64,000 bases of DNA from Massilia sp. YIM B02443. Lineage in GTDB: Bacteria > Pseudomonadota > Gammaproteobacteria > Burkholderiales > Burkholderiaceae_D. Location: positions 166,096-230,095 of the forward strand of contig NZ_JASNRA010000004.1 of the NCBI RefSeq assembly GCF_030411955.1, read 5' to 3'. The translations under genes and the position numbers were made by a program. Shown piece after piece: positions 1-64,000 of the stretch (position 1 is the stretch's first letter; each line of letters opens with the position of its first letter). Below the pieces are notes generated by a model. The model was not told the origin of the DNA. It did not search any database and worked only from the letters and a program-made list of their open reading frames with translations.

Positions 1-838
1 CGATCAGCACCACCACGTCCGCTTCGGCCAGCACGTAGGAGCGCGCCGCCGAGGCGGATTGAGGATGGGTATCAGGCAGCAGACCCTTGGCCATCGACAT
101 CGGCAGGTAGGGAATGCCGGTGCGCTCGACCAGGGCGCGGATGTCTTCGTCGGCCTGGGCATAGGCGGCGCCCTTGCCGAGCAGGATCAGCGGCTTTTTG
201 GCGCCCTTGAGGAGTTCCAGCGCGCGCTGCACCGAATCCGGGGCCGGCAGCTGGCGCGGCACCGGGTCGACCACCTTGACCAGCGAGCGCTTGCCGTGGC
301 CGGCCTCGATCGTCTGCGACAGCAGCTGGGCCGGCAGGTCGAGATAGACGCCGCCCGGGCGGCCCGAGACGGCGGCACGGATCGCGCGCGCGACACCGAT
401 GCCGATGTCCTCGGCCTTGTTGATGCGGTAGGAAGCCTTGGCGTAGGGCTTGGCCGCGTTGAGCTGGTCCATCTCTTCGTAGTCGCCCTGCTGCAGGTCG
501 ACGATCTCGCGCTCGCTCGAGCCGGAAATGAGGATCATCGGGAAGCAGTTGGTGGTGGCGTTGGCCAGCGCCGTCAGGCCGTTGAGGAAGCCCGGCGCCG
601 ACACCGTCAGGCAGATGCCCGGCTTTTGCGTCATGTATCCGGCAATTGCCGCGGCATTGCCCGCATTCTGTTCATGACGAAAGCCGATGAAACGCATGCC
701 TTCGGCCTGTGCCAGGCGCGCCAGGTCGGTAATCGGGATGCCGACCAGGCCGAAGATCGTATCGATGTCGTTGTGTTTCAACGCATCGATTACCAGGTGG
801 AAGCCGTCGGTCACGTCCACCGAAACTTGGTTTGTCAT
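1..838 (-). CDS. oxc: Oxalyl-CoA decarboxylase, N-terminal part (cut by window edge)
   Basis: Thiamine-diphosphate enzyme that decarboxylates oxalyl-CoA to formyl-CoA and CO2, the second step of oxalate catabolism in the cytoplasm. Reading inward from the ATG at 838 the frame stays open to the window edge, about 279 codons; family members have about 570, so roughly half is present. The protein starts [12 protein letters not shown] and carries the N-terminal ThDP-binding fold with the conserved glutamate in FRHEQNAG, then [12 protein letters not shown] good ribosome site (GGAGA, 6-7 nt upstream) supports the start. The assignment over other ThDP decarboxylases rests on sequence character plus linkage to frc and oxlT in this window. 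It is divergent from a Crp/Fnr-type regulator with a shared operator. Confidence 0.9.
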
Positions 839-894
839 TGATGTCTCCAGTGATTTTCGATCCGGGCAACTACGCCATGTGCCACCCTCGAATC

Positions 895-937
895 ATCATA
901 TCCAGCCAGCCTGATTTGTCTCATTGACCATGGTCAA
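895..937. promoter_or_regulatory. Divergent oxc / crp-type regulator promoter with FNR-like palindrome
   Basis: A perfect 14-bp palindrome TTGACCATGGTCAA (924-937) fits the FNR-type half-site arrangement TTGA-N6-TCAA. On the minus strand a -10 hexamer TATGAT (900-895) lies 30.5 bp from the palindrome centre. That places the site at about -42 from the inferred oxc start, the class II activator position. On the plus strand the same bases TTGACC (924-929) form a -35 with a 17-bp spacer to CATGAT (947-952). Binding would therefore cover the regulator's own promoter while activating oxc. The transcription starts are inferred. Confidence 0.65.
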
Positions 938-968
938 TTTTGGCCGCATGATGAGAGAATCTCGCTAA

Positions 969-1589
969 ATGGCTGCGTTCATGACGACGATTGCAAATCA
1001 CTCGGAACGGAACATCATCCGTCTTCAGCTGAAGCAAAATGTGGTTCTCAAGGAATTACGCGACAGCGAGATGGCCGCGCTCGAGCCTTATCTGACGATC
1101 GAGAACCATCAAAAAGGTGATTTGCTTGTGAACCAGGGCGTTCACGAAATGTCACAGTATTTCATTCTCGACGGGATACTTAAACGCCAGGTCACCAACC
1201 AGGAAGCGAAGGAAATGATCCTGCGCTTTTCGGCCGAGCGCGATATCGAGACCAGCTACGCCGCCTGGTGCCTCAAGACGCCGACACCGTACAGCATCGC
1301 CTGCGTCACCAAGGCGCGGGTGGCGCGCATGCCGCTGCCGCAGTGGGTCGATTACCTGCGCAGTCATAGCACCGTGAAGCAGGCGTTCGAATTCGAGGTG
1401 ATGAATCTGATGAGCAGCATCATGGCGCATACGATTACGCTGCATTTGCTGGATGCGCCGGGGCGCGTGCATCGCTTCATGCGCAAGTATCCGGATTTGT
1501 TCGAGCGGCTGCCGAAGAAGGAACTGGCGTCGTATTTGAATTTGTCGCCGGAGACCTTGAGCCGGTTGAAGAATCGCGGGAAGATCTGA
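969..1589 (+). CDS. Crp/Fnr-family transcriptional regulator, probable oxalate regulator
   Basis: 206-residue protein with a cyclic-nucleotide-binding-like beta-roll in the N-terminal two thirds, a dimer helix, and a C-terminal helix-turn-helix. The recognition helix reads SPETLSRLK; E195, S198 and R199 reproduce the E-xx-S-R contact motif FNR uses to read TTGA, which matches the adjacent palindrome. No N-terminal cysteine cluster is present, so it is not an oxygen-sensing FNR, and the phosphate-binding motif of cAMP-CRP is not recognisable, so its signal is unknown. The chain ends just after the recognition helix and lacks the usual beta-wing. The start is uncertain: ATG at 981 is an alternative, and neither has a strong ribosome site. 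Divergence from oxc suggests it controls oxalate genes. Confidence 0.85.
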   Translation: MAAFMTTIANHSERNIIRLQLKQNVVLKELRDSEMAALEPYLTIENHQKGDLLVNQGVHEMSQYFILDGILKRQVTNQEAKEMILRFSAERDIETSYAAWCLKTPTPYSIACVTKARVARMPLPQWVDYLRSHSTVKQAFEFEVMNLMSSIMAHTITLHLLDAPGRVHRFMRKYPDLFERLPKKELASYLNLSPETLSRLKNRGKI

Positions 1590-1627
1590 AGAATCAGCGA
1601 AGTTTCTTTCTTCGTTAGCATCAGCAC

Positions 1628-1713
1628 GTCGCCCCCGCGAAGGCGGGGGTCCAATTTCTGCTTGCGTTATCGCGACGCTTGCAAACTTGGGCCCCCGCCT
1701 TCGCGGGGGCGAC
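1628..1713. repeat. Palindromic intergenic repeat (CCCGCCTTCGCGGG family)
   Basis: Two hairpin-forming units in inverted orientation. The left arm begins GTCGCCCCCGCGAAGG at 1628 and the right arm ends with its complement at 1713. The arms share about 26 bp before diverging. A related element sits at 46085-46190. It lies between the 3' ends of the convergent crp-type gene and the PanE-like gene. Confidence 0.75.
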
Positions 1714-1792
1714 GGTTTTTCAGCCACAAAAGAATGGGGGGGGCGGATGGTGAACCCGTCCATCCGACACCCGGAACGTTCTCGACAACCGA

Positions 1793-2809
1793 TCAAGCCG
1801 TGGCCAGCTTCTGCAACCGCACCCCGCCCCGTTCCTCGGTCATGGTCTGCTCCAGCAATTTCACCATCGCATAGGCCGAATCGATATGCGGCGTGGGTGT
1901 CCCGGTCATGCGCGCCAGTTCGATCACCGAGCCGACCAGGGCGTCGATTTCCGGCCCCCGGCCCGCTTCCACGTCCTGCAGCATCGAGGTCTTGTGCTTG
2001 CCGATCTTCTCGGCGCCCTCGATACGGCGGTCGAGCGTGACGCGGAACGAGATGCCCAGCTTGGTGGCGACCTCTTCCGCCTCGCGCATCATCTCCGCGG
2101 CCAGCTCGCGCGTGAGCGGGTACTGGCAGATATCGACCAGGGTCGAGTGCGCCAGGGCGCTGATCGGGTTGAAGCTGACATTGCCCCATAGCTTGAGCCA
2201 GATCTCGGCGCGGATATTGTCCAGCACCGGCGACTTGAAGCCGGCATGCTGGAAGCAGGCCGAGACCGCGTTGACGCGCTCGCTCGTGGTCCCGTCCAGC
2301 TCGCCCAGCGGAAAGCGCGCGCCCTCGATGTGCCGGATCACGCCCGGCGCCACCAGTTCGGCCGCCGGATAGACCACGCAGCCGAGCACCCGCTCGGGCG
2401 GAATCCGGCGCGCCAGTTCGCCACCGGCGTCGACGCTGTGCACGGTGCGTCCGTCGAACTCGCCGCCATGGCGGTGGAAGTACCAGAACGGGATGCCGTT
2501 CTGCATCGTCACCACCACGGTCCGCGGACCGAACAGCTTGCCGATGCGGGCCGACACACCGTCGACCTGGTGCGCCTTCAGCGCCAGGATCACCAGGTCC
2601 TGCTCGCCGGCTTCATCGTAGTCGTCGGTGGCGCGCACTTGCGACGCGACCTTTTCTTCGCCGTCCGTTTCGATCAGCTTGATGCCGTTGGCGCGAATCG
2701 CCTCCAGGTTGGCTCCTCGAACAATGAACGTCACCTCCTCCCCTGCCAGCGCCAGCCTGGCGCCGACCAGGCCGCCGATTGCCCCTGCTCCAATCACTGC
2801 GATTTTCAT
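1793..2809 (-). CDS. Ketopantoate reductase (PanE/ApbA) family protein, candidate oxalyl-CoA reductase
   Basis: 338 residues, NAD(P)-dependent. The N-terminal Rossmann motif GAGAIGG is at 7-13, a QNG motif at 103-105, and the catalytic-lysine region WLKLWGN at 204-210 (K206), all as in the PanE family. It is the second gene of a pair, 31 nt after the FAH-fold gene, with ribosome site GGGAG. The generic family reaction is ketopantoate to pantoate. Because the gene sits in an oxalate/glyoxylate locus, and Methylobacterium extorquens PanE2 of this family reduces oxalyl-CoA to glyoxylate, I infer a similar role here. That would feed the gcl operon. Pantothenate synthesis remains the alternative. 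Confidence 0.85.
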   Translation of the reverse strand: MKIAVIGAGAIGGLVGARLALAGEEVTFIVRGANLEAIRANGIKLIETDGEEKVASQVRATDDYDEAGEQDLVILALKAHQVDGVSARIGKLFGPRTVVVTMQNGIPFWYFHRHGGEFDGRTVHSVDAGGELARRIPPERVLGCVVYPAAELVAPGVIRHIEGARFPLGELDGTTSERVNAVSACFQHAGFKSPVLDNIRAEIWLKLWGNVSFNPISALAHSTLVDICQYPLTRELAAEMMREAEEVATKLGISFRVTLDRRIEGAEKIGKHKTSMLQDVEAGRGPEIDALVGSVIELARMTGTPTPHIDSAYAMVKLLEQTMTEERGGVRLQKLATA

Positions 2810-2840
2810 GACCGCTCCCTAGGTTTTACGCGAAAACTGT

Positions 2841-3608
2841 CTACTCGAACCGATTGACGAGTCTCCCGATGCCGTCGATCTCGACCTCGACCGTGCTACC
2901 CGGCCGCATCGAGCCGACGCCGACCGAGGTGCCGCACAGCAGGATGTCGCCCGCCTCCAATGTCATGTCCTGGGAAATCTTGCTGACCAGTTCCGCCACC
3001 GAAAACACCATGTCGTTGACCGGATAGTCCTGGCGTACTTCACCGTTCAGGATGGTGCGCACGACCAGCATCGCCGGATTCAGGCCGGTGGCGATCACCG
3101 GGCCGAACGGGCAAAAGGTATCGAAGCCCTTGGCGCGCACCCATTGCGGAAAGGTCGGATCGCGCCCGATGATCTCGCCCACGGTGACGTCGTTGGCGCA
3201 GGTATAGCCGAACACGTAATGCTGCGCCTCCTCGACCGCGACGGCGCTGCAGCGGCGCCCGATCACGATCCCCAGCTCGCCCTCGAACGCCACCTTGCCG
3301 TCGCACAGCGGCTTGCGGATGGTGCCGCCCGGGGACAGGTAGGAAGTCGACGGCTTCATCAGGTACAGCGGCTCGGCCGGCGGGGCCAGGCCCAGCTTCT
3401 GGCCAAGCGCGTGAAAGTTGTTCCACATCGCCAGTACCTTGCCCGGCACGACCGGCGTGAGCACCTCGACCTCGGCCAGGTTGATCGCCAGGTCGGTGCG
3501 GCTCGGGCTGTCGAGCATGTCGCCCTTGAAGATCCGGATCTTGTCGCCCTCGAGGGTGCCGAAGCGCACGGTGTCGAGGTGTTGAAAGCGTATCCAGTGT
3601 CGGATCAT
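2841..3608 (-). CDS. Fumarylacetoacetate hydrolase (FAH) family protein
   Basis: 255 residues, about the size of single-domain FAH-fold hydrolases and decarboxylases that act on 2-oxo acids with a divalent metal. Metal ligands are visible: E109 and E111 in FEGELG and D140 in CANDVT. The C-terminal part holds the usual GDILLCGTSVG segment. It is the first gene of a two-gene unit with the PanE-like reductase, so the two probably act in one pathway. The family includes acylpyruvases and oxaloacetate decarboxylases; the substrate cannot be read from sequence. A degenerate copy of the oxalate-type operator lies about 100 bp upstream. Confidence 0.8.
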   Translation of the reverse strand: MIRHWIRFQHLDTVRFGTLEGDKIRIFKGDMLDSPSRTDLAINLAEVEVLTPVVPGKVLAMWNNFHALGQKLGLAPPAEPLYLMKPSTSYLSPGGTIRKPLCDGKVAFEGELGIVIGRRCSAVAVEEAQHYVFGYTCANDVTVGEIIGRDPTFPQWVRAKGFDTFCPFGPVIATGLNPAMLVVRTILNGEVRQDYPVNDMVFSVAELVSKISQDMTLEAGDILLCGTSVGVGSMRPGSTVEVEIDGIGRLVNRFE

Positions 3609-3677
3609 GTGATGTTCTTTCGTACGGCGGGGTCAGGAGGAGTGCCCGGCATGGCGCACGGTTCGGTAGCTGGCCTG

Positions 3678-3719
3678 ATTGTCGAAGAACGCCTCCGGCA
3701 TATCCTTGACCACGGTTAA
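3678..3719 (-). promoter_or_regulatory. Possible third FNR-like box upstream of the FAH/PanE-like operon
   Basis: Read on the minus strand, TTAACCGTGGTCAA (3719-3706) differs at one base from the TTGAC-N4-GTCAA palindrome at oxc. A weak -10, GACAAT (3683-3678), starts 29.5 bp from its centre, again near the class II position. The TGAGA flank shared by the oxc and frc boxes is absent, so this is a weaker candidate. Confidence 0.35.
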
Positions 3720-3750
3720 GAATCGAAAATCTCCGCCCATAGGGTCGCGT

Positions 3751-4071
3751 TTATACGCCAATCTGCCGCTGCTGGATCTCGGACCAGTTGATGAAGGCCC
3801 CGGGGTTGCAGCCGGCGCCGCTCAGCTGGGCATGGCAGCGCTCCTTGGTGGACAGGATCGCCTCGATCAGGAAATCGGCGTCGTGCGCCGACAAGAGATG
3901 CGGCTGATGCTGGGCCAGGTAGTTGCGCAGGCCGGTGCGGTGGTCGTTGCCGGACAGTGCGCTGGCGTAGTGTCCGGCATCCCAGAACCAGCTCAGCCCC
4001 AGCTCGTGAAAGGCCGCGTTGTAGGCGTTGCGCTGGGCGTCGGCGCCGGGGTCGTTGCAGATCGTCGTCAT
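3751..4071 (-). CDS. Conserved-looking hypothetical protein, 106 aa
   Basis: Starts at the ATG at 4071 (MTTICNDPGAD) behind a good ribosome site (GGAG, 7 nt upstream). A longer reading from 4188 lacks such support. The protein is soluble, with no signal peptide or membrane segment, and is rich in His, Trp and Asn (LSWFWDAGHY, a C-terminal INWSEIQQRQ). I do not recognise the family. It is divergent from the LysR gene at 4199 and lies upstream of the FAH/PanE-like pair, separated by about 140 bp that holds a candidate operator. Confidence 0.7.
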   Translation of the reverse strand: MTTICNDPGADAQRNAYNAAFHELGLSWFWDAGHYASALSGNDHRTGLRNYLAQHQPHLLSAHDADFLIEAILSTKERCHAQLSGAGCNPGAFINWSEIQQRQIGV

Positions 4072-4198
4072 GGCAATTCTCCAGATGGGTGGTTGCGGTT
4101 GAGCTGTCTGAAAAGCCAGTCTATTCCAACAAAATGATGAGCAATAGTTAAAGTTTTTAGGGATAATCATCCACGAATGCTTATGCATCGGAGGACGG

Positions 4199-5119
4199 AT
4201 GAAGAACGCGACACTGCGTCAGCTGAAGGTCTTCGAGGCGGTCGCGCGCCGCCTCAGTTTTTCGCGCGCGGCCAAAGAACTGCACCTGACCCAGCCGGCC
4301 GTTTCGACCCAGATCCGCACCCTCGAAGGCCACGTCGGCATGGCCTTGTTCGAGCAACTCGGCAAGAAGATCTACCTGACCCAGGCCGGCGAGGAACTGC
4401 TGCACTACAGCCGCGCCATCATCGGCCAGTTCGACGAGGCCGAAGCCGCCATGGCCCAGCTGAAGGGAATCGCCGGCGGCAAGCTGAACGTGGCGGTGAT
4501 CAGTGCTGGCGACTATTTCTTTCCCCAGCTGATGGTCGCCTTCGCGCGCCAGTATCCGGGCGTGCAGCTCAACCTCACCGTGCACAACCGCGAGGAATTG
4601 CTGGGCGAACTGGCCGCCAACCGCACCGACCTGGCCGTGATGGTGCGCCCGCCTGGCGGGCTGGACACGCAGAACGACGCCTTCGCGCCCCACCCTTACG
4701 TGATCGTGGGCGCGCCGGACCATCCGCTGGCCGGACGTGGGCCGGTCGCGATGGATGAGCTGATCCGCCAGCTCTTCGTGATGCGCGAACCCGGCTCGGA
4801 CACCTGGTTCTCGATGCAAGAAGCGTTCGGCAAGCACCTGGGCGAACTGAACGTGGCGATGGAAATCAAGAGCACCGAAACCATCAAGCAGGCGGTCATC
4901 GCCGGCATTGGCCTGGGCTTCCTGTCGTTTCACACGATCGGGCGCGAGCTGGCGGCGCGCAGCCTGGTAGTGCTGGAGGCCGAGGGATTTCCCCTGATGC
5001 TCAACTGGTATGTCGTGCACCGGCGCGAGAAGCGGCTGCCGCCGGTGGCGCGGGCGTTTCGCCAGTTCTTGCTCGATGAAGGGGCGGAGCGGATCGCCAG
5101 ATTGATTCCTTCGCCCTAG
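4199..5119 (+). CDS. LysR-family transcriptional regulator (CbbR-like)
   Basis: 306 residues. A winged HTH occupies residues 1-65 (LRQLKVFEAVARRLSFSRAA, then TQPAVSTQIRTLE), followed by a linker helix and a periplasmic-binding-protein-like effector domain. The start has GGAGG directly upstream. The order and spacing resemble CbbR/CysB-like LysR members, but the effector is unknown. It is divergent from the 106-aa hypothetical gene, with a 127-bp gap that is the likely operator. It may regulate that gene and perhaps the FAH/PanE-like pair; this is inferred from position only. Confidence 0.9.
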   Translation: MKNATLRQLKVFEAVARRLSFSRAAKELHLTQPAVSTQIRTLEGHVGMALFEQLGKKIYLTQAGEELLHYSRAIIGQFDEAEAAMAQLKGIAGGKLNVAVISAGDYFFPQLMVAFARQYPGVQLNLTVHNREELLGELAANRTDLAVMVRPPGGLDTQNDAFAPHPYVIVGAPDHPLAGRGPVAMDELIRQLFVMREPGSDTWFSMQEAFGKHLGELNVAMEIKSTETIKQAVIAGIGLGFLSFHTIGRELAARSLVVLEAEGFPLMLNWYVVHRREKRLPPVARAFRQFLLDEGAERIARLIPSP

Positions 5120-5307
5120 CCTGATGCACAGTGTCTGGCGCCTCTATCCACCGCAACAGTCTATGATAGAGACCATGCATCAACCGCAGAGTCTTAATTA
5201 ACAATATTCACATACCCGATATCTGGTATCAAAACTCGAAATTGGCGGCTCTGGGCGGACATCCCTATATTTACACCATTGAACATACCAAACTTCAGGA
5301 GCTCAAC

Positions 5308-5466
5308 ATGATCAACGCCCCCGCCAATACCACTTACGCACCCGCACAGTCGCACTCGCTGCTGTCGCTGATCGTCGCCTTCCTCACGCTCAACCTGCGC
5401 GAGAAGCTCGATCCAGAATACACCGGCCAGGATTCGGACCCGGCTTACTACGGTTGCGGCCTGTAA
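5308..5466 (+). CDS. Small protein, 52 aa, unknown function
   Basis: ATG at 5308 preceded by AGGAG at 6-7 nt spacing, and followed 70 bp later by a strong intrinsic terminator, so this looks like a monocistronic transcription unit. The peptide MINAPANTTYAPAQ... has a short hydrophobic stretch (LLSLIVAFLTLNL, about residues 18-30), then a charged KLDPEYTGQD segment and ends YYGCGL. The hydrophobic part is short for a full membrane span. I do not recognise a family. Confidence 0.6.
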   Translation: MINAPANTTYAPAQSHSLLSLIVAFLTLNLREKLDPEYTGQDSDPAYYGCGL

Positions 5467-5537
5467 TCTTCCGCTGCAGCGCCAAGGGGCAGCACCTGCA
5501 ATAGCCCGCCGCGCCAGATCGATAGTCATCACCTGAA

Positions 5538-5570
5538 GCAGTCACGAGTCATCGTGACTGCTTTTTTTTT
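5538..5570 (+). terminator. Intrinsic terminator after the 52-aa gene
   Basis: Perfect 10-bp stem (GCAGTCACGA, 5538-5547, with its complement at 5552-5561), a four-base loop and nine T residues directly after it. Confidence 0.9.
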
Positions 5571-5609
5571 GTTTCAAATTCACCTGCTGTAGCAGCGTTG
5601 GCAATAATA

Positions 5610-5626
5610 TTTCTACCAGATAGAAA
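5610..5626. promoter_or_regulatory. Short palindrome upstream of S41 peptidase gene
   Basis: TTTCTA-CCAGA-TAGAAA, perfect 6-bp arms, 105 bp before the S41 start in an AT-rich patch. It could be an operator. The evidence is the symmetry alone. Confidence 0.25.
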
Positions 5627-5730
5627 TTGTCGTGCTACTCTCAATCCACTTCTTTACTGTTCCGATGAAGTAAACGTTTCTGACCTACCCACCTTGCATA
5701 AACCTTGCGTGCAACAATCAGAGGAAAACG

Positions 5731-6819
5731 ATGAAAAGAAAATGGATTGTCATACCGTCCGTGCTGGTAACGCTGGCCTGCGCCCTGTACACCATCGACG
5801 TCTGGGTGCCCTTTCTCATGGACCTGAAGCCGAAGCCGGAAATCGTCATCGACAAGCCAACACGCAAGGAGGCGATCACGACGCTGGTCGCGAAGCTGAA
5901 CGAGCACTATGTCTTCCCCGACAAAGCCAGGCAGATGGAAACGGTCATGCTTGCGCACCTGAAAAACGGCAGGTACGACGCGCTGACGGATGGCGAGCAA
6001 TTCGCGCGCCAGCTGTCGCTCGACCTGCACGCCGTGACCCGTGATCTGCACATGTCGGTGTGGGCCAGCGCCAAGCCGGTGCCGTACGACCGTGAAATGG
6101 GGCCGCCGCCGGCGACGAAAGCGCAATGGAAACAACGCACGCCCACCGCCAGACGCCTGCTGCTGCAGCTTGGCCTGATGCTGGGCAAAGTCGGCAATGT
6201 GAAGGTCGATCACCTGGACGACAACATCGGCTATCTGAAACTGGATGAATTTCCTCCTTCTTTCATCATGGCCGAACGCTACGCGGCAGCGATGGGCGAG
6301 CTGGCCGACACCGACAGCCTGATCGTCGACTTGCGCGACAACGGCGGCGGCAGCCCGGACACGGTCGCCATGCTGGTCAGTTATTTCGTCGACGGGCGCA
6401 CCCGCCTGAATGACATCTGGGATCGATCGTCGGGCGTCAGCATGCAGCAGTGGACGCTGGATAAACTCGACGGCAAACCTTACGGCGGCAAGAAGCCGGT
6501 CGTGATCCTGGTCGGTCCCGAGACCATGTCCGCCGGCGAGGATTTCGCCTATACGATGCAGGCGCTGAAGCGCGCCACGGTGGTCGGCAAGCCGACCTGG
6601 GGCGGCGCCCACCCGACCCGCCTGTTCCGCCTGGGCGAGCACTTTGCCGCCTCGGTCCCGAGCCGCCGCACGATCAGCCCGATTACCGGTTCCAACTGGG
6701 AAGGCATGGGTGTGATTCCGGATATCCCGGCGGGGCCGAAGAGTGCGATGGATGTCGCCAGGGACGTGCTGCAGCGGCGGCTGCTGGTCCCGGTCCGGCA
6801 GGTCGCCGCGGTGGATTGA
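5731..6819 (+). CDS. S41 family peptidase, membrane-anchored
   Basis: 362 residues. Residues 1-30 form an N-terminal signal or signal-anchor (KRK followed by a hydrophobic run), so the enzyme should be periplasmic. The domain is of the C-terminal-processing-peptidase/IRBP type: LRDNGGG at 201-207 and the nucleophile S267 in TMSAGEDFA. There is no PDZ domain, so it belongs with the short IRBP-like S41 proteins rather than with Prc/CtpA. A ribosome site (GAGGAAAACG) precedes the ATG. Its 3' end nearly meets the convergent HDAC-like gene. The substrate is unknown. Confidence 0.85.
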   Translation: MKRKWIVIPSVLVTLACALYTIDVWVPFLMDLKPKPEIVIDKPTRKEAITTLVAKLNEHYVFPDKARQMETVMLAHLKNGRYDALTDGEQFARQLSLDLHAVTRDLHMSVWASAKPVPYDREMGPPPATKAQWKQRTPTARRLLLQLGLMLGKVGNVKVDHLDDNIGYLKLDEFPPSFIMAERYAAAMGELADTDSLIVDLRDNGGGSPDTVAMLVSYFVDGRTRLNDIWDRSSGVSMQQWTLDKLDGKPYGGKKPVVILVGPETMSAGEDFAYTMQALKRATVVGKPTWGGAHPTRLFRLGEHFAASVPSRRTISPITGSNWEGMGVIPDIPAGPKSAMDVARDVLQRRLLVPVRQVAAVD

Positions 6820-6832
6820 CGGCGGCGCCCGG

Positions 6833-7765
6833 TCAGTGCCGCATCAGCGCCCGCACATGCGCTGCGCAGCCGCCGGCCAGCCCCTCGCCGCTGTAGCCGC
6901 CTTCCAGGATCGACACGATGCGGCCCTGGCACAGGTCGTCGGCGATCGCCATCACCTCGCGCGTGATCCAGGCGAAGTCCTCGTCCTCCAGGTTCATGTG
7001 GGCCAGGGGATCGAGCCGGTGCGCGTCGAACCCGGCCGACACGATGATCAGCTGGGGCATAAAACGCCGCAATGCCGGCAGCAACGTGGCGGCCACGCGC
7101 GCGCGGAACAGCGCGCTGCCGCAGCCGGGCGGCAACGGCAGGTTGACGATATTGCCGCTGGCGCCGGTCTCGCCGGCCGCGCCGGTGCCCGGATACAGCG
7201 GCGACTGGTGGCTGGAACCGAAGAACAGCTCGGGACGGTGGTAGAACGCGGCTTGCGTGCCATTGCCGTGGTGGACGTCGAAGTCGATCACGGCAACCCG
7301 CTGCAGGCCGTGCGTTCGAAGCGCATGGACGGCGGCGATGGCGGCCTGGTTGAAGATGCAGAATCCCATCGCCGCGTCCGGCTCGGCATGATGGCCGCAA
7401 GGCCGGGTGGCGCAGAACACGTTGGCGGCCTCGCCCGCCAGCACCGCATCGACGCCGGCACAGGCGGCGCCGACGCAGCGCATCACCGCCTCCCAGCTGC
7501 CGGGCGACATCAGGGTGTCGCCGCCGTCGAGCGCTACAAGGCCGCTGCTGGGCGCCGCGGCGGCGATCGCGTCGACATACTCGGCGCGGTGCACCAGCAA
7601 CACCTGCTCGCGCATGCCGGCCGGCGCCTGGCGCCAGGCCAGGTCTTCGAATTCCGGCTGGCGCAGCGCCTCCATCACCACCTGCAGGCGCTGCGGCGAC
7701 TCCGGATGGCCGGTGCCGGGAATATGCGCCAGGCAGGCCTCATGATGAAACACCCAGGTAGACAT
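6833..7765 (-). CDS. Histone deacetylase-fold protein, last gene of the gcl operon
   Basis: 310 residues, arginase/HDAC fold. Catalytic features are visible: the general-base pair H125-H126, the zinc/active-site motif DFDVHHGNG (161-169) and SAGFDAH near 242-248. The usual RPPGHHA reads RPCGHHA here, placing cysteine 123 beside the catalytic histidines. Bacterial members deacetylate acetylated amines such as polyamines, or acetoin-related substrates. It begins 21 nt after glxR with ribosome site GGGGGA, so it is probably co-transcribed with gcl-hyi-glxR. Its role in glyoxylate metabolism is unclear. A paralog lies at 29250-30182. Confidence 0.85.
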   Translation of the reverse strand: MSTWVFHHEACLAHIPGTGHPESPQRLQVVMEALRQPEFEDLAWRQAPAGMREQVLLVHRAEYVDAIAAAAPSSGLVALDGGDTLMSPGSWEAVMRCVGAACAGVDAVLAGEAANVFCATRPCGHHAEPDAAMGFCIFNQAAIAAVHALRTHGLQRVAVIDFDVHHGNGTQAAFYHRPELFFGSSHQSPLYPGTGAAGETGASGNIVNLPLPPGCGSALFRARVAATLLPALRRFMPQLIIVSAGFDAHRLDPLAHMNLEDEDFAWITREVMAIADDLCQGRIVSILEGGYSGEGLAGGCAAHVRALMRH

Positions 7766-7786
7766 GACATTCCCCCGTGGCCGGCG

Positions 7787-8686
7787 TCAAGCGGCATCTG
7801 GTGCGGCGGCGATGGCATGGTTCGACATGCGTTCGATCGCCTGGCACAGCGCCGAGTGATCGAGCTGCGCCATGCCGTGCGCGGCGCAGGAATTCATCAG
7901 CTCCTGCGCGGCAGCGGTGTTCGGCAGCGAGATACCGAGGCTCTTCGCGCCCTGCAGCGCCAGGTTCAGGTCCTTCTGGTGCAGCTCGATCCGGAAGCCC
8001 GGTGCGAAGGTGCGCTTGACCATGCGCTCGCCGTGCACTTCCAGGATGCGCGAGGCGGCAAAACCGCCCATCAGCGCCTGCCGTACCCGGGCCGGGTCGG
8101 CGCCGGCCTTGGAGGCGAACAGCAGCGCTTCCGCCACCGCCTGGATGTTCAGTGCGACGATGATCTGGTTGGCCACCTTGGTGGTCTGGCCGTCGCCGTT
8201 GCCGCCCACCAGCGTGATGTTCTTGCCCATCAGCTCGAACAGCGGCCTGACCCGGTCGAACGCCTCTTGCGCACCGCCCACCATGATGGTGAGCGAGGCG
8301 GCGCGCGCGCCCACTTCGCCGCCCGACACCGGCGCGTCGAGGTAGTCGCACTGGCGTTTGTTGATCTTCTTCGCGAACTCCTTGGTCGCCATCGGCGAGA
8401 TCGAACTCATGTCGACCACGATCTTGCCGGGCGTGAGCCCGGCGGCCACGCCGTCGGCGCCGAACAGCACTTCTTCCACCTGCGGGGTGTCGGGCACCAT
8501 CACGATGACGACGTCGGCGCGTTTGGCCACCTCGGTGGCATTGGTGCAGACGGTGGCGCCGGCTTCGACCAGCGCCAGCGGCGGATTTTTCACATCGTGC
8601 AGGTGCAGCTTGCAGCCGCCCGCCTGCAGATTGGCGGCCATGGGGCCGCCCATGATGCCCAGGCCAATGAATCCTACTTTCGTCAT
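7787..8686 (-). CDS. glxR: 2-hydroxy-3-oxopropionate (tartronate semialdehyde) reductase
   Basis: 299 residues, beta-hydroxyacid dehydrogenase family. It reduces tartronate semialdehyde to D-glycerate with NAD(P)H. The Rossmann motif GFIGLGIMGGPM is at the N-terminus, the substrate-binding DAPVSGGEVGA at 118-128, and the catalytic lysine K170 in GQTTKVANQ. Length is typical. It lies downstream of hyi in the gcl operon, completing glyoxylate to glycerate. GGAGA precedes the ATG. Confidence 0.92.
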   Translation of the reverse strand: MTKVGFIGLGIMGGPMAANLQAGGCKLHLHDVKNPPLALVEAGATVCTNATEVAKRADVVIVMVPDTPQVEEVLFGADGVAAGLTPGKIVVDMSSISPMATKEFAKKINKRQCDYLDAPVSGGEVGARAASLTIMVGGAQEAFDRVRPLFELMGKNITLVGGNGDGQTTKVANQIIVALNIQAVAEALLFASKAGADPARVRQALMGGFAASRILEVHGERMVKRTFAPGFRIELHQKDLNLALQGAKSLGISLPNTAAAQELMNSCAAHGMAQLDHSALCQAIERMSNHAIAAAPDAA

Positions 8687-8746
8687 GATCGTCTCCAGGT
8701 GTGAGTGATTGCGCAGCGCTATACGAACCGTGCCTGCATGCCGGAC

Positions 8747-9526
8747 CTACAGGCCGTGTTCCGCGATCCAGCCCAGCCCCTGCCCGGTGCCGGCCTGCGG
8801 CTTGTATTCGCAGCCGACCCAGCCGGTGTAGCCGATCTCGTCGAGCATGCCGAGCAGGTAGCGGTAATTGATCTCGCCCGTGCCCGGCTCGCCGCGGCCC
8901 GGATTGTCGGCCAGCTGGACGTGGCCGATCAGCCTGAGGTTGGCCTTGATCGTCGCCGCCAGTTCGCCTTCCATGCGCTGCATGTGATAGATGTCGTACT
9001 GCAGGAACAGATTGTCCGAGCCGGTCTCGCCAATGATGTCCAGCGCCTGGCGCGTCCCGCGCAGGAAGAAGCCGGGGATGTCGAAGGTGTTGATCGGCTC
9101 GACCAGCAGGCGGATGTCCTCGCGCTTCAAGCGGTCGGCGGCGAACTTCAGGTTCGACACCAGGGTGGAACGCGCCTCGCCGGGCGTGACGCCTTGCGGC
9201 ACGATGCCGGCCAGGCAGTTGAGCTGCTTGACGCCGAGCGCCCTGGCATAGTCGATCGCCTTGCCGACGCCGTCCTGGAATTCGGTCTCGCGCCCGGGAT
9301 GGCAGGCGATGCCGCGCTCGCCGCCGGCCCAGTCGCCGGCCGGCAGGTTGTGCAGCACCAGCTTGAGGCGCCACGCGTCGAGCCGGTCGGCGATTTCTTC
9401 TGCTCGGTGCGCATACGGGAACAGGAATTCGACGCCGCGAAAGCCGGCACGGGCGGCGTGGCCGAAGCGGTCGAGGAAGTCGACCTCGTTGAACAGCATG
9501 GTCAGGTTGGCGGCAAGCTTGGTCAT
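8747..9526 (-). CDS. hyi: Hydroxypyruvate isomerase
   Basis: 259 residues, a TIM-barrel of the xylose-isomerase-like superfamily that interconverts hydroxypyruvate and tartronate semialdehyde. The protein begins MTKLAANLTMLFNE, a start typical of the family, and ends GWIAEHGL. I chose the ATG at 9526 because AGGAG lies 6 nt upstream and the spacing to the gcl stop is 14 nt. A GTG at 9544 would overlap the gcl stop and add six residues. It lies between gcl and glxR, the usual order. Confidence 0.92.
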   Translation of the reverse strand: MTKLAANLTMLFNEVDFLDRFGHAARAGFRGVEFLFPYAHRAEEIADRLDAWRLKLVLHNLPAGDWAGGERGIACHPGRETEFQDGVGKAIDYARALGVKQLNCLAGIVPQGVTPGEARSTLVSNLKFAADRLKREDIRLLVEPINTFDIPGFFLRGTRQALDIIGETGSDNLFLQYDIYHMQRMEGELAATIKANLRLIGHVQLADNPGRGEPGTGEINYRYLLGMLDEIGYTGWVGCEYKPQAGTGQGLGWIAEHGL

Positions 9527-9540
9527 GGCGGCTCCTTTTG

Positions 9541-11283
<1,743 letters not shown>

Positions 11284-11407
11284 TACCTGCCTCCAGGTTC
11301 ACGAAGAGTCAACGCACGATGACCCTTATGCTAGAGCGTCGCAGCAGACCTGATAAGACCACAAAAAGTAGGTGTATTCGATCTCTCAGGTATGGAATAC
11401 TGCAGAC

Positions 11408-12370
11408 ATGGACAAGCTCAAACAGATGTGCGCCTTCGTGGACGCGGTCGACAAGGGCAGCCTGGCGCGCGCCGCGCTGGGCCAGAACGTCACGCCGGTG
11501 ATGCTGGGTCGACGCATCGATGCGCTGGAACGGCGCCTCGGCGTCAAGCTGCTGCACCGGACCACGCGCCACCTGACGCTGACCGAGTCGGGGGCGCTAT
11601 TCCTCGAGCATTGCCGCAAGCTGCTGGCCGACATGGAGATAGCCGAGACCATCGTCTCCGAAGTGCGCGACCAGGCCAGCGGCCACCTGATCGTGTCGGC
11701 GCCGGCGGCGTTCGGACGGCTGCACGTGGCGCCGCACGCCCCGGCTTTTCTGGCGGCCAATCCGAAAGTGCAGATCTCGTTCAACCTCACCGACCACGTG
11801 GTCGACCTGGTGCGCGAAGGCTATGAGCTGGGGATCAGGATCGGCGGCGTGCTCGATCCGAACTTCGTCGCGGTGCGGCTGGCCACCAACCGGCGCGTGG
11901 TGTGCGGCACCCCGGACTACTTCGCGCGCTGCGGTGTGCCGCGCACGCTCGACGAGCTGGCGCAGCACAACTGCCTGGCCTTCAACCTGCAGGGCGGGCA
12001 GCAGCGCGGCTGGTACTTCCAGAAGGACGGCAAGCCGGTGACGGTCAAGGTCAACGGCAACCTCGATTGCAACGACGGCGAACTGCTGCACCGCTGGGCG
12101 GGCGAAGGACTGGGGCTGGCCTGGCGCTCGACCTGGGAGATCCAGGCGCAACTGGCGGCCGGCGAACTGGTGACGGTGCTCGACGAATATGCGCTGCCGG
12201 ACTACGACATCATGGCGGTCTACATGCAGCAGCGCCACCTGCCGGCGCGGGTGCGGCGCTTCATCGACACGCTGAAGGCGGTGTACGCCGCGCCGGGGTA
12301 CTGGACACGGCCAGTAGCGGCACGGCCAGTAGCGGCACGGCCTGTAACGGCACGGCCGGTCGTGCGCTAG
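11408..12370 (+). CDS. LysR-family regulator divergent from gcl
   Basis: 320 residues from the ATG at 11408 (MDKLKQMCAFVDAVDKGSLA); an upstream start at 11372 would add 12 atypical residues. The N-terminal HTH (ARAALGQNVTPVMLGRRI) is followed by a substrate-binding domain of the group with RIGG and LQGG motifs. The C-terminus carries an Arg-Pro-Val-Ala repeat encoded by a 15-bp tandem repeat and looks disordered. Position suggests it regulates the gcl operon. It is convergent with frc, with two bases between their stop codons. Confidence 0.88.
   Translation: MDKLKQMCAFVDAVDKGSLARAALGQNVTPVMLGRRIDALERRLGVKLLHRTTRHLTLTESGALFLEHCRKLLADMEIAETIVSEVRDQASGHLIVSAPAAFGRLHVAPHAPAFLAANPKVQISFNLTDHVVDLVREGYELGIRIGGVLDPNFVAVRLATNRRVVCGTPDYFARCGVPRTLDELAQHNCLAFNLQGGQQRGWYFQKDGKPVTVKVNGNLDCNDGELLHRWAGEGLGLAWRSTWEIQAQLAAGELVTVLDEYALPDYDIMAVYMQQRHLPARVRRFIDTLKAVYAAPGYWTRPVAARPVAARPVTARPVVR
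12306..12360. repeat. 15-bp tandem repeat inside the LysR 3' end
   Basis: About 3.7 units of CACGGCCAGTAGCGG (12306, 12321, 12336, 12351). The first two are identical and the later ones degenerate. In frame it encodes repeats of the type TRPVA/ARPVA at the extreme C-terminus. The multiple of three keeps the frame open on unit gain or loss. Confidence 0.85.
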
Positions 12371-12372
12371 AT

Positions 12373-13620
12373 CTAGATGACCCGCTCTTCGCGCAGCAGC
12401 GCGATCTGCTCGCGCGAGTAGCCCAGGTCGGCCAGCACTTCATCGGTGTGCTCGCCCAGCAGCGGCGAGCGGCGCACCTCGGTCGGGCTGTCGGACAGCT
12501 TGATCGGGTTGCCCACGCTGAGATACGGCCCGCGCTCGGGATGATCGACTTCGACGATGGTGCCGGTGGCGCGCAGCGACGGCTCCTCGGCGATTTCCTT
12601 CATCGACAGGATCGGACCGCACGGGATGTCGTATTTGTTCAGGATATCCATCGCCTCGAACTTGGTCAGCGTGGTGCTCCATTCCTCGACCGTGGCGAAG
12701 ATCGACATCAGGCGCGGCAGGCGCGCCTTCGGCGTTGCATACTCCGGGTCGGTAATCCACTCCTCGCGCCCGATCAGCTTGCAGACCGACGGCCATACCT
12801 GGGCCTGGGCGATGAAGTAGATATAGGCGTTGGGATCATTCTCCCAGCCCTTGCACTTGAGGATCCAGCCGGGTTGGCCGCCGCCGAAAGCATTGCCGGC
12901 GCGGGGCACGGATTCGCCGAACTGGCCGCCCGCGAACTGCGGATATTCTTCCATCACGCCATTGCGCTCGAGCCGCTGCTGGTCGCGCAGCTTGACCCGG
13001 CACAGGTTCAGCACGGCGTCCTGCATCGAGGTCAGCACCTTCTGGCCGCGCCCCGTGGTGTTGCGCTGGTACAGGGCGGTGACGATGCCCAGCGCCAGGT
13101 GCAGGCCGCTGCCGCTGTCGCCGATCTGGGCCCCGCTGACCAGCGGCGGGCCATCGTCGAAGCCGGTGGTGGCGGCCGCGCCGCCGGTGCACTGGGCCAC
13201 GTTTTCATACACCTTGCAGTGCTCGTAGGGGCCGGGGCCGAAGCCCTTGACCGAGGCCACGATCATGCGCGGATTGAGTTCCTGGATCCGTTCCCAGCTG
13301 AAGCCCATGCGGTCCAACGCGCCGGGTGCGAAATTTTCCACCAGCACGTCGCATTGCTTGATCAGGGTCTCCAGCACTTCCTTGCCGGCCGGCCGCTTGG
13401 CGTCGAGCGTCATCGAGCGCTTGTTATGGTTGAGCATGGTGAAGTACAGGCTGTCCACGCCGGCGATGTCGCGCAGCTGGCCGCGCGTCGCATCGCCCTC
13501 GCCGGCGCGCTCGACCTTGATGACGTCGGCGCCGAACCAGGCCAATAGCTGGGTACAGGTGGGTCCGGACTGGACATGGGTGAAATCGAGAATGCGAACG
13601 CCTTCCAACGCCTTGCCCAT
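12373..13620 (-). CDS. frc: Formyl-CoA:oxalate CoA-transferase
   Basis: 415 residues, class III CoA-transferase. It moves CoA from formyl-CoA to oxalate, giving oxalyl-CoA for Oxc. Q17 (in HVQSGP) and catalytic D168 (QIGDSGSG, equal to D169 of characterised Frc) are present, and a glycine loop GGGQPG lies near 258. Position 48 is Gln, as in the E. coli enzyme. The start at 13620 (MGKALEGV) has GGAGGA upstream; a longer frame from 13686 is unlikely. It is separated from oxlT by a terminator, so it has its own promoter, which carries the FNR-like box. Confidence 0.95.
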
Positions 13621-13719
13621 ACCAGTTTCCTCCGAAGATTGAACTCTAGGTGATTGAATTCTGCGCTCAGCCATACCTGCGTGCAAGCCCTACCCGCGTG
13701 GCATCAAACTCATCGACTC

Positions 13720-13762
13720 ATCATAGCGGCGTGGGTCCGGCGCTCTCAATGACCGAAGTCAA
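13720..13762 (-). promoter_or_regulatory. frc promoter with FNR-like box
   Basis: Read on the minus strand, TTGACTTCGGTCAT (13762-13749) is followed by TGAGA, exactly as at oxc. A -10 TATGAT (13725-13720) begins 30.5 bp from the box centre, the same distance as at oxc. The inferred start at about 13713 leaves a 93-nt leader to frc. The shared pattern is TTGACNNNNGTCAWTGAGA. Confidence 0.6.
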
Positions 13763-13798
13763 GATTTAATGATCGGTGTTTTCGTTCAGTGAAGGCAT

Positions 13799-13827
13799 AA
13801 AAAAACGGGCTTCCGAAGAAGCCCGTT
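13799..13827 (-). terminator. Intrinsic terminator after oxlT
   Basis: On the minus strand a 10-bp perfect stem (AACGGGCTTC and its complement) closed by a TTCG tetraloop, followed by seven T residues, 32 bp after the oxlT stop. It separates oxlT from frc. Confidence 0.92.
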
Positions 13828-13858
13828 CTTTCGCCAGCCTGGGCCGGCGCGAACGCCG

Positions 13859-15184
13859 TCACGCAGGCAGCGCACCTCCCTGGGCCACCGCGCTTTCTTT
13901 CGCGTACAGGCTCTTCGAGTAGGTGACGTGATTGCGCAGCACGGGCCGCAGCACCGTGATCGCCAGCAGCGCCGCGGTCAGGTCCATGATGGCGACGGTG
14001 TAGAGGACGGTCGACCAGGTGCCGGTCGCCTCCATCATCAGGTTGCCGACCGGGACGAACAGCGCGCCGATCCCCTTCGCGGTGTACAGCACGCCGTAGA
14101 TCTTGCCGATGTGCCTGGTACCGAAGGCGTCGCCGGCCAGGGCCGAGAACAGCGAGTACACTTCGCCCCACGCCAGGAACACGACGCCGGACAGGATCAG
14201 GAAGGCATACGGATTGCTGCCGAAGTAGCCGAGCGCGATGATGCCGCAGCCTTCCAGCGTGAAGGCGATGACCATGGTCTTCTCGCGCCCGATGTGGTCC
14301 GATATCCAGCCGAACAGCGGTCGCGAGATGCCGTTCATGATACGGTCGAGCATCAGGGCCAGCGGCAGGGCCGCCATCACGAAGAAGTGCAGGTCGACCT
14401 GGAATTCCTTCACGCCCAGATCCTTGGCGATCACGCCCAGCTGCGCCACCGCCATCATGCCGCCGGTGACCACCAGCACGAACATCACCAGCATCAGCCA
14501 GAACAGCTTGGTGCTCAGCGCTTCCTTGAGAGTGTAGTCGTGCGTGGTCTGCATCAGCTTGCTCGACTTCCTGACCTCGCTCGAACCCGGCGAGCGCAGG
14601 AACCAGGCGGCGACAAAGGCGAGCGAGCCCTGCAGGATGCCGAAGAACAGGAAGGTTTGCTGGAAGCCCGACGACTCGATCATGGCCGCGATCGGCAGGA
14701 TGGTCGCGGCCGAACCGGCGCCATAACCACCGGCCGTGAGGCCGACGGCCAGGCCGCGGCGATCCGGGAACCACTTGATCGCGTTGTTGATGCAGGTGGC
14801 GTAGATCGAGCCGACGCCGATGCCGCCGACGGCCGCGCCGACATAGAAGCCGGCCAGCGTGGTGGCCTGCGAATTGATGATCCAGGCCAGGCCGATGAAG
14901 ACTGCGCCGAAGGCGACCATCATGCGCGGGCCGAACTTGTCGATGAAGTAGCCTTCGAGCGGTGCGAGCCAGGTCTGGACGATGACGAACAGCGTGAAGG
15001 CGACCTGGATGCTGGCGCGCGACCAGCCATAGGTTTCCTCGATCTCGGGCACGAACAAGGTCCACGCATACTGGATATTCGCGGTGGCGATCATGCAGAT
15101 GACGCCGACGGCAAGCTGTATCCAGCGTGTGCTGTCGGAGACCGGTTGAGGTGGGCGAAGCGCCGCTGCCGATGAAGTAGTCAT
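13859..15184 (-). CDS. oxlT: Oxalate/formate antiporter, MFS family
   Basis: 441 residues with about 12 membrane segments. It exchanges external oxalate for internal formate. The two functional basic residues of OxlT have counterparts: R288 in NGISRP (R272) and K370 in YTAKG (K355). A DKFGPR loop follows helix 2 in the first half. Ribosome site AGGGGAG lies 6 nt before the ATG. It is monocistronic by the terminator downstream. Together with frc and oxc it gives a complete oxalate-to-formate system. Confidence 0.93.
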   Translation of the reverse strand: MTTSSAAALRPPQPVSDSTRWIQLAVGVICMIATANIQYAWTLFVPEIEETYGWSRASIQVAFTLFVIVQTWLAPLEGYFIDKFGPRMMVAFGAVFIGLAWIINSQATTLAGFYVGAAVGGIGVGSIYATCINNAIKWFPDRRGLAVGLTAGGYGAGSAATILPIAAMIESSGFQQTFLFFGILQGSLAFVAAWFLRSPGSSEVRKSSKLMQTTHDYTLKEALSTKLFWLMLVMFVLVVTGGMMAVAQLGVIAKDLGVKEFQVDLHFFVMAALPLALMLDRIMNGISRPLFGWISDHIGREKTMVIAFTLEGCGIIALGYFGSNPYAFLILSGVVFLAWGEVYSLFSALAGDAFGTRHIGKIYGVLYTAKGIGALFVPVGNLMMEATGTWSTVLYTVAIMDLTAALLAITVLRPVLRNHVTYSKSLYAKESAVAQGGALPA

Positions 15185-15856
15185 TTGGCGCTCCCCTGAT
15201 CGGTGTGGTCTCTTCCTTCGGAATATGCTGACGGATATGCGGGTGGCTGTGCCCCCGGCTTGGCTATGGTTTCCAGCATTTCATGTCTCCATTATTATGG
15301 TGTGATGGTCATGCTTCACGTCGAGCCTCGGTCTTTTTCCCTGGACTCGCGTTCCAACCCCTACGCCGTTTTTCACTACATTTCTCACTACACGGTTAAA
15401 GCAGCAGTACCGAACGCAGCGTCAGGATGCTGATGGCGGCAGGATTGCCCGCCCGGCGTAACAGCCTTTGACGACGGCGTTCTCTTGATCGTGAATGTCC
15501 GCTGTTGCCGCTCTCCTCATATCGCAAGTTAATGTCTTCGACGACCGCAAACTCCAATTGCGTTCCCCCCTTTCACCCCTGGCGCCGGAGTTGGCGATGC
15601 CGCATCGCGCGGTTTGGAAAACGGTGAAAGTGAGGTGATGTTGCTGGAGCCGATTTTGAGAATCATTGACCGCGGTTATGTTTCAACTATTTTTTTCGGT
15701 CGCTGGCCGGCGGCTTTGACGCGGCAAACGCCAGCCGCGCTGACGCGAAAGCGCCATGCCTATGCAGGCTGGTTCTTGTAGCCGAGGATTTCGCGCGAAC
15801 GCACGATGCGACGACATGCTGGCGCGGGTGCTGCAGCCGGGTAAGCGGCGAATGGA
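15185..15856. other. Gene-poor interval upstream of oxlT
   Basis: About 670 bp with lower GC than its surroundings. Open frames here (for example 15203-15433 on the plus strand) have neither ribosome sites nor protein-like composition. It must hold the oxlT promoter, but I see no good copy of the oxc/frc box at the right place. A one-mismatch box-like sequence at 15666-15679 is too far away. Confidence 0.6.
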
Positions 15857-16621
15857 TTAATCTCCGCCGCCGCCACCGCAGCCACCGCCGCACCCACCAC
15901 CGTCGCCACCGCCGCTGCCGCCATCCGAGTCTGCCCCGCCGCCATCCAGGTCGGCGCCGCCGTCCACCAGCATGGCATGCCCATGGCCCGCGCCCAGGTG
16001 CCTGCCGAGGGCCTGCTCGTACATCATCTGGCTGATGAACCCCGCCGCCAGCAAGGCGCGCAAGCTCAATGCCGGATGGGTGGCGCCGTCATACCGGTAG
16101 CGTCCCTCGGCATTGAGGCGGGCATAGTCGATGTTGAAGCCGCGTTGGCGGTAGGCGTGACCGAGCGGCATGCGCAGTCTGGAATCGAGTTCGAACAGGC
16201 GCGGCAGTCGCGCGGCATGGGCCGGGATGCCGTCGCTGTGACGGCAGGCGACCAGCGTGCGCGGCAGCGCCAGGGCGTCGAGCGCCTCCTGCGGCAGATG
16301 CGCTACCGGCGCCTGGAAATGACGCCGGCAAAAGCGCGCCAGATCGTCCTCGTCCCAGCGCAGCCAGGCATGCCACACCGAGTCCGCCGCCAGCGAAGGC
16401 AGCGCGTAAGAGGTATGCGCCGTCTGCGCGATCTCGAAGAAATTCATCAGCCCTTCGGCGGCGCGGATGAAAAACAGGTCGCTGAGCGGAATGCCCGGGA
16501 ATTCGAGCGGTGCGTGCCTGAACCAGGCGGCGCGCAGCTCCGGCGCCATGTCCCCGAGCTGGCTCCGGTAGCGCGAACGGCGCCGATGGAGCGATGCGCG
16601 CAACAGGTCGATCGGTTTCAT
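15857..16621 (-). CDS. GRDP-like (glycine-rich domain-containing) protein
   Basis: 254 residues from the ATG at 16621 (MKPIDLLRASL), with GGAG upstream; a longer frame from 16705 lacks support. The central segment SVWHAWLRWDEDDLARFCRRHF resembles the WHxFI...Y..FC..HF signature of glycine-rich domain-containing protein-like (DUF1399) proteins. The last 40 or so residues are almost only Gly, Asp and Cys (GGGDGGGCGGGCGGGGGD). There is no membrane segment. Function is unknown. It is divergent from the rstA-like gene. Confidence 0.7.
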   Translation of the reverse strand: MKPIDLLRASLHRRRSRYRSQLGDMAPELRAAWFRHAPLEFPGIPLSDLFFIRAAEGLMNFFEIAQTAHTSYALPSLAADSVWHAWLRWDEDDLARFCRRHFQAPVAHLPQEALDALALPRTLVACRHSDGIPAHAARLPRLFELDSRLRMPLGHAYRQRGFNIDYARLNAEGRYRYDGATHPALSLRALLAAGFISQMMYEQALGRHLGAGHGHAMLVDGGADLDGGGADSDGGSGGGDGGGCGGGCGGGGGD

Positions 16622-16818
16622 GGGAAGCTCCGTATGCATTCGACATGGACAGTGAGCCGAAACCGGCAGCGGGCGACGGGTTATCCCGGCACTGCCGAGT
16701 TCCACCCGCCATCATCGCCCTTATTTGTCCTCGAAATGTAATGAACTGTCACACAAACCCCAAGAATATGCTTTCCGGTCACTTGGTCTTATACAATGAC
16801 GGACGGAGGAGAAATTGC

Positions 16819-17505
16819 ATGTACCGAGTGATGTTGGTGGAAGACGATGCCCGACTGGCCGAGCTGGTCACGGAATACCTGTCCGGCTATGAGTTCGCCG
16901 TCGACGTGATCACGCGCGGCGACGTGGCGCTGGAGCGCTTCAAGGAACTCAATCCCGACGTCGTCGTCCTCGACCTGATGCTGCCCGGCCTGGACGGCAT
17001 GGTGGTGTGCCGCCAGATCCGCGAACTCTCGGACGTGCCGATCCTGATCCTGACCGCGCGCGAAGATTCCTACGACGAAGTCTCGGGCCTGGAACAGGGC
17101 GCCGACGATTTCGTCAACAAGCCGGTGCAGCCGCGCGTGCTGCTGGCGCGCCTGCGCGCCCTGCTGCGCCGCACCCAGGCCAAGACCGGCGTCGACGCCC
17201 GCGTGCTGCAGTTCGGCGCGCTGCGCATCGTGACCAGTGACCGCAGCGTGGTCTGGCGCGGCCAGCCGTGCGTGCTGTCGAATACCGAATACAAGCTGCT
17301 GCTGGTGCTGGCCGAGGCGGCCGGCCGCGTGCTGTCGCGCGACGCCCTGCTCAAAAAAATGCGCGGCATCGAGTTCGACGGCCTGGACCGCAGCATCGAC
17401 AACTGCATTTCCAAGCTGCGCCGCAAGTTCGACGACGCCGAGTCGGAAAAGATCAAGACGGTGTGGGGCGAAGGCTACCTGTTCTCGCCATCGGCCTGGA
17501 ACTGA
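16819..17505 (+). CDS. OmpR-family response regulator, RstA-like
   Basis: 228 residues. The receiver domain has an acidic pair ED at 8-9, the phospho-acceptor D52 in VVLDLMLPG, and the conserved lysine in NKPVQP. A winged-helix OmpR/PhoB output domain follows from about residue 130. The start at 16819 (MYRVMLVEDD) has GGAGGA 9 nt upstream. Overall character is closest to RstA. Its likely kinase (19527-20846) is 2 kb away, separated by two genes on the other strand, an unusual layout. TACAAT (16792-16797) is a plausible -10. Confidence 0.9.
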   Translation: MYRVMLVEDDARLAELVTEYLSGYEFAVDVITRGDVALERFKELNPDVVVLDLMLPGLDGMVVCRQIRELSDVPILILTAREDSYDEVSGLEQGADDFVNKPVQPRVLLARLRALLRRTQAKTGVDARVLQFGALRIVTSDRSVVWRGQPCVLSNTEYKLLLVLAEAAGRVLSRDALLKKMRGIEFDGLDRSIDNCISKLRRKFDDAESEKIKTVWGEGYLFSPSAWN

Positions 17506-17555
17506 GCACCGACCGCGGCAAGGTCGCGGTAACATCGCGCTACTCTGAGTGATGC

Positions 17556-17576
17556 GCGGCTTCCAGGCGAAGCCGC
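17556..17576. terminator. Hairpin between convergent genes
   Basis: Perfect 8-bp stem GCGGCTTC / GAAGCCGC with loop CAGGC between the 3' ends of the rstA-like gene and the 244-aa gene. There is no T tract on either side, so its role as a terminator is doubtful. Confidence 0.35.
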
Positions 17577-17602
17577 CGCACTGAAGGCCGCATTGAAGAC
17601 GA

Positions 17603-18337
17603 TTACTCGAACAGCGGCACGATCGCCAGCGGCGCGTTATACGTCACCAGCTGCGAGGTCACTCCCTGCGCCGCTCCCTGTGCATTGAAGCGATAGGTCA
17701 CGACCGGGAAGTCGTCATCGGCGTCGCCCGCGAACGCCGCGCCGCGCGCCACCGGCAACACCTGTTCGGTCCCGCCCGCGCGCACGCGCACCGCCGCTTC
17801 CGCCCCCTTCTTCGGAAACACCAGCCGCACCCCAGCACACTGGCGCGAACGCGCCGTGGCGTCGGTATGGCGCGCAAAGGCGAGCGCCTGTTCGCAGCCG
17901 GCGCGCAGCTCGGCCGCCTCGTAGGCGCCGTCGGCGCGCGGCGCCAGCGTCACCCGGGCGCGCAGCGCGAACGGGCCCAAAGCGCGGTTCGGCGCCAGCA
18001 CCGCGTTCTCGTCGTAGGCCGCCTTCAGCAGCGGCAGCGTGGCGCGGCCCGTGGCGTCGAGCGGCAAGGTGGTCTGCACGGTCTTGCCGTTCAGGACCAG
18101 GCCGGCGCCCTCGCCCAGCACGCCCTTCGCTTGCGGCTGCACCTGCAGATGGTTCTGCAGCAGGTGCTTGGGGCCGCCGTATTTTTCGAACAGCACCATC
18201 GCGCGGTAGGCGTCGCGATAGCTCACCCAAGCATCGGCACCGGCAGCTGCACCGGCGCGCGCCTGCGCCTGCGCCACGGCCGGAGCGGCCGCGATCAGCA
18301 GGGTCAGGCAAGCGCCGAGGTGTGCACGTCGCATCAT
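17603..18337 (-). CDS. Secreted hypothetical protein, 244 aa
   Basis: Begins MMRRAHLGACLTLLIAAAPAVAQAQA, a clear Sec signal peptide with an AQA cleavage site near residue 25, so it is probably periplasmic. The mature part contains AYRAMVLFEKYGGPKHLLQNH, a two-cysteine region (about 147 and 165) and a C-terminal FPVVTYRFN strand. I do not recognise a family with confidence. The ATG overlaps the mipA stop (TGATG), so it is translationally coupled to mipA and likely works with it at the envelope. Confidence 0.75.
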   Translation of the reverse strand: MMRRAHLGACLTLLIAAAPAVAQAQARAGAAAGADAWVSYRDAYRAMVLFEKYGGPKHLLQNHLQVQPQAKGVLGEGAGLVLNGKTVQTTLPLDATGRATLPLLKAAYDENAVLAPNRALGPFALRARVTLAPRADGAYEAAELRAGCEQALAFARHTDATARSRQCAGVRLVFPKKGAEAAVRVRAGGTEQVLPVARGAAFAGDADDDFPVVTYRFNAQGAAQGVTSQLVTYNAPLAIVPLFE

Positions 18338-19185
18338 CAGAACCGGTAGGCGAAGGCGGTCGAAACCGACACATTGGTGGACCGCTCGACGAGCGGGCTA
18401 TGGCGGGCGTCGTCCGTCAGCCGGATCGCCTGCACTTGCGTGGTGAGCAGCCACGATGGGCTCAGCGCCCAGTTCCAGCGCGCCCCGACGCGCACGTCCT
18501 TGACGCCGCCGCCGGGACGATAGGCCGGATTGCCGCTGCTCACGGCTTCGCTGTCGCTGACGCCGAAATAGGCGCGGTTGTAGGCGCTGTTGACCAGCGT
18601 GACGCCGGCATTGAGCGAGACCGCATGGTGCGGCGCGAGCTGGAACGCCAGGCGCTGCACGCCGAGTTCCATGCGCGCGCCGTTGCGGTCGTTGCCGGCG
18701 CCGGCCAGCACGCTGCTGGTGAGGCGCCATTCGGGCGTCAGGTAATAGTTCAGGAAGGCGCCGCCTTCGACGCGGGTGCCGATGTCGCGCATGCCGGTCA
18801 GGCGCGCGCTGCCGGCGCGCTGGGCCGGCATCACCGAGGGGAAGGTCCAGGCGGTGGCGCCGATTTCGTTGCCGGCGCCGGCCTCGTCGCGGTCCGGATG
18901 CACCGACAGCAGCGGTCCGTACTCGACGGTGGGACGGTCGGACAGGTGCATCCCCGCGCTCATGCCCGAGATGAAGACGCCGTTGCTCCACTGGACCTGC
19001 AGCACCGGCAAGGCGCGCAGCACGCGGCTGTCGCCCCCTTCGTAGCGCGGGCGCGAGACCGCGCCCAGCCCGGCGTACATGTCGCGGCTGCCGTCTGGCA
19101 TTGGATTGGTGGTCGGCGTCTGCGCGCTTGCGCTGCCTGCGACCGCCAGAACCAAGGCAGTGACCGGGGCTGAAAGCTGTTTCAT
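18337..19185 (-). CDS. MipA/OmpV family outer-membrane protein
   Basis: 282 residues from the ATG at 19185 (MKQLSAPVTALVLAVAGSASA), with a signal peptide of about 21 residues. The mature protein has the DMYAGLGAVSRPRYEGGD start typical of MipA/OmpV, alternating beta-strand pattern, and a C-terminal phenylalanine (FAYRF) as in outer-membrane barrels. Members are scaffolding or small-molecule-related barrels often controlled by nearby two-component systems. Here it lies between an RstA-like regulator and an RstB-like kinase, suggesting control by them, but I see no shared operator. Confidence 0.88.
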   Translation of the reverse strand: MKQLSAPVTALVLAVAGSASAQTPTTNPMPDGSRDMYAGLGAVSRPRYEGGDSRVLRALPVLQVQWSNGVFISGMSAGMHLSDRPTVEYGPLLSVHPDRDEAGAGNEIGATAWTFPSVMPAQRAGSARLTGMRDIGTRVEGGAFLNYYLTPEWRLTSSVLAGAGNDRNGARMELGVQRLAFQLAPHHAVSLNAGVTLVNSAYNRAYFGVSDSEAVSSGNPAYRPGGGVKDVRVGARWNWALSPSWLLTTQVQAIRLTDDARHSPLVERSTNVSVSTAFAYRF

Positions 19186-19526
19186 CGTGAAAGGCTCGGA
19201 AGAGTTCGTTGCTGATATTTTACGTCGAGCAAGCCGTGCTCTCCCATCTGGATGCCGCATTCGTCGTTGCGGCGTGCAAATATCTCTGGCTGGTCCGTCG
19301 AATAAAAAGAGCCCACCGATGCTTGCACATCAGTGGGCAAACGGAAAAACCTGATGATGGAAGCGATGGTATGCGAGCATCTGGCGCCATTCACCCTCCA
19401 GATGTCGGCCAATTGTCGTCATTTTGTAAGTTTCGCCCGAGCGGGCATTGCACCTGTACAATCCCGGGCGGAGAGAACCATGGCCGCATACAACGATCGC
19501 TACCGACAGTCACCAGGAGCACGCCC
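19186..19526. other. Intergenic region between mipA and the kinase gene
   Basis: About 340 bp holding the divergent promoters of mipA (minus) and the kinase (plus; TACAAT at 19457-19462 is a possible -10). It also holds a minus-strand terminator-like hairpin. No convincing coding frame is present; a minus frame 19182-19412 looks random. Confidence 0.5.
19301..19338 (-). terminator. Orphan intrinsic terminator on the minus strand
   Basis: On the minus strand an 11-bp stem, GCCCACTGATG with CATCGGTGGGC (one T-G wobble), six-base loop, followed by TCTTTTTATT. No annotated gene ends here on that strand. A short RNA starting upstream, between about 19340 and 19500, is possible. Confidence 0.55.
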
Positions 19527-20846
19527 GTGAACCGGATTTTTTTCCGTTTCTTCGTGCTGGTCATGCTGTCGATCACGGCCGCCACCTTCGTCATCTATTT
19601 CGCCTTCGCGCGCCTGTTCGGCGACCCGCTCGACGACATCGCGCGGCGCCAGGCCGCGGCCCAGATCTTCCTGCTCGAGCAATACGTCGACCAGGCGCCG
19701 GCCGACGAATGGCTCACCCGCCTGAACAATGTGCGCGAAGTGTCCGAGGTGCGCTACGACCTGCTGCCGCTGCAGCAGGCCCGTGCCCAACTTGGCAAGA
19801 GCCACCCGGAACTGGAACGCGGCGCGATCGTGATCGACGTCCACGCGCGCGCCTTCTACCGCCGGGTCGACCTGCGCGGCGAGCGCTACATCGGCAGCGA
19901 CGAGGACGTGCTGGTGGCGCGCAACCTGCCGGTCGACGTCGGGCAGGCGCTCAAGATGGAAGCGCTGCGCTACGTGATCGTGGCGATCGCACTGCTGATC
20001 CCGATCGCGCTGTGGTCGCGCGCGCACTGGCAGAGCCTGCAATCGCTGTCGCGCATGGCCGACCAGTTCGGCAGCGGCAAACTGTCGGCGCGGGCGCGCA
20101 TGCGGCCGTCCGCCACCGTCTACCCGCTGGCCGAGCGGATCGACCACATGGCCGACCGCATCGAGACCCTGCTCGAAGCCCAGCGCAGCCTGCTGCATTC
20201 GGTGTCACACGAACTGCGCACGCCGATCGCGCGCCTCGAGTTCGGACTGGAGCTGCTGGACGCGCGCGCCAACGATCCCGACCTGCACCGGCGCATCGCG
20301 GCGATGGAAGGCGATCTGCGCGAGCTGAACAGCCTGGTCAACGAACTGCTCGATATGAGCAAGCTCGACAGCGCACGGACGCTGCAGCCGACCGGCGTCG
20401 ACCTGGCCGCCCTGTTGCATGATTGCTGCGCCACGCTGCCGCCTTCGCCACACGCCGTCGACTGCGAGCTGCAAGGTGACCTGGGTCAGATCGAGGCCGA
20501 TCCGCGCCTGCTGGCGCGTGCGGTGGGCAACCTGCTGCGCAATGCCCAGAAATACGCGGCCGGCCATGTCGTGCTGTCGGCGCGTCGCGGCCCGGGCGGC
20601 GTCGAGATCGCGGTCGACGACGACGGCCCCGGCATTCCCGAGGATGAACGCGAACGTATCTTCGATCCGTTCTACCGCCTCGACCGCAGCCGCGACCGCG
20701 CCACCGGCGGCTTCGGACTGGGGCTGTCGATCGCGCGCAAGGCGGTGGCGCTGCATGGCGGTTCGCTGCAGGCCGAGGCATCTCCCCTGGGCGGCGCGCG
20801 CCTGGTCGTGCGCCTGCCTGAGCCGGGCCTCGCCGCCAATAAATAA
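19527..20846 (+). CDS. Sensor histidine kinase, RstB-like
   Basis: 439 residues starting at a GTG (19527) behind CCAGGAG. Topology: membrane helix 1 at about 8-30, a periplasmic sensor of about 115 residues, helix 2 at about 147-165, then HAMP. The phospho-acceptor is H228 in HSVSHELRTP. ATP-binding boxes follow: N box NLLRNAQKYA, G1 DDDGPGIP, F box FDPFYRLD, G2 GFGLGLSIA. The HWQSL segment after helix 2 is like RstB. Its partner is presumably the RstA-like regulator at 16819. Confidence 0.92.
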   Translation: MNRIFFRFFVLVMLSITAATFVIYFAFARLFGDPLDDIARRQAAAQIFLLEQYVDQAPADEWLTRLNNVREVSEVRYDLLPLQQARAQLGKSHPELERGAIVIDVHARAFYRRVDLRGERYIGSDEDVLVARNLPVDVGQALKMEALRYVIVAIALLIPIALWSRAHWQSLQSLSRMADQFGSGKLSARARMRPSATVYPLAERIDHMADRIETLLEAQRSLLHSVSHELRTPIARLEFGLELLDARANDPDLHRRIAAMEGDLRELNSLVNELLDMSKLDSARTLQPTGVDLAALLHDCCATLPPSPHAVDCELQGDLGQIEADPRLLARAVGNLLRNAQKYAAGHVVLSARRGPGGVEIAVDDDGPGIPEDERERIFDPFYRLDRSRDRATGGFGLGLSIARKAVALHGGSLQAEASPLGGARLVVRLPEPGLAANK

Positions 20847-20881
20847 ACAATTCGGTTTACTTATTCATAACAGCCGCGTAC

Positions 20882-20908
20882 GCTGGCGAGATTGTCAATG
20901 TCGCCAGC
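20882..20908. promoter_or_regulatory. Inverted repeat at the MFS gene start
   Basis: Eight-base arms GCTGGCGA (20882-20889) and TCGCCAGC (20901-20908) flank an 11-base centre that includes the first possible ATG (20898). It could be an operator for the downstream SufR-like regulator or a hairpin over the initiation region. The evidence is symmetry and position only. Confidence 0.4.
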
Positions 20909-22124
20909 CGCCATGAACGACCGCCTGCTGATCGCCACCCTTTGCGCATTGGGATTGCTGTCCACCACCGGCGCATCCTTGCCCTACCCGCTGCTGGCGC
21001 CCCTGTTCGCCGACGGCGGCGTGAACGGCCTGAACAGCTTCCTCGGCCTGCCGCCCAAGCTGCTTCTGGGGATCGCACTGATGATCAATCCGCTCGGCCT
21101 GCTGATCGGCAGCGCCGTGCTCGGCCCGCTGTCGGACGGTTTCGGCCGGCGCCGCGCGCTGCTGTTGACGACGATTGGCGCCGCGCTCGGCCACCTGCTG
21201 ACGGCGGTGGCGATGGTGATGGAGTCGTATGTGCTGTTCCTGGCGGCGCGCTTCGTTACCGGTCTGCTGGAAGGCAATGGCGCGGTGATGCGGGCGATCG
21301 TGATCGAGCGGATCCAGGGCCCGCTGCGCAACCACGCGCTGTCATGGCTGAACGGCGCCTTCAACCTGGGCTGGCTGGTCGGCCCGCTGCTGGCCAGCGC
21401 CACCATGGCGGGCGGCGCGGCGCTGCCGTTCCAACTCGCCGCCGGCGCCCTGCTGCTGGGCACGCTCGGTGTGCTGGTGTCGATTCCGGCGACGCCGGCG
21501 CCCACCCACGGCCACGGCTGGTGGAGCATGGCGCGCCGCCGCCATGCGCTGACCTTGCTGCAGCACGCGCCGCTGCGCACCCTGTTCATCGTACACCTCG
21601 GCTATTGCTGCGGCGTGGCGGCGCTGTACGAATTCTTTCCGCTGTGGCTGGTGGACGTGGGCGGCTACGACGCACCGCGCATCGCGCTGGTGAACATGGG
21701 GATGTGCGCCCTGATGACCACGGCTGCCCTGTTCGCCGGCCGCGCCAGCGCGCTCGACGGCCGCCAGCGCGCCGGCTGGTATGCCGGCATGGGGGCGATG
21801 GCGATCCTGTGCGTCGGCTTCGGCAGCCTGGAGGTCGGCATCGCCGGCATCGTCCTGTTCGGCGTGCCGCACGCGTTCTACAACACGGCACTGCAAAGCT
21901 GGTCGGCCGACGCCTTCGCCGCCCACGGCCAGGGCGCGGTAATGGCGCTACTGTCGACCACTTTCTGCATCGCCAACATCCTGGTGGCGCTGGCCGGTGG
22001 ACTATTGAGTCTGGTCGATACGCGTCTGGTGCTGGTGCTGGGCGGCCTGCTGGCGGTGTGGGCCTCGTTCGCGCTGCGCCGCTGGCGCCTGCGCAGCGCG
22101 CAGCCGAATCTGGAGGGCGCATGA
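20898..22124 (+). CDS. MFS transporter
   Basis: About 408 residues with roughly 12 membrane helices. The MFS loop-2/3 signature is visible as GPLSDGFGRRRA near residues 78-89. The start is uncertain: ATG 20898 lies inside an inverted repeat and ATG 20913 (MNDRLL) is an alternative; neither has a clear ribosome site. The stop overlaps the next gene (ATGA), so the transporter and the Fe-S regulator are translationally coupled. The substrate cannot be told from sequence. Export of a compound that damages or chelates iron-sulfur centres would fit the pairing; this is inference. Confidence 0.85.
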   Translation: MSPAAMNDRLLIATLCALGLLSTTGASLPYPLLAPLFADGGVNGLNSFLGLPPKLLLGIALMINPLGLLIGSAVLGPLSDGFGRRRALLLTTIGAALGHLLTAVAMVMESYVLFLAARFVTGLLEGNGAVMRAIVIERIQGPLRNHALSWLNGAFNLGWLVGPLLASATMAGGAALPFQLAAGALLLGTLGVLVSIPATPAPTHGHGWWSMARRRHALTLLQHAPLRTLFIVHLGYCCGVAALYEFFPLWLVDVGGYDAPRIALVNMGMCALMTTAALFAGRASALDGRQRAGWYAGMGAMAILCVGFGSLEVGIAGIVLFGVPHAFYNTALQSWSADAFAAHGQGAVMALLSTTFCIANILVALAGGLLSLVDTRLVLVLGGLLAVWASFALRRWRLRSAQPNLEGA

Positions 22125-22762
22125 ACACCTTCGAGCGCATCCTGCTGCAACTCAAAATGCGCGGCCCGCAGACCGCGCAGGCGCTGGGCGAACCGCTTGG
22201 ATTGACCTCGATGGGCGTGCGGCGCCAGCTGGAAGGCGCGCAAGAGAAGGGCCTGGTCGATTGCGAGGATAGCGGCGGCAAGGTCGGACGGCCGGTGCGG
22301 CGCTGGCGCCTGAGCGAGGCCGGCCACGCGCGTTTTCCGGACCGGCACGCCGAGCTGACCGTCGACCTGCTGGGCCAGGTGCAGGCGCTGTTCGGCGCGG
22401 ACGCCATCGAACGCCTGATCGCCACCCGCGAGCAGGCCGGCGAGGCGCTGTACCGGCGCCGGCTGGACGAGGTGGCGCACGCGGCGCCGCTGCTGGACAA
22501 GGTGGCGGCGCTGGCCGCGGTGCGCGACGAGGAAGGCTATATGGCCGAAGCCCAGGCGCGCGAGGACGGCAGCGTGCTGCTGCTCGAACACCATTGCCCG
22601 ATCTGCGCGGCGGCGCGCAGCTGCCAGGATTTCTGCCGTTCGGAGCTGGACGTATTCCAGCGCGTGCTGGGCCCGAGGGTGAAGGTGATCCGGATCGAGC
22701 ACCAGCCAAGCGGGGGCCGGCGCTGCGCCTATACGGTGACGCCGGTGATGCCCGCGCCGTGA
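22121..22762 (+). CDS. SufR-like Fe-S helix-turn-helix regulator
   Basis: 213 residues. N-terminal winged HTH (LGLTSMGVRRQLEGAQEKGLV at about 26-46, then GRPVRRWRLSEAG). The C-terminal part has cysteines at 159, 162, 168, 172 and 202 in the HHCPICAAARSCQDFC...RRCAYTV pattern of regulators that bind an iron-sulfur cluster, such as SufR. The usual suf genes are absent from the neighbourhood, so it probably controls the coupled transporter. Start overlaps the MFS stop by 4 bases. Confidence 0.85.
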   Translation: MNTFERILLQLKMRGPQTAQALGEPLGLTSMGVRRQLEGAQEKGLVDCEDSGGKVGRPVRRWRLSEAGHARFPDRHAELTVDLLGQVQALFGADAIERLIATREQAGEALYRRRLDEVAHAAPLLDKVAALAAVRDEEGYMAEAQAREDGSVLLLEHHCPICAAARSCQDFCRSELDVFQRVLGPRVKVIRIEHQPSGGRRCAYTVTPVMPAP

Positions 22763-22798
22763 TCGTCCTGGTGGACCATTCCGACGAAGCTGCGTCGC

Positions 22799-23461
22799 TT
22801 ATTTTCCTGCGGCAGCCCTGGCGACCAGCGCATCGAGCACCTGCGTGGTGGCCTGCATCACGGGCGCCGGGGCATCGATCCGGTTGGCATCGGCCACCAG
22901 GTCCGGCGAGGTGACGTATTTGCCGTCGATGATGATGGTCGGGGTGCCGCCGACCTTGTATGCCTGCACTTGCTGCGCCAGGCGGCGCAGCTTGGTGGTC
23001 ACGCCGAACGAGTTCCACGCTTGCATGAACGTGGCCTTGTCCAGGCCGTTCGAGTTGGCCCAGGCGATGATGTCTTCGTCGCGCAGCAGGCGCTTGCGCT
23101 CGACGTGCACGGCGCGGAATACGCGCTGATGGTATTCGTCAAGCTTGCCCATGGCTTCCAGCGTCAGGAACAGGCGCGCTTCCGGGTCAAGCGGCCCCTG
23201 GAACGGATAGTGGATGCGCCGCACCACGATATTGTCGCCCTGCTTCTTGATCCACGCGTTCAGGGTCGGCTCCAGCGCGTTGCAGGCCGGGCAGTGGTAG
23301 GCGAAGAACTCGACCACTTCGACCTTCTTGCCCACCGCCTGGGTCGGCTGCGGCGCCGCCAGCGTGGTGTATTCGGCGCCGTTGCGCGGCTCGAGCGGCG
23401 AAGCATTGGCGAAGCCGGCAACCAGCGCGGCGCCGAGGAGGGCTGCATGCAGGGAACGCAT
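22799..23461 (-). CDS. DsbA-like thiol:disulfide interchange protein, copy 1
   Basis: 220 residues with a signal peptide (MRSLHAALLGAALVAGFANA). Thioredoxin fold with the redox pair C57-P-A-C60 in YHCPACN and the cis-proline loop GGTPTII. The typical periplasmic DsbA oxidises substrate cysteines; the CPAC dipeptide differs from E. coli CPHC and would alter redox potential. It is closely similar to the gene at 23940-24602, including the ribosome-site region, so it is a recent tandem duplicate. The role is periplasmic disulfide formation by family. Confidence 0.9.
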   Translation of the reverse strand: MRSLHAALLGAALVAGFANASPLEPRNGAEYTTLAAPQPTQAVGKKVEVVEFFAYHCPACNALEPTLNAWIKKQGDNIVVRRIHYPFQGPLDPEARLFLTLEAMGKLDEYHQRVFRAVHVERKRLLRDEDIIAWANSNGLDKATFMQAWNSFGVTTKLRRLAQQVQAYKVGGTPTIIIDGKYVTSPDLVADANRIDAPAPVMQATTQVLDALVARAAAGK

Positions 23462-23613
23462 GGTGATCCTTTCACAAAGACGAGATTGGCAAACGAATGG
23501 CAGGGTACCATCATTTGCTTACATTTCGTCAATGTGAACCGGGCCGGCGACGGCCCGGCGTCGAGGATGGTGCGGGCGCATCCCGGAAGTATCGGATGCG
23601 CCCGCCGGCGGCG

Positions 23614-23943
23614 TCAGCGGCGCGCGTCCGACACTTCCGGGCGCACGTGGGTCACGCCGTACCACAGGTGTTGCCACCAGTGGTCGCGCGAGTTGACCGT
23701 GACCAGGCATTTCTTGTCGACGCCGGACTTGAAGACCTGGTCCTGGCACATATTGTTGACCAGCGCGTTGCGCTGGTTCTCGGCATTGACCAGGGCGATG
23801 CAGAGCCAGATGACGGCCAGTCCACAGACGGCCGCCAGCGACCACGCGATGTGGTTCACGTGGCTGGTTTCAAACAGGTCGTCCTCGTTGGGTCGGGACC
23901 CTTCGTACATCTTGAGGACTTCGCGTTCGACGTCCTTGCTCAT
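23614..23943 (-). CDS. Small single-pass membrane protein between dsbA-like copies
   Basis: 109 residues. An acidic N-terminus (MSKDVEREVLKMYEGS) precedes one hydrophobic helix at about 33-52 (AWSLAAVCGLAVIWLCIALV), followed by a probably periplasmic tail with two cysteines (about 66 and 79) that could be a DsbA substrate pair. The ATG overlaps the stop of the upstream dsbA-like gene (ATGA), so it is coupled to it. No recognised family. Confidence 0.75.
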   Translation of the reverse strand: MSKDVEREVLKMYEGSRPNEDDLFETSHVNHIAWSLAAVCGLAVIWLCIALVNAENQRNALVNNMCQDQVFKSGVDKKCLVTVNSRDHWWQHLWYGVTHVRPEVSDARR

Positions 23944-24602
23944 TTGCTTGCGGCTGCCTTTGCGACCAGTGCGTCCATGACCTGGGTAGTGGCCTGCATC
24001 AGGGGCGCCATTTCCTGGATCTTGGTGGCTTGCGACACTTGCGACGGCGAGGTCACATACTTACCGTCGATGATGATGGTCGGGGTGCCGCTGACCTTGT
24101 AGGCTTCGGCCTGCTGCGACAGGCGGCGCAGCTTGGTGGTCACGCCGAACGAGTTCCAGGCTTCCATGAACTTGGCCTTGTCCAGGCCGTTCGAGGTGGC
24201 CCAGGCGATGATGTCTTCGTCCTTCATCAGGCGCTTGCGCTCGACGTGGACGGCGCGGAACACGCGGTCATGGTATTCGTTCAGCTTGCCCATGGCGTCG
24301 AGGGTCAGGAACAGGTGCGCTTCCGGATCGGCCGGGCCCTGGAACGGCAGGTGGATGCGGCGCATCACGATATTGTCGCCCTGCTTCTTGACCCAGGCGT
24401 TCAGGGTCGGTTCCAGCGCGTTGCAGGCCGGGCAGTGGTAAGCGAAGAACTCGACCACTTCGACCTTCTTGCCCACGGTCTGGGTCGGTTGCGGGGTCGC
24501 CAGCGTGGTGTATTCGACGCCATTGCTCGGGTTAGTCGGCGAAGCATTGGCGAAACCGGCAACCAGGGCGGCGGCAACGAGGGCGAAACGCAGGGAACGC
24601 AT
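23940..24602 (-). CDS. DsbA-like thiol:disulfide interchange protein, copy 2
   Basis: 220 residues from the ATG at 24602 (MRSLRFALVAAALVAGFANA), again with signal peptide, CPAC pair and SGTPTII cis-proline loop. Most residues match copy 1; differences cluster at the mature N-terminus and in the C-terminal helix. GGATCACC sits before the ATG of both copies. It is the first gene of a unit with the 109-aa membrane protein; copy 1 follows after about 150 bp and may be transcribed separately. Confidence 0.9.
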   Translation of the reverse strand: MRSLRFALVAAALVAGFANASPTNPSNGVEYTTLATPQPTQTVGKKVEVVEFFAYHCPACNALEPTLNAWVKKQGDNIVMRRIHLPFQGPADPEAHLFLTLDAMGKLNEYHDRVFRAVHVERKRLMKDEDIIAWATSNGLDKAKFMEAWNSFGVTTKLRRLSQQAEAYKVSGTPTIIIDGKYVTSPSQVSQATKIQEMAPLMQATTQVMDALVAKAAASK

Positions 24603-24860
24603 GGTGATCCTTCCACAAGAATGAGTAAGCAAACGACCGGCAGATTACCATTTTTTGGCGCTGCCCTGCTCAAGAGGCGGATTTTTTTGCATTTGCTTAC
24701 GGGTGAAACAAAAGCCTCGTGCAAATGCGGCATTGCACTCCGCGCCTGCCCTCGGACATCGGCGCCATTCACAGGGCCATCATCGCTTCCTGCCCCACCT
24801 CCGGCAAGGCTTACCCGGATCGGTTAGCATGAATACTTTGACGTATCACAAGGAGTCTCC

Positions 24861-25682
24861 ATGGCCACGCTTCCCACCTATTTCGTCTCGCATGGCGGCG
24901 GCCCCTGGCCGTGGATGAGGGAGCAGTATGGGCCGGTGTACGACAAGCTGGCCGCATCGCTGGCGGCGCTGCGGCGCGAGGCGGATGCCAGCGGCGCGGT
25001 GCGCGCGGTGCTGGTGGTGAGCAGCCACTGGGAGACGCCGCAGTTCATGGTCTCGTCCGGCACCGCGCCGGGCATGATCTACGATTACGGTGGTTTTCCG
25101 CCGCACACCTACCAGGTGCAGTATCCGGCGCCGGGCGAACCGGCGCTGGCGCGGCGCGTGGCCGGGCTGCTGAACGCGGCCGGCCAGCCGGCCGGGCTCG
25201 ATCCCGAGCGCGGCTTCGACCACGGCACCTTCTCGATGCTGTATCCGGTGTATCCGGAAGCGCGCATGCCGGTGGTGCAGCTGTCGCTGCGGCGCGACCT
25301 CGATCCGGCGGCGCACCTGGCGGCCGGGCGCGCGCTGGCGCCGCTGCGCGACGATGGCGTCTTGATCATCGGCAGCGGACTGTCGTTCCACAACCTGCGC
25401 CAGTTCGGCCCAAGCGGCAAGATCGCCTCGCATGCATTCGACGCCTGGCTGCAGGACACGCTGCTGGAGCACGATCCCGTTCAGCGCGAACAGCTACTGC
25501 TGCGCTGGGACGCGGCGCCGCAGGCGCGCGCCGCGCATCCGCGCGAAGAGCACCTGATTCCGCTGCTGGTGGCGCTGGGCGCGGCCGAGCGCGAGCCGGC
25601 CGCGTGCGTGTATCACGAGGACGATTTCTTCGGCAGCCTGGCGGTGTCGAGTTTCAGGTTCGGCGCGGCGGCGGGCGCTTGA
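24861..25682 (+). CDS. ygiD: Class III extradiol dioxygenase family protein (YgiD/DODA type)
   Basis: 273 residues of the LigB/DODA superfamily. Likely metal ligands: His in SHGGGPWPW (about residue 11), SSHWE (about 55-59) and GFDHGTFS. The family includes E. coli YgiD, a DOPA 4,5-extradiol dioxygenase, and plant DODA. The natural bacterial substrate is uncertain. Start has AAGGAG before the ATG. It is monocistronic and convergent with the ylqF gene; a palindromic repeat separates the two ends. Confidence 0.85.
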   Translation: MATLPTYFVSHGGGPWPWMREQYGPVYDKLAASLAALRREADASGAVRAVLVVSSHWETPQFMVSSGTAPGMIYDYGGFPPHTYQVQYPAPGEPALARRVAGLLNAAGQPAGLDPERGFDHGTFSMLYPVYPEARMPVVQLSLRRDLDPAAHLAAGRALAPLRDDGVLIIGSGLSFHNLRQFGPSGKIASHAFDAWLQDTLLEHDPVQREQLLLRWDAAPQARAAHPREEHLIPLLVALGAAEREPAACVYHEDDFFGSLAVSSFRFGAAAGA

Positions 25683-25684
25683 CC

Positions 25685-25763
25685 GCGTGAACGGGGGCCC
25701 CGTCCACCCTACGATGCGTCTGCAGAATCCGTAGGGTGGACGGCTCTGCCGTCCACGCGTTCA
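25685..25763. repeat. Intergenic palindromic repeat, copy A (GTAGGGTGGACGG type)
   Basis: Left arm from CGCGTGAACGGGGG to CCACCCTAC (25685-25712) and right arm GTAGGGTGGACGG to CGCGTTCAAC (25731-25763) are inverted copies with an 18-bp centre. It sits between two convergent genes and may serve as a transcript end. The outer motif CGCGTTCAACCGGCC is shared with copy D. Confidence 0.8.
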
Positions 25764-25800
25764 ACCGGCCACTACAGACTGGTACCGCGCGACGAAACGA

Positions 25801-26748
25801 TCAGGTCCCGCGCTTGCCGCGCGCAGCCTCTTCCGCCTTCAGCGCCGCTTTCTCGGCGGCGATGCGCGCCTTCTCGGCCATCTCGGCCTCGTGCTTCGCC
25901 AGGCTCAGCGCGCGGGTCTCGGGCGTTTCCAGGCTGATGCGCCCCAGAGCGCCCTGGCGGTAGTCCTGCAGCAGCGTGTGCGCCGCCTTTTCGTAGTCGT
26001 ACTCGCCGCCGCGCACGCGGAAACCGCGGCGCATCGCCACGCCTTCGACCACGTCGACGCCGTCCATGCCCTCGGTCTTGAGGCCGTAGCGGGCAGTCAA
26101 CAGCTGCGGATAGCGCTCCAGCAGCAGGCCGCCCAGGTACTCGGCCACTTCTTCCTCGACCAGCGCATTGGTGCCGATCGCGTGGCTGGCGGCCAGCATC
26201 AGGCCGTCGCTCGCCATGGCGATCTTCGGCCACAGCATGCCGGGAGTATCGACCAGCACCACGTTCTTGTTCAGGTACAGGCGCTGCTGGGTCTTGGTCA
26301 CGGCCGGCTCGTCGCCGACCTTGGCCACGCGCTTCTTCAGCAGCGCGTTCATCAGGGTCGATTTGCCGACGTTCGGAATACCCATGATCATGATCCGCAG
26401 CGGCTTGGTCGGCACGCCGCGGTGCGGCGCCAGCGACAGCGCCAGGTCCGGGATGCGCGCCACGTCGGCCGGCTTCTTGGTCGTCATCGGATAGGCAGTC
26501 ACGCCGTCCTGGGCATCGTAGAAGGCTTTCCAGGCGGCGGTGGCGGCAGGGTCGGCCAGGTCGATCTTGTTCAGGACCTTCAGGCACGGGCGCTGGCGGA
26601 ACTTGCGCAGCTCTTCCACCAGCGGGTTGCGGCTCGCTTCGGGCAGGCGCGCATCCAGGACTTCGATCACCAGATCGATGTTCTCCATCTGCTCGGCCGC
26701 TTCCTTCTTGGCCGCGTTCATGTGCCCAGGGAACCATTGAATCGACAT
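25801..26748 (-). CDS. ylqF: Ribosome biogenesis GTPase YlqF/RbgA
   Basis: 315 residues, circularly permuted GTPase: G4 NKID (60-63) comes before G1 GIPNVGKST (123-131) and G3 DTPG (167-170). The N-terminus MSIQWFPGHM is the family hallmark. In Bacillus the protein helps late assembly of the large ribosomal subunit. A Lys/Ala/Glu-rich C-terminal tail (about 285-315) is typical of proteobacterial members. Monocistronic. Confidence 0.94.
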   Translation of the reverse strand: MSIQWFPGHMNAAKKEAAEQMENIDLVIEVLDARLPEASRNPLVEELRKFRQRPCLKVLNKIDLADPAATAAWKAFYDAQDGVTAYPMTTKKPADVARIPDLALSLAPHRGVPTKPLRIMIMGIPNVGKSTLMNALLKKRVAKVGDEPAVTKTQQRLYLNKNVVLVDTPGMLWPKIAMASDGLMLAASHAIGTNALVEEEVAEYLGGLLLERYPQLLTARYGLKTEGMDGVDVVEGVAMRRGFRVRGGEYDYEKAAHTLLQDYRQGALGRISLETPETRALSLAKHEAEMAEKARIAAEKAALKAEEAARGKRGT

Positions 26749-26850
26749 GCTATTGCTCTCTTAATCTTACGTTTAACACGCTATTTTACGCTGCTGGCGC
26801 ACCGACCAGTATCGTTGGCGCCACAACGGCCCTGCTCCACCCGCATACCG

Positions 26851-26879
26851 TTGAGCGGTTGCAACACTGTTGACATAAT
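26851..26879 (+). promoter_or_regulatory. Sigma-70 type promoter for the 38-aa gene
   Basis: TTGAGC (26851-26856), a 17-bp spacer and CATAAT (26874-26879), about 50 bp before the ATG at 26929. Confidence 0.55.
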
Positions 26880-26928
26880 CGACCTGCACACTGGCCTCTT
26901 GTCCGCAGTTACCGCCAAGGAGGGAGCA

Positions 26929-27045
26929 ATGCGCGTAAGGGAAAAAGTAAAACGGTCGCTGGCCCGCTGGGGCGGCGTGGCGATGCTGTGCTGCGCCATC
27001 GTGGCGGCGTCGATGGCCGAGCATTTGCCGTTGTTTGCGGGATGA
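26929..27045 (+). CDS. Small single-pass membrane peptide, 38 aa
   Basis: A strong ribosome site (AAGGAGGGAG) ends 3-4 nt before the ATG, and a good promoter lies upstream. The peptide has a basic N-terminus (MRVREKVKRSLARW) and one hydrophobic helix (VAMLCCAIVAASMA) with a CC pair, ending LPLFAG. This is typical of a small inner-membrane protein. Too short for family assignment. Confidence 0.6.
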   Translation: MRVREKVKRSLARWGGVAMLCCAIVAASMAEHLPLFAG

Positions 27046-27049
27046 GGCG

Positions 27050-28261
27050 TCAGCGCGCGTCCGGCGCGCAGGCGCTGGCCGGCAACGGCGCCACTGGATC
27101 AAACTGCGCCAGCCGGCCGCGCGCGGCGATCCGGTCCCTGGCGTACTCGGCCAGGTAGCGGCTGCGCTCCGCGCTCTGCCATTCGGCGTCCGAGAACCCG
27201 TCCAGCGAGCCCGCCGCGCTGGTGATCACCTTCCCCTCCAGGCGCGGCACCAGCAGCCGGTCCGGATCGGCGTTCTCGCGCAGCAGGTAGCCGTCGACGT
27301 CGCGCAGCACCAGCGGCAGCGCCGGCGCGCCGTCGTGCAGCAGCTTGCCGAACACCGTCAGGCGCACCTGCTGCGCGCCCGCGCCCAGCACGTCGTTGAA
27401 GGTGGCCAGCGCGAACGGCCGGCCCTGCGCGTCGTCGACCCGGCCGCTGACCACGTAGCGCCCCGGCTGGCGCACGTCGAGCCCCAGCACGAACTGCAGC
27501 GAGCCGCCGTCGCGCGACTCGCTGCGCTGTCCGGACCAAGTTGCCGGCAGCGCCGGCGAATACAGCACGTCGAACAGCACGAAACCGTCGCGTCCTCCGG
27601 CCTTGTAGCGCACCTCGGTGCGGATGGTGCCGTGGAATGCCGCCAGCGGGGTGTCGGCCGGCGCCAGCGCGGCGCTCCAGGCGCCGGCGCCGCCGTCGCG
27701 GAAGTCGAGCGTCACGCGCGGCGCCGCCCGTTCGGCGCCGTAGCGCATGCCCTGCGCCAGCGCGCGCGTGACCACCAGCGGCACGCCCTGGCCGTGCGCA
27801 TCGAGCGCACGCAACGAGAAGGTCGCCGTCTCGCCGGCCGCCAGGTAGACGCGCGACTGGGTGGTCTGCAGCACCACTTCGGGATCGCTGTCGCCGCCCT
27901 CGATCCGCATCGGACTCGCCTCCTGCAGCGGCCGATTCGGATACAGCTGGTCGGGGTTGTGGCCGGCCGGGCGCGATTCGTGCGGGTACTGCGAATTCTT
28001 CAGGTAGCTGCAATAGGTGTGGTCGGTCAGGCGCACCTGCTGTTGCAGCAGGCGGCGCTGTTCTTCGCGCCGTTCTTTGTTCAATTCCGGCGGCTGCGCC
28101 ACCTGGATCGGATCGAAGAAGCGCAGTCCGGGCGCCGGCGCGGGCGGCGCTGCCGGCGCCGGGCCTGCGCCGTCGCGCGCCAGCAACCAGATCAGCGGCG
28201 CCAGCGCGGCGCAGACGGCGGCCAGCCCGAACGCACTGCGCCGGCCAGGGTCGCGTGCCAT
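27050..28261 (-). CDS. Membrane-anchored protein of unknown function, 403 aa
   Basis: From the ATG at 28261 (MARDPGRRSAFGLAAV) the N-terminus forms a signal-anchor, followed by an Ala/Pro-rich linker (about 30-45). The remainder looks like a secreted beta-rich protein: a QQVRLTDHTYCSYLKNSQYP segment, then two or three Ig-like/CNA-B-like stretches (TATFSLRALDAHGQGVPL, GRYVVSGRVDDAQGRPFA), and a final DAEWQSAERSRYLAEYARDR helix. It lies 11 nt after the secreted 291-aa gene, so they form a pair and probably act together outside the membrane. Family not recognised. Confidence 0.75.
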   Translation of the reverse strand: MARDPGRRSAFGLAAVCAALAPLIWLLARDGAGPAPAAPPAPAPGLRFFDPIQVAQPPELNKERREEQRRLLQQQVRLTDHTYCSYLKNSQYPHESRPAGHNPDQLYPNRPLQEASPMRIEGGDSDPEVVLQTTQSRVYLAAGETATFSLRALDAHGQGVPLVVTRALAQGMRYGAERAAPRVTLDFRDGGAGAWSAALAPADTPLAAFHGTIRTEVRYKAGGRDGFVLFDVLYSPALPATWSGQRSESRDGGSLQFVLGLDVRQPGRYVVSGRVDDAQGRPFALATFNDVLGAGAQQVRLTVFGKLLHDGAPALPLVLRDVDGYLLRENADPDRLLVPRLEGKVITSAAGSLDGFSDAEWQSAERSRYLAEYARDRIAARGRLAQFDPVAPLPASACAPDAR

Positions 28262-28272
28262 CGCGCGCACAC

Positions 28273-29148
28273 CTAATTGGCGGTGGTCGCCATCGCGGCG
28301 CGCACCACGCCGATGATGCCGGCCCAGTTGCCGTCGCCGTAGTGGTTGTAGTCTTCGCCGTCGTCGCGCAATTCCACCGAGTGGTAGCTCCACTTGGTGC
28401 TGCCGCCCTGGTTGGCGGCAGTGCCCAGGCGCAGGTCGTCGCACAGCCAGTCGCCCGGGTTGCACAGCGAGCGCCCGCCGCTGCCGGCCGCCGCGCCGCT
28501 GCTGTGGTAGGCCACCACCTCGTCGTCCTGGCCCGGCAGCAGGAACGAGTAGGCGGTGCCGCGCGCGCCGGCGTACATGTAGAACCAGATGTTGCGCGTG
28601 GCGTTGTGGTTGTACATCGCGCGCGCGGTGCCGACCTTCAGGTCTTGCACCAGCGGTTCGGAGGTGGTCCAGGCGCCGGCATCGGCGATCTCGGAGCCGC
28701 CCGCCGCGCCCGAGGCGACGCGCACCCACTTGATGTTCCAGCCCGCCTGCGGGCTGGCGCCGCTGGCGCCGCACACGCCGGCCGCGTTCGGCGTGGCGTT
28801 CCTGGGCTGGCGCTGCGAGCCGCCGTAGTTGGCCAGCGTGTAGCCGAGCAGCAGGTCGCCGGCGCTGTAGCTGGCGATGTAGCACCAGTTATTACCGGTG
28901 CAGAAGCAGTCGAGCGCATCGCGCACGCGCCCGCTCTGCGAGGCGATGCTGCTGCGGCCGTCCCAGTTGACCGCCTTCTTGTTGACGCCGGCCGGCACGC
29001 TGTCGGGTCCCCAGTAGCGGAAATCGCTGTAGTTGCCGGGCGTGCCGCCGGGATTGCGGCCGTTGATCCAGAGGGTGTAGTTGGCGGAGTGGGCGAAGCT
29101 GGCTGCGCCCAGCAGGCACAGCGTACACAAGGCATGTTTCTTGTTCAT
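28273..29148 (-). CDS. Secreted protein of unknown function, 291 aa
   Basis: Starts MNKKHALCTLCLLGAASFAHSA, a Sec signal peptide, with a strong GAGGAGA ribosome site. The mature part begins NYTLWINGRNPGG and has three or more cysteine pairs (for example CFCTGNNWC and SLCNPGDWLC), suggesting disulfides, plus an HNATRN and a QDDEVVAYHSSG segment. It has the look of an extracellular enzyme with a hydrolase-like Ser/Asp/His content, but no motif is decisive. First gene of a pair with the anchored 403-aa protein. Low similarity to anything I can name. Confidence 0.75.
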   Translation of the reverse strand: MNKKHALCTLCLLGAASFAHSANYTLWINGRNPGGTPGNYSDFRYWGPDSVPAGVNKKAVNWDGRSSIASQSGRVRDALDCFCTGNNWCYIASYSAGDLLLGYTLANYGGSQRQPRNATPNAAGVCGASGASPQAGWNIKWVRVASGAAGGSEIADAGAWTTSEPLVQDLKVGTARAMYNHNATRNIWFYMYAGARGTAYSFLLPGQDDEVVAYHSSGAAAGSGGRSLCNPGDWLCDDLRLGTAANQGGSTKWSYHSVELRDDGEDYNHYGDGNWAGIIGVVRAAMATTAN

Positions 29149-29249
29149 GTTCGTCTCCTCTACGCAACGGCACTGTGGTGCCGAGTTAGCGTTAGTGGTC
29201 GGGAGATGAACTTGGGTTCCCTCAAACCCGCTGCAAGAATCGACGCCGC

Positions 29250-30182
29250 CTACTCCAGTTCGGCCAATACCTTGACGTGCGCCACCACGCTGCGCCCCAG
29301 CGACGACAGCTCGTACCCGCCTTCGAGGCAACTCACGATCCGTCCGCCCGCATGTTCTTTGGCCACCTTCATCACCTGCCTGGTAATCCACGCATAGTCC
29401 GCTTCCACCAGCCCGATCCCGCCCATGTCGTCGTCGCGGTGCCCGTCGAACCCGGCCGACACGAAGATCATCTGCGGCTTGAACGCGTCGAGCGCCGGCA
29501 GCCACTGCTCGCGCACCAGCTGGCGCACCAGCTCGCCGTCGCAGCGCTCGGGCACCGGCAGGTTGACGCGGTTCGGCGTCACCGGCTCGACCTCGCTGTA
29601 CGGGAAGAACGGATGCTGGAAGATACTCACCATCAGCACCCGCGGATCGTCCCTGAAGGCGTCGGCGGTGCCGTTGCCATGGTGGACGTCGAAGTCGACG
29701 ATCGCCACCCGCTCCAGCCCGTGCGCCTCGAGCGCATGGCGGGCCGCGATGGCGACGTTGTTGAACAGGCAGAAGCCCATCGGCTCGGTCGGGGTGGCGT
29801 GATGGCCCGGCGGGCGCACCGAGCAGAAGGCATTGTCGATGCTGCCGGCGATGACGGCGTCGGTGGCCGCCACCGCGGCGCCGGCCGCGCGCAGCGCCGC
29901 CTGGTAGCTGTAGTGATTGAGCGAGGTGTCGCCGTCGAGCGGATAGTAGTCGCCCGGCGCGGCCGGCACCTGGTCGCGCACCAGCGCCAGCGCGCCCGGG
30001 GTGTGGTTGCGCAGGATCTGCGCGGGTTCGGCCAGCGGCGCGCTGCGCTGCTCGACCAGGTCCGCCACCCGCGCCAGGATCAGCTGGTCGTCGATCGCCT
30101 GCAGCCGCGCCGGGCTTTCCGGGTGCCAGCTGCCCATCTCGTGGCGCATGCAGTCGGGGTGGCTGTAAATCGCTGTGCTCAT
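29250..30182 (-). CDS. Histone deacetylase-fold protein, second copy
   Basis: 310 residues from the ATG at 30182 (MSTAIYSHPDC). Canonical motifs: RPPGHHA (about 123-129), DFDVHHGNG, SAGFDGH and C-terminal EGGYE. Unlike the copy at 6833-7765, it keeps the standard Pro-Pro. Related bacterial enzymes remove acetyl groups from polyamines or other amines. It is monocistronic. A moxR operon starts 180 bp away on the other strand. Confidence 0.9.
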   Translation of the reverse strand: MSTAIYSHPDCMRHEMGSWHPESPARLQAIDDQLILARVADLVEQRSAPLAEPAQILRNHTPGALALVRDQVPAAPGDYYPLDGDTSLNHYSYQAALRAAGAAVAATDAVIAGSIDNAFCSVRPPGHHATPTEPMGFCLFNNVAIAARHALEAHGLERVAIVDFDVHHGNGTADAFRDDPRVLMVSIFQHPFFPYSEVEPVTPNRVNLPVPERCDGELVRQLVREQWLPALDAFKPQMIFVSAGFDGHRDDDMGGIGLVEADYAWITRQVMKVAKEHAGGRIVSCLEGGYELSSLGRSVVAHVKVLAELE

Positions 30183-30363
30183 CGTGCTCGTGTCTCCGCT
30201 TTCATCCATCTCCCCCTGCGGCGCCGTTCTCGCATAGAATCCCCTGACGGCTTGTTGCTTTGCAGCAGGTGGGTTGCCAATGGCGTTAATCTACCATGAC
30301 GGCAGCACGCCTCGCACAGGGCTGCGCATCGCACCATCACAGACACCAACCGGAACCCGATCC

Positions 30364-31284
30364 ATGTTCAACAAACTGCACGCCGTCGCCCGCCAGGTCA
30401 ACCAGGTGGTGGTCGGCAAGGACCAGCAGGTGCGCCTGGCCCTGACCTGCATGCTGGCCGGCGGCCATCTGCTGCTGGACGACCTGCCGGGCGTGGGCAA
30501 GACCACGCTGGCGCATGCGCTGGCGATCTCGCTCGGCCTCAAGTTCAACCGCGTCCAGTTCACCAGCGACCTGCTGCCCGCCGACGTGGCCGGCATCTCG
30601 ATCTACGAGCGCGAAAAGAGCGAGTTCGTGTTCCACCCCGGCCCGATCTTTACGCAAGTGCTGCTGGCCGACGAGATCAACCGGGCCACGCCCAAGACGC
30701 AATCGGGCCTGCTGGAAGCGATGGAAGAGCGCCAGGTCTCGGCCGACGGCGTCACCCGCCCGCTGCCGCGCCCGTTCTTCGTGATCGCGACCCAGAACCC
30801 GGCCAACCAGGTCGGCGTGTTTCCGTTGCCCGAGTCGCAGCTCGACCGCTTCCTGATGTGCCTGACCCTGGGCTATCCGGACGCCGCCGCCGAGCGCGCC
30901 CTGCTGATGGGCGAAGACCGGCGCAGCATGCTCAAGACCCTGGAGCCGGCGATGCAGCCGGCCGAGCTGTCGGTGGCGCAGCGCGCGCTGAAGGAAATCC
31001 ACGCGTCAAGCTCGCTGGTGACCTACGTGCAGGCGCTGGCGCAAGCATCGCGCCAGAACGGCCTGTTCGCCGAAGGCCTGTCGCCGCGCGCCGCGCTGGC
31101 GCTGCTGCAGGCCGGGCGCGCCTGGGCTGCGCTCGAGGGACGCGACCACGTGCTGCCGGAAGACATCCAGGCGGTGCTGGTGCCGGTCTGCGCCCACCGC
31201 CTGCGCCCGCTGCGCGCGGCGCACGGCACGGCCGTCGCCAGCCGCGACCTGGTGCTGCAGCTGCAGAAGTCGGTCCCGGTCTGA
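30364..31284 (+). CDS. MoxR-family AAA+ ATPase
   Basis: 306 residues. Walker A LPGVGKTT (41-48), Walker B LLADEIN (about 100-106), sensor ATQNPANQ. MoxR ATPases act as chaperones for the assembly of partner proteins, usually encoded next door with DUF58 and transglutaminase-like membrane proteins, as here. The stop overlaps the next start by one base (TGATG). It is the first gene of a four-gene operon with mltB. Confidence 0.93.
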   Translation: MFNKLHAVARQVNQVVVGKDQQVRLALTCMLAGGHLLLDDLPGVGKTTLAHALAISLGLKFNRVQFTSDLLPADVAGISIYEREKSEFVFHPGPIFTQVLLADEINRATPKTQSGLLEAMEERQVSADGVTRPLPRPFFVIATQNPANQVGVFPLPESQLDRFLMCLTLGYPDAAAERALLMGEDRRSMLKTLEPAMQPAELSVAQRALKEIHASSSLVTYVQALAQASRQNGLFAEGLSPRAALALLQAGRAWAALEGRDHVLPEDIQAVLVPVCAHRLRPLRAAHGTAVASRDLVLQLQKSVPV

Positions 31285-32288
31285 TGGCCCAGGGCTTTCG
31301 CGGCTGGGTACGACGCAGCACGGGGGCCTGGCTGCCGCGCGCCGGCACCTTCGACGCCGGCGAAATCGAGATCAAGAGCCGGCGCGTGTTCATTCTGCCG
31401 ACCCGCGCCGGCCTGGGCTTCGCGGCGCTGCTGCTGGTGCTCCTGATCGGATCGGTCAACTACTCGCTCGGCCTGGGCTTCGGCCTGACCTTCCTGGCGC
31501 TGTCGTGCGCGCTGGTCGACATGGTCGCCACCTACCGCAACCTGGCCCACCTGCGCCTGCAGCAGGGCCGCGTGGCGCCGGTGTTCGCCGGCCAGGAAGC
31601 GCAGTTCGAGCTGCTCCTGACGAACCGCACGCGCCTGGCCCGCTACGCCGTGTGGGCCGATTTTTCCAACGTCGCCGAGCCGCGCCACGCAACCGACATC
31701 GCGCCCGGCGCCCAGGCCATCGTGACGCTGTCGCTGCCCACCAGCACGCGCGGCTGGCTGGCGCCGGCGCGCGTCAAGCTGTTCACGCGCTTTCCGCTCG
31801 GGCTGTTCCAGGCCTGGAGCTACTGGCGGCCGGCGGCGCGCGCGCTGGTCTACCCGCGCCCCGAGGACGGCGCCCCGCCGCTGCCGCTGGCCGGCGGCGC
31901 CGGCAACAACTCAGGTAACAGCGCACGCCCGGGCGGCAACGACGATTTCGCCGGCGTGCGCAGCTACCAGCCGGGCGACTCGCCGCGCCAGATGGCGTGG
32001 CGCCAGATCGCGCGGCTCGATCCCGACATCGGCGGCCAATTGGTGACCAAACATTTCGAAGGCACCGGCGGCGACCAGCTGCTGCTCGACTTCGACGCCG
32101 TGCCGGCGCAGCTCGACGTCGAGCTGCGCCTGGCGCGCATGACGCGCTGGGTGCTGGAGGCCGAGGCGCGCGCCCTGCCCTACGCCTTCCGCCTGGGCGC
32201 GATCCGCTACGACGCCGCGGTCGGCGCCGCGCACCAGGCCGCGTGCCTGCGCGCGCTGGCCTTGCATGGCAGCGGGGAAGCGCCATGA
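31284..32288 (+). CDS. DUF58 domain protein
   Basis: 334 residues. Two membrane helices lie at about 45-85. A DUF58 region follows, with its signature YQPGDSPRQMAWRQIAR near 230-246; this is the vWA-like partner domain found next to MoxR. Overlaps both neighbours (TGATG at the start, ATGA at the end), showing tight coupling. Likely a membrane partner of the MoxR ATPase; specific role unknown. Confidence 0.9.
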   Translation: MAQGFRGWVRRSTGAWLPRAGTFDAGEIEIKSRRVFILPTRAGLGFAALLLVLLIGSVNYSLGLGFGLTFLALSCALVDMVATYRNLAHLRLQQGRVAPVFAGQEAQFELLLTNRTRLARYAVWADFSNVAEPRHATDIAPGAQAIVTLSLPTSTRGWLAPARVKLFTRFPLGLFQAWSYWRPAARALVYPRPEDGAPPLPLAGGAGNNSGNSARPGGNDDFAGVRSYQPGDSPRQMAWRQIARLDPDIGGQLVTKHFEGTGGDQLLLDFDAVPAQLDVELRLARMTRWVLEAEARALPYAFRLGAIRYDAAVGAAHQAACLRALALHGSGEAP

Positions 32289-34312
32289 AAACGACCGTGA
32301 AGCCGGGCGCCATCGCGACGCTGCCGCTGACGCGCGACAAGGCCGACACCATGCTGCTCCTGGCCAGCGCGGTGCTGGTGCTGGCGCCGCACGCGGCGCA
32401 CCTGCCGCTGTGGGTCTCGCTGCTGTGCGGCGTCACCTTGCTGTGGCGCGCCCTGATCACGCTGCGCGGCCGGCGCATGCCGCCGGCGCTGGTGCTGCTG
32501 CCGATCGCGGCCGGCGCCATGATCGGCGTGCAGTTCAGCTACGACACCCTGATCGGCAAGGACGCCGGGGTCGCGATGCTGGTGCTGCTGGTGGCCTTCA
32601 AGATGCTCGAGATGCACGCGCGCCGCGACCTGTACGTGGTGATCTTCCTGTGCTTCTTCCTGGTGCTGACCAACTTCTTCTATGCCCAGGGCATCGGCAC
32701 CGCGCTCATGATGGTGGCCTCGATCCTGCTGCTGCTGGCCACACAGCTGTCGTTCGGCTTCACCGGCGCGGTGCCGCCACTGCGCATCCGCCTTGGCATG
32801 GCGGCGCGCACGCTGGCCATCGCGGCGCCGTTGGCGGCCGTGCTGTTCGTGGTGTTCCCGCGCATCCAGGGGCCGCTGTGGGGCATGCCGGGCGGCGCCG
32901 GCTCGGGCAAGTCGGGGCTGTCGGAACAGATGGCGCCGGGCCAGATGTCGAACCTGGCGCTGTCCGAAGAGCCGGCCTTTCGGGTGCGCTTCTTCGGCCG
33001 CGCGCCCGAGAAGGCGCAGCTGTACTGGCGCGGCCCGGTGCTCGATGCCTTCGACGGCCTGACCTGGAGCCGCGGCCCGGACCGGGTGTCGGGGCGCAAC
33101 CTGCACCTGGCGGTGGGCGCGCCGGCGCTCGAGTATGAAGTGACGCTCGAGCCGTCGCGCTCGCGCTGGGTGTTCGCGCTCGAGATGGCGGGCGAGCTGC
33201 CCGAGGTGCCGGGCCACCAGGTGCGGCTGTCGTCGCAGTTCGAACTGACGGCCGACGCGCCGCTCGACGCGCGCCTGCGCTACCGCGCCAGTTCGCACAC
33301 CGACTACGCGCTGCAGCGCGACCCGGCGCTGGAAAACGCCGGGCGCTGGCTGCTGCTGCCGTATGGCTTCAACCCGCGCGCGCTGGCCGAAGGCCGCGAA
33401 CTGCGCAAGCTGGCCGCGCCGGCGCAGCGGGTCGAGGCGGTGCTGCGGCGCTTCCGCGAGCAGCCGTTCTCGTACACGCTCGAGCCGCCGCTGCTGGGCC
33501 GGCACACGATCGACGAGTTCCTGTACGGCGCGCGCGTCGGCTTCTGCGAGCATTATTCGGGCGCGTTCGTGTTCCTGATGCGCGCCGCCGGGGTGCCGGC
33601 GCGCGTGGTCACCGGCTACCAGGGCGGCGAGATCAATCCGCTCGACGGCTTCATGACGGTGCGCCAGTCCGACGCCCACGCCTGGGCCGAGGTCTGGCTC
33701 GAGGGACGCGGCTGGACCCGGGTCGATCCGACCGCGGCGGTGGCCCCCGAGCGCGTGCATCGCGGCCTGGGCGCCTCGGTGCCGCGCCCGGCGCCGTTCG
33801 GCATCGACGCGCTGCGCGGCATGAATCCGTTCGGCGGCGACGGCAATGCGTGGCTGGCGCGCCTGCGCGACGCGGTCAATGCGGCCAACAACGGCTGGAA
33901 CCAGTGGGTGCTGAACTACACGCCCGAGCGCCAGCGCGGCGTGGTGCAAGGCTTGCAGGACAAGCTGCTCGGCTGGCCTTTTGCCGTCTTGTTAACGTTT
34001 GTGGTTGCTGCATTAATGATCGTAAGATTTTTCCGGCGCCGCAGGGAAATCGACCCGGTCGATGCTCTATACTTGGCCCTGTGCAAGCGCCTTGGGCAGG
34101 CAGGACTGGCCCGGGCCGCCGATGAAAGTCCGAGCGCGTATGCCGCGCGCGTTGCCGCAGATGGCGAGGCTCCTGCGGGCAAGCTGGCGCCGCAGGCGCG
34201 CGCCGCGGCGCTCGCATTCCTGCAACGCTACAGCGCCTGGCGCTATGCGCCGCCGCGGCGGGATCCTCGATTGACCGCCACATTGAAAAGTCTATTGTCG
34301 CAAGTCAGATGA
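32285..34312 (+). CDS. Transglutaminase-like membrane protein (TgpA/DUF3488)
   Basis: 675 residues. Six or so N-terminal membrane helices (about 22-190), then a periplasmic transglutaminase-like core with a complete triad: C421 in GFCEHYSG, H465 in SDAHAWAE and D481 in VDPTAA. A final membrane helix sits near 570-590, followed by a cytoplasmic DUF4129-like tail. TgpA of Pseudomonas is the characterised relative. It lies in the MoxR-DUF58 operon and overlaps mltB by four bases. Confidence 0.92.
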   Translation: MKTTVKPGAIATLPLTRDKADTMLLLASAVLVLAPHAAHLPLWVSLLCGVTLLWRALITLRGRRMPPALVLLPIAAGAMIGVQFSYDTLIGKDAGVAMLVLLVAFKMLEMHARRDLYVVIFLCFFLVLTNFFYAQGIGTALMMVASILLLLATQLSFGFTGAVPPLRIRLGMAARTLAIAAPLAAVLFVVFPRIQGPLWGMPGGAGSGKSGLSEQMAPGQMSNLALSEEPAFRVRFFGRAPEKAQLYWRGPVLDAFDGLTWSRGPDRVSGRNLHLAVGAPALEYEVTLEPSRSRWVFALEMAGELPEVPGHQVRLSSQFELTADAPLDARLRYRASSHTDYALQRDPALENAGRWLLLPYGFNPRALAEGRELRKLAAPAQRVEAVLRRFREQPFSYTLEPPLLGRHTIDEFLYGARVGFCEHYSGAFVFLMRAAGVPARVVTGYQGGEINPLDGFMTVRQSDAHAWAEVWLEGRGWTRVDPTAAVAPERVHRGLGASVPRPAPFGIDALRGMNPFGGDGNAWLARLRDAVNAANNGWNQWVLNYTPERQRGVVQGLQDKLLGWPFAVLLTFVVAALMIVRFFRRRREIDPVDALYLALCKRLGQAGLARAADESPSAYAARVAADGEAPAGKLAPQARAAALAFLQRYSAWRYAPPRRDPRLTATLKSLLSQVR

Positions 34313-35487
34313 AATTTGTTCCCCTGTTTGCCGCGCTGGCGCTTGCCGCCGCCGCGCATGGCGATGCGTTCGCCGCCACCAAAGACACCCAGGCACGTGC
34401 GGCGAAAGCCAAAGCCGTCGCGCACGCCAAGGCCAAGGCCAAGCGGACTTCGAGCCGCGCTGCCAAGGGCGCAGCCGTGGCCGCAGCCGGCGCTGCCGCC
34501 GGCGCCGCCGCGATCGACTTCGACGGCGAGCACGTCAACTTCCTCGAATGGATGCCGGTGCGCGAATTCGTCAACGAGATGGTGACCCAGCGCGGCTTCG
34601 ATCGCGCGGCACTCGAAAAGCTGTTCGGCCAGGTGCGCTTCATCGATTCCGCGGTGCAGCTGGTCAAGCCGGCGCCGCCGGGCAAACCCAAGAACTGGCA
34701 AGCCTACAGCGCCCGCTTCATCGAGCCGATCCGTATCAATGCCGGCGTGCGCTTCTGGAACGAGAACGCCGAAGCGCTGGCGCGCGCCGAGGCCGCGTAC
34801 GGCGTGCCGGCCGAGATCATCGTCGGCATCATCGGCATCGAGACGATTTATGGGCGCGACACCGGACGCTTCCGCGTGGTCGACGCCCTCACCACGCTCG
34901 CCTTCGCCTATCCCGAGACGCCGAACCAGGCCGCGCGCAAGGCTTTCTTCCGCGAGGAACTGGCCAACACCCTGGTGCTGTCGCGCGAGCGCAATGAAGA
35001 TCCGTTCTCGCTGCTGGGCTCGTTCGCCGGCGCGGTCGGGATGCCGCAGTTCATGCCGGGCAATATCCTGAAATACGGGGTCGACTTCGACAACGACGGC
35101 CACGTCGACCTGCGCGGCTCCAGCCAGGATGCGATCGGCAGTGTCGCCAACTTCCTGGTGCAGCACGGCTGGAACGCCGAGCACCGCGGCCCTCCCGTGT
35201 TCGCGGCCGACGTGTCGCCCAACCGCGCCTGGGAACCGCTGCTCGACCGTGGCCTGGCCGCGACCCTGCGTCCGGAAGAACTGCGCCAGGCCGGCGTGGT
35301 GACCTCGGCCGGGCTGCCGGGCGATCGCTTGTACGGCCTGGTCGACCTGCAGAACGGCGCCGAGCCGACCGAGTATTGGGTGGCGAACGATAATTTCTTT
35401 GCTATTACCAAATACAATCGCAGTTACTTCTATGCCATGTCGGTCGTCGAACTCGGCCGTGCGGTGCGTTTGTCACGCGGCGGCTGA
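34309..35487 (+). CDS. mltB: Membrane-bound or periplasmic lytic murein transglycosylase B
   Basis: 392 residues with a signal peptide (MKFVPLFAALALAAAAHGDAFA). A low-complexity Ala/Lys linker follows (about 30-68). The catalytic glutamate is E178 in IIGIETIYGR. No lipobox cysteine is visible, so it is probably soluble in the periplasm. It cleaves peptidoglycan between MurNAc and GlcNAc with 1,6-anhydro formation. Fourth gene of the moxR operon by ATGA overlap. Confidence 0.92.
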   Translation: MKFVPLFAALALAAAAHGDAFAATKDTQARAAKAKAVAHAKAKAKRTSSRAAKGAAVAAAGAAAGAAAIDFDGEHVNFLEWMPVREFVNEMVTQRGFDRAALEKLFGQVRFIDSAVQLVKPAPPGKPKNWQAYSARFIEPIRINAGVRFWNENAEALARAEAAYGVPAEIIVGIIGIETIYGRDTGRFRVVDALTTLAFAYPETPNQAARKAFFREELANTLVLSRERNEDPFSLLGSFAGAVGMPQFMPGNILKYGVDFDNDGHVDLRGSSQDAIGSVANFLVQHGWNAEHRGPPVFAADVSPNRAWEPLLDRGLAATLRPEELRQAGVVTSAGLPGDRLYGLVDLQNGAEPTEYWVANDNFFAITKYNRSYFYAMSVVELGRAVRLSRGG

Positions 35488-35936
35488 CCCTTTCCCGACA
35501 GGAAACTTTGTAATCGTTTGTAACAAGTTTCCCGCCTGCCTCTCTCCTTGTCCTGCGTTATCTGTCCACATACCCCCCAGGGGTATGCGGCTGCATAGCA
35601 ACTATTCTTAGCGGAAACACCACTTTCCCGCCTATACCCCCCATATTCTTGGCATTTAGTCAGCAGTAATCGTACCGTGCGGCATCATATCCTTGTTGCT
35701 CCTACACTAAGCCTTAAAGAAAAAACAATTATTTTCTCAGTGAGTTTATGAGAGAATTGCATTGCGGCTATTGTTGCACTGAGACAACGAAATCCGAAAA
35801 CGCGATCTTATTCCAGCTTGCTCCTAAGTATCGGAATAAAAATAGTTGTACAATTGAATAGAAAATTACGAAATTAAACTTCTGAAATCGAAACGCCGCC
35901 CGCGATTTCGCCCAACCCCATATAGGAATTTGAATC
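35488..35936. other. AT-rich, structured intergenic leader
   Basis: About 450 bp without a gene, much more AT-rich than its surroundings. It includes CATACCCC/GGGGTATG (35569-35587), a hairpin without T run, and CTCAGTG/CACTGAG arms (35737-35743 and 35778-35784). It must contain the promoter of the HTH gene at 35937. The length and structure suggest a regulated leader or a small RNA, but I cannot define one. Confidence 0.5.
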
Positions 35937-36275
35937 ATGACAAACCAAGTCGGCATTGATATGAACAGCGATTCGGAAGGCGACGAACTGCTGCAATACA
36001 ACCCGAACCGTCTGCTCGACACCCTGATCGAGAACCTGCGCCTGAAGAACGACGCCGCCCTGTCGCGCGCGCTGGAAGTGGCCCCACCGGTGATCTCGAA
36101 GATTCGCCACCACCGCCTGCCGGTCGGCGCTTCGCTGCTGATCCGTATGCACGAAGTCAGCGACCTGTCGATCCGTGACCTGCGTTACCTGATGGGCGAC
36201 CGCCGCGCCAAGTTCCGCATCAGCGACAAGCAGTTCAAACCGAAGGAAGGCGCCGTTCCGGCAGCCAAGGACTGA
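35937..36275 (+). CDS. Small helix-turn-helix protein, 112 aa
   Basis: Residues about 25-75 (LDTLIENLRLKNDAALSRAL, VAPPVISKIRHHRLP) have the pattern of an XRE-like helix-turn-helix. The tail is basic (RRAKFRISDKQFKPKEG). Ribosome site AGGA is about 10 nt before the ATG. No known gene name. It is monocistronic, with a terminator 130 bp downstream and a long AT-rich leader, suggesting a strongly expressed or regulated DNA-binding protein. Confidence 0.8.
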   Translation: MTNQVGIDMNSDSEGDELLQYNPNRLLDTLIENLRLKNDAALSRALEVAPPVISKIRHHRLPVGASLLIRMHEVSDLSIRDLRYLMGDRRAKFRISDKQFKPKEGAVPAAKD

Positions 36276-36402
36276 TTGCCGCGGCGCCCGCCTGGATGCG
36301 GGCGCCGGCATGCGATCGGTTTCATGGCGCGCCTTGCACGCCAGCCAGTAGTGCGTACGCCCGCGCGGGTGTACGAGCCGCCGCATTGGCGGCAGAAACA
36401 AC

Positions 36403-36435
36403 AAAGCCGCCCGTGACCCGGGCGGCTTTATTTTT
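36403..36435 (+). terminator. Intrinsic terminator after the HTH gene
   Basis: Stem AAAGCCGCCCG (36403-36413) with CGGGCGGCTTT (36419-36429), loop TGACC, then ATTTTT. Confidence 0.88.
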
Positions 36436-36455
36436 GGGCGCTGCTTAACGATCGC

Positions 36456-36566
36456 CGGGTTGGCGGCTTCGCCGCCGATGCGGTGATCGTTCGCAGCAAG
36501 ATCATCGGGCACGCAATCGGAGGCGACAACAATCGACGCGTCGGCGGCGGAGCCGCCAACCCTACG
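36456..36566. repeat. Intergenic palindromic repeat, copy B
   Basis: Inverted arms: CGGGTTGGCGGCTTCGCCG (from 36456) and its counterpart ending GGAGCCGCCAACCCTACG (36566). The centre (GATCGTTCGCAGCAAGATCAT) resembles the centre of copy C, so B and C are one subfamily. It lies between convergent HTH and cysM genes. Confidence 0.8.
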
Positions 36567-36582
36567 CCGGGCCAGCCTTCAA

Positions 36583-37485
36583 TTACGCCGGGAACACGCC
36601 GGTCGACAGGTAGCGGTCGCCGCGATCGCACACCACGAACACGATGGTCGCGTTCTCCACGGTCTGCGCCACGCGCAGCGCCACTTCGCAGGCGCCGGCG
36701 GCCGAGATGCCGCCAAAGATGCCTTCTTCGATCGCCAGCCGGCGCGCCATCTGTTCGGCGGCGGCCTGGCTCACGCTCTCGACCTGGTCGACGCGCGCCT
36801 TTTCGAAGATCTTCGGCAGGTAGGCTTCCGGCCACTTGCGGATGCCCGGGATCGACGAGCCTTCTTCCGGCTGGGCGCCGATGATGCACACCGCCTCGTT
36901 CTGTTCCTTCAGGTAGCGCGACACGCCCATGATGGTGCCGGTGGTGCCCATGGCGCTCACGAAGTGGGTGACGCGGCCTTCGGTGTCGCGCCAGATCTCG
37001 GGGCCGGTGGTTTCGTAGTGGGCGCGCGGGTTGTCGAAGTTGGCGAACTGGTCGAGGATGATGCCCTGGCCGTCCTTCTGCATCTGCTCGGCCATGTCGC
37101 GCGCGTATTCCATGCCGCCCGATTTCGGGGTCAGGATGATCTGGGCGCCATAGGCGGCCATGCTCTGGCGCCGTTCGACCGACAGGTTGTCCGGCATCAG
37201 CAGGATCATCTTGTAGCCGCGGATCGCCGCCGCCATCGCCAGCGCGATGCCGGTGTTGCCGCTGGTGGCTTCGATCAGGGTGTCGCCGCGCTTGATCTGG
37301 CCGCGCTCCTCGGCGCCGCGCAGCATCGCCATGGCGGCGCGGTCCTTGACCGAACCGGCCGGGTTGTTGCCCTCGAGCTTGGCCAGGATGATGTTGTTGC
37401 GGGCCGCGATCTCGTCTCCCGGCAGGCGCTGCAGCTGCACGAGCGGCGTGTTGCCGATCGTGGCTTCGATGGTCATGTATGCCAT
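36583..37485 (-). CDS. cysM: Cysteine synthase B
   Basis: 300 residues from the ATG at 37485. PLP enzyme making cysteine from O-acetylserine and sulfide or thiosulfate. The PLP lysine is K47 in NPAGSVKDRA; TSGNTG and GGISAAGA phosphate-cup motifs are present. The C-terminal VVCDRGDRYLSTGVF is typical of CysM rather than CysK. Conserved near mltB in Burkholderiales. Confidence 0.93.
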   Translation of the reverse strand: MAYMTIEATIGNTPLVQLQRLPGDEIAARNNIILAKLEGNNPAGSVKDRAAMAMLRGAEERGQIKRGDTLIEATSGNTGIALAMAAAIRGYKMILLMPDNLSVERRQSMAAYGAQIILTPKSGGMEYARDMAEQMQKDGQGIILDQFANFDNPRAHYETTGPEIWRDTEGRVTHFVSAMGTTGTIMGVSRYLKEQNEAVCIIGAQPEEGSSIPGIRKWPEAYLPKIFEKARVDQVESVSQAAAEQMARRLAIEEGIFGGISAAGACEVALRVAQTVENATIVFVVCDRGDRYLSTGVFPA

Positions 37486-37655
37486 TGCTTTCTCAAACCT
37501 TTGCGATACCAAAGCGTCATTTTAATCCGAGAAGCAATAAAGCGTCGGGGCGGGCCGCATTGCCATCGCGCGCCCTCCCCGGTGCTGCCGTGGACAATGA
37601 AAAAACGCGGCGCCGGTTAACATGCCCGCTGTTCATGAGCACGCCACTTCGGTAA

Positions 37656-38897
37656 TTACAGCGTCCTTGACAACATGCCGGCTGCTGCGAGAAGCACGAC
37701 CACAATCCATGGGGGCGCTTTCCAGGTGGTAAGCAGCAAGAAACCTGCAAGCGCTACCGCAAAGTCTCGCGCATCGAGCACAGCGCCAGTCCAGACAGGG
37801 TCATACAGCGCGGCGCCAAGGATGCCGACGACTGCTGCGTTGGCGCCGCGCATGGCGAACTGGGCGAACGGATGCAGACGAAACCGGTCCCAGAATGGCA
37901 GCATCCCGTACGCGAGCAGGAGACCCGGAAGAAAAACGGCGACCAGTGCAACGGCTGCGCCGCTCAGCGTGTCCGCGGACAGGTTGGCTGCTGCACCAAG
38001 ATAGGCTGCAAAGGTGAAGAGCGGACCTGGGACGGCTTGCGCCATTCCGTACCCGGCAAGAAAGGCTTCCTTGGTGATGTGCCCAGGCGTGACCATCTCC
38101 GCCTCCAGTAGCGGCAGCACGACATGCCCGCCACCGAAGACTAGCGCACCGGAGCGGTAGAAGGAATCGAAGAGGGCAAACTGCTCGTTTCCTGTCAGCG
38201 CAACGAAAACAGGCAAGGCGATCAGCAACGTGGCGAACAGGACGACTGCTGCAATGCCGGCGCGACGTGTGACCGGAAAAACCAGCTGTCCATGGGCCGC
38301 AACGTACTGCCCCCGGCAGAGCCACACCCCTGCGAGGGCCCCCAGGGCAATGGCCGCCATTTGTCCGATCGCGCCGCCGAAGAAAATCACGATCAGCACG
38401 GCGCCCAATGCGATCGCTGCGCGCTGCCTGTCGGGTGTCAGGTTTCCAGCCATGCCCCAGATCGCCTGAGCGACAACGGCCACGGCAACCAGTTTGAGTC
38501 CATGCAGAAAACCTTCTGCCAATGGTCCAGTGAATGCTGTGGCTCCCAGCGCGAACGCACATAGAACAATGGCAGACGGCATCGTGAAGCCCAGCCACGC
38601 CGCCAGCCCGCCCAATAAGCCATTACCGCGCAATACGCCCAGGGAAAAGCCAACCTGGCTCGACGCTGGTCCCGGCATGAACTGGCACAAAGCGACCAGG
38701 TCGCCATAGCTGGCATCGTTCAACCAGCGCCGCCGTACGACGAATTCGTCCCGAAAGTAGCCAAGATGAGCAATCGGACCACCGAATGAAGTCAGGCCAA
38801 GTTTCAGGAAGACCCAAAAAATGGAAAGAAGAGAATCGGTCGTGTTCGAGCAGGTCGTGCCATCGTGTGGATCGGTCGTTTTGTCGATTGAGTGCAT
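37656..38897 (-). CDS. chrA: Chromate transporter, two-domain ChrA
   Basis: 413 residues with two CHR domains: FGGPIAHLGYF near 39-49 and FGGGHVVLPLLE near 265. It is expected to efflux chromate across the inner membrane. Codon use is clearly unlike its neighbours: many codons end in A or T, while flanking genes use G or C almost everywhere, a sign of horizontal acquisition. No chrB or regulator lies beside it. Confidence 0.92.
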   Translation of the reverse strand: MHSIDKTTDPHDGTTCSNTTDSLLSIFWVFLKLGLTSFGGPIAHLGYFRDEFVVRRRWLNDASYGDLVALCQFMPGPASSQVGFSLGVLRGNGLLGGLAAWLGFTMPSAIVLCAFALGATAFTGPLAEGFLHGLKLVAVAVVAQAIWGMAGNLTPDRQRAAIALGAVLIVIFFGGAIGQMAAIALGALAGVWLCRGQYVAAHGQLVFPVTRRAGIAAVVLFATLLIALPVFVALTGNEQFALFDSFYRSGALVFGGGHVVLPLLEAEMVTPGHITKEAFLAGYGMAQAVPGPLFTFAAYLGAAANLSADTLSGAAVALVAVFLPGLLLAYGMLPFWDRFRLHPFAQFAMRGANAAVVGILGAALYDPVWTGAVLDARDFAVALAGFLLLTTWKAPPWIVVVLLAAAGMLSRTL

Positions 38898-39108
38898 GGA
38901 ACATCCCGGACAGCAATATTTTGACGATGATCCGTGGCGATGACTATTCGGTCAGGAAGGCAATAAAGATCATGGCGATGCATGGCGCGCGTGCGCAGCG
39001 CCGCGCACGCTTGCCAGGCGCGGCAGGGACGAGGCTCGCCTAGCGGCGCATCTGCTGCAACTGCGCGCACGCGTCGCCGTCAGGCGCCTGCGTGCACTTA
39101 CTCTCACA

Positions 39109-40479
39109 TCAGCGCAGCGGCATCGGATAAGTGGCGACGCTGACGTTGCCATCCTTGTCGACCGCCTGCACGCCGAAGAACACATTGTCCTTGGACAGGT
39201 CGAGCGTGGCTTCCGTCACGTTGCCGACCCACTTCGAGCCCTGCCAGTTGGCGGCAGTGGTCTCGCGCCAGACGATGCGGTAGCCGGCCAGGTCCGGTTC
39301 GGCGTTGGCTTTCCAGACCAGGGTCGAGTCGTTGGTCAGGCCGGCGGTGCGCAGCTTGACCTCTTGCGGTGCGGCGGGCGCCAGCGCCAGCGTCGCCATC
39401 GCGGCGGCGTTCACTTTCGCGACCTTGGCCACGTAGTCGAAGTCGACGAACTCGATCAGGTCGCCGTACACCTTGCCGTTCTCGGTGCGCAGGTCCTGGT
39501 GCTGGTGCGCGAAGTCTTCGGCCGGCTCGGTAAAGCGCAGCGCGGCGTAGCCCTGCTCCAGGAACGGCATGTGGTCGCCGCCGCGCAGGTAGCGGTCGTG
39601 GCGCTGGATCACCGAGACCTTGAAGCCCTTCACGTAGCGCTCGCCCTGCTCCTTGGTGTGGCGCGCCAGCTGGCGCGACAGCGAATCGTTCTCGCCGCCG
39701 GTCGCCACCAGCTGGCGCACGGTGTCGCTCATTTCCTTGGTCGCCGGGATGCTCTGGGCGAACAGGCGAACCTGCTTGTTGTCGACGTGGCCGTCGTCGG
39801 CGCGCGAGCTGCCGATGATGTCGTTGGTGAACATGCCGGCCACGTTCCAGTTCTTCTGGCGCGCGCCTTCGGCCCAGTGGCGGGCGCCGATCAGGCCCTG
39901 CTCTTCGGCGGCCACGGCCATGAACACCAGCGTCGCGTCGAATTTGTACCTGGCCATCACGCAGGCCAGTTCCATGATGGCGGCGGTGCCCGAGGCGTCG
40001 TCGTTGGCGCCCGGCGCTTCCGAGGTGGCGTCCATCACGTCGCTGGCGCGCGAGTCGTAGTGGCCGCTGACCACGTACATGCGGTCTTTCGACGCGGCCT
40101 GGGTGCCCGGCAGGGTGGCGACCACGTTGACGATTTCGGTCGGCTTCGAGATGCGCGCCGAGACCGGGGCCACGTGGCTGTCGTAGCTCACCTGCAGCGG
40201 GGTGCCGGCGCCGCAGCGCTCCAGCTCGGCCTTGATCCAGCGCCGTGCGGCGCCGATGCCGCGGGTCTCCGAGACCGTGTCCGACATCGTGTGGCGGGTG
40301 CCGAAGCTGACCAGTTTCTTGATGTGGCTTTCGATGCGCTGGGGCGAGATTTCGCTCAGGATCTTGTTGATCTGGGCTTGTTCGCGGGCGATGTCGGGCT
40401 GCTTCGGGGTGGCGGCGAGTGCGCTGCCGGCCAGCAGGGATGCGGCCAGGGCAATGGAAGTGATGCGGGCGTGAGGCAT
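39109..40479 (-). CDS. Secreted M28 family metallopeptidase with fibronectin-like C-terminus
   Basis: 456 residues from the ATG at 40479 (MPHARITSIALAASLLAGSALA), with signal peptide. M28 zinc ligands: H in VVSGHYDSR, D in PGANDDASG, the catalytic EE in AAEEQGLIG, D in TNDIIGSS, and the final H in HQHQDLRTENG. The last 90 or so residues (VKLRTAGLTNDSTLVWKANAEPDLAGYRIVW) form a fibronectin type III-like domain. Likely an exported aminopeptidase. It breaks the usual cysM-lapB synteny together with chrA. Confidence 0.9.
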   Translation of the reverse strand: MPHARITSIALAASLLAGSALAATPKQPDIAREQAQINKILSEISPQRIESHIKKLVSFGTRHTMSDTVSETRGIGAARRWIKAELERCGAGTPLQVSYDSHVAPVSARISKPTEIVNVVATLPGTQAASKDRMYVVSGHYDSRASDVMDATSEAPGANDDASGTAAIMELACVMARYKFDATLVFMAVAAEEQGLIGARHWAEGARQKNWNVAGMFTNDIIGSSRADDGHVDNKQVRLFAQSIPATKEMSDTVRQLVATGGENDSLSRQLARHTKEQGERYVKGFKVSVIQRHDRYLRGGDHMPFLEQGYAALRFTEPAEDFAHQHQDLRTENGKVYGDLIEFVDFDYVAKVAKVNAAAMATLALAPAAPQEVKLRTAGLTNDSTLVWKANAEPDLAGYRIVWRETTAANWQGSKWVGNVTEATLDLSKDNVFFGVQAVDKDGNVSVATYPMPLR

Positions 40480-40553
40480 GGAGACCTTTCTGATAATGAT
40501 GTGCAATTTACTTGTCACATCTTCTCATGCGTCCGGCCCGGTGTCAGTCATTA

Positions 40554-40680
40554 CGTAGGGTTGGCGGCTCCGCCGCCGACGCGTCGATCGTTGGCTGCGA
40601 GATCATCCGGCGCGACAACGGAGCCGGCAACAATCCACGCGTCGGCGGCAGAGCGCGGGGCCGCCGAGGCAAACCCTACG
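40554..40680. repeat. Intergenic palindromic repeat, copy C
   Basis: Starts CGTAGGGTTGGCGGCTCCG at 40554 and ends AAACCCTACG at 40680, arms inverted. The right arm has a small insertion (GAGCGCGGGGCCGCC). The centre is like copy B. It lies upstream of the M28 gene and downstream of comEA. Confidence 0.8.
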
Positions 40681-40681
40681 A

Positions 40682-41026
40682 TTAGGACGCGGCCTTGCCG
40701 TCAGCCGGTTTCGCGGCCGCTTTATTACCATTGGCGGCCGGCTTGGCAGCAGCGCCTTCCTTGGCTTTACCGTTGACCACCAAGCCGGCTTCGGACAGCT
40801 TGCCCGCCTTCTTGTCGCCCATGCCCTTCACGCGCCCCTGCAGGTCGGCCCAGTCCTTGAACTCGCCCTTGGCGCGCTCGTCGAGGATGGCCTTGGACAT
40901 GCTCGGTCCGATCCCGTTCACGCCATCCAGCGCAGCAGCGTCGGCTTTGTTGACGTCGACCTGGGCGAAGGCAAAGCCCGTCGAGGCGACCAGCGCGGCA
41001 ACGGCAAGCATCAGTTTCTTGATCAT
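40682..41026 (-). CDS. ComEA-like helix-hairpin-helix protein
   Basis: 114 residues from the ATG at 41026, with GGAG placed 6-7 nt before it. Signal peptide (MIKKLMLAVAALVASTGFAFA), then one HhH domain (VDVNKADAAALDGVNGIGPSMSKAIL), the periplasmic DNA-binding module seen in ComEA. An Ala/Lys-rich tail (about 85-114) follows. Possible role in DNA uptake across the envelope; it is shorter than Gram-positive ComEA, as usual in proteobacteria. Confidence 0.88.
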   Translation of the reverse strand: MIKKLMLAVAALVASTGFAFAQVDVNKADAAALDGVNGIGPSMSKAILDERAKGEFKDWADLQGRVKGMGDKKAGKLSEAGLVVNGKAKEGAAAKPAANGNKAAAKPADGKAAS

Positions 41027-41135
41027 CGGATTCTCCATAGGTTGAATGCGTGGACGGCGGCGCCGCCCATCGTTCGCCTAACGGATCACCCCGGCCGCAG
41101 TTGACGGGCCGGGATTGAACGAGATCAAACCCGGC

Positions 41136-42113
41136 TCAGCCTGGGAACAGCTCCTCGCGGGTCACGGTCGCGGTGCCCAGCTTGCCGACCACGATGCCGC
41201 CGGCGCGGTTCGCCGTCACCAGCGCTTCGTCCAGCGGCGCGCCGGTGCCGAGCATGGTGGCCAGGGTGGCGATCACGGTGTCGCCCGCGCCCGAGACGTC
41301 GAACACTTCGCGCGCGTCGGCATGCACGTGCAGCACTTCATCCGCCGTGAACAGGCTCATGCCCTCTTCCGAACGCGTCAGCAGCAGCGCGTCCAGGCCC
41401 AGTTCGTCGCGCAGGCGTTGCGCCTTCTCGAGCAATTGCTCTTCGGTCTTCCAGCCGCCCACCACGCGCTGCAGCTCGGAGCGGTTCGGGGTCAGGATGC
41501 TGGCGCCTTTGTACGGGGTGAAATCGTCGCCCTTCGGATCGACCAGCACGATCTTGCCGGCCGCGCGCGCCAGGGAAATCATTTCCGCGACATTCACCAG
41601 CGCACCCTTGTTGTAGTCGGACAGAATGATCACGTCGTAGTCCGGCAATAGCGCCTTGAACTGGGTCAGCTTGTCGCGCAGCACGTTCTCGGTCGGGGCA
41701 TCCTCGAAGTCGATGCGCACCATCTGCTGCTGGCGGCCGATGACGCGCAGCTTGATGATGGTGGAGATGGCCTCGTCGCGCTTCAGGTAGCTGTGGATGC
41801 CGCCCTCTTTCAGCAGCGCATCCATCTGGTCGCCCGCCTCGTCGGCGCCGGCCACGCCCAGCAGGCCCGTGTGTGCGCCGAGCGCGGCGGCATTGCGCGC
41901 CACGTTGGCGGCGCCGCCCAGGCGCTCTTCGCGGCGTTCGATGCGCACCACCGGCACCGGGGCTTCGGGGGAGATGCGCGCGACGTCGCCGAACCAGTAG
42001 CGGTCGAGCATCACGTCGCCCACCACCAGCAGGCGTACGTTGGACAGTTGCGGGGCCGCCTGCCGGCGGAAGTTGTCGGCCGCCAGCAGGCGGCTCGGGG
42101 TCGGATTGTTCAT
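41136..42113 (-). CDS. hldA: D-glycero-beta-D-manno-heptose-7-phosphate kinase (RfaE domain I)
   Basis: 325 residues, PfkB/ribokinase fold. RLGGAANVARN near 65-75 and the C-terminal catalytic DVSGAGDTVIATLA. Only the kinase half of the fused HldE is present; the adenylyltransferase would be elsewhere, as is normal in betaproteobacteria. It makes heptose 1,7-bisphosphate for the LPS core. Follows lapB closely. An epimerase gene (hldD), often nearby, is absent here. Confidence 0.93.
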   Translation of the reverse strand: MNNPTPSRLLAADNFRRQAAPQLSNVRLLVVGDVMLDRYWFGDVARISPEAPVPVVRIERREERLGGAANVARNAAALGAHTGLLGVAGADEAGDQMDALLKEGGIHSYLKRDEAISTIIKLRVIGRQQQMVRIDFEDAPTENVLRDKLTQFKALLPDYDVIILSDYNKGALVNVAEMISLARAAGKIVLVDPKGDDFTPYKGASILTPNRSELQRVVGGWKTEEQLLEKAQRLRDELGLDALLLTRSEEGMSLFTADEVLHVHADAREVFDVSGAGDTVIATLATMLGTGAPLDEALVTANRAGGIVVGKLGTATVTREELFPG

Positions 42114-42184
42114 GGGGTCGGGCGTGGAGTCGGACGTAGATAAGCGGCCGGCGCCCTCGTCGATGCGAGGCGCCGGCGCGCGGG

Positions 42185-43360
42185 TCAGTTCATGACGTTG
42201 AGTTCTTCGGTGCGGCGCGGCGGATAGGTTTCCCAGCGGTTGCAGCCCGGGCAGTGCCAGTAGAACTGGCGCGCCTTGAAGCCGCAGTGGCTGCACTGGT
42301 AGCGCGCCAGCTTCTGGGTGTAGCGCTGCACCAGGTTCTTGACCATCGACAGTTCTTCCCAGACGTGGGCCGGCGCATCCATCAGGCGCGCCTCCAGCAA
42401 CTTGTCCAGGCCCAGCAGGGTCGGATTGCGGCGCAGCTCTTCCACCACCACGGCCTTGGCCGCTTCCACGCCGTCGAGTTCGATAACGGCCTTGAACACG
42501 ACTTCGATCAGGTCGATCGACGAGGCCTCGGCCAGGTAGTTGCGCAGCAGGTTGACGCCCTCTTGCGGGCGGCCGACCTTGCGGTAGCCGTCCATCAGGC
42601 GCTGCGCCACCAAGGCCACATGCGGCACGCTCTGCTGCTCGACGCGGCGCCAGGCCACCAGCGCGCCTTCGACGTCGCCCTGGGCCAGCAGCGCGTCGCC
42701 GCGCAGGATGGTGGCGCGCACGCTGTTGCGATCGGCCTCGATGGCCTTGTCCAGCAGCTGCATGGCGTCGCTCGGGGCGATGTGCACCAGGGCATCCTCG
42801 GCCAATTCGCAATAGAACTGGGCGATCTCTTTCTGACGCGCGCCGGCGCCCGATTCCTGCAAGCCTTCGGCGGCTTCGATCGCGCGTTTCCATTCCTTCT
42901 CGCGCTGGTAGATCTCGAGCAGCGATTTGCGCGCCTGCACCGCATACGGGGTGTCGACCAACCGGTTGAAGGTTTCCTCGGCGCGGTCCAGCAGGCCGGC
43001 CTTCAGGTAGTCGATGCCGAGTTCGTACGAGGCATGCGCCTTCTGTTCGGGCGGCAGGTCGGGCCGCGCCAGCAGGTTCTGGTGCACGCGGATGGCACGC
43101 TCGGTCTCGCCGCGGCGGCGGAACAGGTTGCCGAGGGCGAAGTGCATGTCGGCCGATTCGGGATCGAGCTTGACGATCTCGATGAAGGAATCGATCGCCT
43201 TGTCGGGCTGGTCGTTGAGCAGGTGGTTCAGGCCCTTGAAGTAGCCGCGCGGCAGGGTGCGCGATTCGGACACCACTGCGTTGATGTCGACCCGTGCGGC
43301 GAGCCAGCCGAGACCGAAAAAGAAGGGGATGCCAAGCAGCATCCAGAGTTCGAAGTCCAT
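42185..43360 (-). CDS. lapB: LPS assembly protein B
   Basis: 391 residues. One N-terminal membrane helix (MDFELWMLLGIPFFFGLGWLAA), about eight TPR repeats facing the cytoplasm, and a C-terminal rubredoxin-like metal site of two CxxC pairs (CSHCGFKARQ, CPGCNRWE). LapB controls LpxC degradation through FtsH. Partner gene lapA directly upstream; 32 nt separate the two. Confidence 0.95.
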   Translation of the reverse strand: MDFELWMLLGIPFFFGLGWLAARVDINAVVSESRTLPRGYFKGLNHLLNDQPDKAIDSFIEIVKLDPESADMHFALGNLFRRRGETERAIRVHQNLLARPDLPPEQKAHASYELGIDYLKAGLLDRAEETFNRLVDTPYAVQARKSLLEIYQREKEWKRAIEAAEGLQESGAGARQKEIAQFYCELAEDALVHIAPSDAMQLLDKAIEADRNSVRATILRGDALLAQGDVEGALVAWRRVEQQSVPHVALVAQRLMDGYRKVGRPQEGVNLLRNYLAEASSIDLIEVVFKAVIELDGVEAAKAVVVEELRRNPTLLGLDKLLEARLMDAPAHVWEELSMVKNLVQRYTQKLARYQCSHCGFKARQFYWHCPGCNRWETYPPRRTEELNVMN

Positions 43361-43392
43361 AAATCCTTGGTTCTTGTTGTTAGAGGCGCATG

Positions 43393-43719
43393 TCAGGCCC
43401 GCGGCAAGGCCGGGTTGACGCTGTCGGGCTGCGGCGGCGTGGCCGGGTTGACCGTGCCGGTGCCGGCCGCGCTCTGCAGGGCCTGGATGGTATTGCGGTG
43501 CTGCGAGCGCTCGCGCCGCTGGCGGAACACGGTCGGGGTCAGCGCCAGGATGCCGAGCGCGGCGCCGGCCACGAAGAAGGCCAGCAGCATCAGCACCAGC
43601 GGACCGCGCAGTTCGTAGTCGAGGAAGAAGTGCAGGTCGACTTCCTGGGTGTTCTTCAGGGCGAAGCCGAAGAACAGGATGAACAGGATGCAACCGACGA
43701 TGGTCGAGACGAATTTCAT
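43393..43719 (-). CDS. lapA: LPS assembly protein A (LapA, DUF1049)
   Basis: 108 residues from the ATG at 43719 (MKFVSTIVGCIL). Two membrane helices (about 3-20 and 40-62) with the FFGFALKNTQEVDLHFF turn typical of LapA, then a basic and Pro-rich tail. Functions with LapB in LPS assembly. The longer upstream frame (to 43806) is not supported. Confidence 0.92.
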   Translation of the reverse strand: MKFVSTIVGCILFILFFGFALKNTQEVDLHFFLDYELRGPLVLMLLAFFVAGAALGILALTPTVFRQRRERSQHRNTIQALQSAAGTGTVNPATPPQPDSVNPALPRA

Positions 43720-43826
43720 CAAGAGGTTCCGCTGGGTGATGGCGTGAGGGCGAAGTGTCGCATATTCGTCATGATATTTCAAAGTGGCACGGGATGCTCG
43801 GCGCATGGGCCGCAGCAGCAGCCACG

Positions 43827-43857
43827 AAAAAAAACGGCACCCTCACGGATGCCGTTT
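43827..43857 (-). terminator. Intrinsic terminator after ihfB
   Basis: On the minus strand AACGGCATCC-GTGA-GGGTGCCGTT (one wobble) followed by a run of T, 20 bp after the ihfB stop. Confidence 0.9.
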
Positions 43858-43876
43858 CTCGAAGCCGCACACGACC

Positions 43877-44182
43877 TCAGTCGTTGATGATCGGTTGCCC
43901 CACCATCGCGTCCACCCGCTCGCGCAACTGCTTGCCCGGCTTGAAGTGCGGCACCCGTTTTTCGGGCACCATCACCTTGTCGCCGGACTTCGGATTGCGT
44001 CCGATGCGCGGGGGCCGGCTGTTCAGCGCGAAGCTGCCAAAACCACGGATCTCGATGCGCTGGCCGCTCGCCAGGGCGTTGGTCATCGCATCGAGGATGG
44101 TCTTGACCGCGAACTCCGCATCCTTGGCCACGAGCTGCGAATAACGCTCGGCCAGACGGTTGATCAGCTCGGACTTGGTCAT
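43877..44182 (-). CDS. ihfB: Integration host factor beta subunit
   Basis: 101 residues, HU/IHF fold. The DNA-intercalating arm [23 protein letters not shown] with the tip proline is intact. It bends DNA at specific sites as a heterodimer with IhfA. Directly follows rpsA, the ancestral order. Confidence 0.96.
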
Positions 44183-44211
44183 GTGCTCAGCTCCAGATCA
44201 GAATGAACTGA

Positions 44212-45918
<1,707 letters not shown>

Positions 45919-46258
45919 AAAAGAGAGGATATTTCACGTTAGCCAGCAGCCCGGCGAAATTGCGGACTGAACTGGGTCAGGTTGACACACACCTGCGCTG
46001 GCGGAATTGCCGGCGCAGGCACCAAAGGATGACGCTCCGGGATCGCGGCCCATCGTGAAACGGAGCCACCATCCGCAAGACCGCCATCCCCGCGCAGGCG
46101 GGGAGCCAGGTTTGCCAGCGCACCATGGCGATGACTCGAGCACAACAGTGCGCATCGAACCTGGATTCCCGCCTGCGCGGGAACGACGTGCATCTGCTAA
46201 CGATCTTCATCGAAGGCAGACGGCACGCCGTTCAAAGTCTTGATAACTTGTATAACAA
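45919..46258. other. cmk-rpsA intergenic region
   Basis: About 340 bp. It holds the rpsA promoter and leader on the minus strand and the palindromic repeat at 46085-46190. I see no coding frame. Confidence 0.5.
46085..46190. repeat. Palindromic intergenic repeat (CCCGCCTGCGCGGG family)
   Basis: Left unit ATCCCCGCGCAGGCGGGGA with flank GCCAGGTTTG, right unit ATTCCCGCCTGCGCGGGAA with flank CGAACCTGG: inverted copies of each other. Related to the element at 1628-1713. Confidence 0.75.
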
Positions 46259-46921
46259 TTACTTCTGCGCGTACCAGGCCAGCACTTGCTCGACCGCCTG
46301 GTCCACGCCCATTTCGGACGTATCCAGCAGATACGCATCCGCTGCCGGCGCCAGCGGCGCGACTGCGCGATTGGTGTCGCGCTCGTCACGGGCCTGCAAA
46401 TCCATCAGCAGACCTTCCATATTAGCAGAAAAGCCTTTGTCAATCAATTGCTTATAACGGCGTTGCGCCCGCGCCTCGACACTTGCGGTCAAGAACACCT
46501 TGAGCGTCGCGGTCGGGAAGATCACGGTGCCCATGTCGCGCCCGTCGGCGACCAGTCCCGGCGCCTGCCGGAAGCCCAGCTGCAGCCCGAACAAGGCCTG
46601 GCGCACCGCCGGCAGCGCGGCGATCTTCGAGGCCAGGTTGCCCACCTCTTCGGCGCGGATCGCGTGGCCCACGTCTTCGCCCGCCAGCAGGATCTCACCG
46701 CCCACGAAGCGTACCGGCAGCCGGGCGCCGACGGTGGCGACCGCCTGCTCGTCGGCCAGGTCGGTGCCGGTGCGCAGCGCCTGCAGCGCGGTCAGGCGGT
46801 ACAGCGCGCCCGAGTCGAGCAGGTGGAAACCGAGCCGCTCGGCCACGCGCGTGGCGACCGTGCCCTTGCCGGAAGCGGTCGGGCCGTCGATGGTGATGAC
46901 AGGTACGTTGGAATTGGGCAT
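46259..46921 (-). CDS. cmk: Cytidylate kinase
   Basis: 220 residues from the ATG at 46921 ([13 protein letters not shown]). P-loop [10 protein letters not shown], then RDMGTVIFP and [13 protein letters not shown] of the CMP-binding lid region. Phosphorylates CMP and dCMP. Sixteen nt after aroA; upstream of rpsA. Confidence 0.95.
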
Positions 46922-46937
46922 AGGCTGATGGATTGGT

Positions 46938-48269
46938 TTAGAACAGCTCGTTGCGCGCCACGCTGGCAAACGCTTCGAAATAATCGGGGAAGGTCTTGGC
47001 GACGCACTTCGGATCGTTGATGCGCATCGCGTTGCCGCGCCGCGCCTTGCCGTCCAGCGAAGCCAGCGAGAAGCACATCGCCATGCGGTGGTCGTCGTAG
47101 GTGTCGATGGTGGCGGGTTTCAGCTGCTCGGGAGGGGTGATGCGGATGTAGTCCGGCCCCTCCTCCACCTCGGCGCCGACCTTGCGCAGTTCGGCCGCCA
47201 TCGCCGCCAGGCGGTCGGTCTCCTTTACCCGCCAGCTGGCGATATTGCGCAGCGTGCTCGGGCCGTCGGCGTACAGCGCCGCCACCGCGATCGTCATCGC
47301 CGCATCCGGGATGTGGTTGAAGTCGGCGTCGATGGCCTTGAGTTCGCCATTCGAGCGCGCCTCGATCCAGTTGTCGCCGCGGGTGACGATGGCGCCCATG
47401 CGCTCGAGCGCGTCGGCGAAGCGCACGTCGCCCTGGATGCTGTGTTCGCCCACACCTTCCACCCGCACCGGGCCGCCGGCGATCGCGCCGGCCGCCAGGA
47501 AGTACGAGGCCGACGAGGCGTCGCCTTCGACGTGGATGGTGCCCGGACTCCGGTAGCGCTGGCCCGGCTCGACGGTGAACGAGGACCAGCCGTTCTGCAG
47601 CACCTCGACGCCGAAGCGGCGCATCAGGTTCAGCGTGATCTCGATGTAGGGTTTCGAGATCAGTTCGCCCACCACGTCGATCGATACCGCATGGGTCTTG
47701 GCCATCAGCGGCGCCGACATCAAGAGCGCGGTCAGGAACTGGCTCGACACGTTGCCGCGCACGGCGATGCGCTGGGCGGTGATGTGGCCGCGACGGATGC
47801 GCAGCGGCGGAAAACCCTGCTCGCCCGTGTATTCGATCTGGGCGCCGACTTCGTTCAGGGCGTCGACCAGGTCGCCGATCGGGCGCTCGTGCATGCGCGA
47901 CACGCCATGCAGCGTGTAGTCGCCGCCGATCACGGCCAGCGCGGCGGTCAGCGGACGGATCGCGGTGCCGGCGTTGCCCATGAACAGATCGGCCTCATGG
48001 TTCGGCAGCACGCCGCCGTTGCCGTGCACGATCACGGTGCGCTCGTCGACCTGGTCCCACTGAATGCCGAGCGAGCGCAGCGCGCCCAGCATCACCATGG
48101 TGTCGTCCGAGGCCAGCAGGTCGTGGATGGTGGTCGTGCCCTCGGACAGCGCCGCCAGCAGCAGCGTGCGGTTCGAGATGCTCTTGGAACCCGGCAGGCG
48201 CACCGTCCCTTCCGCGTGCAGGACGGGTTCGAGGTCGATGTGTTCGGGGTAGTGTTTTTGCTGCGTCAT
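46938..48269 (-). CDS. aroA: 3-phosphoshikimate 1-carboxyvinyltransferase (EPSP synthase)
   Basis: 443 residues. [20 protein letters not shown] near the N-terminus, [11 protein letters not shown] (PEP site; the glyphosate-sensitive Gly is followed by Thr-Ala), and [12 protein letters not shown]. Shikimate pathway step 6. Its ATG overlaps the tyrA stop by four bases. Confidence 0.96.
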
Positions 48270-49180
48270 GTGTTGTCCTGGGGTTGCGGGCAGGATGGGG
48301 AAACTGAGGACCCAGCCTCGATGGCTTCGATCCACGCGCGCCGGGCGCGCTGGGCGTTGGTATAGACGGCCTCCAGCGCGGAGCCGTCGGCGGCGGCCAG
48401 CATGGCGCGCATCGACGTCAATTGTGCCAGATATGCATCCAGCTCGGCGAGCAGCGCGGCGCGGTTGGCCAGGCTGATGTCGCGCCACATTTCGGGCGAC
48501 GAGCCGGCGATGCGGGTGAAGTCGCGAAAGCCGCTGGCGGCGTACTGGAACAGCAGATCGGCGTGCGGTTTCGCGGCCACGTCATCCACCAGTGCATAGG
48601 CCAGCAGGTGCGGCAGGTGGCTGACGGCGGCGAACACGCGGTCGTGGTCTTCCGGGCTCAAGGTATGGATGATGGCGCCGCAGGCGCGCCAGGCGGCGGC
48701 GACGCGCTCGACGTCCTGCTGCGCGTTTTCCGGCAGCGCAGTGATGACCACCTTCTTGCCGTCGTACAGCCCGGCCAGCGCGGCATCGGGACCGTTCGAT
48801 TCGCTGCCGGCGATCGGGTGACCGGGCACGAACTGGTGCACGCGATCCTTGAGCGCTGCGCGCGCCGCCGCGACCACGTCGCACTTGGTGCTGCCGGCGT
48901 CGGTGACGATCGTGCCCTGCTCCAGGTGCGGCAGCAGCGCTTGCAGAATCGGACCGGTTTGCGCGACCGGCGCGGCCAGCAGCACCAGGTCGGCGCCGCG
49001 CAGCGCATCTTCATACGAGGTGCCGACGCTGTCGACGATGCCCAGTTCCAGCGCCCGCGCCGTCGCTTCCGGATGGCGGCCGATGCCGACCACTTCACGC
49101 ACCGCGCCGGCGCGTTTAAGTCCCAGCGCGAACGAACCGCCGATCAGGCCGACGCCGATGATGACGACCTTGTTCAGCAT
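48266..49180 (-). CDS. tyrA: Prephenate dehydrogenase
   Basis: 304 residues. NAD motif [18 protein letters not shown] at 8-25, catalytic region [16 protein letters not shown] with the GHP histidine, and [17 protein letters not shown]. It leads to tyrosine. No fused chorismate mutase; that domain is on PheA here. Operon pheA-hisC-tyrA-aroA-cmk. Confidence 0.95.
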
Positions 49181-50308
49181 TCAGCCCACCGCGCTCGCGC
49201 TCTCCGTCGAGAGCGCTCGCTTGAGCGCCGCGATGAACGCCGCATTTTCTTGCGGCAGGCCGATCGAGATGCGCAGCCACTGCGGCAGGCCATAGGCGCC
49301 GACCGGACGCACGATCACGCCCTGCTTGAGCAGCGCCGTGTTCACGCGCGCGCCGGCCGCGTCATCGTCGCCGACGCGCACCAGCACGAAGTTGCCGAAC
49401 GACGGCACGTACTGGAGCCCGAGCTCGTCAAACGCGGCGACCATCTGCTTGTATCCTTCCGCGTTGTTGCGCGCGCCCTTTTCCAGGAACGCCTTGTCGT
49501 TCAGCGCCGCGATCGCGGCGGCCTGCGCCAGCGAGTTGACGTTGAACGGCTGGCGGATGCGGTTCATCAGGTCCGTGACTTCCGGCTGGGCGATGGCGAA
49601 GCCCACGCGCAGGCCGGCCAGGCCGTAGGCCTTGGAGAAGGTGCGCGAGACGATCAGGTTCGGGTACTTGCGCACCCAGGCGCTCGACTCGAACTGGTGC
49701 TGCGGCGCCAGGTATTCGTTGTAGGCCTCGTCCAGCACCACGATCACGTTCGCCGGCACCTTCTGCAGGAAGGCTTCGATCTTGTCGGCCGGGATGAAGG
49801 TGCCGGTCGGGTTGTTCGGGTTGGCGACATAGACCAGGCGCGTGTCGGCGTCGATGGCGGCCGCCATCGCGTCCAGGTCGTGGCCGTAGTCGACTGCCGG
49901 GACCACGATCGCGCGCCCGCCCACGCCCTGCGTGGCCAGCGCGTACACCGCGAACGAATACTGGGAATAAACGACTGCCTCGCCCTTTTGCACGAAGGCG
50001 TGGGCGGCGATTTCCAGGATGTCGTTGCTGCCGTTGCCGAGCGTGATCCATTCCATCGGCACGTCATAGCGCTGCGACAGCGCGGTCTTGAGCTCGAAGC
50101 CGTTGGCGTCAGGGTAGCGCCCCAGCTCTAGAGCCGCTTCCTGCATCGCCACGCGGCTCGATTCCGGCACGCCGAACGGGTTTTCGTTGGAGGCCAGCTT
50201 GACGATGGTCGCTTCGTCCAGCCCGAACTCGCGGGCGACTTCGGCGATGGGTTTGCCGGCCTGGTAAGGGGCGATGGCGCGAACGTATTCCGGTCCGAAT
50301 TGCGGCAT
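49181..50308 (-). CDS. hisC: Histidinol-phosphate aminotransferase (HisC2 type)
   Basis: 375 residues, class I PLP aminotransferase. LASNENPFG near 38-46, DEAYNEYL, and the PLP lysine in SRTFSKAYGLAGLRVG. Placement between pheA and tyrA suggests it mainly serves aromatic amino acid transamination, as for HisC-like enzymes in such operons; histidine synthesis is also possible. Three nt before tyrA. Confidence 0.93.
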   Translation of the reverse strand: MPQFGPEYVRAIAPYQAGKPIAEVAREFGLDEATIVKLASNENPFGVPESSRVAMQEAALELGRYPDANGFELKTALSQRYDVPMEWITLGNGSNDILEIAAHAFVQKGEAVVYSQYSFAVYALATQGVGGRAIVVPAVDYGHDLDAMAAAIDADTRLVYVANPNNPTGTFIPADKIEAFLQKVPANVIVVLDEAYNEYLAPQHQFESSAWVRKYPNLIVSRTFSKAYGLAGLRVGFAIAQPEVTDLMNRIRQPFNVNSLAQAAAIAALNDKAFLEKGARNNAEGYKQMVAAFDELGLQYVPSFGNFVLVRVGDDDAAGARVNTALLKQGVIVRPVGAYGLPQWLRISIGLPQENAAFIAALKRALSTESASAVG

Positions 50309-50331
50309 GTGTGTCTCTCAGTGAAATGTGT

Positions 50332-51402
50332 TTACAGGCTTTGCGGGTAGGAACCCAGCACCTTGAAGAAGGCGGCGTTGTCTTTCAGCTCGTCGAGCGC
50401 GCGCGCGACGGCCGCATCGTGCACGTGGCCCTCGATGTCGACGTAGAAGTAGTATTCCCAGGTGCCGATGCGCGCCGGACGCGATTCGAAGCGCGTCATC
50501 GAGACGCCGTGTTTCGCCAGCGGCGCCAGCAGGTTGTACACGGCGCCGGCCTTGTTCGGCACCGCCAGCACGATGCCGGTGCGGTCCTTGCCCGACGGAC
50601 CGGTCTGCAGCTGGCCGATGATGACAAAACGTGTGCGGTTGTGCGGGTCGTCCTGGATGTGGGCTTGCACCACGCCCAGCTGGTATTGTTCGCCCGCCAT
50701 CTCGCTGGCGATCGCGGCCACCGAAGGATCCGCGCTCGCGAGCACCGCCGCTTCGGCATTCGAGGCCACGGCGCGCCGCTCGAGCTGCGGATAGTGCTGG
50801 TTGAGCCACACCTGGCACTGGGCCAGCGCCTGCGAATGGGCGCACACCACGCTGACGCCGTCCATCGAGCCGGTCTTGCTCATCAGGCTGTGGTGCACGG
50901 GGATCGAGACTTCGCCGCTGATGATGGTCGTCGTCGCCAGCAGCAGGTCGAGGGTGCGGTTGATCGCGCCTTCGGACGAGTTCTCGACCGGGACCACGCC
51001 GAAGTCGGCGGTGCCGGCCTCGGTGGCGCGGAATACTTCGTCGATCGACACGCACGGCAGCGTCTCGATGGCGCTGCCGAACTGCTGGAATACGGCCTGC
51101 TCGCTGAAGGTGCCGGACGGGCCGAGATAGGCCACCGTCACGCGCTTTTCCAGCGCGCGGCACGAGGACATGATCTCGCGGAAGATGGTCTGGACGTCGC
51201 GGTCCATCAAAGGGCCCGGATTGCGCTCGGCGACGCCGCGCAGCACCTGCGCTTCGCGCTCGGGACGGAACACCGGGGCGTTGGTTTCGGCCTTCACATG
51301 GCCGACGTCTTGCGCGACCTTGCCGCGCTCACTGAGAAGCTGGAGGATTTGCGCGTCGATCGCATCGATCCGTTCGCGCAGGGGTTTGAGTTTGTCTGTC
51401 AT
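50332..51402 (-). CDS. pheA: Bifunctional chorismate mutase / prephenate dehydratase (P-protein)
   Basis: 356 residues from the ATG at 51402. AroQ chorismate mutase at 1-90 (LRERIDAIDAQILQLLSERG), prephenate dehydratase at about 95-270 with the NRTRFVIIG motif, and an ACT domain with ESRPARIGTWEY for phenylalanine feedback. Leads the operon to hisC (23 nt). Confidence 0.95.
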   Translation of the reverse strand: MTDKLKPLRERIDAIDAQILQLLSERGKVAQDVGHVKAETNAPVFRPEREAQVLRGVAERNPGPLMDRDVQTIFREIMSSCRALEKRVTVAYLGPSGTFSEQAVFQQFGSAIETLPCVSIDEVFRATEAGTADFGVVPVENSSEGAINRTLDLLLATTTIISGEVSIPVHHSLMSKTGSMDGVSVVCAHSQALAQCQVWLNQHYPQLERRAVASNAEAAVLASADPSVAAIASEMAGEQYQLGVVQAHIQDDPHNRTRFVIIGQLQTGPSGKDRTGIVLAVPNKAGAVYNLLAPLAKHGVSMTRFESRPARIGTWEYYFYVDIEGHVHDAAVARALDELKDNAAFFKVLGSYPQSL

Positions 51403-51452
51403 CGTTATGCTGTGTGGTCGATTCGTTCGACGGAGTGGCATGTCATCCGTGC

Positions 51453-51533
51453 GTTGAACGCGTCGGCGGCGGAGCCGCCAACCCTACGGGAACCGGCACG
51501 TAGGGTTGGCGGGTCCCCCGCCGACGCGTTCAA
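51453..51533. repeat. Intergenic palindromic repeat, copy D
   Basis: Near-perfect inverted copies: GTTGAACGCGTCGGCGGCGG... ending CCCTACG (51453-51488) and CGTAGGGTTGGCGGG... ending GCGTTCAAC (51499-51533). Best example of the family, in the serC-pheA gap. Confidence 0.85.
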
Positions 51534-51573
51534 CCGGCCGATGCGCCATCGCGCACCATGCCGGAAAACACGT

Positions 51574-52659
51574 TCACCGCCCCGCGAACTCGTTCAAATA
51601 ATCGACGAGAGCCTGTACGCCCTCGATCGGCATCGCGTTGTAGATCGATGCCCGCATGCCGCCGACGGACTTGTGGCCCTTCAGTTGCAGCAGCCCGCGC
51701 GCCTTCGCGCCGGCCAGGAATTGGTCGTTCAGGGATTCGTCGCGCAGGTAGAACGGCACGTTCATGCGCGAACGGTATTCGGGCGCCACGCGGTTGACGT
51801 AAAAATCGTCGCGCTCGAGCGCCTCGTACAGCAGGCGCGCCTTCTCGATATTGCGCGCTTCCATCGCCGCCACGCCGCCCCGCTGCTTGAGCCAGGCGAA
51901 CACCAGTCCCGCGATATAGATCGCATAGGTCGGCGGCGTGTTGTACAGCGAATCATGCTCGGCGCAGGTCTTCCAGTTGAAGGCCGACGGGCATTGCGGC
52001 GAGGCGTATTCCAGCAAATCGTCGCGCACGATCACCAGCGTCAGGCCCGCAGGGCCGATGTTCTTCTGGGCGCCGGCGAAGATCACGCCATACTTGGAGA
52101 TATCAATCTGGCGCGACAGGATGTGCGACGACATGTCGGCGATCAACGGCACATCGGCATCGATCTCGGGCGCGTCAGGGTATTCGACGCCGTCGATGGT
52201 CTCGTTGGTGCAGATGTGCAGGTAGGCGGCGCCCGGAGTCAGCTGCCACGTATCGCGCGCCGGCACGCGCGAAAACTGGTCCACCTCGCTCGACGCGGCC
52301 ACGTTGACGCGCGCATAGCGCGCCGCTTCCTTGATCGACTTGCCCGACCACGAACCGGTGTGGACGAAGTCGATCACCGGGTCGTTGCGCCGCTGCGCCA
52401 GGTTGAGCGGGACGATGGCGTTCTGCCCCAGCCCCCCGCCCTGCTGGAACAGGATTTTGTAGTTGGCTGGAACGTCCAGCAGCTCGCGCAGGTCATCGAG
52501 CGCCTGGCGGTGGATGCTGGAAAACTCGGGACCGCGATGGCTCATCTCCATCACCGACATGCCGCTGCCGTGCCAGTCGAGCATCTCGCCCGCCGCCTGC
52601 TGCAGCACTTCCGTTGGCAACACGGCCGGGCCGGCCGAGAAGTTGAATATCCGGGTCAT
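51574..52659 (-). CDS. serC: Phosphoserine aminotransferase
   Basis: 361 residues. Starts [18 protein letters not shown] lysine in [10 protein letters not shown] near 198. It transaminates 3-phosphohydroxypyruvate in serine synthesis (and a step of PLP synthesis). Upstream of pheA, the usual gyrA-serC-pheA order. Confidence 0.96.
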
Positions 52660-52678
52660 GCGGTCCTTTCCAAGATGT

Positions 52679-53263
52679 TTATTTTGCCTGCGCGGCGGCC
52701 TGCATGATGTCCTGCATCAGGTTGTTCAGGCGCGGGGTGACGATGCGCTGGCCGATGGCCATGCTCTCGGCCGACAGGCGCGGCGTCAGCGCCAGCATCT
52801 TGCGGCCCAGCGGGGTGCCGTAGAACCTGGTCAGTTCCTTGATCTCGGCGGTGGTGTAGTTGTTGGCGTACAGCGGCACCATCTCGGCCATCATCTCGTC
52901 GATCAGGGCCGGATCGCGGAACACCTTGGCCACGGCGTCCACCGCGCCCGGCAGGATCTGCTCGACCTTGGCCAGCGCTTCCTGCTTCTTCGCCGCGTCC
53001 ATCGAGGTATCGGCGTTGATCACGGCGCCCACCTGGGCGCGCATCATCTGCGGCAGCGCCTTCTGCATCTCGGCGAACGAGGCGGTCATCATCTTGCGCA
53101 CTTCCATCGCGTCGAGCATCTGCTTGACGGCGGCGGTGGTTTGCGGATCGACGGCCGCAGTTGGCGTGGCCGCTGCGGCCGGCGCCGTGGCCTGGGCCAT
53201 GGCGAACGAAGGAGCGCCGGCAAAGGCGGCGCTGACAAAGAGTGCGGCGAGGAGTTTTTTCAT
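52679..53263 (-). CDS. DUF2059 domain protein, exported
   Basis: 194 residues from the ATG at 53263 ([23 protein letters not shown]), with signal peptide. Two DUF2059-like helical repeats; the [22 protein letters not shown] segment is diagnostic. Periplasmic, function unknown. Sits between gyrA and serC and is probably transcribed with serC (19 nt apart). Confidence 0.92.
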
Positions 53264-53375
53264 TATCGTTATCCCGATGCGGGCGCTGGGCCCATCGATT
53301 TCGTACAAGGCCGGCCCGCTTCCAGAGGGCCGGCCGCCGGCGGGAACACGGCTGTATTCCCGCCCCTGCGCCGCT

Positions 53376-55991
53376 TTATTCCGGCGCCGGTTCCAGCTCG
53401 ACCTCTTCCAGGTCGGTCTCGACGATGCGCTGCAGGCCCGACAGCTTGGTGCCGTCTTCGACCGCGATCAGGGTCACGCCCTGGGTCGCGCGGCCCATCT
53501 CGCGGATCTCGGCCACGCGGGTACGGATCAGGACGCCGCCGGTGGTGATCAGCATGATCTCGTCGCTCGGCTCGACCAGGGTCGCGGCCACCACTTTGCC
53601 GTTACGCTCGCTGGTCTGGATCGCGATCATGCCCTTGGTGCCGCGGCCGTGGCGGGTGTACTCCACGATCGGGGTACGCTTGCCGAAGCCGTTCTCGGTC
53701 GCGGTCAGCACCGACTGCTGCTCGCTCTCGGCCACCAGCAGCGCGATCACGCCCTGGCCTTCTTCGAGGTTCATGCCGCGCACGCCGCGCGCGGTACGGC
53801 CCATCGGACGCACGTCGTTCTCGTCGAAGCGCACCGCCTTGCCGCCGTCCGAGAACAGCATCACGTCGTGCTTGCCGTCGGTCAGGGCGGCGCCGACCAG
53901 CACGTCGCCTTCGTCCAGGTCGACCGCGATGATGCCGGCCTTGCGCGGGTTGCTGAAGTCGCGCAGTGGCGTCTTCTTGACGGTGCCGAGCGAGGTCGCC
54001 ATGAACACGTAGTGGTCTTCCGGGAAGGTGCGGTTCTCGCCCTGCAGCGGCAGGATGACCGTGATCTTCTCGTTGTCCTGCAGCGGGAACATGTTGACGA
54101 TCGGTTTGCCGCGCGAGTTGCGCGATCCTTGCGGCACTTCCCATACCTTCAGCCAGTACATGCGGCCGCGGTTCGAGAAGCACAGCATGTAGTCGTGGGT
54201 ATTGGCGATGAACAGCTGGTCGATCCAGTCGTCGTCCTTGGTCGCCATCGCCTGCTTGCCACGGCCGCCGCGCTTCTGGGCGCGGTATTCGGCGATCGGC
54301 TGCGACTTCATGTAGCCCGAGTGCGACAGCGTGACCACCATGTCCTGCGGGGTGATCAGGTCTTCGGTTTCCAGGTCGCTGGCGTTGTGCTCGATGGCCG
54401 AACGGCGGGTGTCCTTGCCGTTGTCGGCATAGTCGGCCTTGATCTGCCCCATCTCGTCGACGATGATGGTCGTCACGCGTTCCGGCTTGGCCAGGATGTC
54501 GAGCAGGTCGGCGATGTGGGCCATCACTTCCTTGTACTCGTTGACGATCTTGTCCTGCTCCAGACCGGTCAGGCGCTGCAGGCGCATCTGCAGGATCTCT
54601 TGCGCCTGCTCGTCCGACAGCTTGTACAGGCCATCCTGCTGCATGCCGTAGTGCTTCGGCAGGTGCTCCGGACGGAAGGCCTCGATGCCGCCGGCGGCGC
54701 CGGTTTCGGTACGGTTCAGCATTTCGCGCACCAGGGAAGAATCCCAGGCGCGCCCCATCAGTTCCACCTTCGCCACCGGCGGGGTCGGCGCGGCCTTGAT
54801 GATGGCGATGAAGTCGTCGATGTTGGCCAGTGCAACCGCCAGGCCTTCCAGCATGTGCCCGCGGTCGCGCGCCTTGCGCAGCTCGAATACGGTGCGGCGG
54901 GTGACCACTTCGCGGCGGTGCGACAGGAAGCATTCCAGCATCTGCTTCAGGTTCAGCAGCTTCGGCTGGCCATTGACCAGCGCCACCATGTTCATGCCGA
55001 AGGTGTCTTGCAGCTGGGTCTGCTTGTACAGATTGTTCAGCACCACTTCCGGCACTTCGCCGCGCTTCAGCTCGATCACCACGCGCATGCCCGACTTGTC
55101 GGACTCGTCGCGGATGTCGCTGATGCCTTCCAGCTTCTTGTCGCGCACGTTCTCGGCGATCCGCTCGAGCAGCGACTTTTTATTTACCTGGTACGGCAGC
55201 TCGTCGATGATGATCGCGGTGCGGCCGCCATCCTTGCCATACTCTTCGAAGTGGGTCTTGGCGCGCATCACCACGCGGCCGCGGCCGGTGCGGTAACCGT
55301 CGCGCACGCCCGAGACGCCATAGATGATGCCGGCGGTCGGGAAGTCCGGGGCCGGGATCAGTTCGATCAACTCGTCGATCGAGCATTCCGGATTGCGCAG
55401 CACGTGCAGCGCGCCGTTGATGACTTCCGACAGATTGTGCGGCGGAATGTTGGTGGCCATGCCGACCGCGATGCCCGACGAACCATTGATCAACAGGTTA
55501 GGGATGCGGGTCGGCAGGACGGTCGGTTCTTTTTCCTTGCCGTCATAGTTCGGCTGGAAGTCGACGGTGTCCTTGTCGATGTCGGCCAGGATTTCGCCGG
55601 CGATCTTGTCCAGGCGGCACTCGGTATAACGCATCGCCGCGGCGCTGTCGCCGTCGATCGAGCCGAAGTTGCCCTGCCCGTCGACCAGCGTATAGCGCAG
55701 CGAGAAGTCCTGGGCCATGCGCACCAGGGTGTCGTAGATCGACGCGTCGCCGTGCGGGTGGTACTTACCCATGGTGTCGCCGACCACGCGCGCGCACTTC
55801 ACGTACGGGCGGTTATGGACGTAGTTACTTTCGTGCATGGAGTACAGCACGCGGCGGTGCACCGGCTTCAGGCCGTCGCGCACGTCCGGCAGCGCACGGC
55901 CCACGATCACGCTCATCGCGTAATCGAGGTAGCTCTTGCGCATCTCTTCTTCGAGGGAAATCGGGACTGTTTCTTTTGCGAATTGATCCAT
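53376..55991 (-). CDS. gyrA: DNA gyrase subunit A
   Basis: 871 residues. Catalytic Y122 in AAAMRYTE. The quinolone-resistance region reads [10 protein letters not shown], so residue 83 is Ala (Ser in E. coli) and 87 is Asp. The GyrA-box region QKRGGRGK is near 560-567, then six beta-pinwheel blades and an acidic tail ([10 protein letters not shown]). Introduces negative supercoils with GyrB. Confidence 0.97.
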
Positions 55992-56365
55992 GGGGCGGGT
56001 CGACTACTTCCAGGCGAAGGTAATTAGTTATAACGGTCGATTCTACCACGCGCGTCATAGCAACTGCGCAATTCCAGCCGACGCCTTATTGGTACAAACT
56101 TTGTTATAGGAAACACAAAACTTCCAGTATTGTCGTCGCCGAGCTGTTCCGCTTGTGAAAATGTTGCGGTAAAACAACGTCAAGCAGTTAATGCAGGATG
56201 TTTGATTTAGGTGCAGTCGTGCGATTTTGGTGCATGTGGCAAAATGGCCAGGAAGTTAATTGCTTGTTTCACAATTCGAAACGGACAGGGCGGCCGCCGT
56301 GTTAATCTCTTGACACCATCGAGCCTGCTCCGAATCGACACGGAATTTACCGAAAGGAAAAGAAT
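55992..56365. other. Divergent gyrA/ompA promoter region
   Basis: About 370 bp. On the plus strand TTGACA (56310-56315) is a clear -35 for ompA, but the -10 region (AATCGA at 17 bp) is weak. On the minus strand TAGAAT (near 56041-56046) is a possible gyrA -10 without a clear -35. No coding frame is convincing. Confidence 0.45.
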
Positions 56366-57073
56366 ATGAAGAAACTGATCACCGTTCTGCTCGCCGCATC
56401 GGCCGCAATCGCGGGCATCGCCTCGGCACAAAGCGCGCCGCCGTACGCTCCTCTGAGCACCGACATCCAGGCCCGCACCCCGCACAGCGCCTACGTGCAG
56501 GACGCGCGCGGCGTGATCGCGCGCAATCCTTTCGGTCTGTGCTGGCGCACCGGCTACTGGACCCCGGCGGACGCGGTCCCGGGCTGCGACGCGCCGCTGT
56601 GCGTCGAGCCAGAGAAACTGGAAAACGGCAAGTGCGTCGCTCCGCCGCCGCCACCGGCTCCGGTTGCTGAAGCCGCGCCTGCGCCGGTCGCCGCCGCACC
56701 GGTCCCGACCTCGGAAAAAGTGAGCTACTCGGCTGATGCCTTCTTCGACTTCGACAAGGCGATCCTGAAGCCGGCCGGCAAGGCCTCGCTGGATGAGCTG
56801 ACCGGCAAGCTGGGCGACATGAACCTGGAAGTGATCATCGCCGTCGGCCACACCGACTCGATCGGCACCGACGCCTACAACCAGAAGCTGTCGATCCGCC
56901 GCGCCGAAGCCGTCAAGGCCTACCTGAAGACCAAGGGCGTCGAAGACACCCGTATCTACACCGAAGGCAAGGGCGAAAGCCAGCCGAAGGCCGACAACAA
57001 GTCCGCCGAAGGCCGCGCCCAGAACCGTCGCGTGGAGATCGAAGTCGTCGGTACCCGCAGCGTCAACAAGTAA
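56366..57073 (+). CDS. OmpA-family peptidoglycan-associated protein
   Basis: 235 residues, with signal peptide (MKKLITVLLAASAAIAGIASA). A short Cys-containing region (LCWRTGYWTPADAVPGC) and a Pro/Ala linker (PPPPPAPVAEAAPAP) come before the OmpA C-terminal domain with HTDSIGTDAYNQKLSIRRA. It lacks the eight-strand barrel of full OmpA. Anchors the envelope to peptidoglycan. AAGGAAA before the ATG. Confidence 0.92.
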   Translation: MKKLITVLLAASAAIAGIASAQSAPPYAPLSTDIQARTPHSAYVQDARGVIARNPFGLCWRTGYWTPADAVPGCDAPLCVEPEKLENGKCVAPPPPPAPVAEAAPAPVAAAPVPTSEKVSYSADAFFDFDKAILKPAGKASLDELTGKLGDMNLEVIIAVGHTDSIGTDAYNQKLSIRRAEAVKAYLKTKGVEDTRIYTEGKGESQPKADNKSAEGRAQNRRVEIEVVGTRSVNK

Positions 57074-57091
57074 TCCGGCCCCGGCCAATTG

Positions 57092-57116
57092 AAACCCCGC
57101 TTCGGCGGGGTTTTTT
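57092..57116 (+). terminator. Intrinsic terminator after ompA
   Basis: AAACCCCGC-TTCG-GCGGGGTTT, a UUCG-closed stem, followed by T residues. Confidence 0.93.
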
Positions 57117-57161
57117 CTTATGCGTCGATGAGGCGCAGTATTTCCGTTATTATTCCGTGCT

Positions 57162-57866
57162 ATGACGACGACAAACGTAGACCACCAAGAAGTCCAAAAA
57201 TTCAGCGAACTGGCCCACCGCTGGTGGGATCCGACTTCGGAATTCCGTCCGCTGCACGAAATCAATCCCCTGCGCCTGGAATGGATCAACGCGCGCGCGC
57301 CACTGGCGGGCAAGAACGTGATCGACATCGGCTGCGGCGGCGGCGTGCTGTCCGAAGCGATGGCGAAAAAAGGCGCCAAGGTGACCGGCATCGACCTGTC
57401 GAAAAAGGCGCTGAAAGTGGCCGACCTGCACAGCCTGGAATCGGGCGTCGAGGTGCGCTACAAGCACATCGCGGCCGAAGAGATGGCGGCCCAGGAGCCG
57501 GGCCAGTTCGACGTGGTCACCTGCATGGAAATGCTCGAGCACGTGCCGGACCCGGCCTCGATCGTGCGCGCTGCCGCGGCACTGGTCAAACCGGGCGGCC
57601 ATGTGTTCTTCTCGACCCTGAACCGCAACCCCAAGTCCTATCTGTTCGCGGTGATCGGCGCCGAGTACATCCTGCGCATGCTGCCGCGCGGCACCCACGA
57701 CTACGGCAAGTTCATCACTCCGGCCGAACTGTCGCAATACGTGCGCTCGGCCGGGCTGCAGGTCGACGGCCTGAAAGGCCTGACCTACAATCCGCTGACC
57801 AAGATCTATTCGCTCAACAACGACACCGATGTGAACTACATGGTGGCGTGCAGCAAACCGCTCTGA
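57162..57866 (+). CDS. ubiG: Ubiquinone biosynthesis O-methyltransferase
   Basis: 234 residues. SAM motif [16 protein letters not shown] at 53-68, [23 protein letters not shown] near the start, and EMLEHVPDP. It catalyses both O-methylations in ubiquinone synthesis. gph follows after two bases, so the two are co-transcribed; neighbours ompA and gyrA are the usual ones. Confidence 0.95.
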
Positions 57867-57868
57867 CA

Positions 57869-58567
57869 ATGACCTTCCCGACCGTATTGCCGGCGCCGCG
57901 CGCCGTCCTGTTCGACCTCGACGGCACGCTGGCCGACACCGCGCCCGACCTGGCCGCGGCCGTCAACTGGCTGCGCCTTGAACGCGGCCTCGATCCGACG
58001 CCGTACGAAGTGCTGCGTCCGACCGCCTCGGCCGGCGCGCGCGGCATGATCGGCGCCGCCTTCGGCCTGGCGCCGGGCGACGAAGGGTATGAAGAGCTGC
58101 GCCTGGCCTGGTTCGACCGCTACCAGTCGGCGATGGCGCTGCACACCACGCTGTTCGACGGCATCAATGAACTGCTGGCGGGCATCGAGGAAGCCGGCAT
58201 GGCCTGGGGCATCGTCACCAACAAGCCGATGCGTTTCACCGATCCGCTGGTGCCGCAGATCGCCCTTGGCCACGCCGGCTGCATTGTCTCCGGCGACACC
58301 ACGCCGCACGCCAAACCGCATCCGGCGCCGCTGCTCGAAGGCGCGCGCCGGCTCGGCCTTGCACCAGAACAGTGCTGGTACGTCGGCGACGACCTGCGCG
58401 ACATCGAAGCCGGCCGCGCCGCCGGCATGGTCACCGTGGCCTGCGCCTGGGGCTACTGCGGCTCGATCGAGCCGTCGACCTGGGGCGCCGATTACCTGCT
58501 CGATACGCCGGCGCAGCTGCTGGCGACCTTGCGCGACGTGGCGGCTGCCGCACAGCGCGCTGCCTGA
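57869..58567 (+). CDS. gph: Phosphoglycolate phosphatase, HAD family
   Basis: 232 residues. HAD motif I FDLDGTLADTAPDL with nucleophile D16 and acid D18, motif II TNKP, motif III KPHPAPLLEG and motif IV GDDLRDIEAGRAAGM. Clears 2-phosphoglycolate, giving glycolate. Directly after ubiG, as in many Burkholderiales. Confidence 0.93.
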   Translation: MTFPTVLPAPRAVLFDLDGTLADTAPDLAAAVNWLRLERGLDPTPYEVLRPTASAGARGMIGAAFGLAPGDEGYEELRLAWFDRYQSAMALHTTLFDGINELLAGIEEAGMAWGIVTNKPMRFTDPLVPQIALGHAGCIVSGDTTPHAKPHPAPLLEGARRLGLAPEQCWYVGDDLRDIEAGRAAGMVTVACAWGYCGSIEPSTWGADYLLDTPAQLLATLRDVAAAAQRAA

Positions 58568-58714
58568 AATTCACAGGGCGGCGAGCGCGCCGCCCACCTC
58601 TTTCTGCGCTCGCTTACAGATCTTTACGATTGATACAGGAGCGCGTCTAGCTCCGAACCGGGCTCGCCATTAATCTACTCCCATACGACAACGCAACGTC
58701 TTCTGGAGCAGATC

Positions 58715-59320
58715 ATGCAAAACCCGACCGCCAACCGCATCCACCCGCTGATCGCCGCCGCTGCCGCTTCGGTGATCATTGTCAGCCTGACCGGCGCCGC
58801 CGCCATCACCGGCCTGCTGCCGACCTCGAAGAGCGCACCCGAGCCGGCCCTGCCACTGGCAGCCGCTTCGCCGTACGCCATGCAGCAGGCAGGCATGAAT
58901 CCTCAGCTCGCCGCCCAGCCGGGCCAGATGGCGCAGCAACTGAGCGCTGCCCCGGCGCCGCAGATGGTCCCGGCCATGGTGCCTGCGATGGTACCGGCCC
59001 AGCAGGTCGCCTACGCCCAGCCGGTGCAGGCCCAGCCGCAGCCGACCGTGATCATCAAGGAAAAGCCGGTGGTCAAAGTGGTAGAGAAAACCCGCGTCGT
59101 GCACGCCGCACCGAAGCCGGTGCGTTATGAGGAGCCACGCTATGCGCAGCCGGCACCAGCGCCAGCCCAGCCGAATTATGTCGGCATCGGCACCGGCGCC
59201 GTGATCGGCGGCCTGATCGGCAACCAGATCGGCGGCGGCAACGGCAAGAAACTGGCCACCGTGGCCGGCGTGATCGGCGGCGGCATCATCGGCAACGAAA
59301 TCGCCAACCGCAACCGCTAA
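58715..59320 (+). CDS. Glycine-zipper 2TM domain protein
   Basis: 201 residues. An N-terminal hydrophobic helix (about 11-34) is a signal-anchor, followed by a Gln/Pro/Ala/Met-rich linker with VPAMVPAMVPA repeats. The C-terminal glycine zipper (GTGAVIGGLIGNQIGGG...GVIGGGIIGNEIANRNR) is that of SlyB/17-kDa-antigen type proteins. Envelope-associated; exact role unknown. Monocistronic. Confidence 0.88.
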   Translation: MQNPTANRIHPLIAAAAASVIIVSLTGAAAITGLLPTSKSAPEPALPLAAASPYAMQQAGMNPQLAAQPGQMAQQLSAAPAPQMVPAMVPAMVPAQQVAYAQPVQAQPQPTVIIKEKPVVKVVEKTRVVHAAPKPVRYEEPRYAQPAPAPAQPNYVGIGTGAVIGGLIGNQIGGGNGKKLATVAGVIGGGIIGNEIANRNR

Positions 59321-59344
59321 TCCGATTCAAGCTCTCTCCCCTTG

Positions 59345-59373
59345 GCCGCAGGCGTTCAGCTTGCGGCTTTTTT
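59345..59373 (+). terminator. Intrinsic terminator after glycine-zipper gene
   Basis: GCCGCA (59345) ... TGCGGC (59367) stem with some inner pairs, followed by TTTTTT. Confidence 0.8.
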
Positions 59374-59462
59374 CTTGAACACGCCGACGGTGGTGTCGCT
59401 CGGGAACATGCGTAGCACCTGGCCAGAAACCACCGTATTAAGCCGGGCCTAAGGAACGGATC

Positions 59463-59490
59463 TGTACATCGCCGGCGATTGAGGTACAAT
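59463..59490 (+). promoter_or_regulatory. ssrA promoter
   Basis: TGTACA (59463-59468), 16-bp spacer and TACAAT (59485-59490), 16 bp before the mature tmRNA 5' end. Confidence 0.6.
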
Positions 59491-59506
59491 GAAGGCTCTT
59501 GACGTT

Positions 59507-59865
59507 GGGGGCGACCTGGTTTCGACGTGGGTTGCAAAGCAGCGCAGGGCATACCGAGGACTGGTTACCTCGTAAATACATCCAGAAATCAATAACTGCA
59601 AACGATAACTCGTACGCACAAGCAGCTTAATTGCTGCTAGCTCTACAACACCTCGCCTCTGGGGTGAGTCGCAAGACTGGTAGAGTCATTTACAGAGGCT
59701 AGGAATCAATCGGGTTACTTGGTTGCTTCCGAAATTTAAGGTAACTCGCTTGTACAAAGGGTGCACATCCCCGTTGTCCAGGTCAAATCAAATGATAGTG
59801 CTAAGTATGTAGAACTGTCTGTAGAGTGCTTGCGGACGCGGGTTCAATTCCCGCCGCCTCCACCA
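59507..59865 (+). ncRNA. ssrA: Transfer-messenger RNA (tmRNA)
   Basis: Starts GGGGGCGACCTGG at 59507 and ends CGCCTCCACCA at 59865; the acceptor stem pairs GGGGGCG with CGCCTCC and the CCA is encoded. The T-arm GGTTCAATTCC is present. The resume codon GCA (59598) opens a tag frame A-N-D-N-S-Y-A-Q-A-A then TAA (59628-59630). It rescues stalled ribosomes with SmpB. The tag ends AQAA rather than the usual ALAA. One-piece form, about 359 nt. Confidence 0.97.
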
Positions 59866-59878
59866 ACCTCTTCCTGAT

Positions 59879-59910
59879 AAAGCCGCTGATTCGTCAGCGG
59901 CTTTTTCTTT
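59879..59910 (+). terminator. Intrinsic terminator after ssrA
   Basis: AAAGCCGCTGA-TTCG-TCAGCGGCTTT, a UUCG tetraloop stem with a T-rich tail. Confidence 0.93.
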
Positions 59911-60071
59911 TTCCGATCCGCCAGTCTTCCAGGTGCAGCGGCCGCACGGTTCGATGCGCGAAACGAAAACAATAGACATTAAAGCAACCCACTGCTACAT
60001 TTCGGCACGAACTTTTCTACCGGAAAGCGATGGGCGAATGCGCCTGCAGCTATCGACCAGGACTTTGCCCC

Positions 60072-61775
60072 ATGCAGCACCAACCGAATCCAACCGTTCC
60101 GACCAACACCCAGCCCGGCAGCGCCGTGCGCCTGTTTCAATCCCGCCCGCTCCTGGTCCTGCTGCTGGCCAGCCTGTGCCTGATGCTCCCGGTCTGGCTG
60201 ATCGGCCTGCCCTTCAGCGGCCACGACGCGCCGACCCACGCGCGCTGGCAAGCCGTGTTCGCCGAGCAGTTCTGGAGCGGCGACCTGTATCCGCGCTGGC
60301 TGGCGAGCATCAACGAAGGCCTGGGAAGCCCGGCCTTCTTCATCTATCCGCCGCTGCCGCACTTCGTCGCGGCCCTGCTCGCCCCGCTGTCGGACGGCGC
60401 CGCATGGGCCCAGCAGCGGCTCGGCATCTCGGCGACGCTGGCGCTGTTCGTCGGCGGCGTCGGCGCATGGCTGTGGCTGCACGCGCTGACGCGCGACCGG
60501 ATCAGCGCATTGTGCGGCGCGCTGGTGTTCCTGCTTGCGCCCTACCACCTTTTCCTGGATACCTATCACCGCTCGGCGTATGCCGAGTTGTGGGCCTTCG
60601 CCTGGGCGCCGTTGTCGCTGTGGGCGATCCATCTCATCGCCAGGAATCCCGCGCGCGGCGTGGGTGTGTATACGCTGGCCACGGCCGCCCTGGCCCTGAG
60701 CCATGCGCCGTCGTGCCTGGTGCTGCCGCCGGTGTATGTCGCCTACGCCGCCTGGCTGGCCTGGTCCGAGAAGAGGAAGGACATCTTCCTCTGGACCTGC
60801 GCCGCGTCGGCGGCGGCGATCCTGCTCGCAGGCGGCTATCTGGCCACTGCGCTGACGCACCAGGGCTATATCAATAATGACGCCTTGTACACGGGCTTCT
60901 TCGAGTTCGACCGCTGGCTGCTGCTGTCCGGCCGCTGGCAAGGTGGCGAACTGGCCATTTCCGGGATCACGGTGGTGCAGTTTGGCGCCTTGTTCGTGCT
61001 GGGCGGCCTGCTGCTGCGCGCGACTCCGTTGGATGCGGGCCAGCGCGCGCTGGTCAAGATCGCCATCGCCGGCGCGATCTTCCTGCTGCTGATGATGACC
61101 ATCGTGGCTGCGCCGCTGTGGAAGCTGGTGCCGCTGGCGCAGAAGATCCAGTTCCCGTGGCGCCTGCTGACTGCGCAGACGATGCTGCTGGCGCTGGTCG
61201 CAGCCCTGTATGTCCAGGCAACACGCGGCTTGGGTCACGCGCCACGTACCATCCGGCAACGCCTGGCCCTGCCCTTGCTCGCTGTGCTGCTTGCCGTCAA
61301 TGGCGGTCTGCTGGTCCTGGGCAAGCCGGTGTTCGAACGTCATCCGGCGCCGGGCAGCATCGACGTGCCCGAATACCGCATGGGCCCCGTCAATGGTTCG
61401 GCGGCGCTTTTCGATAACGGCGGCAAGGTCCGGGTCGTCACCGGCCAGGGCAGCGCGCGGCTCGAGGCACTGTCGCCGCGTCATCTGCGCATCCATGTCG
61501 ATGCCGCCAGCGACGTGCGCGTGATCGTGCGCCAGTTCTACTACCCCGGCTGGGAATGCAGCGGCGCCTCCGCCGGTTGCACCGTCGCCAGATTTGGTCC
61601 CGGCACGCCTGTGCTGGCTGTCGACGTCAAGGCAGGCAAGCAGAGCGTCGACGTGATCCTGGCCAAGACGCGCGGCGAGCGCATTGGTCTTCTGGTGAGC
61701 TGCGCCGGCCTGGTCTTGCTCGCGGCATTGTGCCTGGCTGCGCGCTGGCAGCATGCCAGGCCGAACGACAGCTAG
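60072..61775 (+). CDS. Multi-pass membrane protein, PTPS_related / GT-C-like, copy 1
   Basis: 567 residues from the ATG at 60072 (MQHQPNPTVPTNT). About ten membrane helices, with SGHDAPTHARWQAVF after helix 1: an acidic pair in the first loop, as in GT-C glycosyltransferases. YPPLPHF and LDTYHRSAYAELWAF are further conserved loops. The C-terminal 130 residues form a soluble domain (HLRIHVDAASDVRVIVRQFYYPGWEC) with two cysteines. This fits the 6-pyruvoyl-tetrahydropterin-synthase-related membrane family. Function unknown; envelope glycan transfer is plausible. A paralog follows. Confidence 0.8.
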   Translation: MQHQPNPTVPTNTQPGSAVRLFQSRPLLVLLLASLCLMLPVWLIGLPFSGHDAPTHARWQAVFAEQFWSGDLYPRWLASINEGLGSPAFFIYPPLPHFVAALLAPLSDGAAWAQQRLGISATLALFVGGVGAWLWLHALTRDRISALCGALVFLLAPYHLFLDTYHRSAYAELWAFAWAPLSLWAIHLIARNPARGVGVYTLATAALALSHAPSCLVLPPVYVAYAAWLAWSEKRKDIFLWTCAASAAAILLAGGYLATALTHQGYINNDALYTGFFEFDRWLLLSGRWQGGELAISGITVVQFGALFVLGGLLLRATPLDAGQRALVKIAIAGAIFLLLMMTIVAAPLWKLVPLAQKIQFPWRLLTAQTMLLALVAALYVQATRGLGHAPRTIRQRLALPLLAVLLAVNGGLLVLGKPVFERHPAPGSIDVPEYRMGPVNGSAALFDNGGKVRVVTGQGSARLEALSPRHLRIHVDAASDVRVIVRQFYYPGWECSGASAGCTVARFGPGTPVLAVDVKAGKQSVDVILAKTRGERIGLLVSCAGLVLLAALCLAARWQHARPNDS

Positions 61776-61795
61776 AAGACGCTCGCCTCCACGAC

Positions 61796-61825
61796 AAAGC
61801 CGCTGCTTCGCCAGCGGCTTTTTCA
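61796..61825 (+). terminator. Intrinsic terminator between the paralogs
   Basis: AAAGCCGCTG ... CAGCGGCTTT stem with a six-base loop and T tail, so the two paralogs are separate transcription units. Confidence 0.9.
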
Positions 61826-62022
61826 TTGCCGATGCACGGATAACGGCGACCGGATCCGCGTTTGCTGCGTTGCATAAATACGTCGAAAAACAGGCTGATG
61901 TTAAAAAGTAATCAAAATTAATGGCCTAAATTACAACCCCCTGTTACATTCCATCAGCCAGCTGACTTACCGAGAATGAATGCGTTCGTGTACCAGCAGT
62001 CCCATCCCTTACCTGCCGCCCC

Positions 62023-63780
62023 ATGCACAGCCAACCCAATCCGGTCAGTCCGAATTATTTCAGTCTCGGCGCCCTGCTCGCCTTCGGCCGCCTGCACATT
62101 TCCCCCTACGCCATCCTGTTCGTCCTGTCCGCCGCCCTGCTGCTGCCGATCTGGCTGATCGGGCTGCCGGTCAGCGGCCATGATGCGCTGGCGCACGTGC
62201 GCTGGCAGCAGGATTTCGCCCAGCAGTTGTGGAACGGCGAGTTCTATCCGCGCTGGCTGCCCGGACTGAACGGCGGCCTGGGCAGCCCGGCCTTCTTCAT
62301 CTACCCGCCGCTGCCGCACTACCTGGCCGCCGTGCTGGCGCCATTGTCCGATGGCCATGGCTGGGCCCAGCACCGCCTCGGCATCCTGGCCGCGCTTGGC
62401 TTCTATGCCAGCGGCGCCGGCGCCTACCTATGGCTGATGCAGGTCACGCGCGACCGCACCAGCGCGCTGCTGGGGGCGATCGTGTTCATGGTGGCGCCCT
62501 ATCACCTGTTCATCGACACCTATTACCGCTCGGCGTACGCCGAACTGTGGGCCTTTACCTGGGCGCCGTTCTCGCTGTGGGCGATTCATCAGTTCGAGCG
62601 CAGGCCGGCGCGCGCGGTCGCCGTCTTCACGCTGTCGAGCGCCGCCCTGTTCCTGAGCCACGCGCCGTCGTGCATCGCCCTGCCGCCGCTGTACCTCGCC
62701 TATGCCGCCGTGCTGGCGCTGCATGCGAAGAAGAAAAGCATCCTGCTCTGGACCTGCGCCGCGTCGGCCGCTGCAATCGCCATCGCCGGCGCCTACCTGG
62801 CCACGGCGCTGACGCACCAGCATTTCATCAATGGCAGCGCGCTGTATGCCGGCTATTTCGATTTCTTCCGCTGGCTGCTGCTGGCCGGACAGCGCTGGCC
62901 GCGTCCGGGCGCCGAGATCGGCATCGCCGGCATCTCGGTGGTGCAGTGCGGCGCCCTGTTCGTGCTGGGCTGGCTGCTGCTGCGCGCACGCGACGTGAAT
63001 CCGACCCACCGCGCCCTGGTGCGGCTGTCGATGGCCGGTTCGCTCGCCATCCTGTTCCTGATGACGAGGCTGTCGGCGCCGGTCTGGGTGTTGCTGCCGA
63101 TCGCGCAGAAGATCCAGTTTCCGTGGCGCCTGTTGACCACCCAGTGCGTGCTGCTGGCGCTGGTCGCGGCACTGTACGTGCAGTGGGTTCGCAACCGCGC
63201 CGCCGGCAGTGCACGCACCAGGCGCCAGCGTTTGCTGCTGCCGGTGTTCGTCGCGCTCGCCGCCGTGAACATCGCGCTGATGTTCGTGCTCAAGCCGATC
63301 TTCAGCGACACTCCGAAGCCCGGCTCGATCGACGTGCCCGAATACCAGATGGGCGATCCACTCGTCGCGAAGACACTGTTTCCCGATAACGGCAAGGTAC
63401 GCCTGCTGTCCGGCCAGGGCGCCCAGGGCGCCCAGGGCGTCAGGCTGGAGCAGATCACGCCGCGCCACATGCGGCTGCACCTCGACGGCGCCGGCGAAGC
63501 GCGGCTGCTGGTGCGCCACTTCTTCTACCCGGGCTGGGAGTGCGCGCGCGGCGCGCGCAGCGCTTGCACGGTGCAGAAGTTCAATGCGAAAACACCGGTG
63601 CTGTCCGTGATCGCCGGTCGCGGCAGCGGTCCGGTGGACCTGATCCTGGCCAAGTCGCGCATTGAACGGATCGGCGAGCAGATCGCCATGGCCGGGCTGG
63701 CGCTCATGGCGCTGCTGTGCCTCGGCACCATGCTGTGGCGCAAGTCAAGCGCGACGATGGAGCAGGAAGGTCCGGCGTAA
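62023..63780 (+). CDS. Multi-pass membrane protein, PTPS_related / GT-C-like, copy 2
   Basis: 585 residues. The same loops appear as in copy 1: SGHDALAHVRWQ, YPPLPHYLAAV, IDTYYRSAYAELWAF and, in the soluble tail, FFYPGWEC. Extra residues include a GAQGAQG repeat near residue 470. High identity through the core and similar upstream sequence (CTGTTACATT and CTTACCGA versus CTGCTACATT and CTACCGGA) indicate a tandem duplication with its promoter. No other glycan gene is in view, so the substrate is open. Confidence 0.8.
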   Translation: MHSQPNPVSPNYFSLGALLAFGRLHISPYAILFVLSAALLLPIWLIGLPVSGHDALAHVRWQQDFAQQLWNGEFYPRWLPGLNGGLGSPAFFIYPPLPHYLAAVLAPLSDGHGWAQHRLGILAALGFYASGAGAYLWLMQVTRDRTSALLGAIVFMVAPYHLFIDTYYRSAYAELWAFTWAPFSLWAIHQFERRPARAVAVFTLSSAALFLSHAPSCIALPPLYLAYAAVLALHAKKKSILLWTCAASAAAIAIAGAYLATALTHQHFINGSALYAGYFDFFRWLLLAGQRWPRPGAEIGIAGISVVQCGALFVLGWLLLRARDVNPTHRALVRLSMAGSLAILFLMTRLSAPVWVLLPIAQKIQFPWRLLTTQCVLLALVAALYVQWVRNRAAGSARTRRQRLLLPVFVALAAVNIALMFVLKPIFSDTPKPGSIDVPEYQMGDPLVAKTLFPDNGKVRLLSGQGAQGAQGVRLEQITPRHMRLHLDGAGEARLLVRHFFYPGWECARGARSACTVQKFNAKTPVLSVIAGRGSGPVDLILAKSRIERIGEQIAMAGLALMALLCLGTMLWRKSSATMEQEGPA

Positions 63781-63803
63781 GCGCTGCGTTCCGGGTGCAT
63801 TCC

Positions 63804-63832
63804 TTGTATCAACATCCGCTTTGCGATACCAT
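63804..63832 (+). promoter_or_regulatory. Possible promoter of the manganese riboswitch transcript
   Basis: TTGTAT (63804-63809), 17-bp spacer, TACCAT (63827-63832). The inferred start at about 63839 lies just before the aptamer. Confidence 0.4.
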
Positions 63833-63841
63833 GGCGCCCGC

Positions 63842-63942
63842 CCTTGGGGAGTAGCCTGCTTCCTTCAACGGAAGTTCCCGTATCAACATACTTGACGCGC
63901 TCGCGTCATGGTGCGGAAGCCTTCTGGTTGGCAAGACCAATG
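63842..63942 (+). ncRNA. yybP-ykoY manganese riboswitch aptamer
   Basis: Carries the three conserved segments in order: TTGGGGAGTAGCC (63844-63856), ATCAACATACTTGAC (63882-63896) and GGCAAGACCAA (63930-63940), with a TTGG/CCAA closing helix P1 and hairpins between. This RNA class binds Mn2+ and controls manganese efflux genes. The regulated gene must lie beyond the right edge; candidates by family are mntP or a TMEM165/UPF0016 exporter. Confidence 0.9.
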
Positions 63943-63990
63943 GCATGTTTGCGTGACGATCGGGCCACGCGGCATGCCTTTGTCGTTTTT
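63942..63990 (+). terminator. Riboswitch expression-platform terminator
   Basis: GGCATG...GCGTG with CACGC...CATGCC (63942-63978) forms a stem followed by TTTGTCGTTTTT. Its 5' side abuts the 3' strand of P1, so metal-stabilised P1 could compete with it and allow read-through. Confidence 0.6.
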
Positions 63991-64000
63991 GCGACCTGTG

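Follow-up and report, generated by a model that had tools for sequence, protein, structure and literature searches.

Judged from comparative sequence analysis, the palindrome TTGACCATGGTCAA, located between the oxalyl-CoA decarboxylase gene oxc and a divergent Crp/Fnr-family gene of Massilia sp. YIM B02443, very probably serves as the binding site of a regulator by which many soil bacteria turn on a group of oxalate genes. A site of this kind also precedes oxc of the gut bacterium Oxalobacter formigenes. The best explanation as a whole, to which we assign a probability of roughly 0.78, is that the adjacent Crp/Fnr protein uses the palindrome as its operator, activates an oxalate regulon from a class II position and, in close relatives of this species, occludes its own promoter. 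Oxalate breakdown matters for soil carbon and, via Oxalobacter formigenes, for human kidney stones. The outcome of the analysis is one candidate regulator together with its operator, promoter geometry and target list.

The window, that is, the whole stretch of DNA analysed, consists of 64,000 nt of contig NZ_JASNRA010000004.1 (positions 166,096-230,095, forward strand), and its features are listed in Table 1. By the similarities of its genes, the neighbourhood is an oxalate and glyoxylate cluster. The gene frc1 lies to the left of the window, on the same strand as oxc and 90 bp past it (seen in L094), and is followed by formate dehydrogenase-like genes, recognized by eye, on the opposite strand. 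Rightward, the genes are ordered panE-like, FAH, LysR-type, histone-deacetylase-like, glxR-, hyi- and gcl-type, a second LysR-type, frc2 and oxlT-like; in this row the gcl, frc2 and oxlT labels were given by family scan and the others by eye. The histone-deacetylase-like gene (6833-7765, labelled by eye) stands directly behind gcl-hyi-glxR, and a similar gene occurs near a box in L321. A GC-rich inverted repeat (gcccccgcgaaggcgggggtcc ... gggcccccgccttcgcgggggc, 1628-1716) downstream of the regulator resembles a terminator or a repeat element. Near frc-oxc of Cupriavidus necator, the panE2-like ApbA2 is reported to support growth on oxalate (PMC7486775), and by that analogy the panE-like gene of the window is a candidate oxalyl-CoA reductase.

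Table 1. Features of the analysed window (positions count from its first nucleotide)
Feature	Position	Strand	Basis or remark
oxc, oxalyl-CoA decarboxylase, 5' part (runs off the window)	2-838	minus	PRK09259/TIGR03254; whole gene over cut-off
oxc promoter -10, TATGAT (ATCATA on plus)	895-900	minus	23 nt from the palindrome
Operator TTGACCATGGTCAA	924-937	.	perfect 14-bp palindrome, centre 930.5; conserved in regulator loci
T-tract (A-tract on the oxc strand)	938-941	.	upstream flank of the putatively activated promoter; column conservation
Candidate regulator -10, CATGAT	947-952	plus	N17 from TTGACC 924-929
Crp/Fnr-family regulator	981-1589 (ORF from 969)	plus	family and PDB searches, AlphaFold2 model, Foldseek
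Predicted recognition helix, residues 194-202 (E195, S198, R199)	1548-1574	plus	model
panE/apbA-like reductase, candidate oxalyl-CoA reductase	1793-2809	minus	Pfam ApbA and NCBIfam; role by analogy
FAH-family hydrolase, first of the FAH-panE pair	2841-3608	minus	matches below curated cut-offs
FAH-panE promoter -10-like GACAAT	3678-3683	minus	22 nt from its box
Second operator TTGACCACGGTTAA	3706-3719	.	before FAH-panE; box search and relatives
frc2, formyl-CoA transferase	12373-13620	minus	TIGR03253 over cut-off
frc2 -10, TATGAT	13720-13725	minus	23 nt from its box
Third operator ATGACCGAAGTCAA	13749-13762	.	second-best box-N23-TATNAT match genome-wide, 1 mismatch
Oxalate/formate antiporter (oxlT-like)	13859-15184	minus	TIGR04259 over cut-off
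Degenerate box TTGACCGCGGTTAT, function doubtful	15666-15679	.	about 480 bp upstream of the oxlT-like gene

An earlier note on this DNA had placed the palindrome at about -42 of a minus-strand TATGAT promoter for oxc, had read its first six bases as the -35 of a TTGACC-N17-CATGAT promoter toward the divergent Crp/Fnr gene, and had pointed to an E-xx-S-R motif in the regulator. All three elements are found in place: with the oxc start inferred at 888 the palindrome is centred at -42.5, TTGACC and CATGAT are separated by 17 bases on the plus strand, and the protein reads SPETLSRLK. The oxc gene starts at 838 (minus) and the regulator at ATG 981 or ATG 969 (plus). In the 5.71 Mb genome this exact palindrome is unique. 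Symmetry alone is weak evidence, because perfect 14-bp palindromes are common in the window (15, where 50 mononucleotide shuffles gave 7.4 on average). A chance palindrome is nevertheless ruled out: at 78 of 79 regulator loci TTGA-N6-TCAA is retained at a distance of less than 130 bp before the gene; at the single miss (L090) the contig begins inside the regulator gene.

These 79 loci include the own site twice. Regulator homologs were found in 8 of 62 genomes of the genus, own included, at E below 1e-100, and in 64 of 245 genomes of the family sample at E<=1e-20. Massilia, Pseudoduganella, Ramlibacter, Polaromonas and relatives contributed a further 41 named loci, some of them from genomes already in the other samples. 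After removal of identical or short upstream stretches, 69 sequences with an effective number of 53 were retained. The half-site bases TTGA/TCAA are mostly conserved at about 0.99 in these loci, which were selected for TTGA-N6-TCAA, and the two central bases are variable; column conservation gives the consensus TTGACC..GGTCAA. The T-tract corresponds to columns 14-17 (conservation 0.77-0.99), and an A-rich flank also precedes boxes whose promoters have no regulator gene beside them. Among 18 further regulator upstream regions of the family, 17 (L243-L259) carry a box that deviates from TTGACNNNNGTCAA at 1 position at most. The rule that a regulator always comes with a box fails once, in G084 (L242): this genome lacks oxc, and the 688 bp before its regulator hold no box (best match, 4 mismatches). 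In total, 48 of the 64 regulator genomes of the family were inspected at the regulator, and 47 have the box. Six Ramlibacter-type loci (L070, L073, L075, L084, L086, L092) each have a second TTGACTGCGGTCAA box at about +4.8 kb from the regulator.

Residues of the regulator are numbered on the 206-aa protein (ORF from ATG 969); translation more likely starts at ATG 981 (202 aa), because ATG 969 is ACG in the nearest species (L006-L009). The protein matches PF00027 with an E-value of 4.5e-6 and 27.0 bits, just below the cut-off of 27.5, and no Pfam HTH family was matched at 0.001. Its AlphaFold2 model (mean pLDDT 76.5) has helices at 134-161, 183-189 and 194-202, and the best Foldseek matches of the model are Crp/Fnr proteins. 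Since the VIA alignment covered mainly residues 3-158, so that the HTH was barely compared, Foldseek and VIA speak for a Crp/Fnr-type fold only. Search and model combined yield the cNMP-type beta-roll, long dimer helix and C-terminal HTH by which Crp/Fnr proteins are recognized. E195, S198 and R199 are invariant in 38/38 and 22/22 aligned sequences, and at the sequence level the pair of regulator and box has the features of an FNR-type reader, namely the E-xx-S-R helix and TTGA half-sites. The chain ends 4 residues past the modelled recognition helix, where a wing would follow. There is no invariant Cys column in the 38- or the 22-row alignment (the best is C112, with 37/38 and 10/22), and the lack of a conserved Cys set argues that the regulator is not an Fe-S FNR. 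No cAMP phosphate-binding cassette was recognizable by eye in residues 80-110. A plasmid search returned one distant match, from Chryseobacterium (29.8% identity). Linkage, co-occurrence and the invariant E/S/R residues support the regulator as the probable reader of the box.

The distance between box and promoter is fixed. Counted on the strand of oxc, the distance from the box to the best or tied -10 is 23 nt in 50 sequences and 22 nt in 18, altogether 68/69; near the exception, L046 (genome G114), there is an frc with its own box-N23-TATGAT (L175). As judged by eye, L031, L033 and L034 have frc as the gene divergent from the regulator, and L043 and L044 have a TPP enzyme there, with box and spacing retained. 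The same 22/23-nt spacing recurs at promoters without an adjacent regulator gene. A box centred about 41-43 bp upstream of the start, at a constant distance from the -10, is the arrangement of a class II activator site, and with inferred starts these promoters conform to it. The earlier proposal that the box-bound regulator activates oxc from this position is strongly supported by the comparison, and we infer class II activation.

A repressor would act differently: occupancy of the box would block the -35 region of oxc and of the regulator's own gene until released by an oxalate-derived ligand. The box does cover the -35 of the regulator and adjoin that of oxc, where ATGAGA at spacer 18 forms a weak -35, and hexamers with 2 mismatches to a -35 occur on the oxc strand in 13/35 promoters of close relatives and in 3/3 and 11/31 others, so that a basal oxc promoter is possible. 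Repression is nonetheless improbable, given that a box-to--10 spacing of 22-23 nt at many promoters is expected of class II activators rather than repressors, and that 20 of 31 promoters of the distant group have no -35 better than 3 mismatches.

The reading as an activator site is extended by the other promoters that carry the box. By sequence comparison the box belongs to a regulon that includes oxc, frc2 and FAH-panE and, in relatives, non-adjacent oxc, frc, oxlT-type and other genes. At least two of its further promoters, those of frc2 and FAH-panE, lie within the window and had been missed by the earlier note. In the whole genome, TTGACNNNNGTCAA-N23-TATNAT has one match with 0 mismatches (oxc), one with 1 (frc2), one with 2 and 27 with 3; the reversed-pattern control has 11 matches in all. 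Sites of the FAH-panE type (the window and L053-L061) have CACAAT or GACAAT at 22 nt in 10/10 cases, and TTGACCNNGGTTAA with CACAAT at 22 nt stands before FAH in L053, L054 and L061 and before oxlT in L055-L060. No hexamer within 2 mismatches of TATAAT was found 16-29 nt from TTGACCGCGGTTAT. Matches to TTGAGCATGGTGAA (13430 in the window, and C34:164946 to its left) were dropped as sites since they are inside two frc coding sequences. Other exact TTGACNNNNGTCAA boxes of the own genome are located at C1:174403, C6:51170 and C23:233204, the last of which has no -10-like hexamer at 22-24 nt.

Composite sites accompany the regulator across genomes. Within the genus, a 0-mismatch composite occurs in 8/8 regulator genomes versus 1/54 others (p=2.7e-9); since every regulator comes with its own box, this test is circular in part. 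The regulator-less member with such a site is G006, where it precedes a NirK-like gene (labelled by eye; site L191). In the family sample, among the matches listed, 26 of 27 genomes with a 0-mismatch site have the regulator. A further 29 site regions were hand-picked from longer listings, favouring sites near TTGACCNNGGTCAA in regulator genomes; L188-L190 are regulator-linked, and L191 was picked as the 0-mismatch site of the regulator-less genus member. The gene behind the site is frc in 10 cases, oxc in 9, a TPP enzyme in 6, an FDH-type subunit in 1, an MFS antiporter in 1 and an unrelated gene in 2, as labelled by eye from translations with one TPP enzyme family-scanned. The TPP enzyme behind the operator in L181, L173, L317 and similar regions has about 588 aa, is below every curated family cut-off shown, and has 2-hydroxyacyl-CoA lyases as its nearest structures; it possibly catalyses a further CoA-dependent step of oxalate or glyoxylate metabolism. 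FAH-family and TPP-enzyme genes are in this way tied to the oxalate pathway by a common operator.

The regulator is present in 50 of 54 oxc genomes (p=2.6e-34, relatedness ignored). Conversely, TIGR03254 has no match at E<=1e-100 in 14 of the 64 genomes with the regulator, and at least 5 of these (G063, G088, G141, G173, G206) have the TPP enzyme. The converse rule, that a box implies a regulator, fails in four genomes of the genus Oxalobacter (G067, G180, G192 and G211; 99, 99, 91 and 87 percent complete), where the oxc box is present and no regulator homolog was found at E<=1, nor with a wider profile at E<=10. A reader too divergent for detection, assembly loss or relic boxes may each explain these cases, and the claim that this regulator alone reads the box is limited by them. 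In G246, which has no regulator match, a TPP enzyme is preceded by a 1-mismatch site, and in G197 such a site lies beside a diverged homolog (31% identical) that is interrupted by a stop codon.

Another Crp/Fnr protein, of the FNR/DNR type, might instead read the box, with the oxalate genes following oxygen or NO and the neighbouring regulator acting elsewhere. The box type resembles FNR/DNR boxes, the own genome has 8 PF00027 matches (regulator included), a similar site precedes the NirK-like gene of G006, and boxes persist in the four regulator-less genomes. In three of those four (G180, G192, G211) PF00027 has no match at E<=0.01, and in G067 it has one; an ordinary FNR is therefore no explanation there either. 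Composite sites moreover track this particular regulator, and the consensus is TTGACC..GGTCAA, not the TTGAT....ATCAA of FNR boxes. We consider a foreign reader of this kind very unlikely and the neighbouring protein the probable one.

Oxalobacter-type genomes provide promoters that are separated from the regulator. The OXC of G132 aligns with the oxalyl-CoA decarboxylase 2c31 over all 568 residues with no visible difference; 2c31 we take to be the O. formigenes enzyme, and hence G132 presumably O. formigenes. Its oxc, about 235 kb away from the regulator, is preceded by four boxes at exact 24-bp steps (L227), two with 1 mismatch, the last one 23 nt from CATACT. The same four-box array, with 1 mismatch in one of the four, precedes oxc of a relative, G109 (L228). 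In G132, box-N23-TATGAT is also found before a TPP-enzyme gene that is followed by an frc-like gene. Each of the 16 regions upstream of oxc in Oxalobacter-type genera and G079 (L223-L238) contains a box that has 1 mismatch at most, together with CATACT or CATAAT at a distance of 23 nt (13 regions) or 22 nt (3 regions); oxc is not adjacent to the existing regulator in 12 of them, and no regulator was found in the other 4 (L223-L226). L239 was too short to judge, and L240 and L241 are regulator-linked and have boxes. A second box lies 72-81 bp farther upstream of oxc in L224, L225, L235 and L237. At the Oxalobacter-type regulator loci (L243-L254), 10 of 12 have, between the regulator and the divergent gene, a second box 38-40 bp nearer to the regulator, possibly a separate autoregulatory site.

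The earlier note had further held that the palindrome represses its own regulator, and this part is partly supported, in the branch of the window's species only. With a hexamer of at most 2 mismatches to TATAAT at N17 from the TTGACC half-site as the measure, the -10 is kept in 33/35 close-relative whole-genome sequences; the counts are 0/3 in further Massilia/Pseudoduganella contigs, 4/17 in further own-family loci (0/12 in the Oxalobacter-type branch L243-L254) and 1/31 in mostly comamonadaceal loci. By a looser measure, N17 as the best or tied offset, they are 34/35, 2/3 and 5/31. That CATGAT is simply the -10 of the regulator is weakened by the sites unlinked to a regulator gene and by its absence from Oxalobacter-type loci. 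Boxes that have no regulator gene beside them are likewise preceded by the T-tract and by the AT of CATGAT, and CATGAT itself stands at N17 in 3/20 unlinked sites. It is a real possibility, somewhat short of even, that CATGAT serves the target promoter as an upstream element, such as a contact for the alpha-CTD, and that the regulator is transcribed from elsewhere with no autorepression through the box; this bears only on the autorepression half of the explanation. The lack of an N17 hexamer within 2 mismatches in 30 of 31 comamonadaceal-type loci and in 13 of the 17 own-family loci added later (among these 13, the whole Oxalobacter-type set of 12) points the same way. Against it, the hexamer occurs at 5/20 unlinked target sites, compared with 33/35 in close relatives (p=1.4e-7) and 37/55 in all own-family loci (p=0.0015), relatedness being ignored in both tests. 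That the bound regulator occludes the promoter of its own gene is plausible for the branch to which the window's species belongs; outside that branch it is unsupported.

In the mechanism that we propose, TTGACCATGGTCAA would be the operator of the neighbouring Crp/Fnr-family protein, whose dimer would read TTGACCNNGGTCAA via E195, S198 and R199 of the recognition helix. Bound with its centre near -42, the dimer would recruit RNA polymerase as a class II activator at oxc(-frc), frc2 and FAH-panE, and in relatives also at oxlT and related genes. In close relatives, where the box covers the -35 of the regulator's promoter, the bound protein would limit its own synthesis. The inducing signal may be derived from oxalate. 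We tentatively go further, at slightly less than even odds, and suggest that oxalate catabolism across Oxalobacteraceae and Comamonadaceae, O. formigenes included, is under the master control of a dedicated, wing-less Crp/Fnr activator, which would sense oxalate or a CoA ester derived from it. In O. formigenes, four operators at 24-bp steps would form a steep cooperative oxc switch.

The pair of regulator and operator appears to be new within a kind of Crp/Fnr system that is already known, and its interest lies in its breadth and in the oxc promoter of O. formigenes. A Crp/Fnr-type regulator of oxc or frc was not named in the open-access literature searched, and text searches of PMC3886118, PMC12927642 and PMC8062136 showed no relevant regulator, promoter or Crp-type passage. 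The C. necator frc-oxc-apbA2 locus (PMC7486775) has the same enzymes with a panE2-like gene close to frc-oxc; it differs in that the main text has 'Crp' 0 times and 'regulator' once.

Among known structures, the best PDB sequence match of the regulator is 3dn7 (E 3.6e-9), a cyclic nucleotide-binding regulatory protein of Cytophaga hutchinsonii. Its aligned chain is likewise short after the HTH (190 of 194), although it belongs to another phylum and is 13-16% identical across the Foldseek-aligned part. CRP shares the overall fold and the class II geometry; its half-sites are TGTGA, in contrast to the TTGA half-sites here, and its cAMP phosphate-binding cassette is not recognizable by eye in the regulator. 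The closest likeness in fold, E-xx-S-R helix, box type and box position is with the FNR/DNR/FixK branch, whose activators use TTGA-N6-TCAA boxes in class II positions near -41.5. From that branch the present system is distinguished by its TTGACC/GGTCAA core, the lack of a conserved Cys set, its oxalate-gene targets and the end of the chain after the recognition helix.
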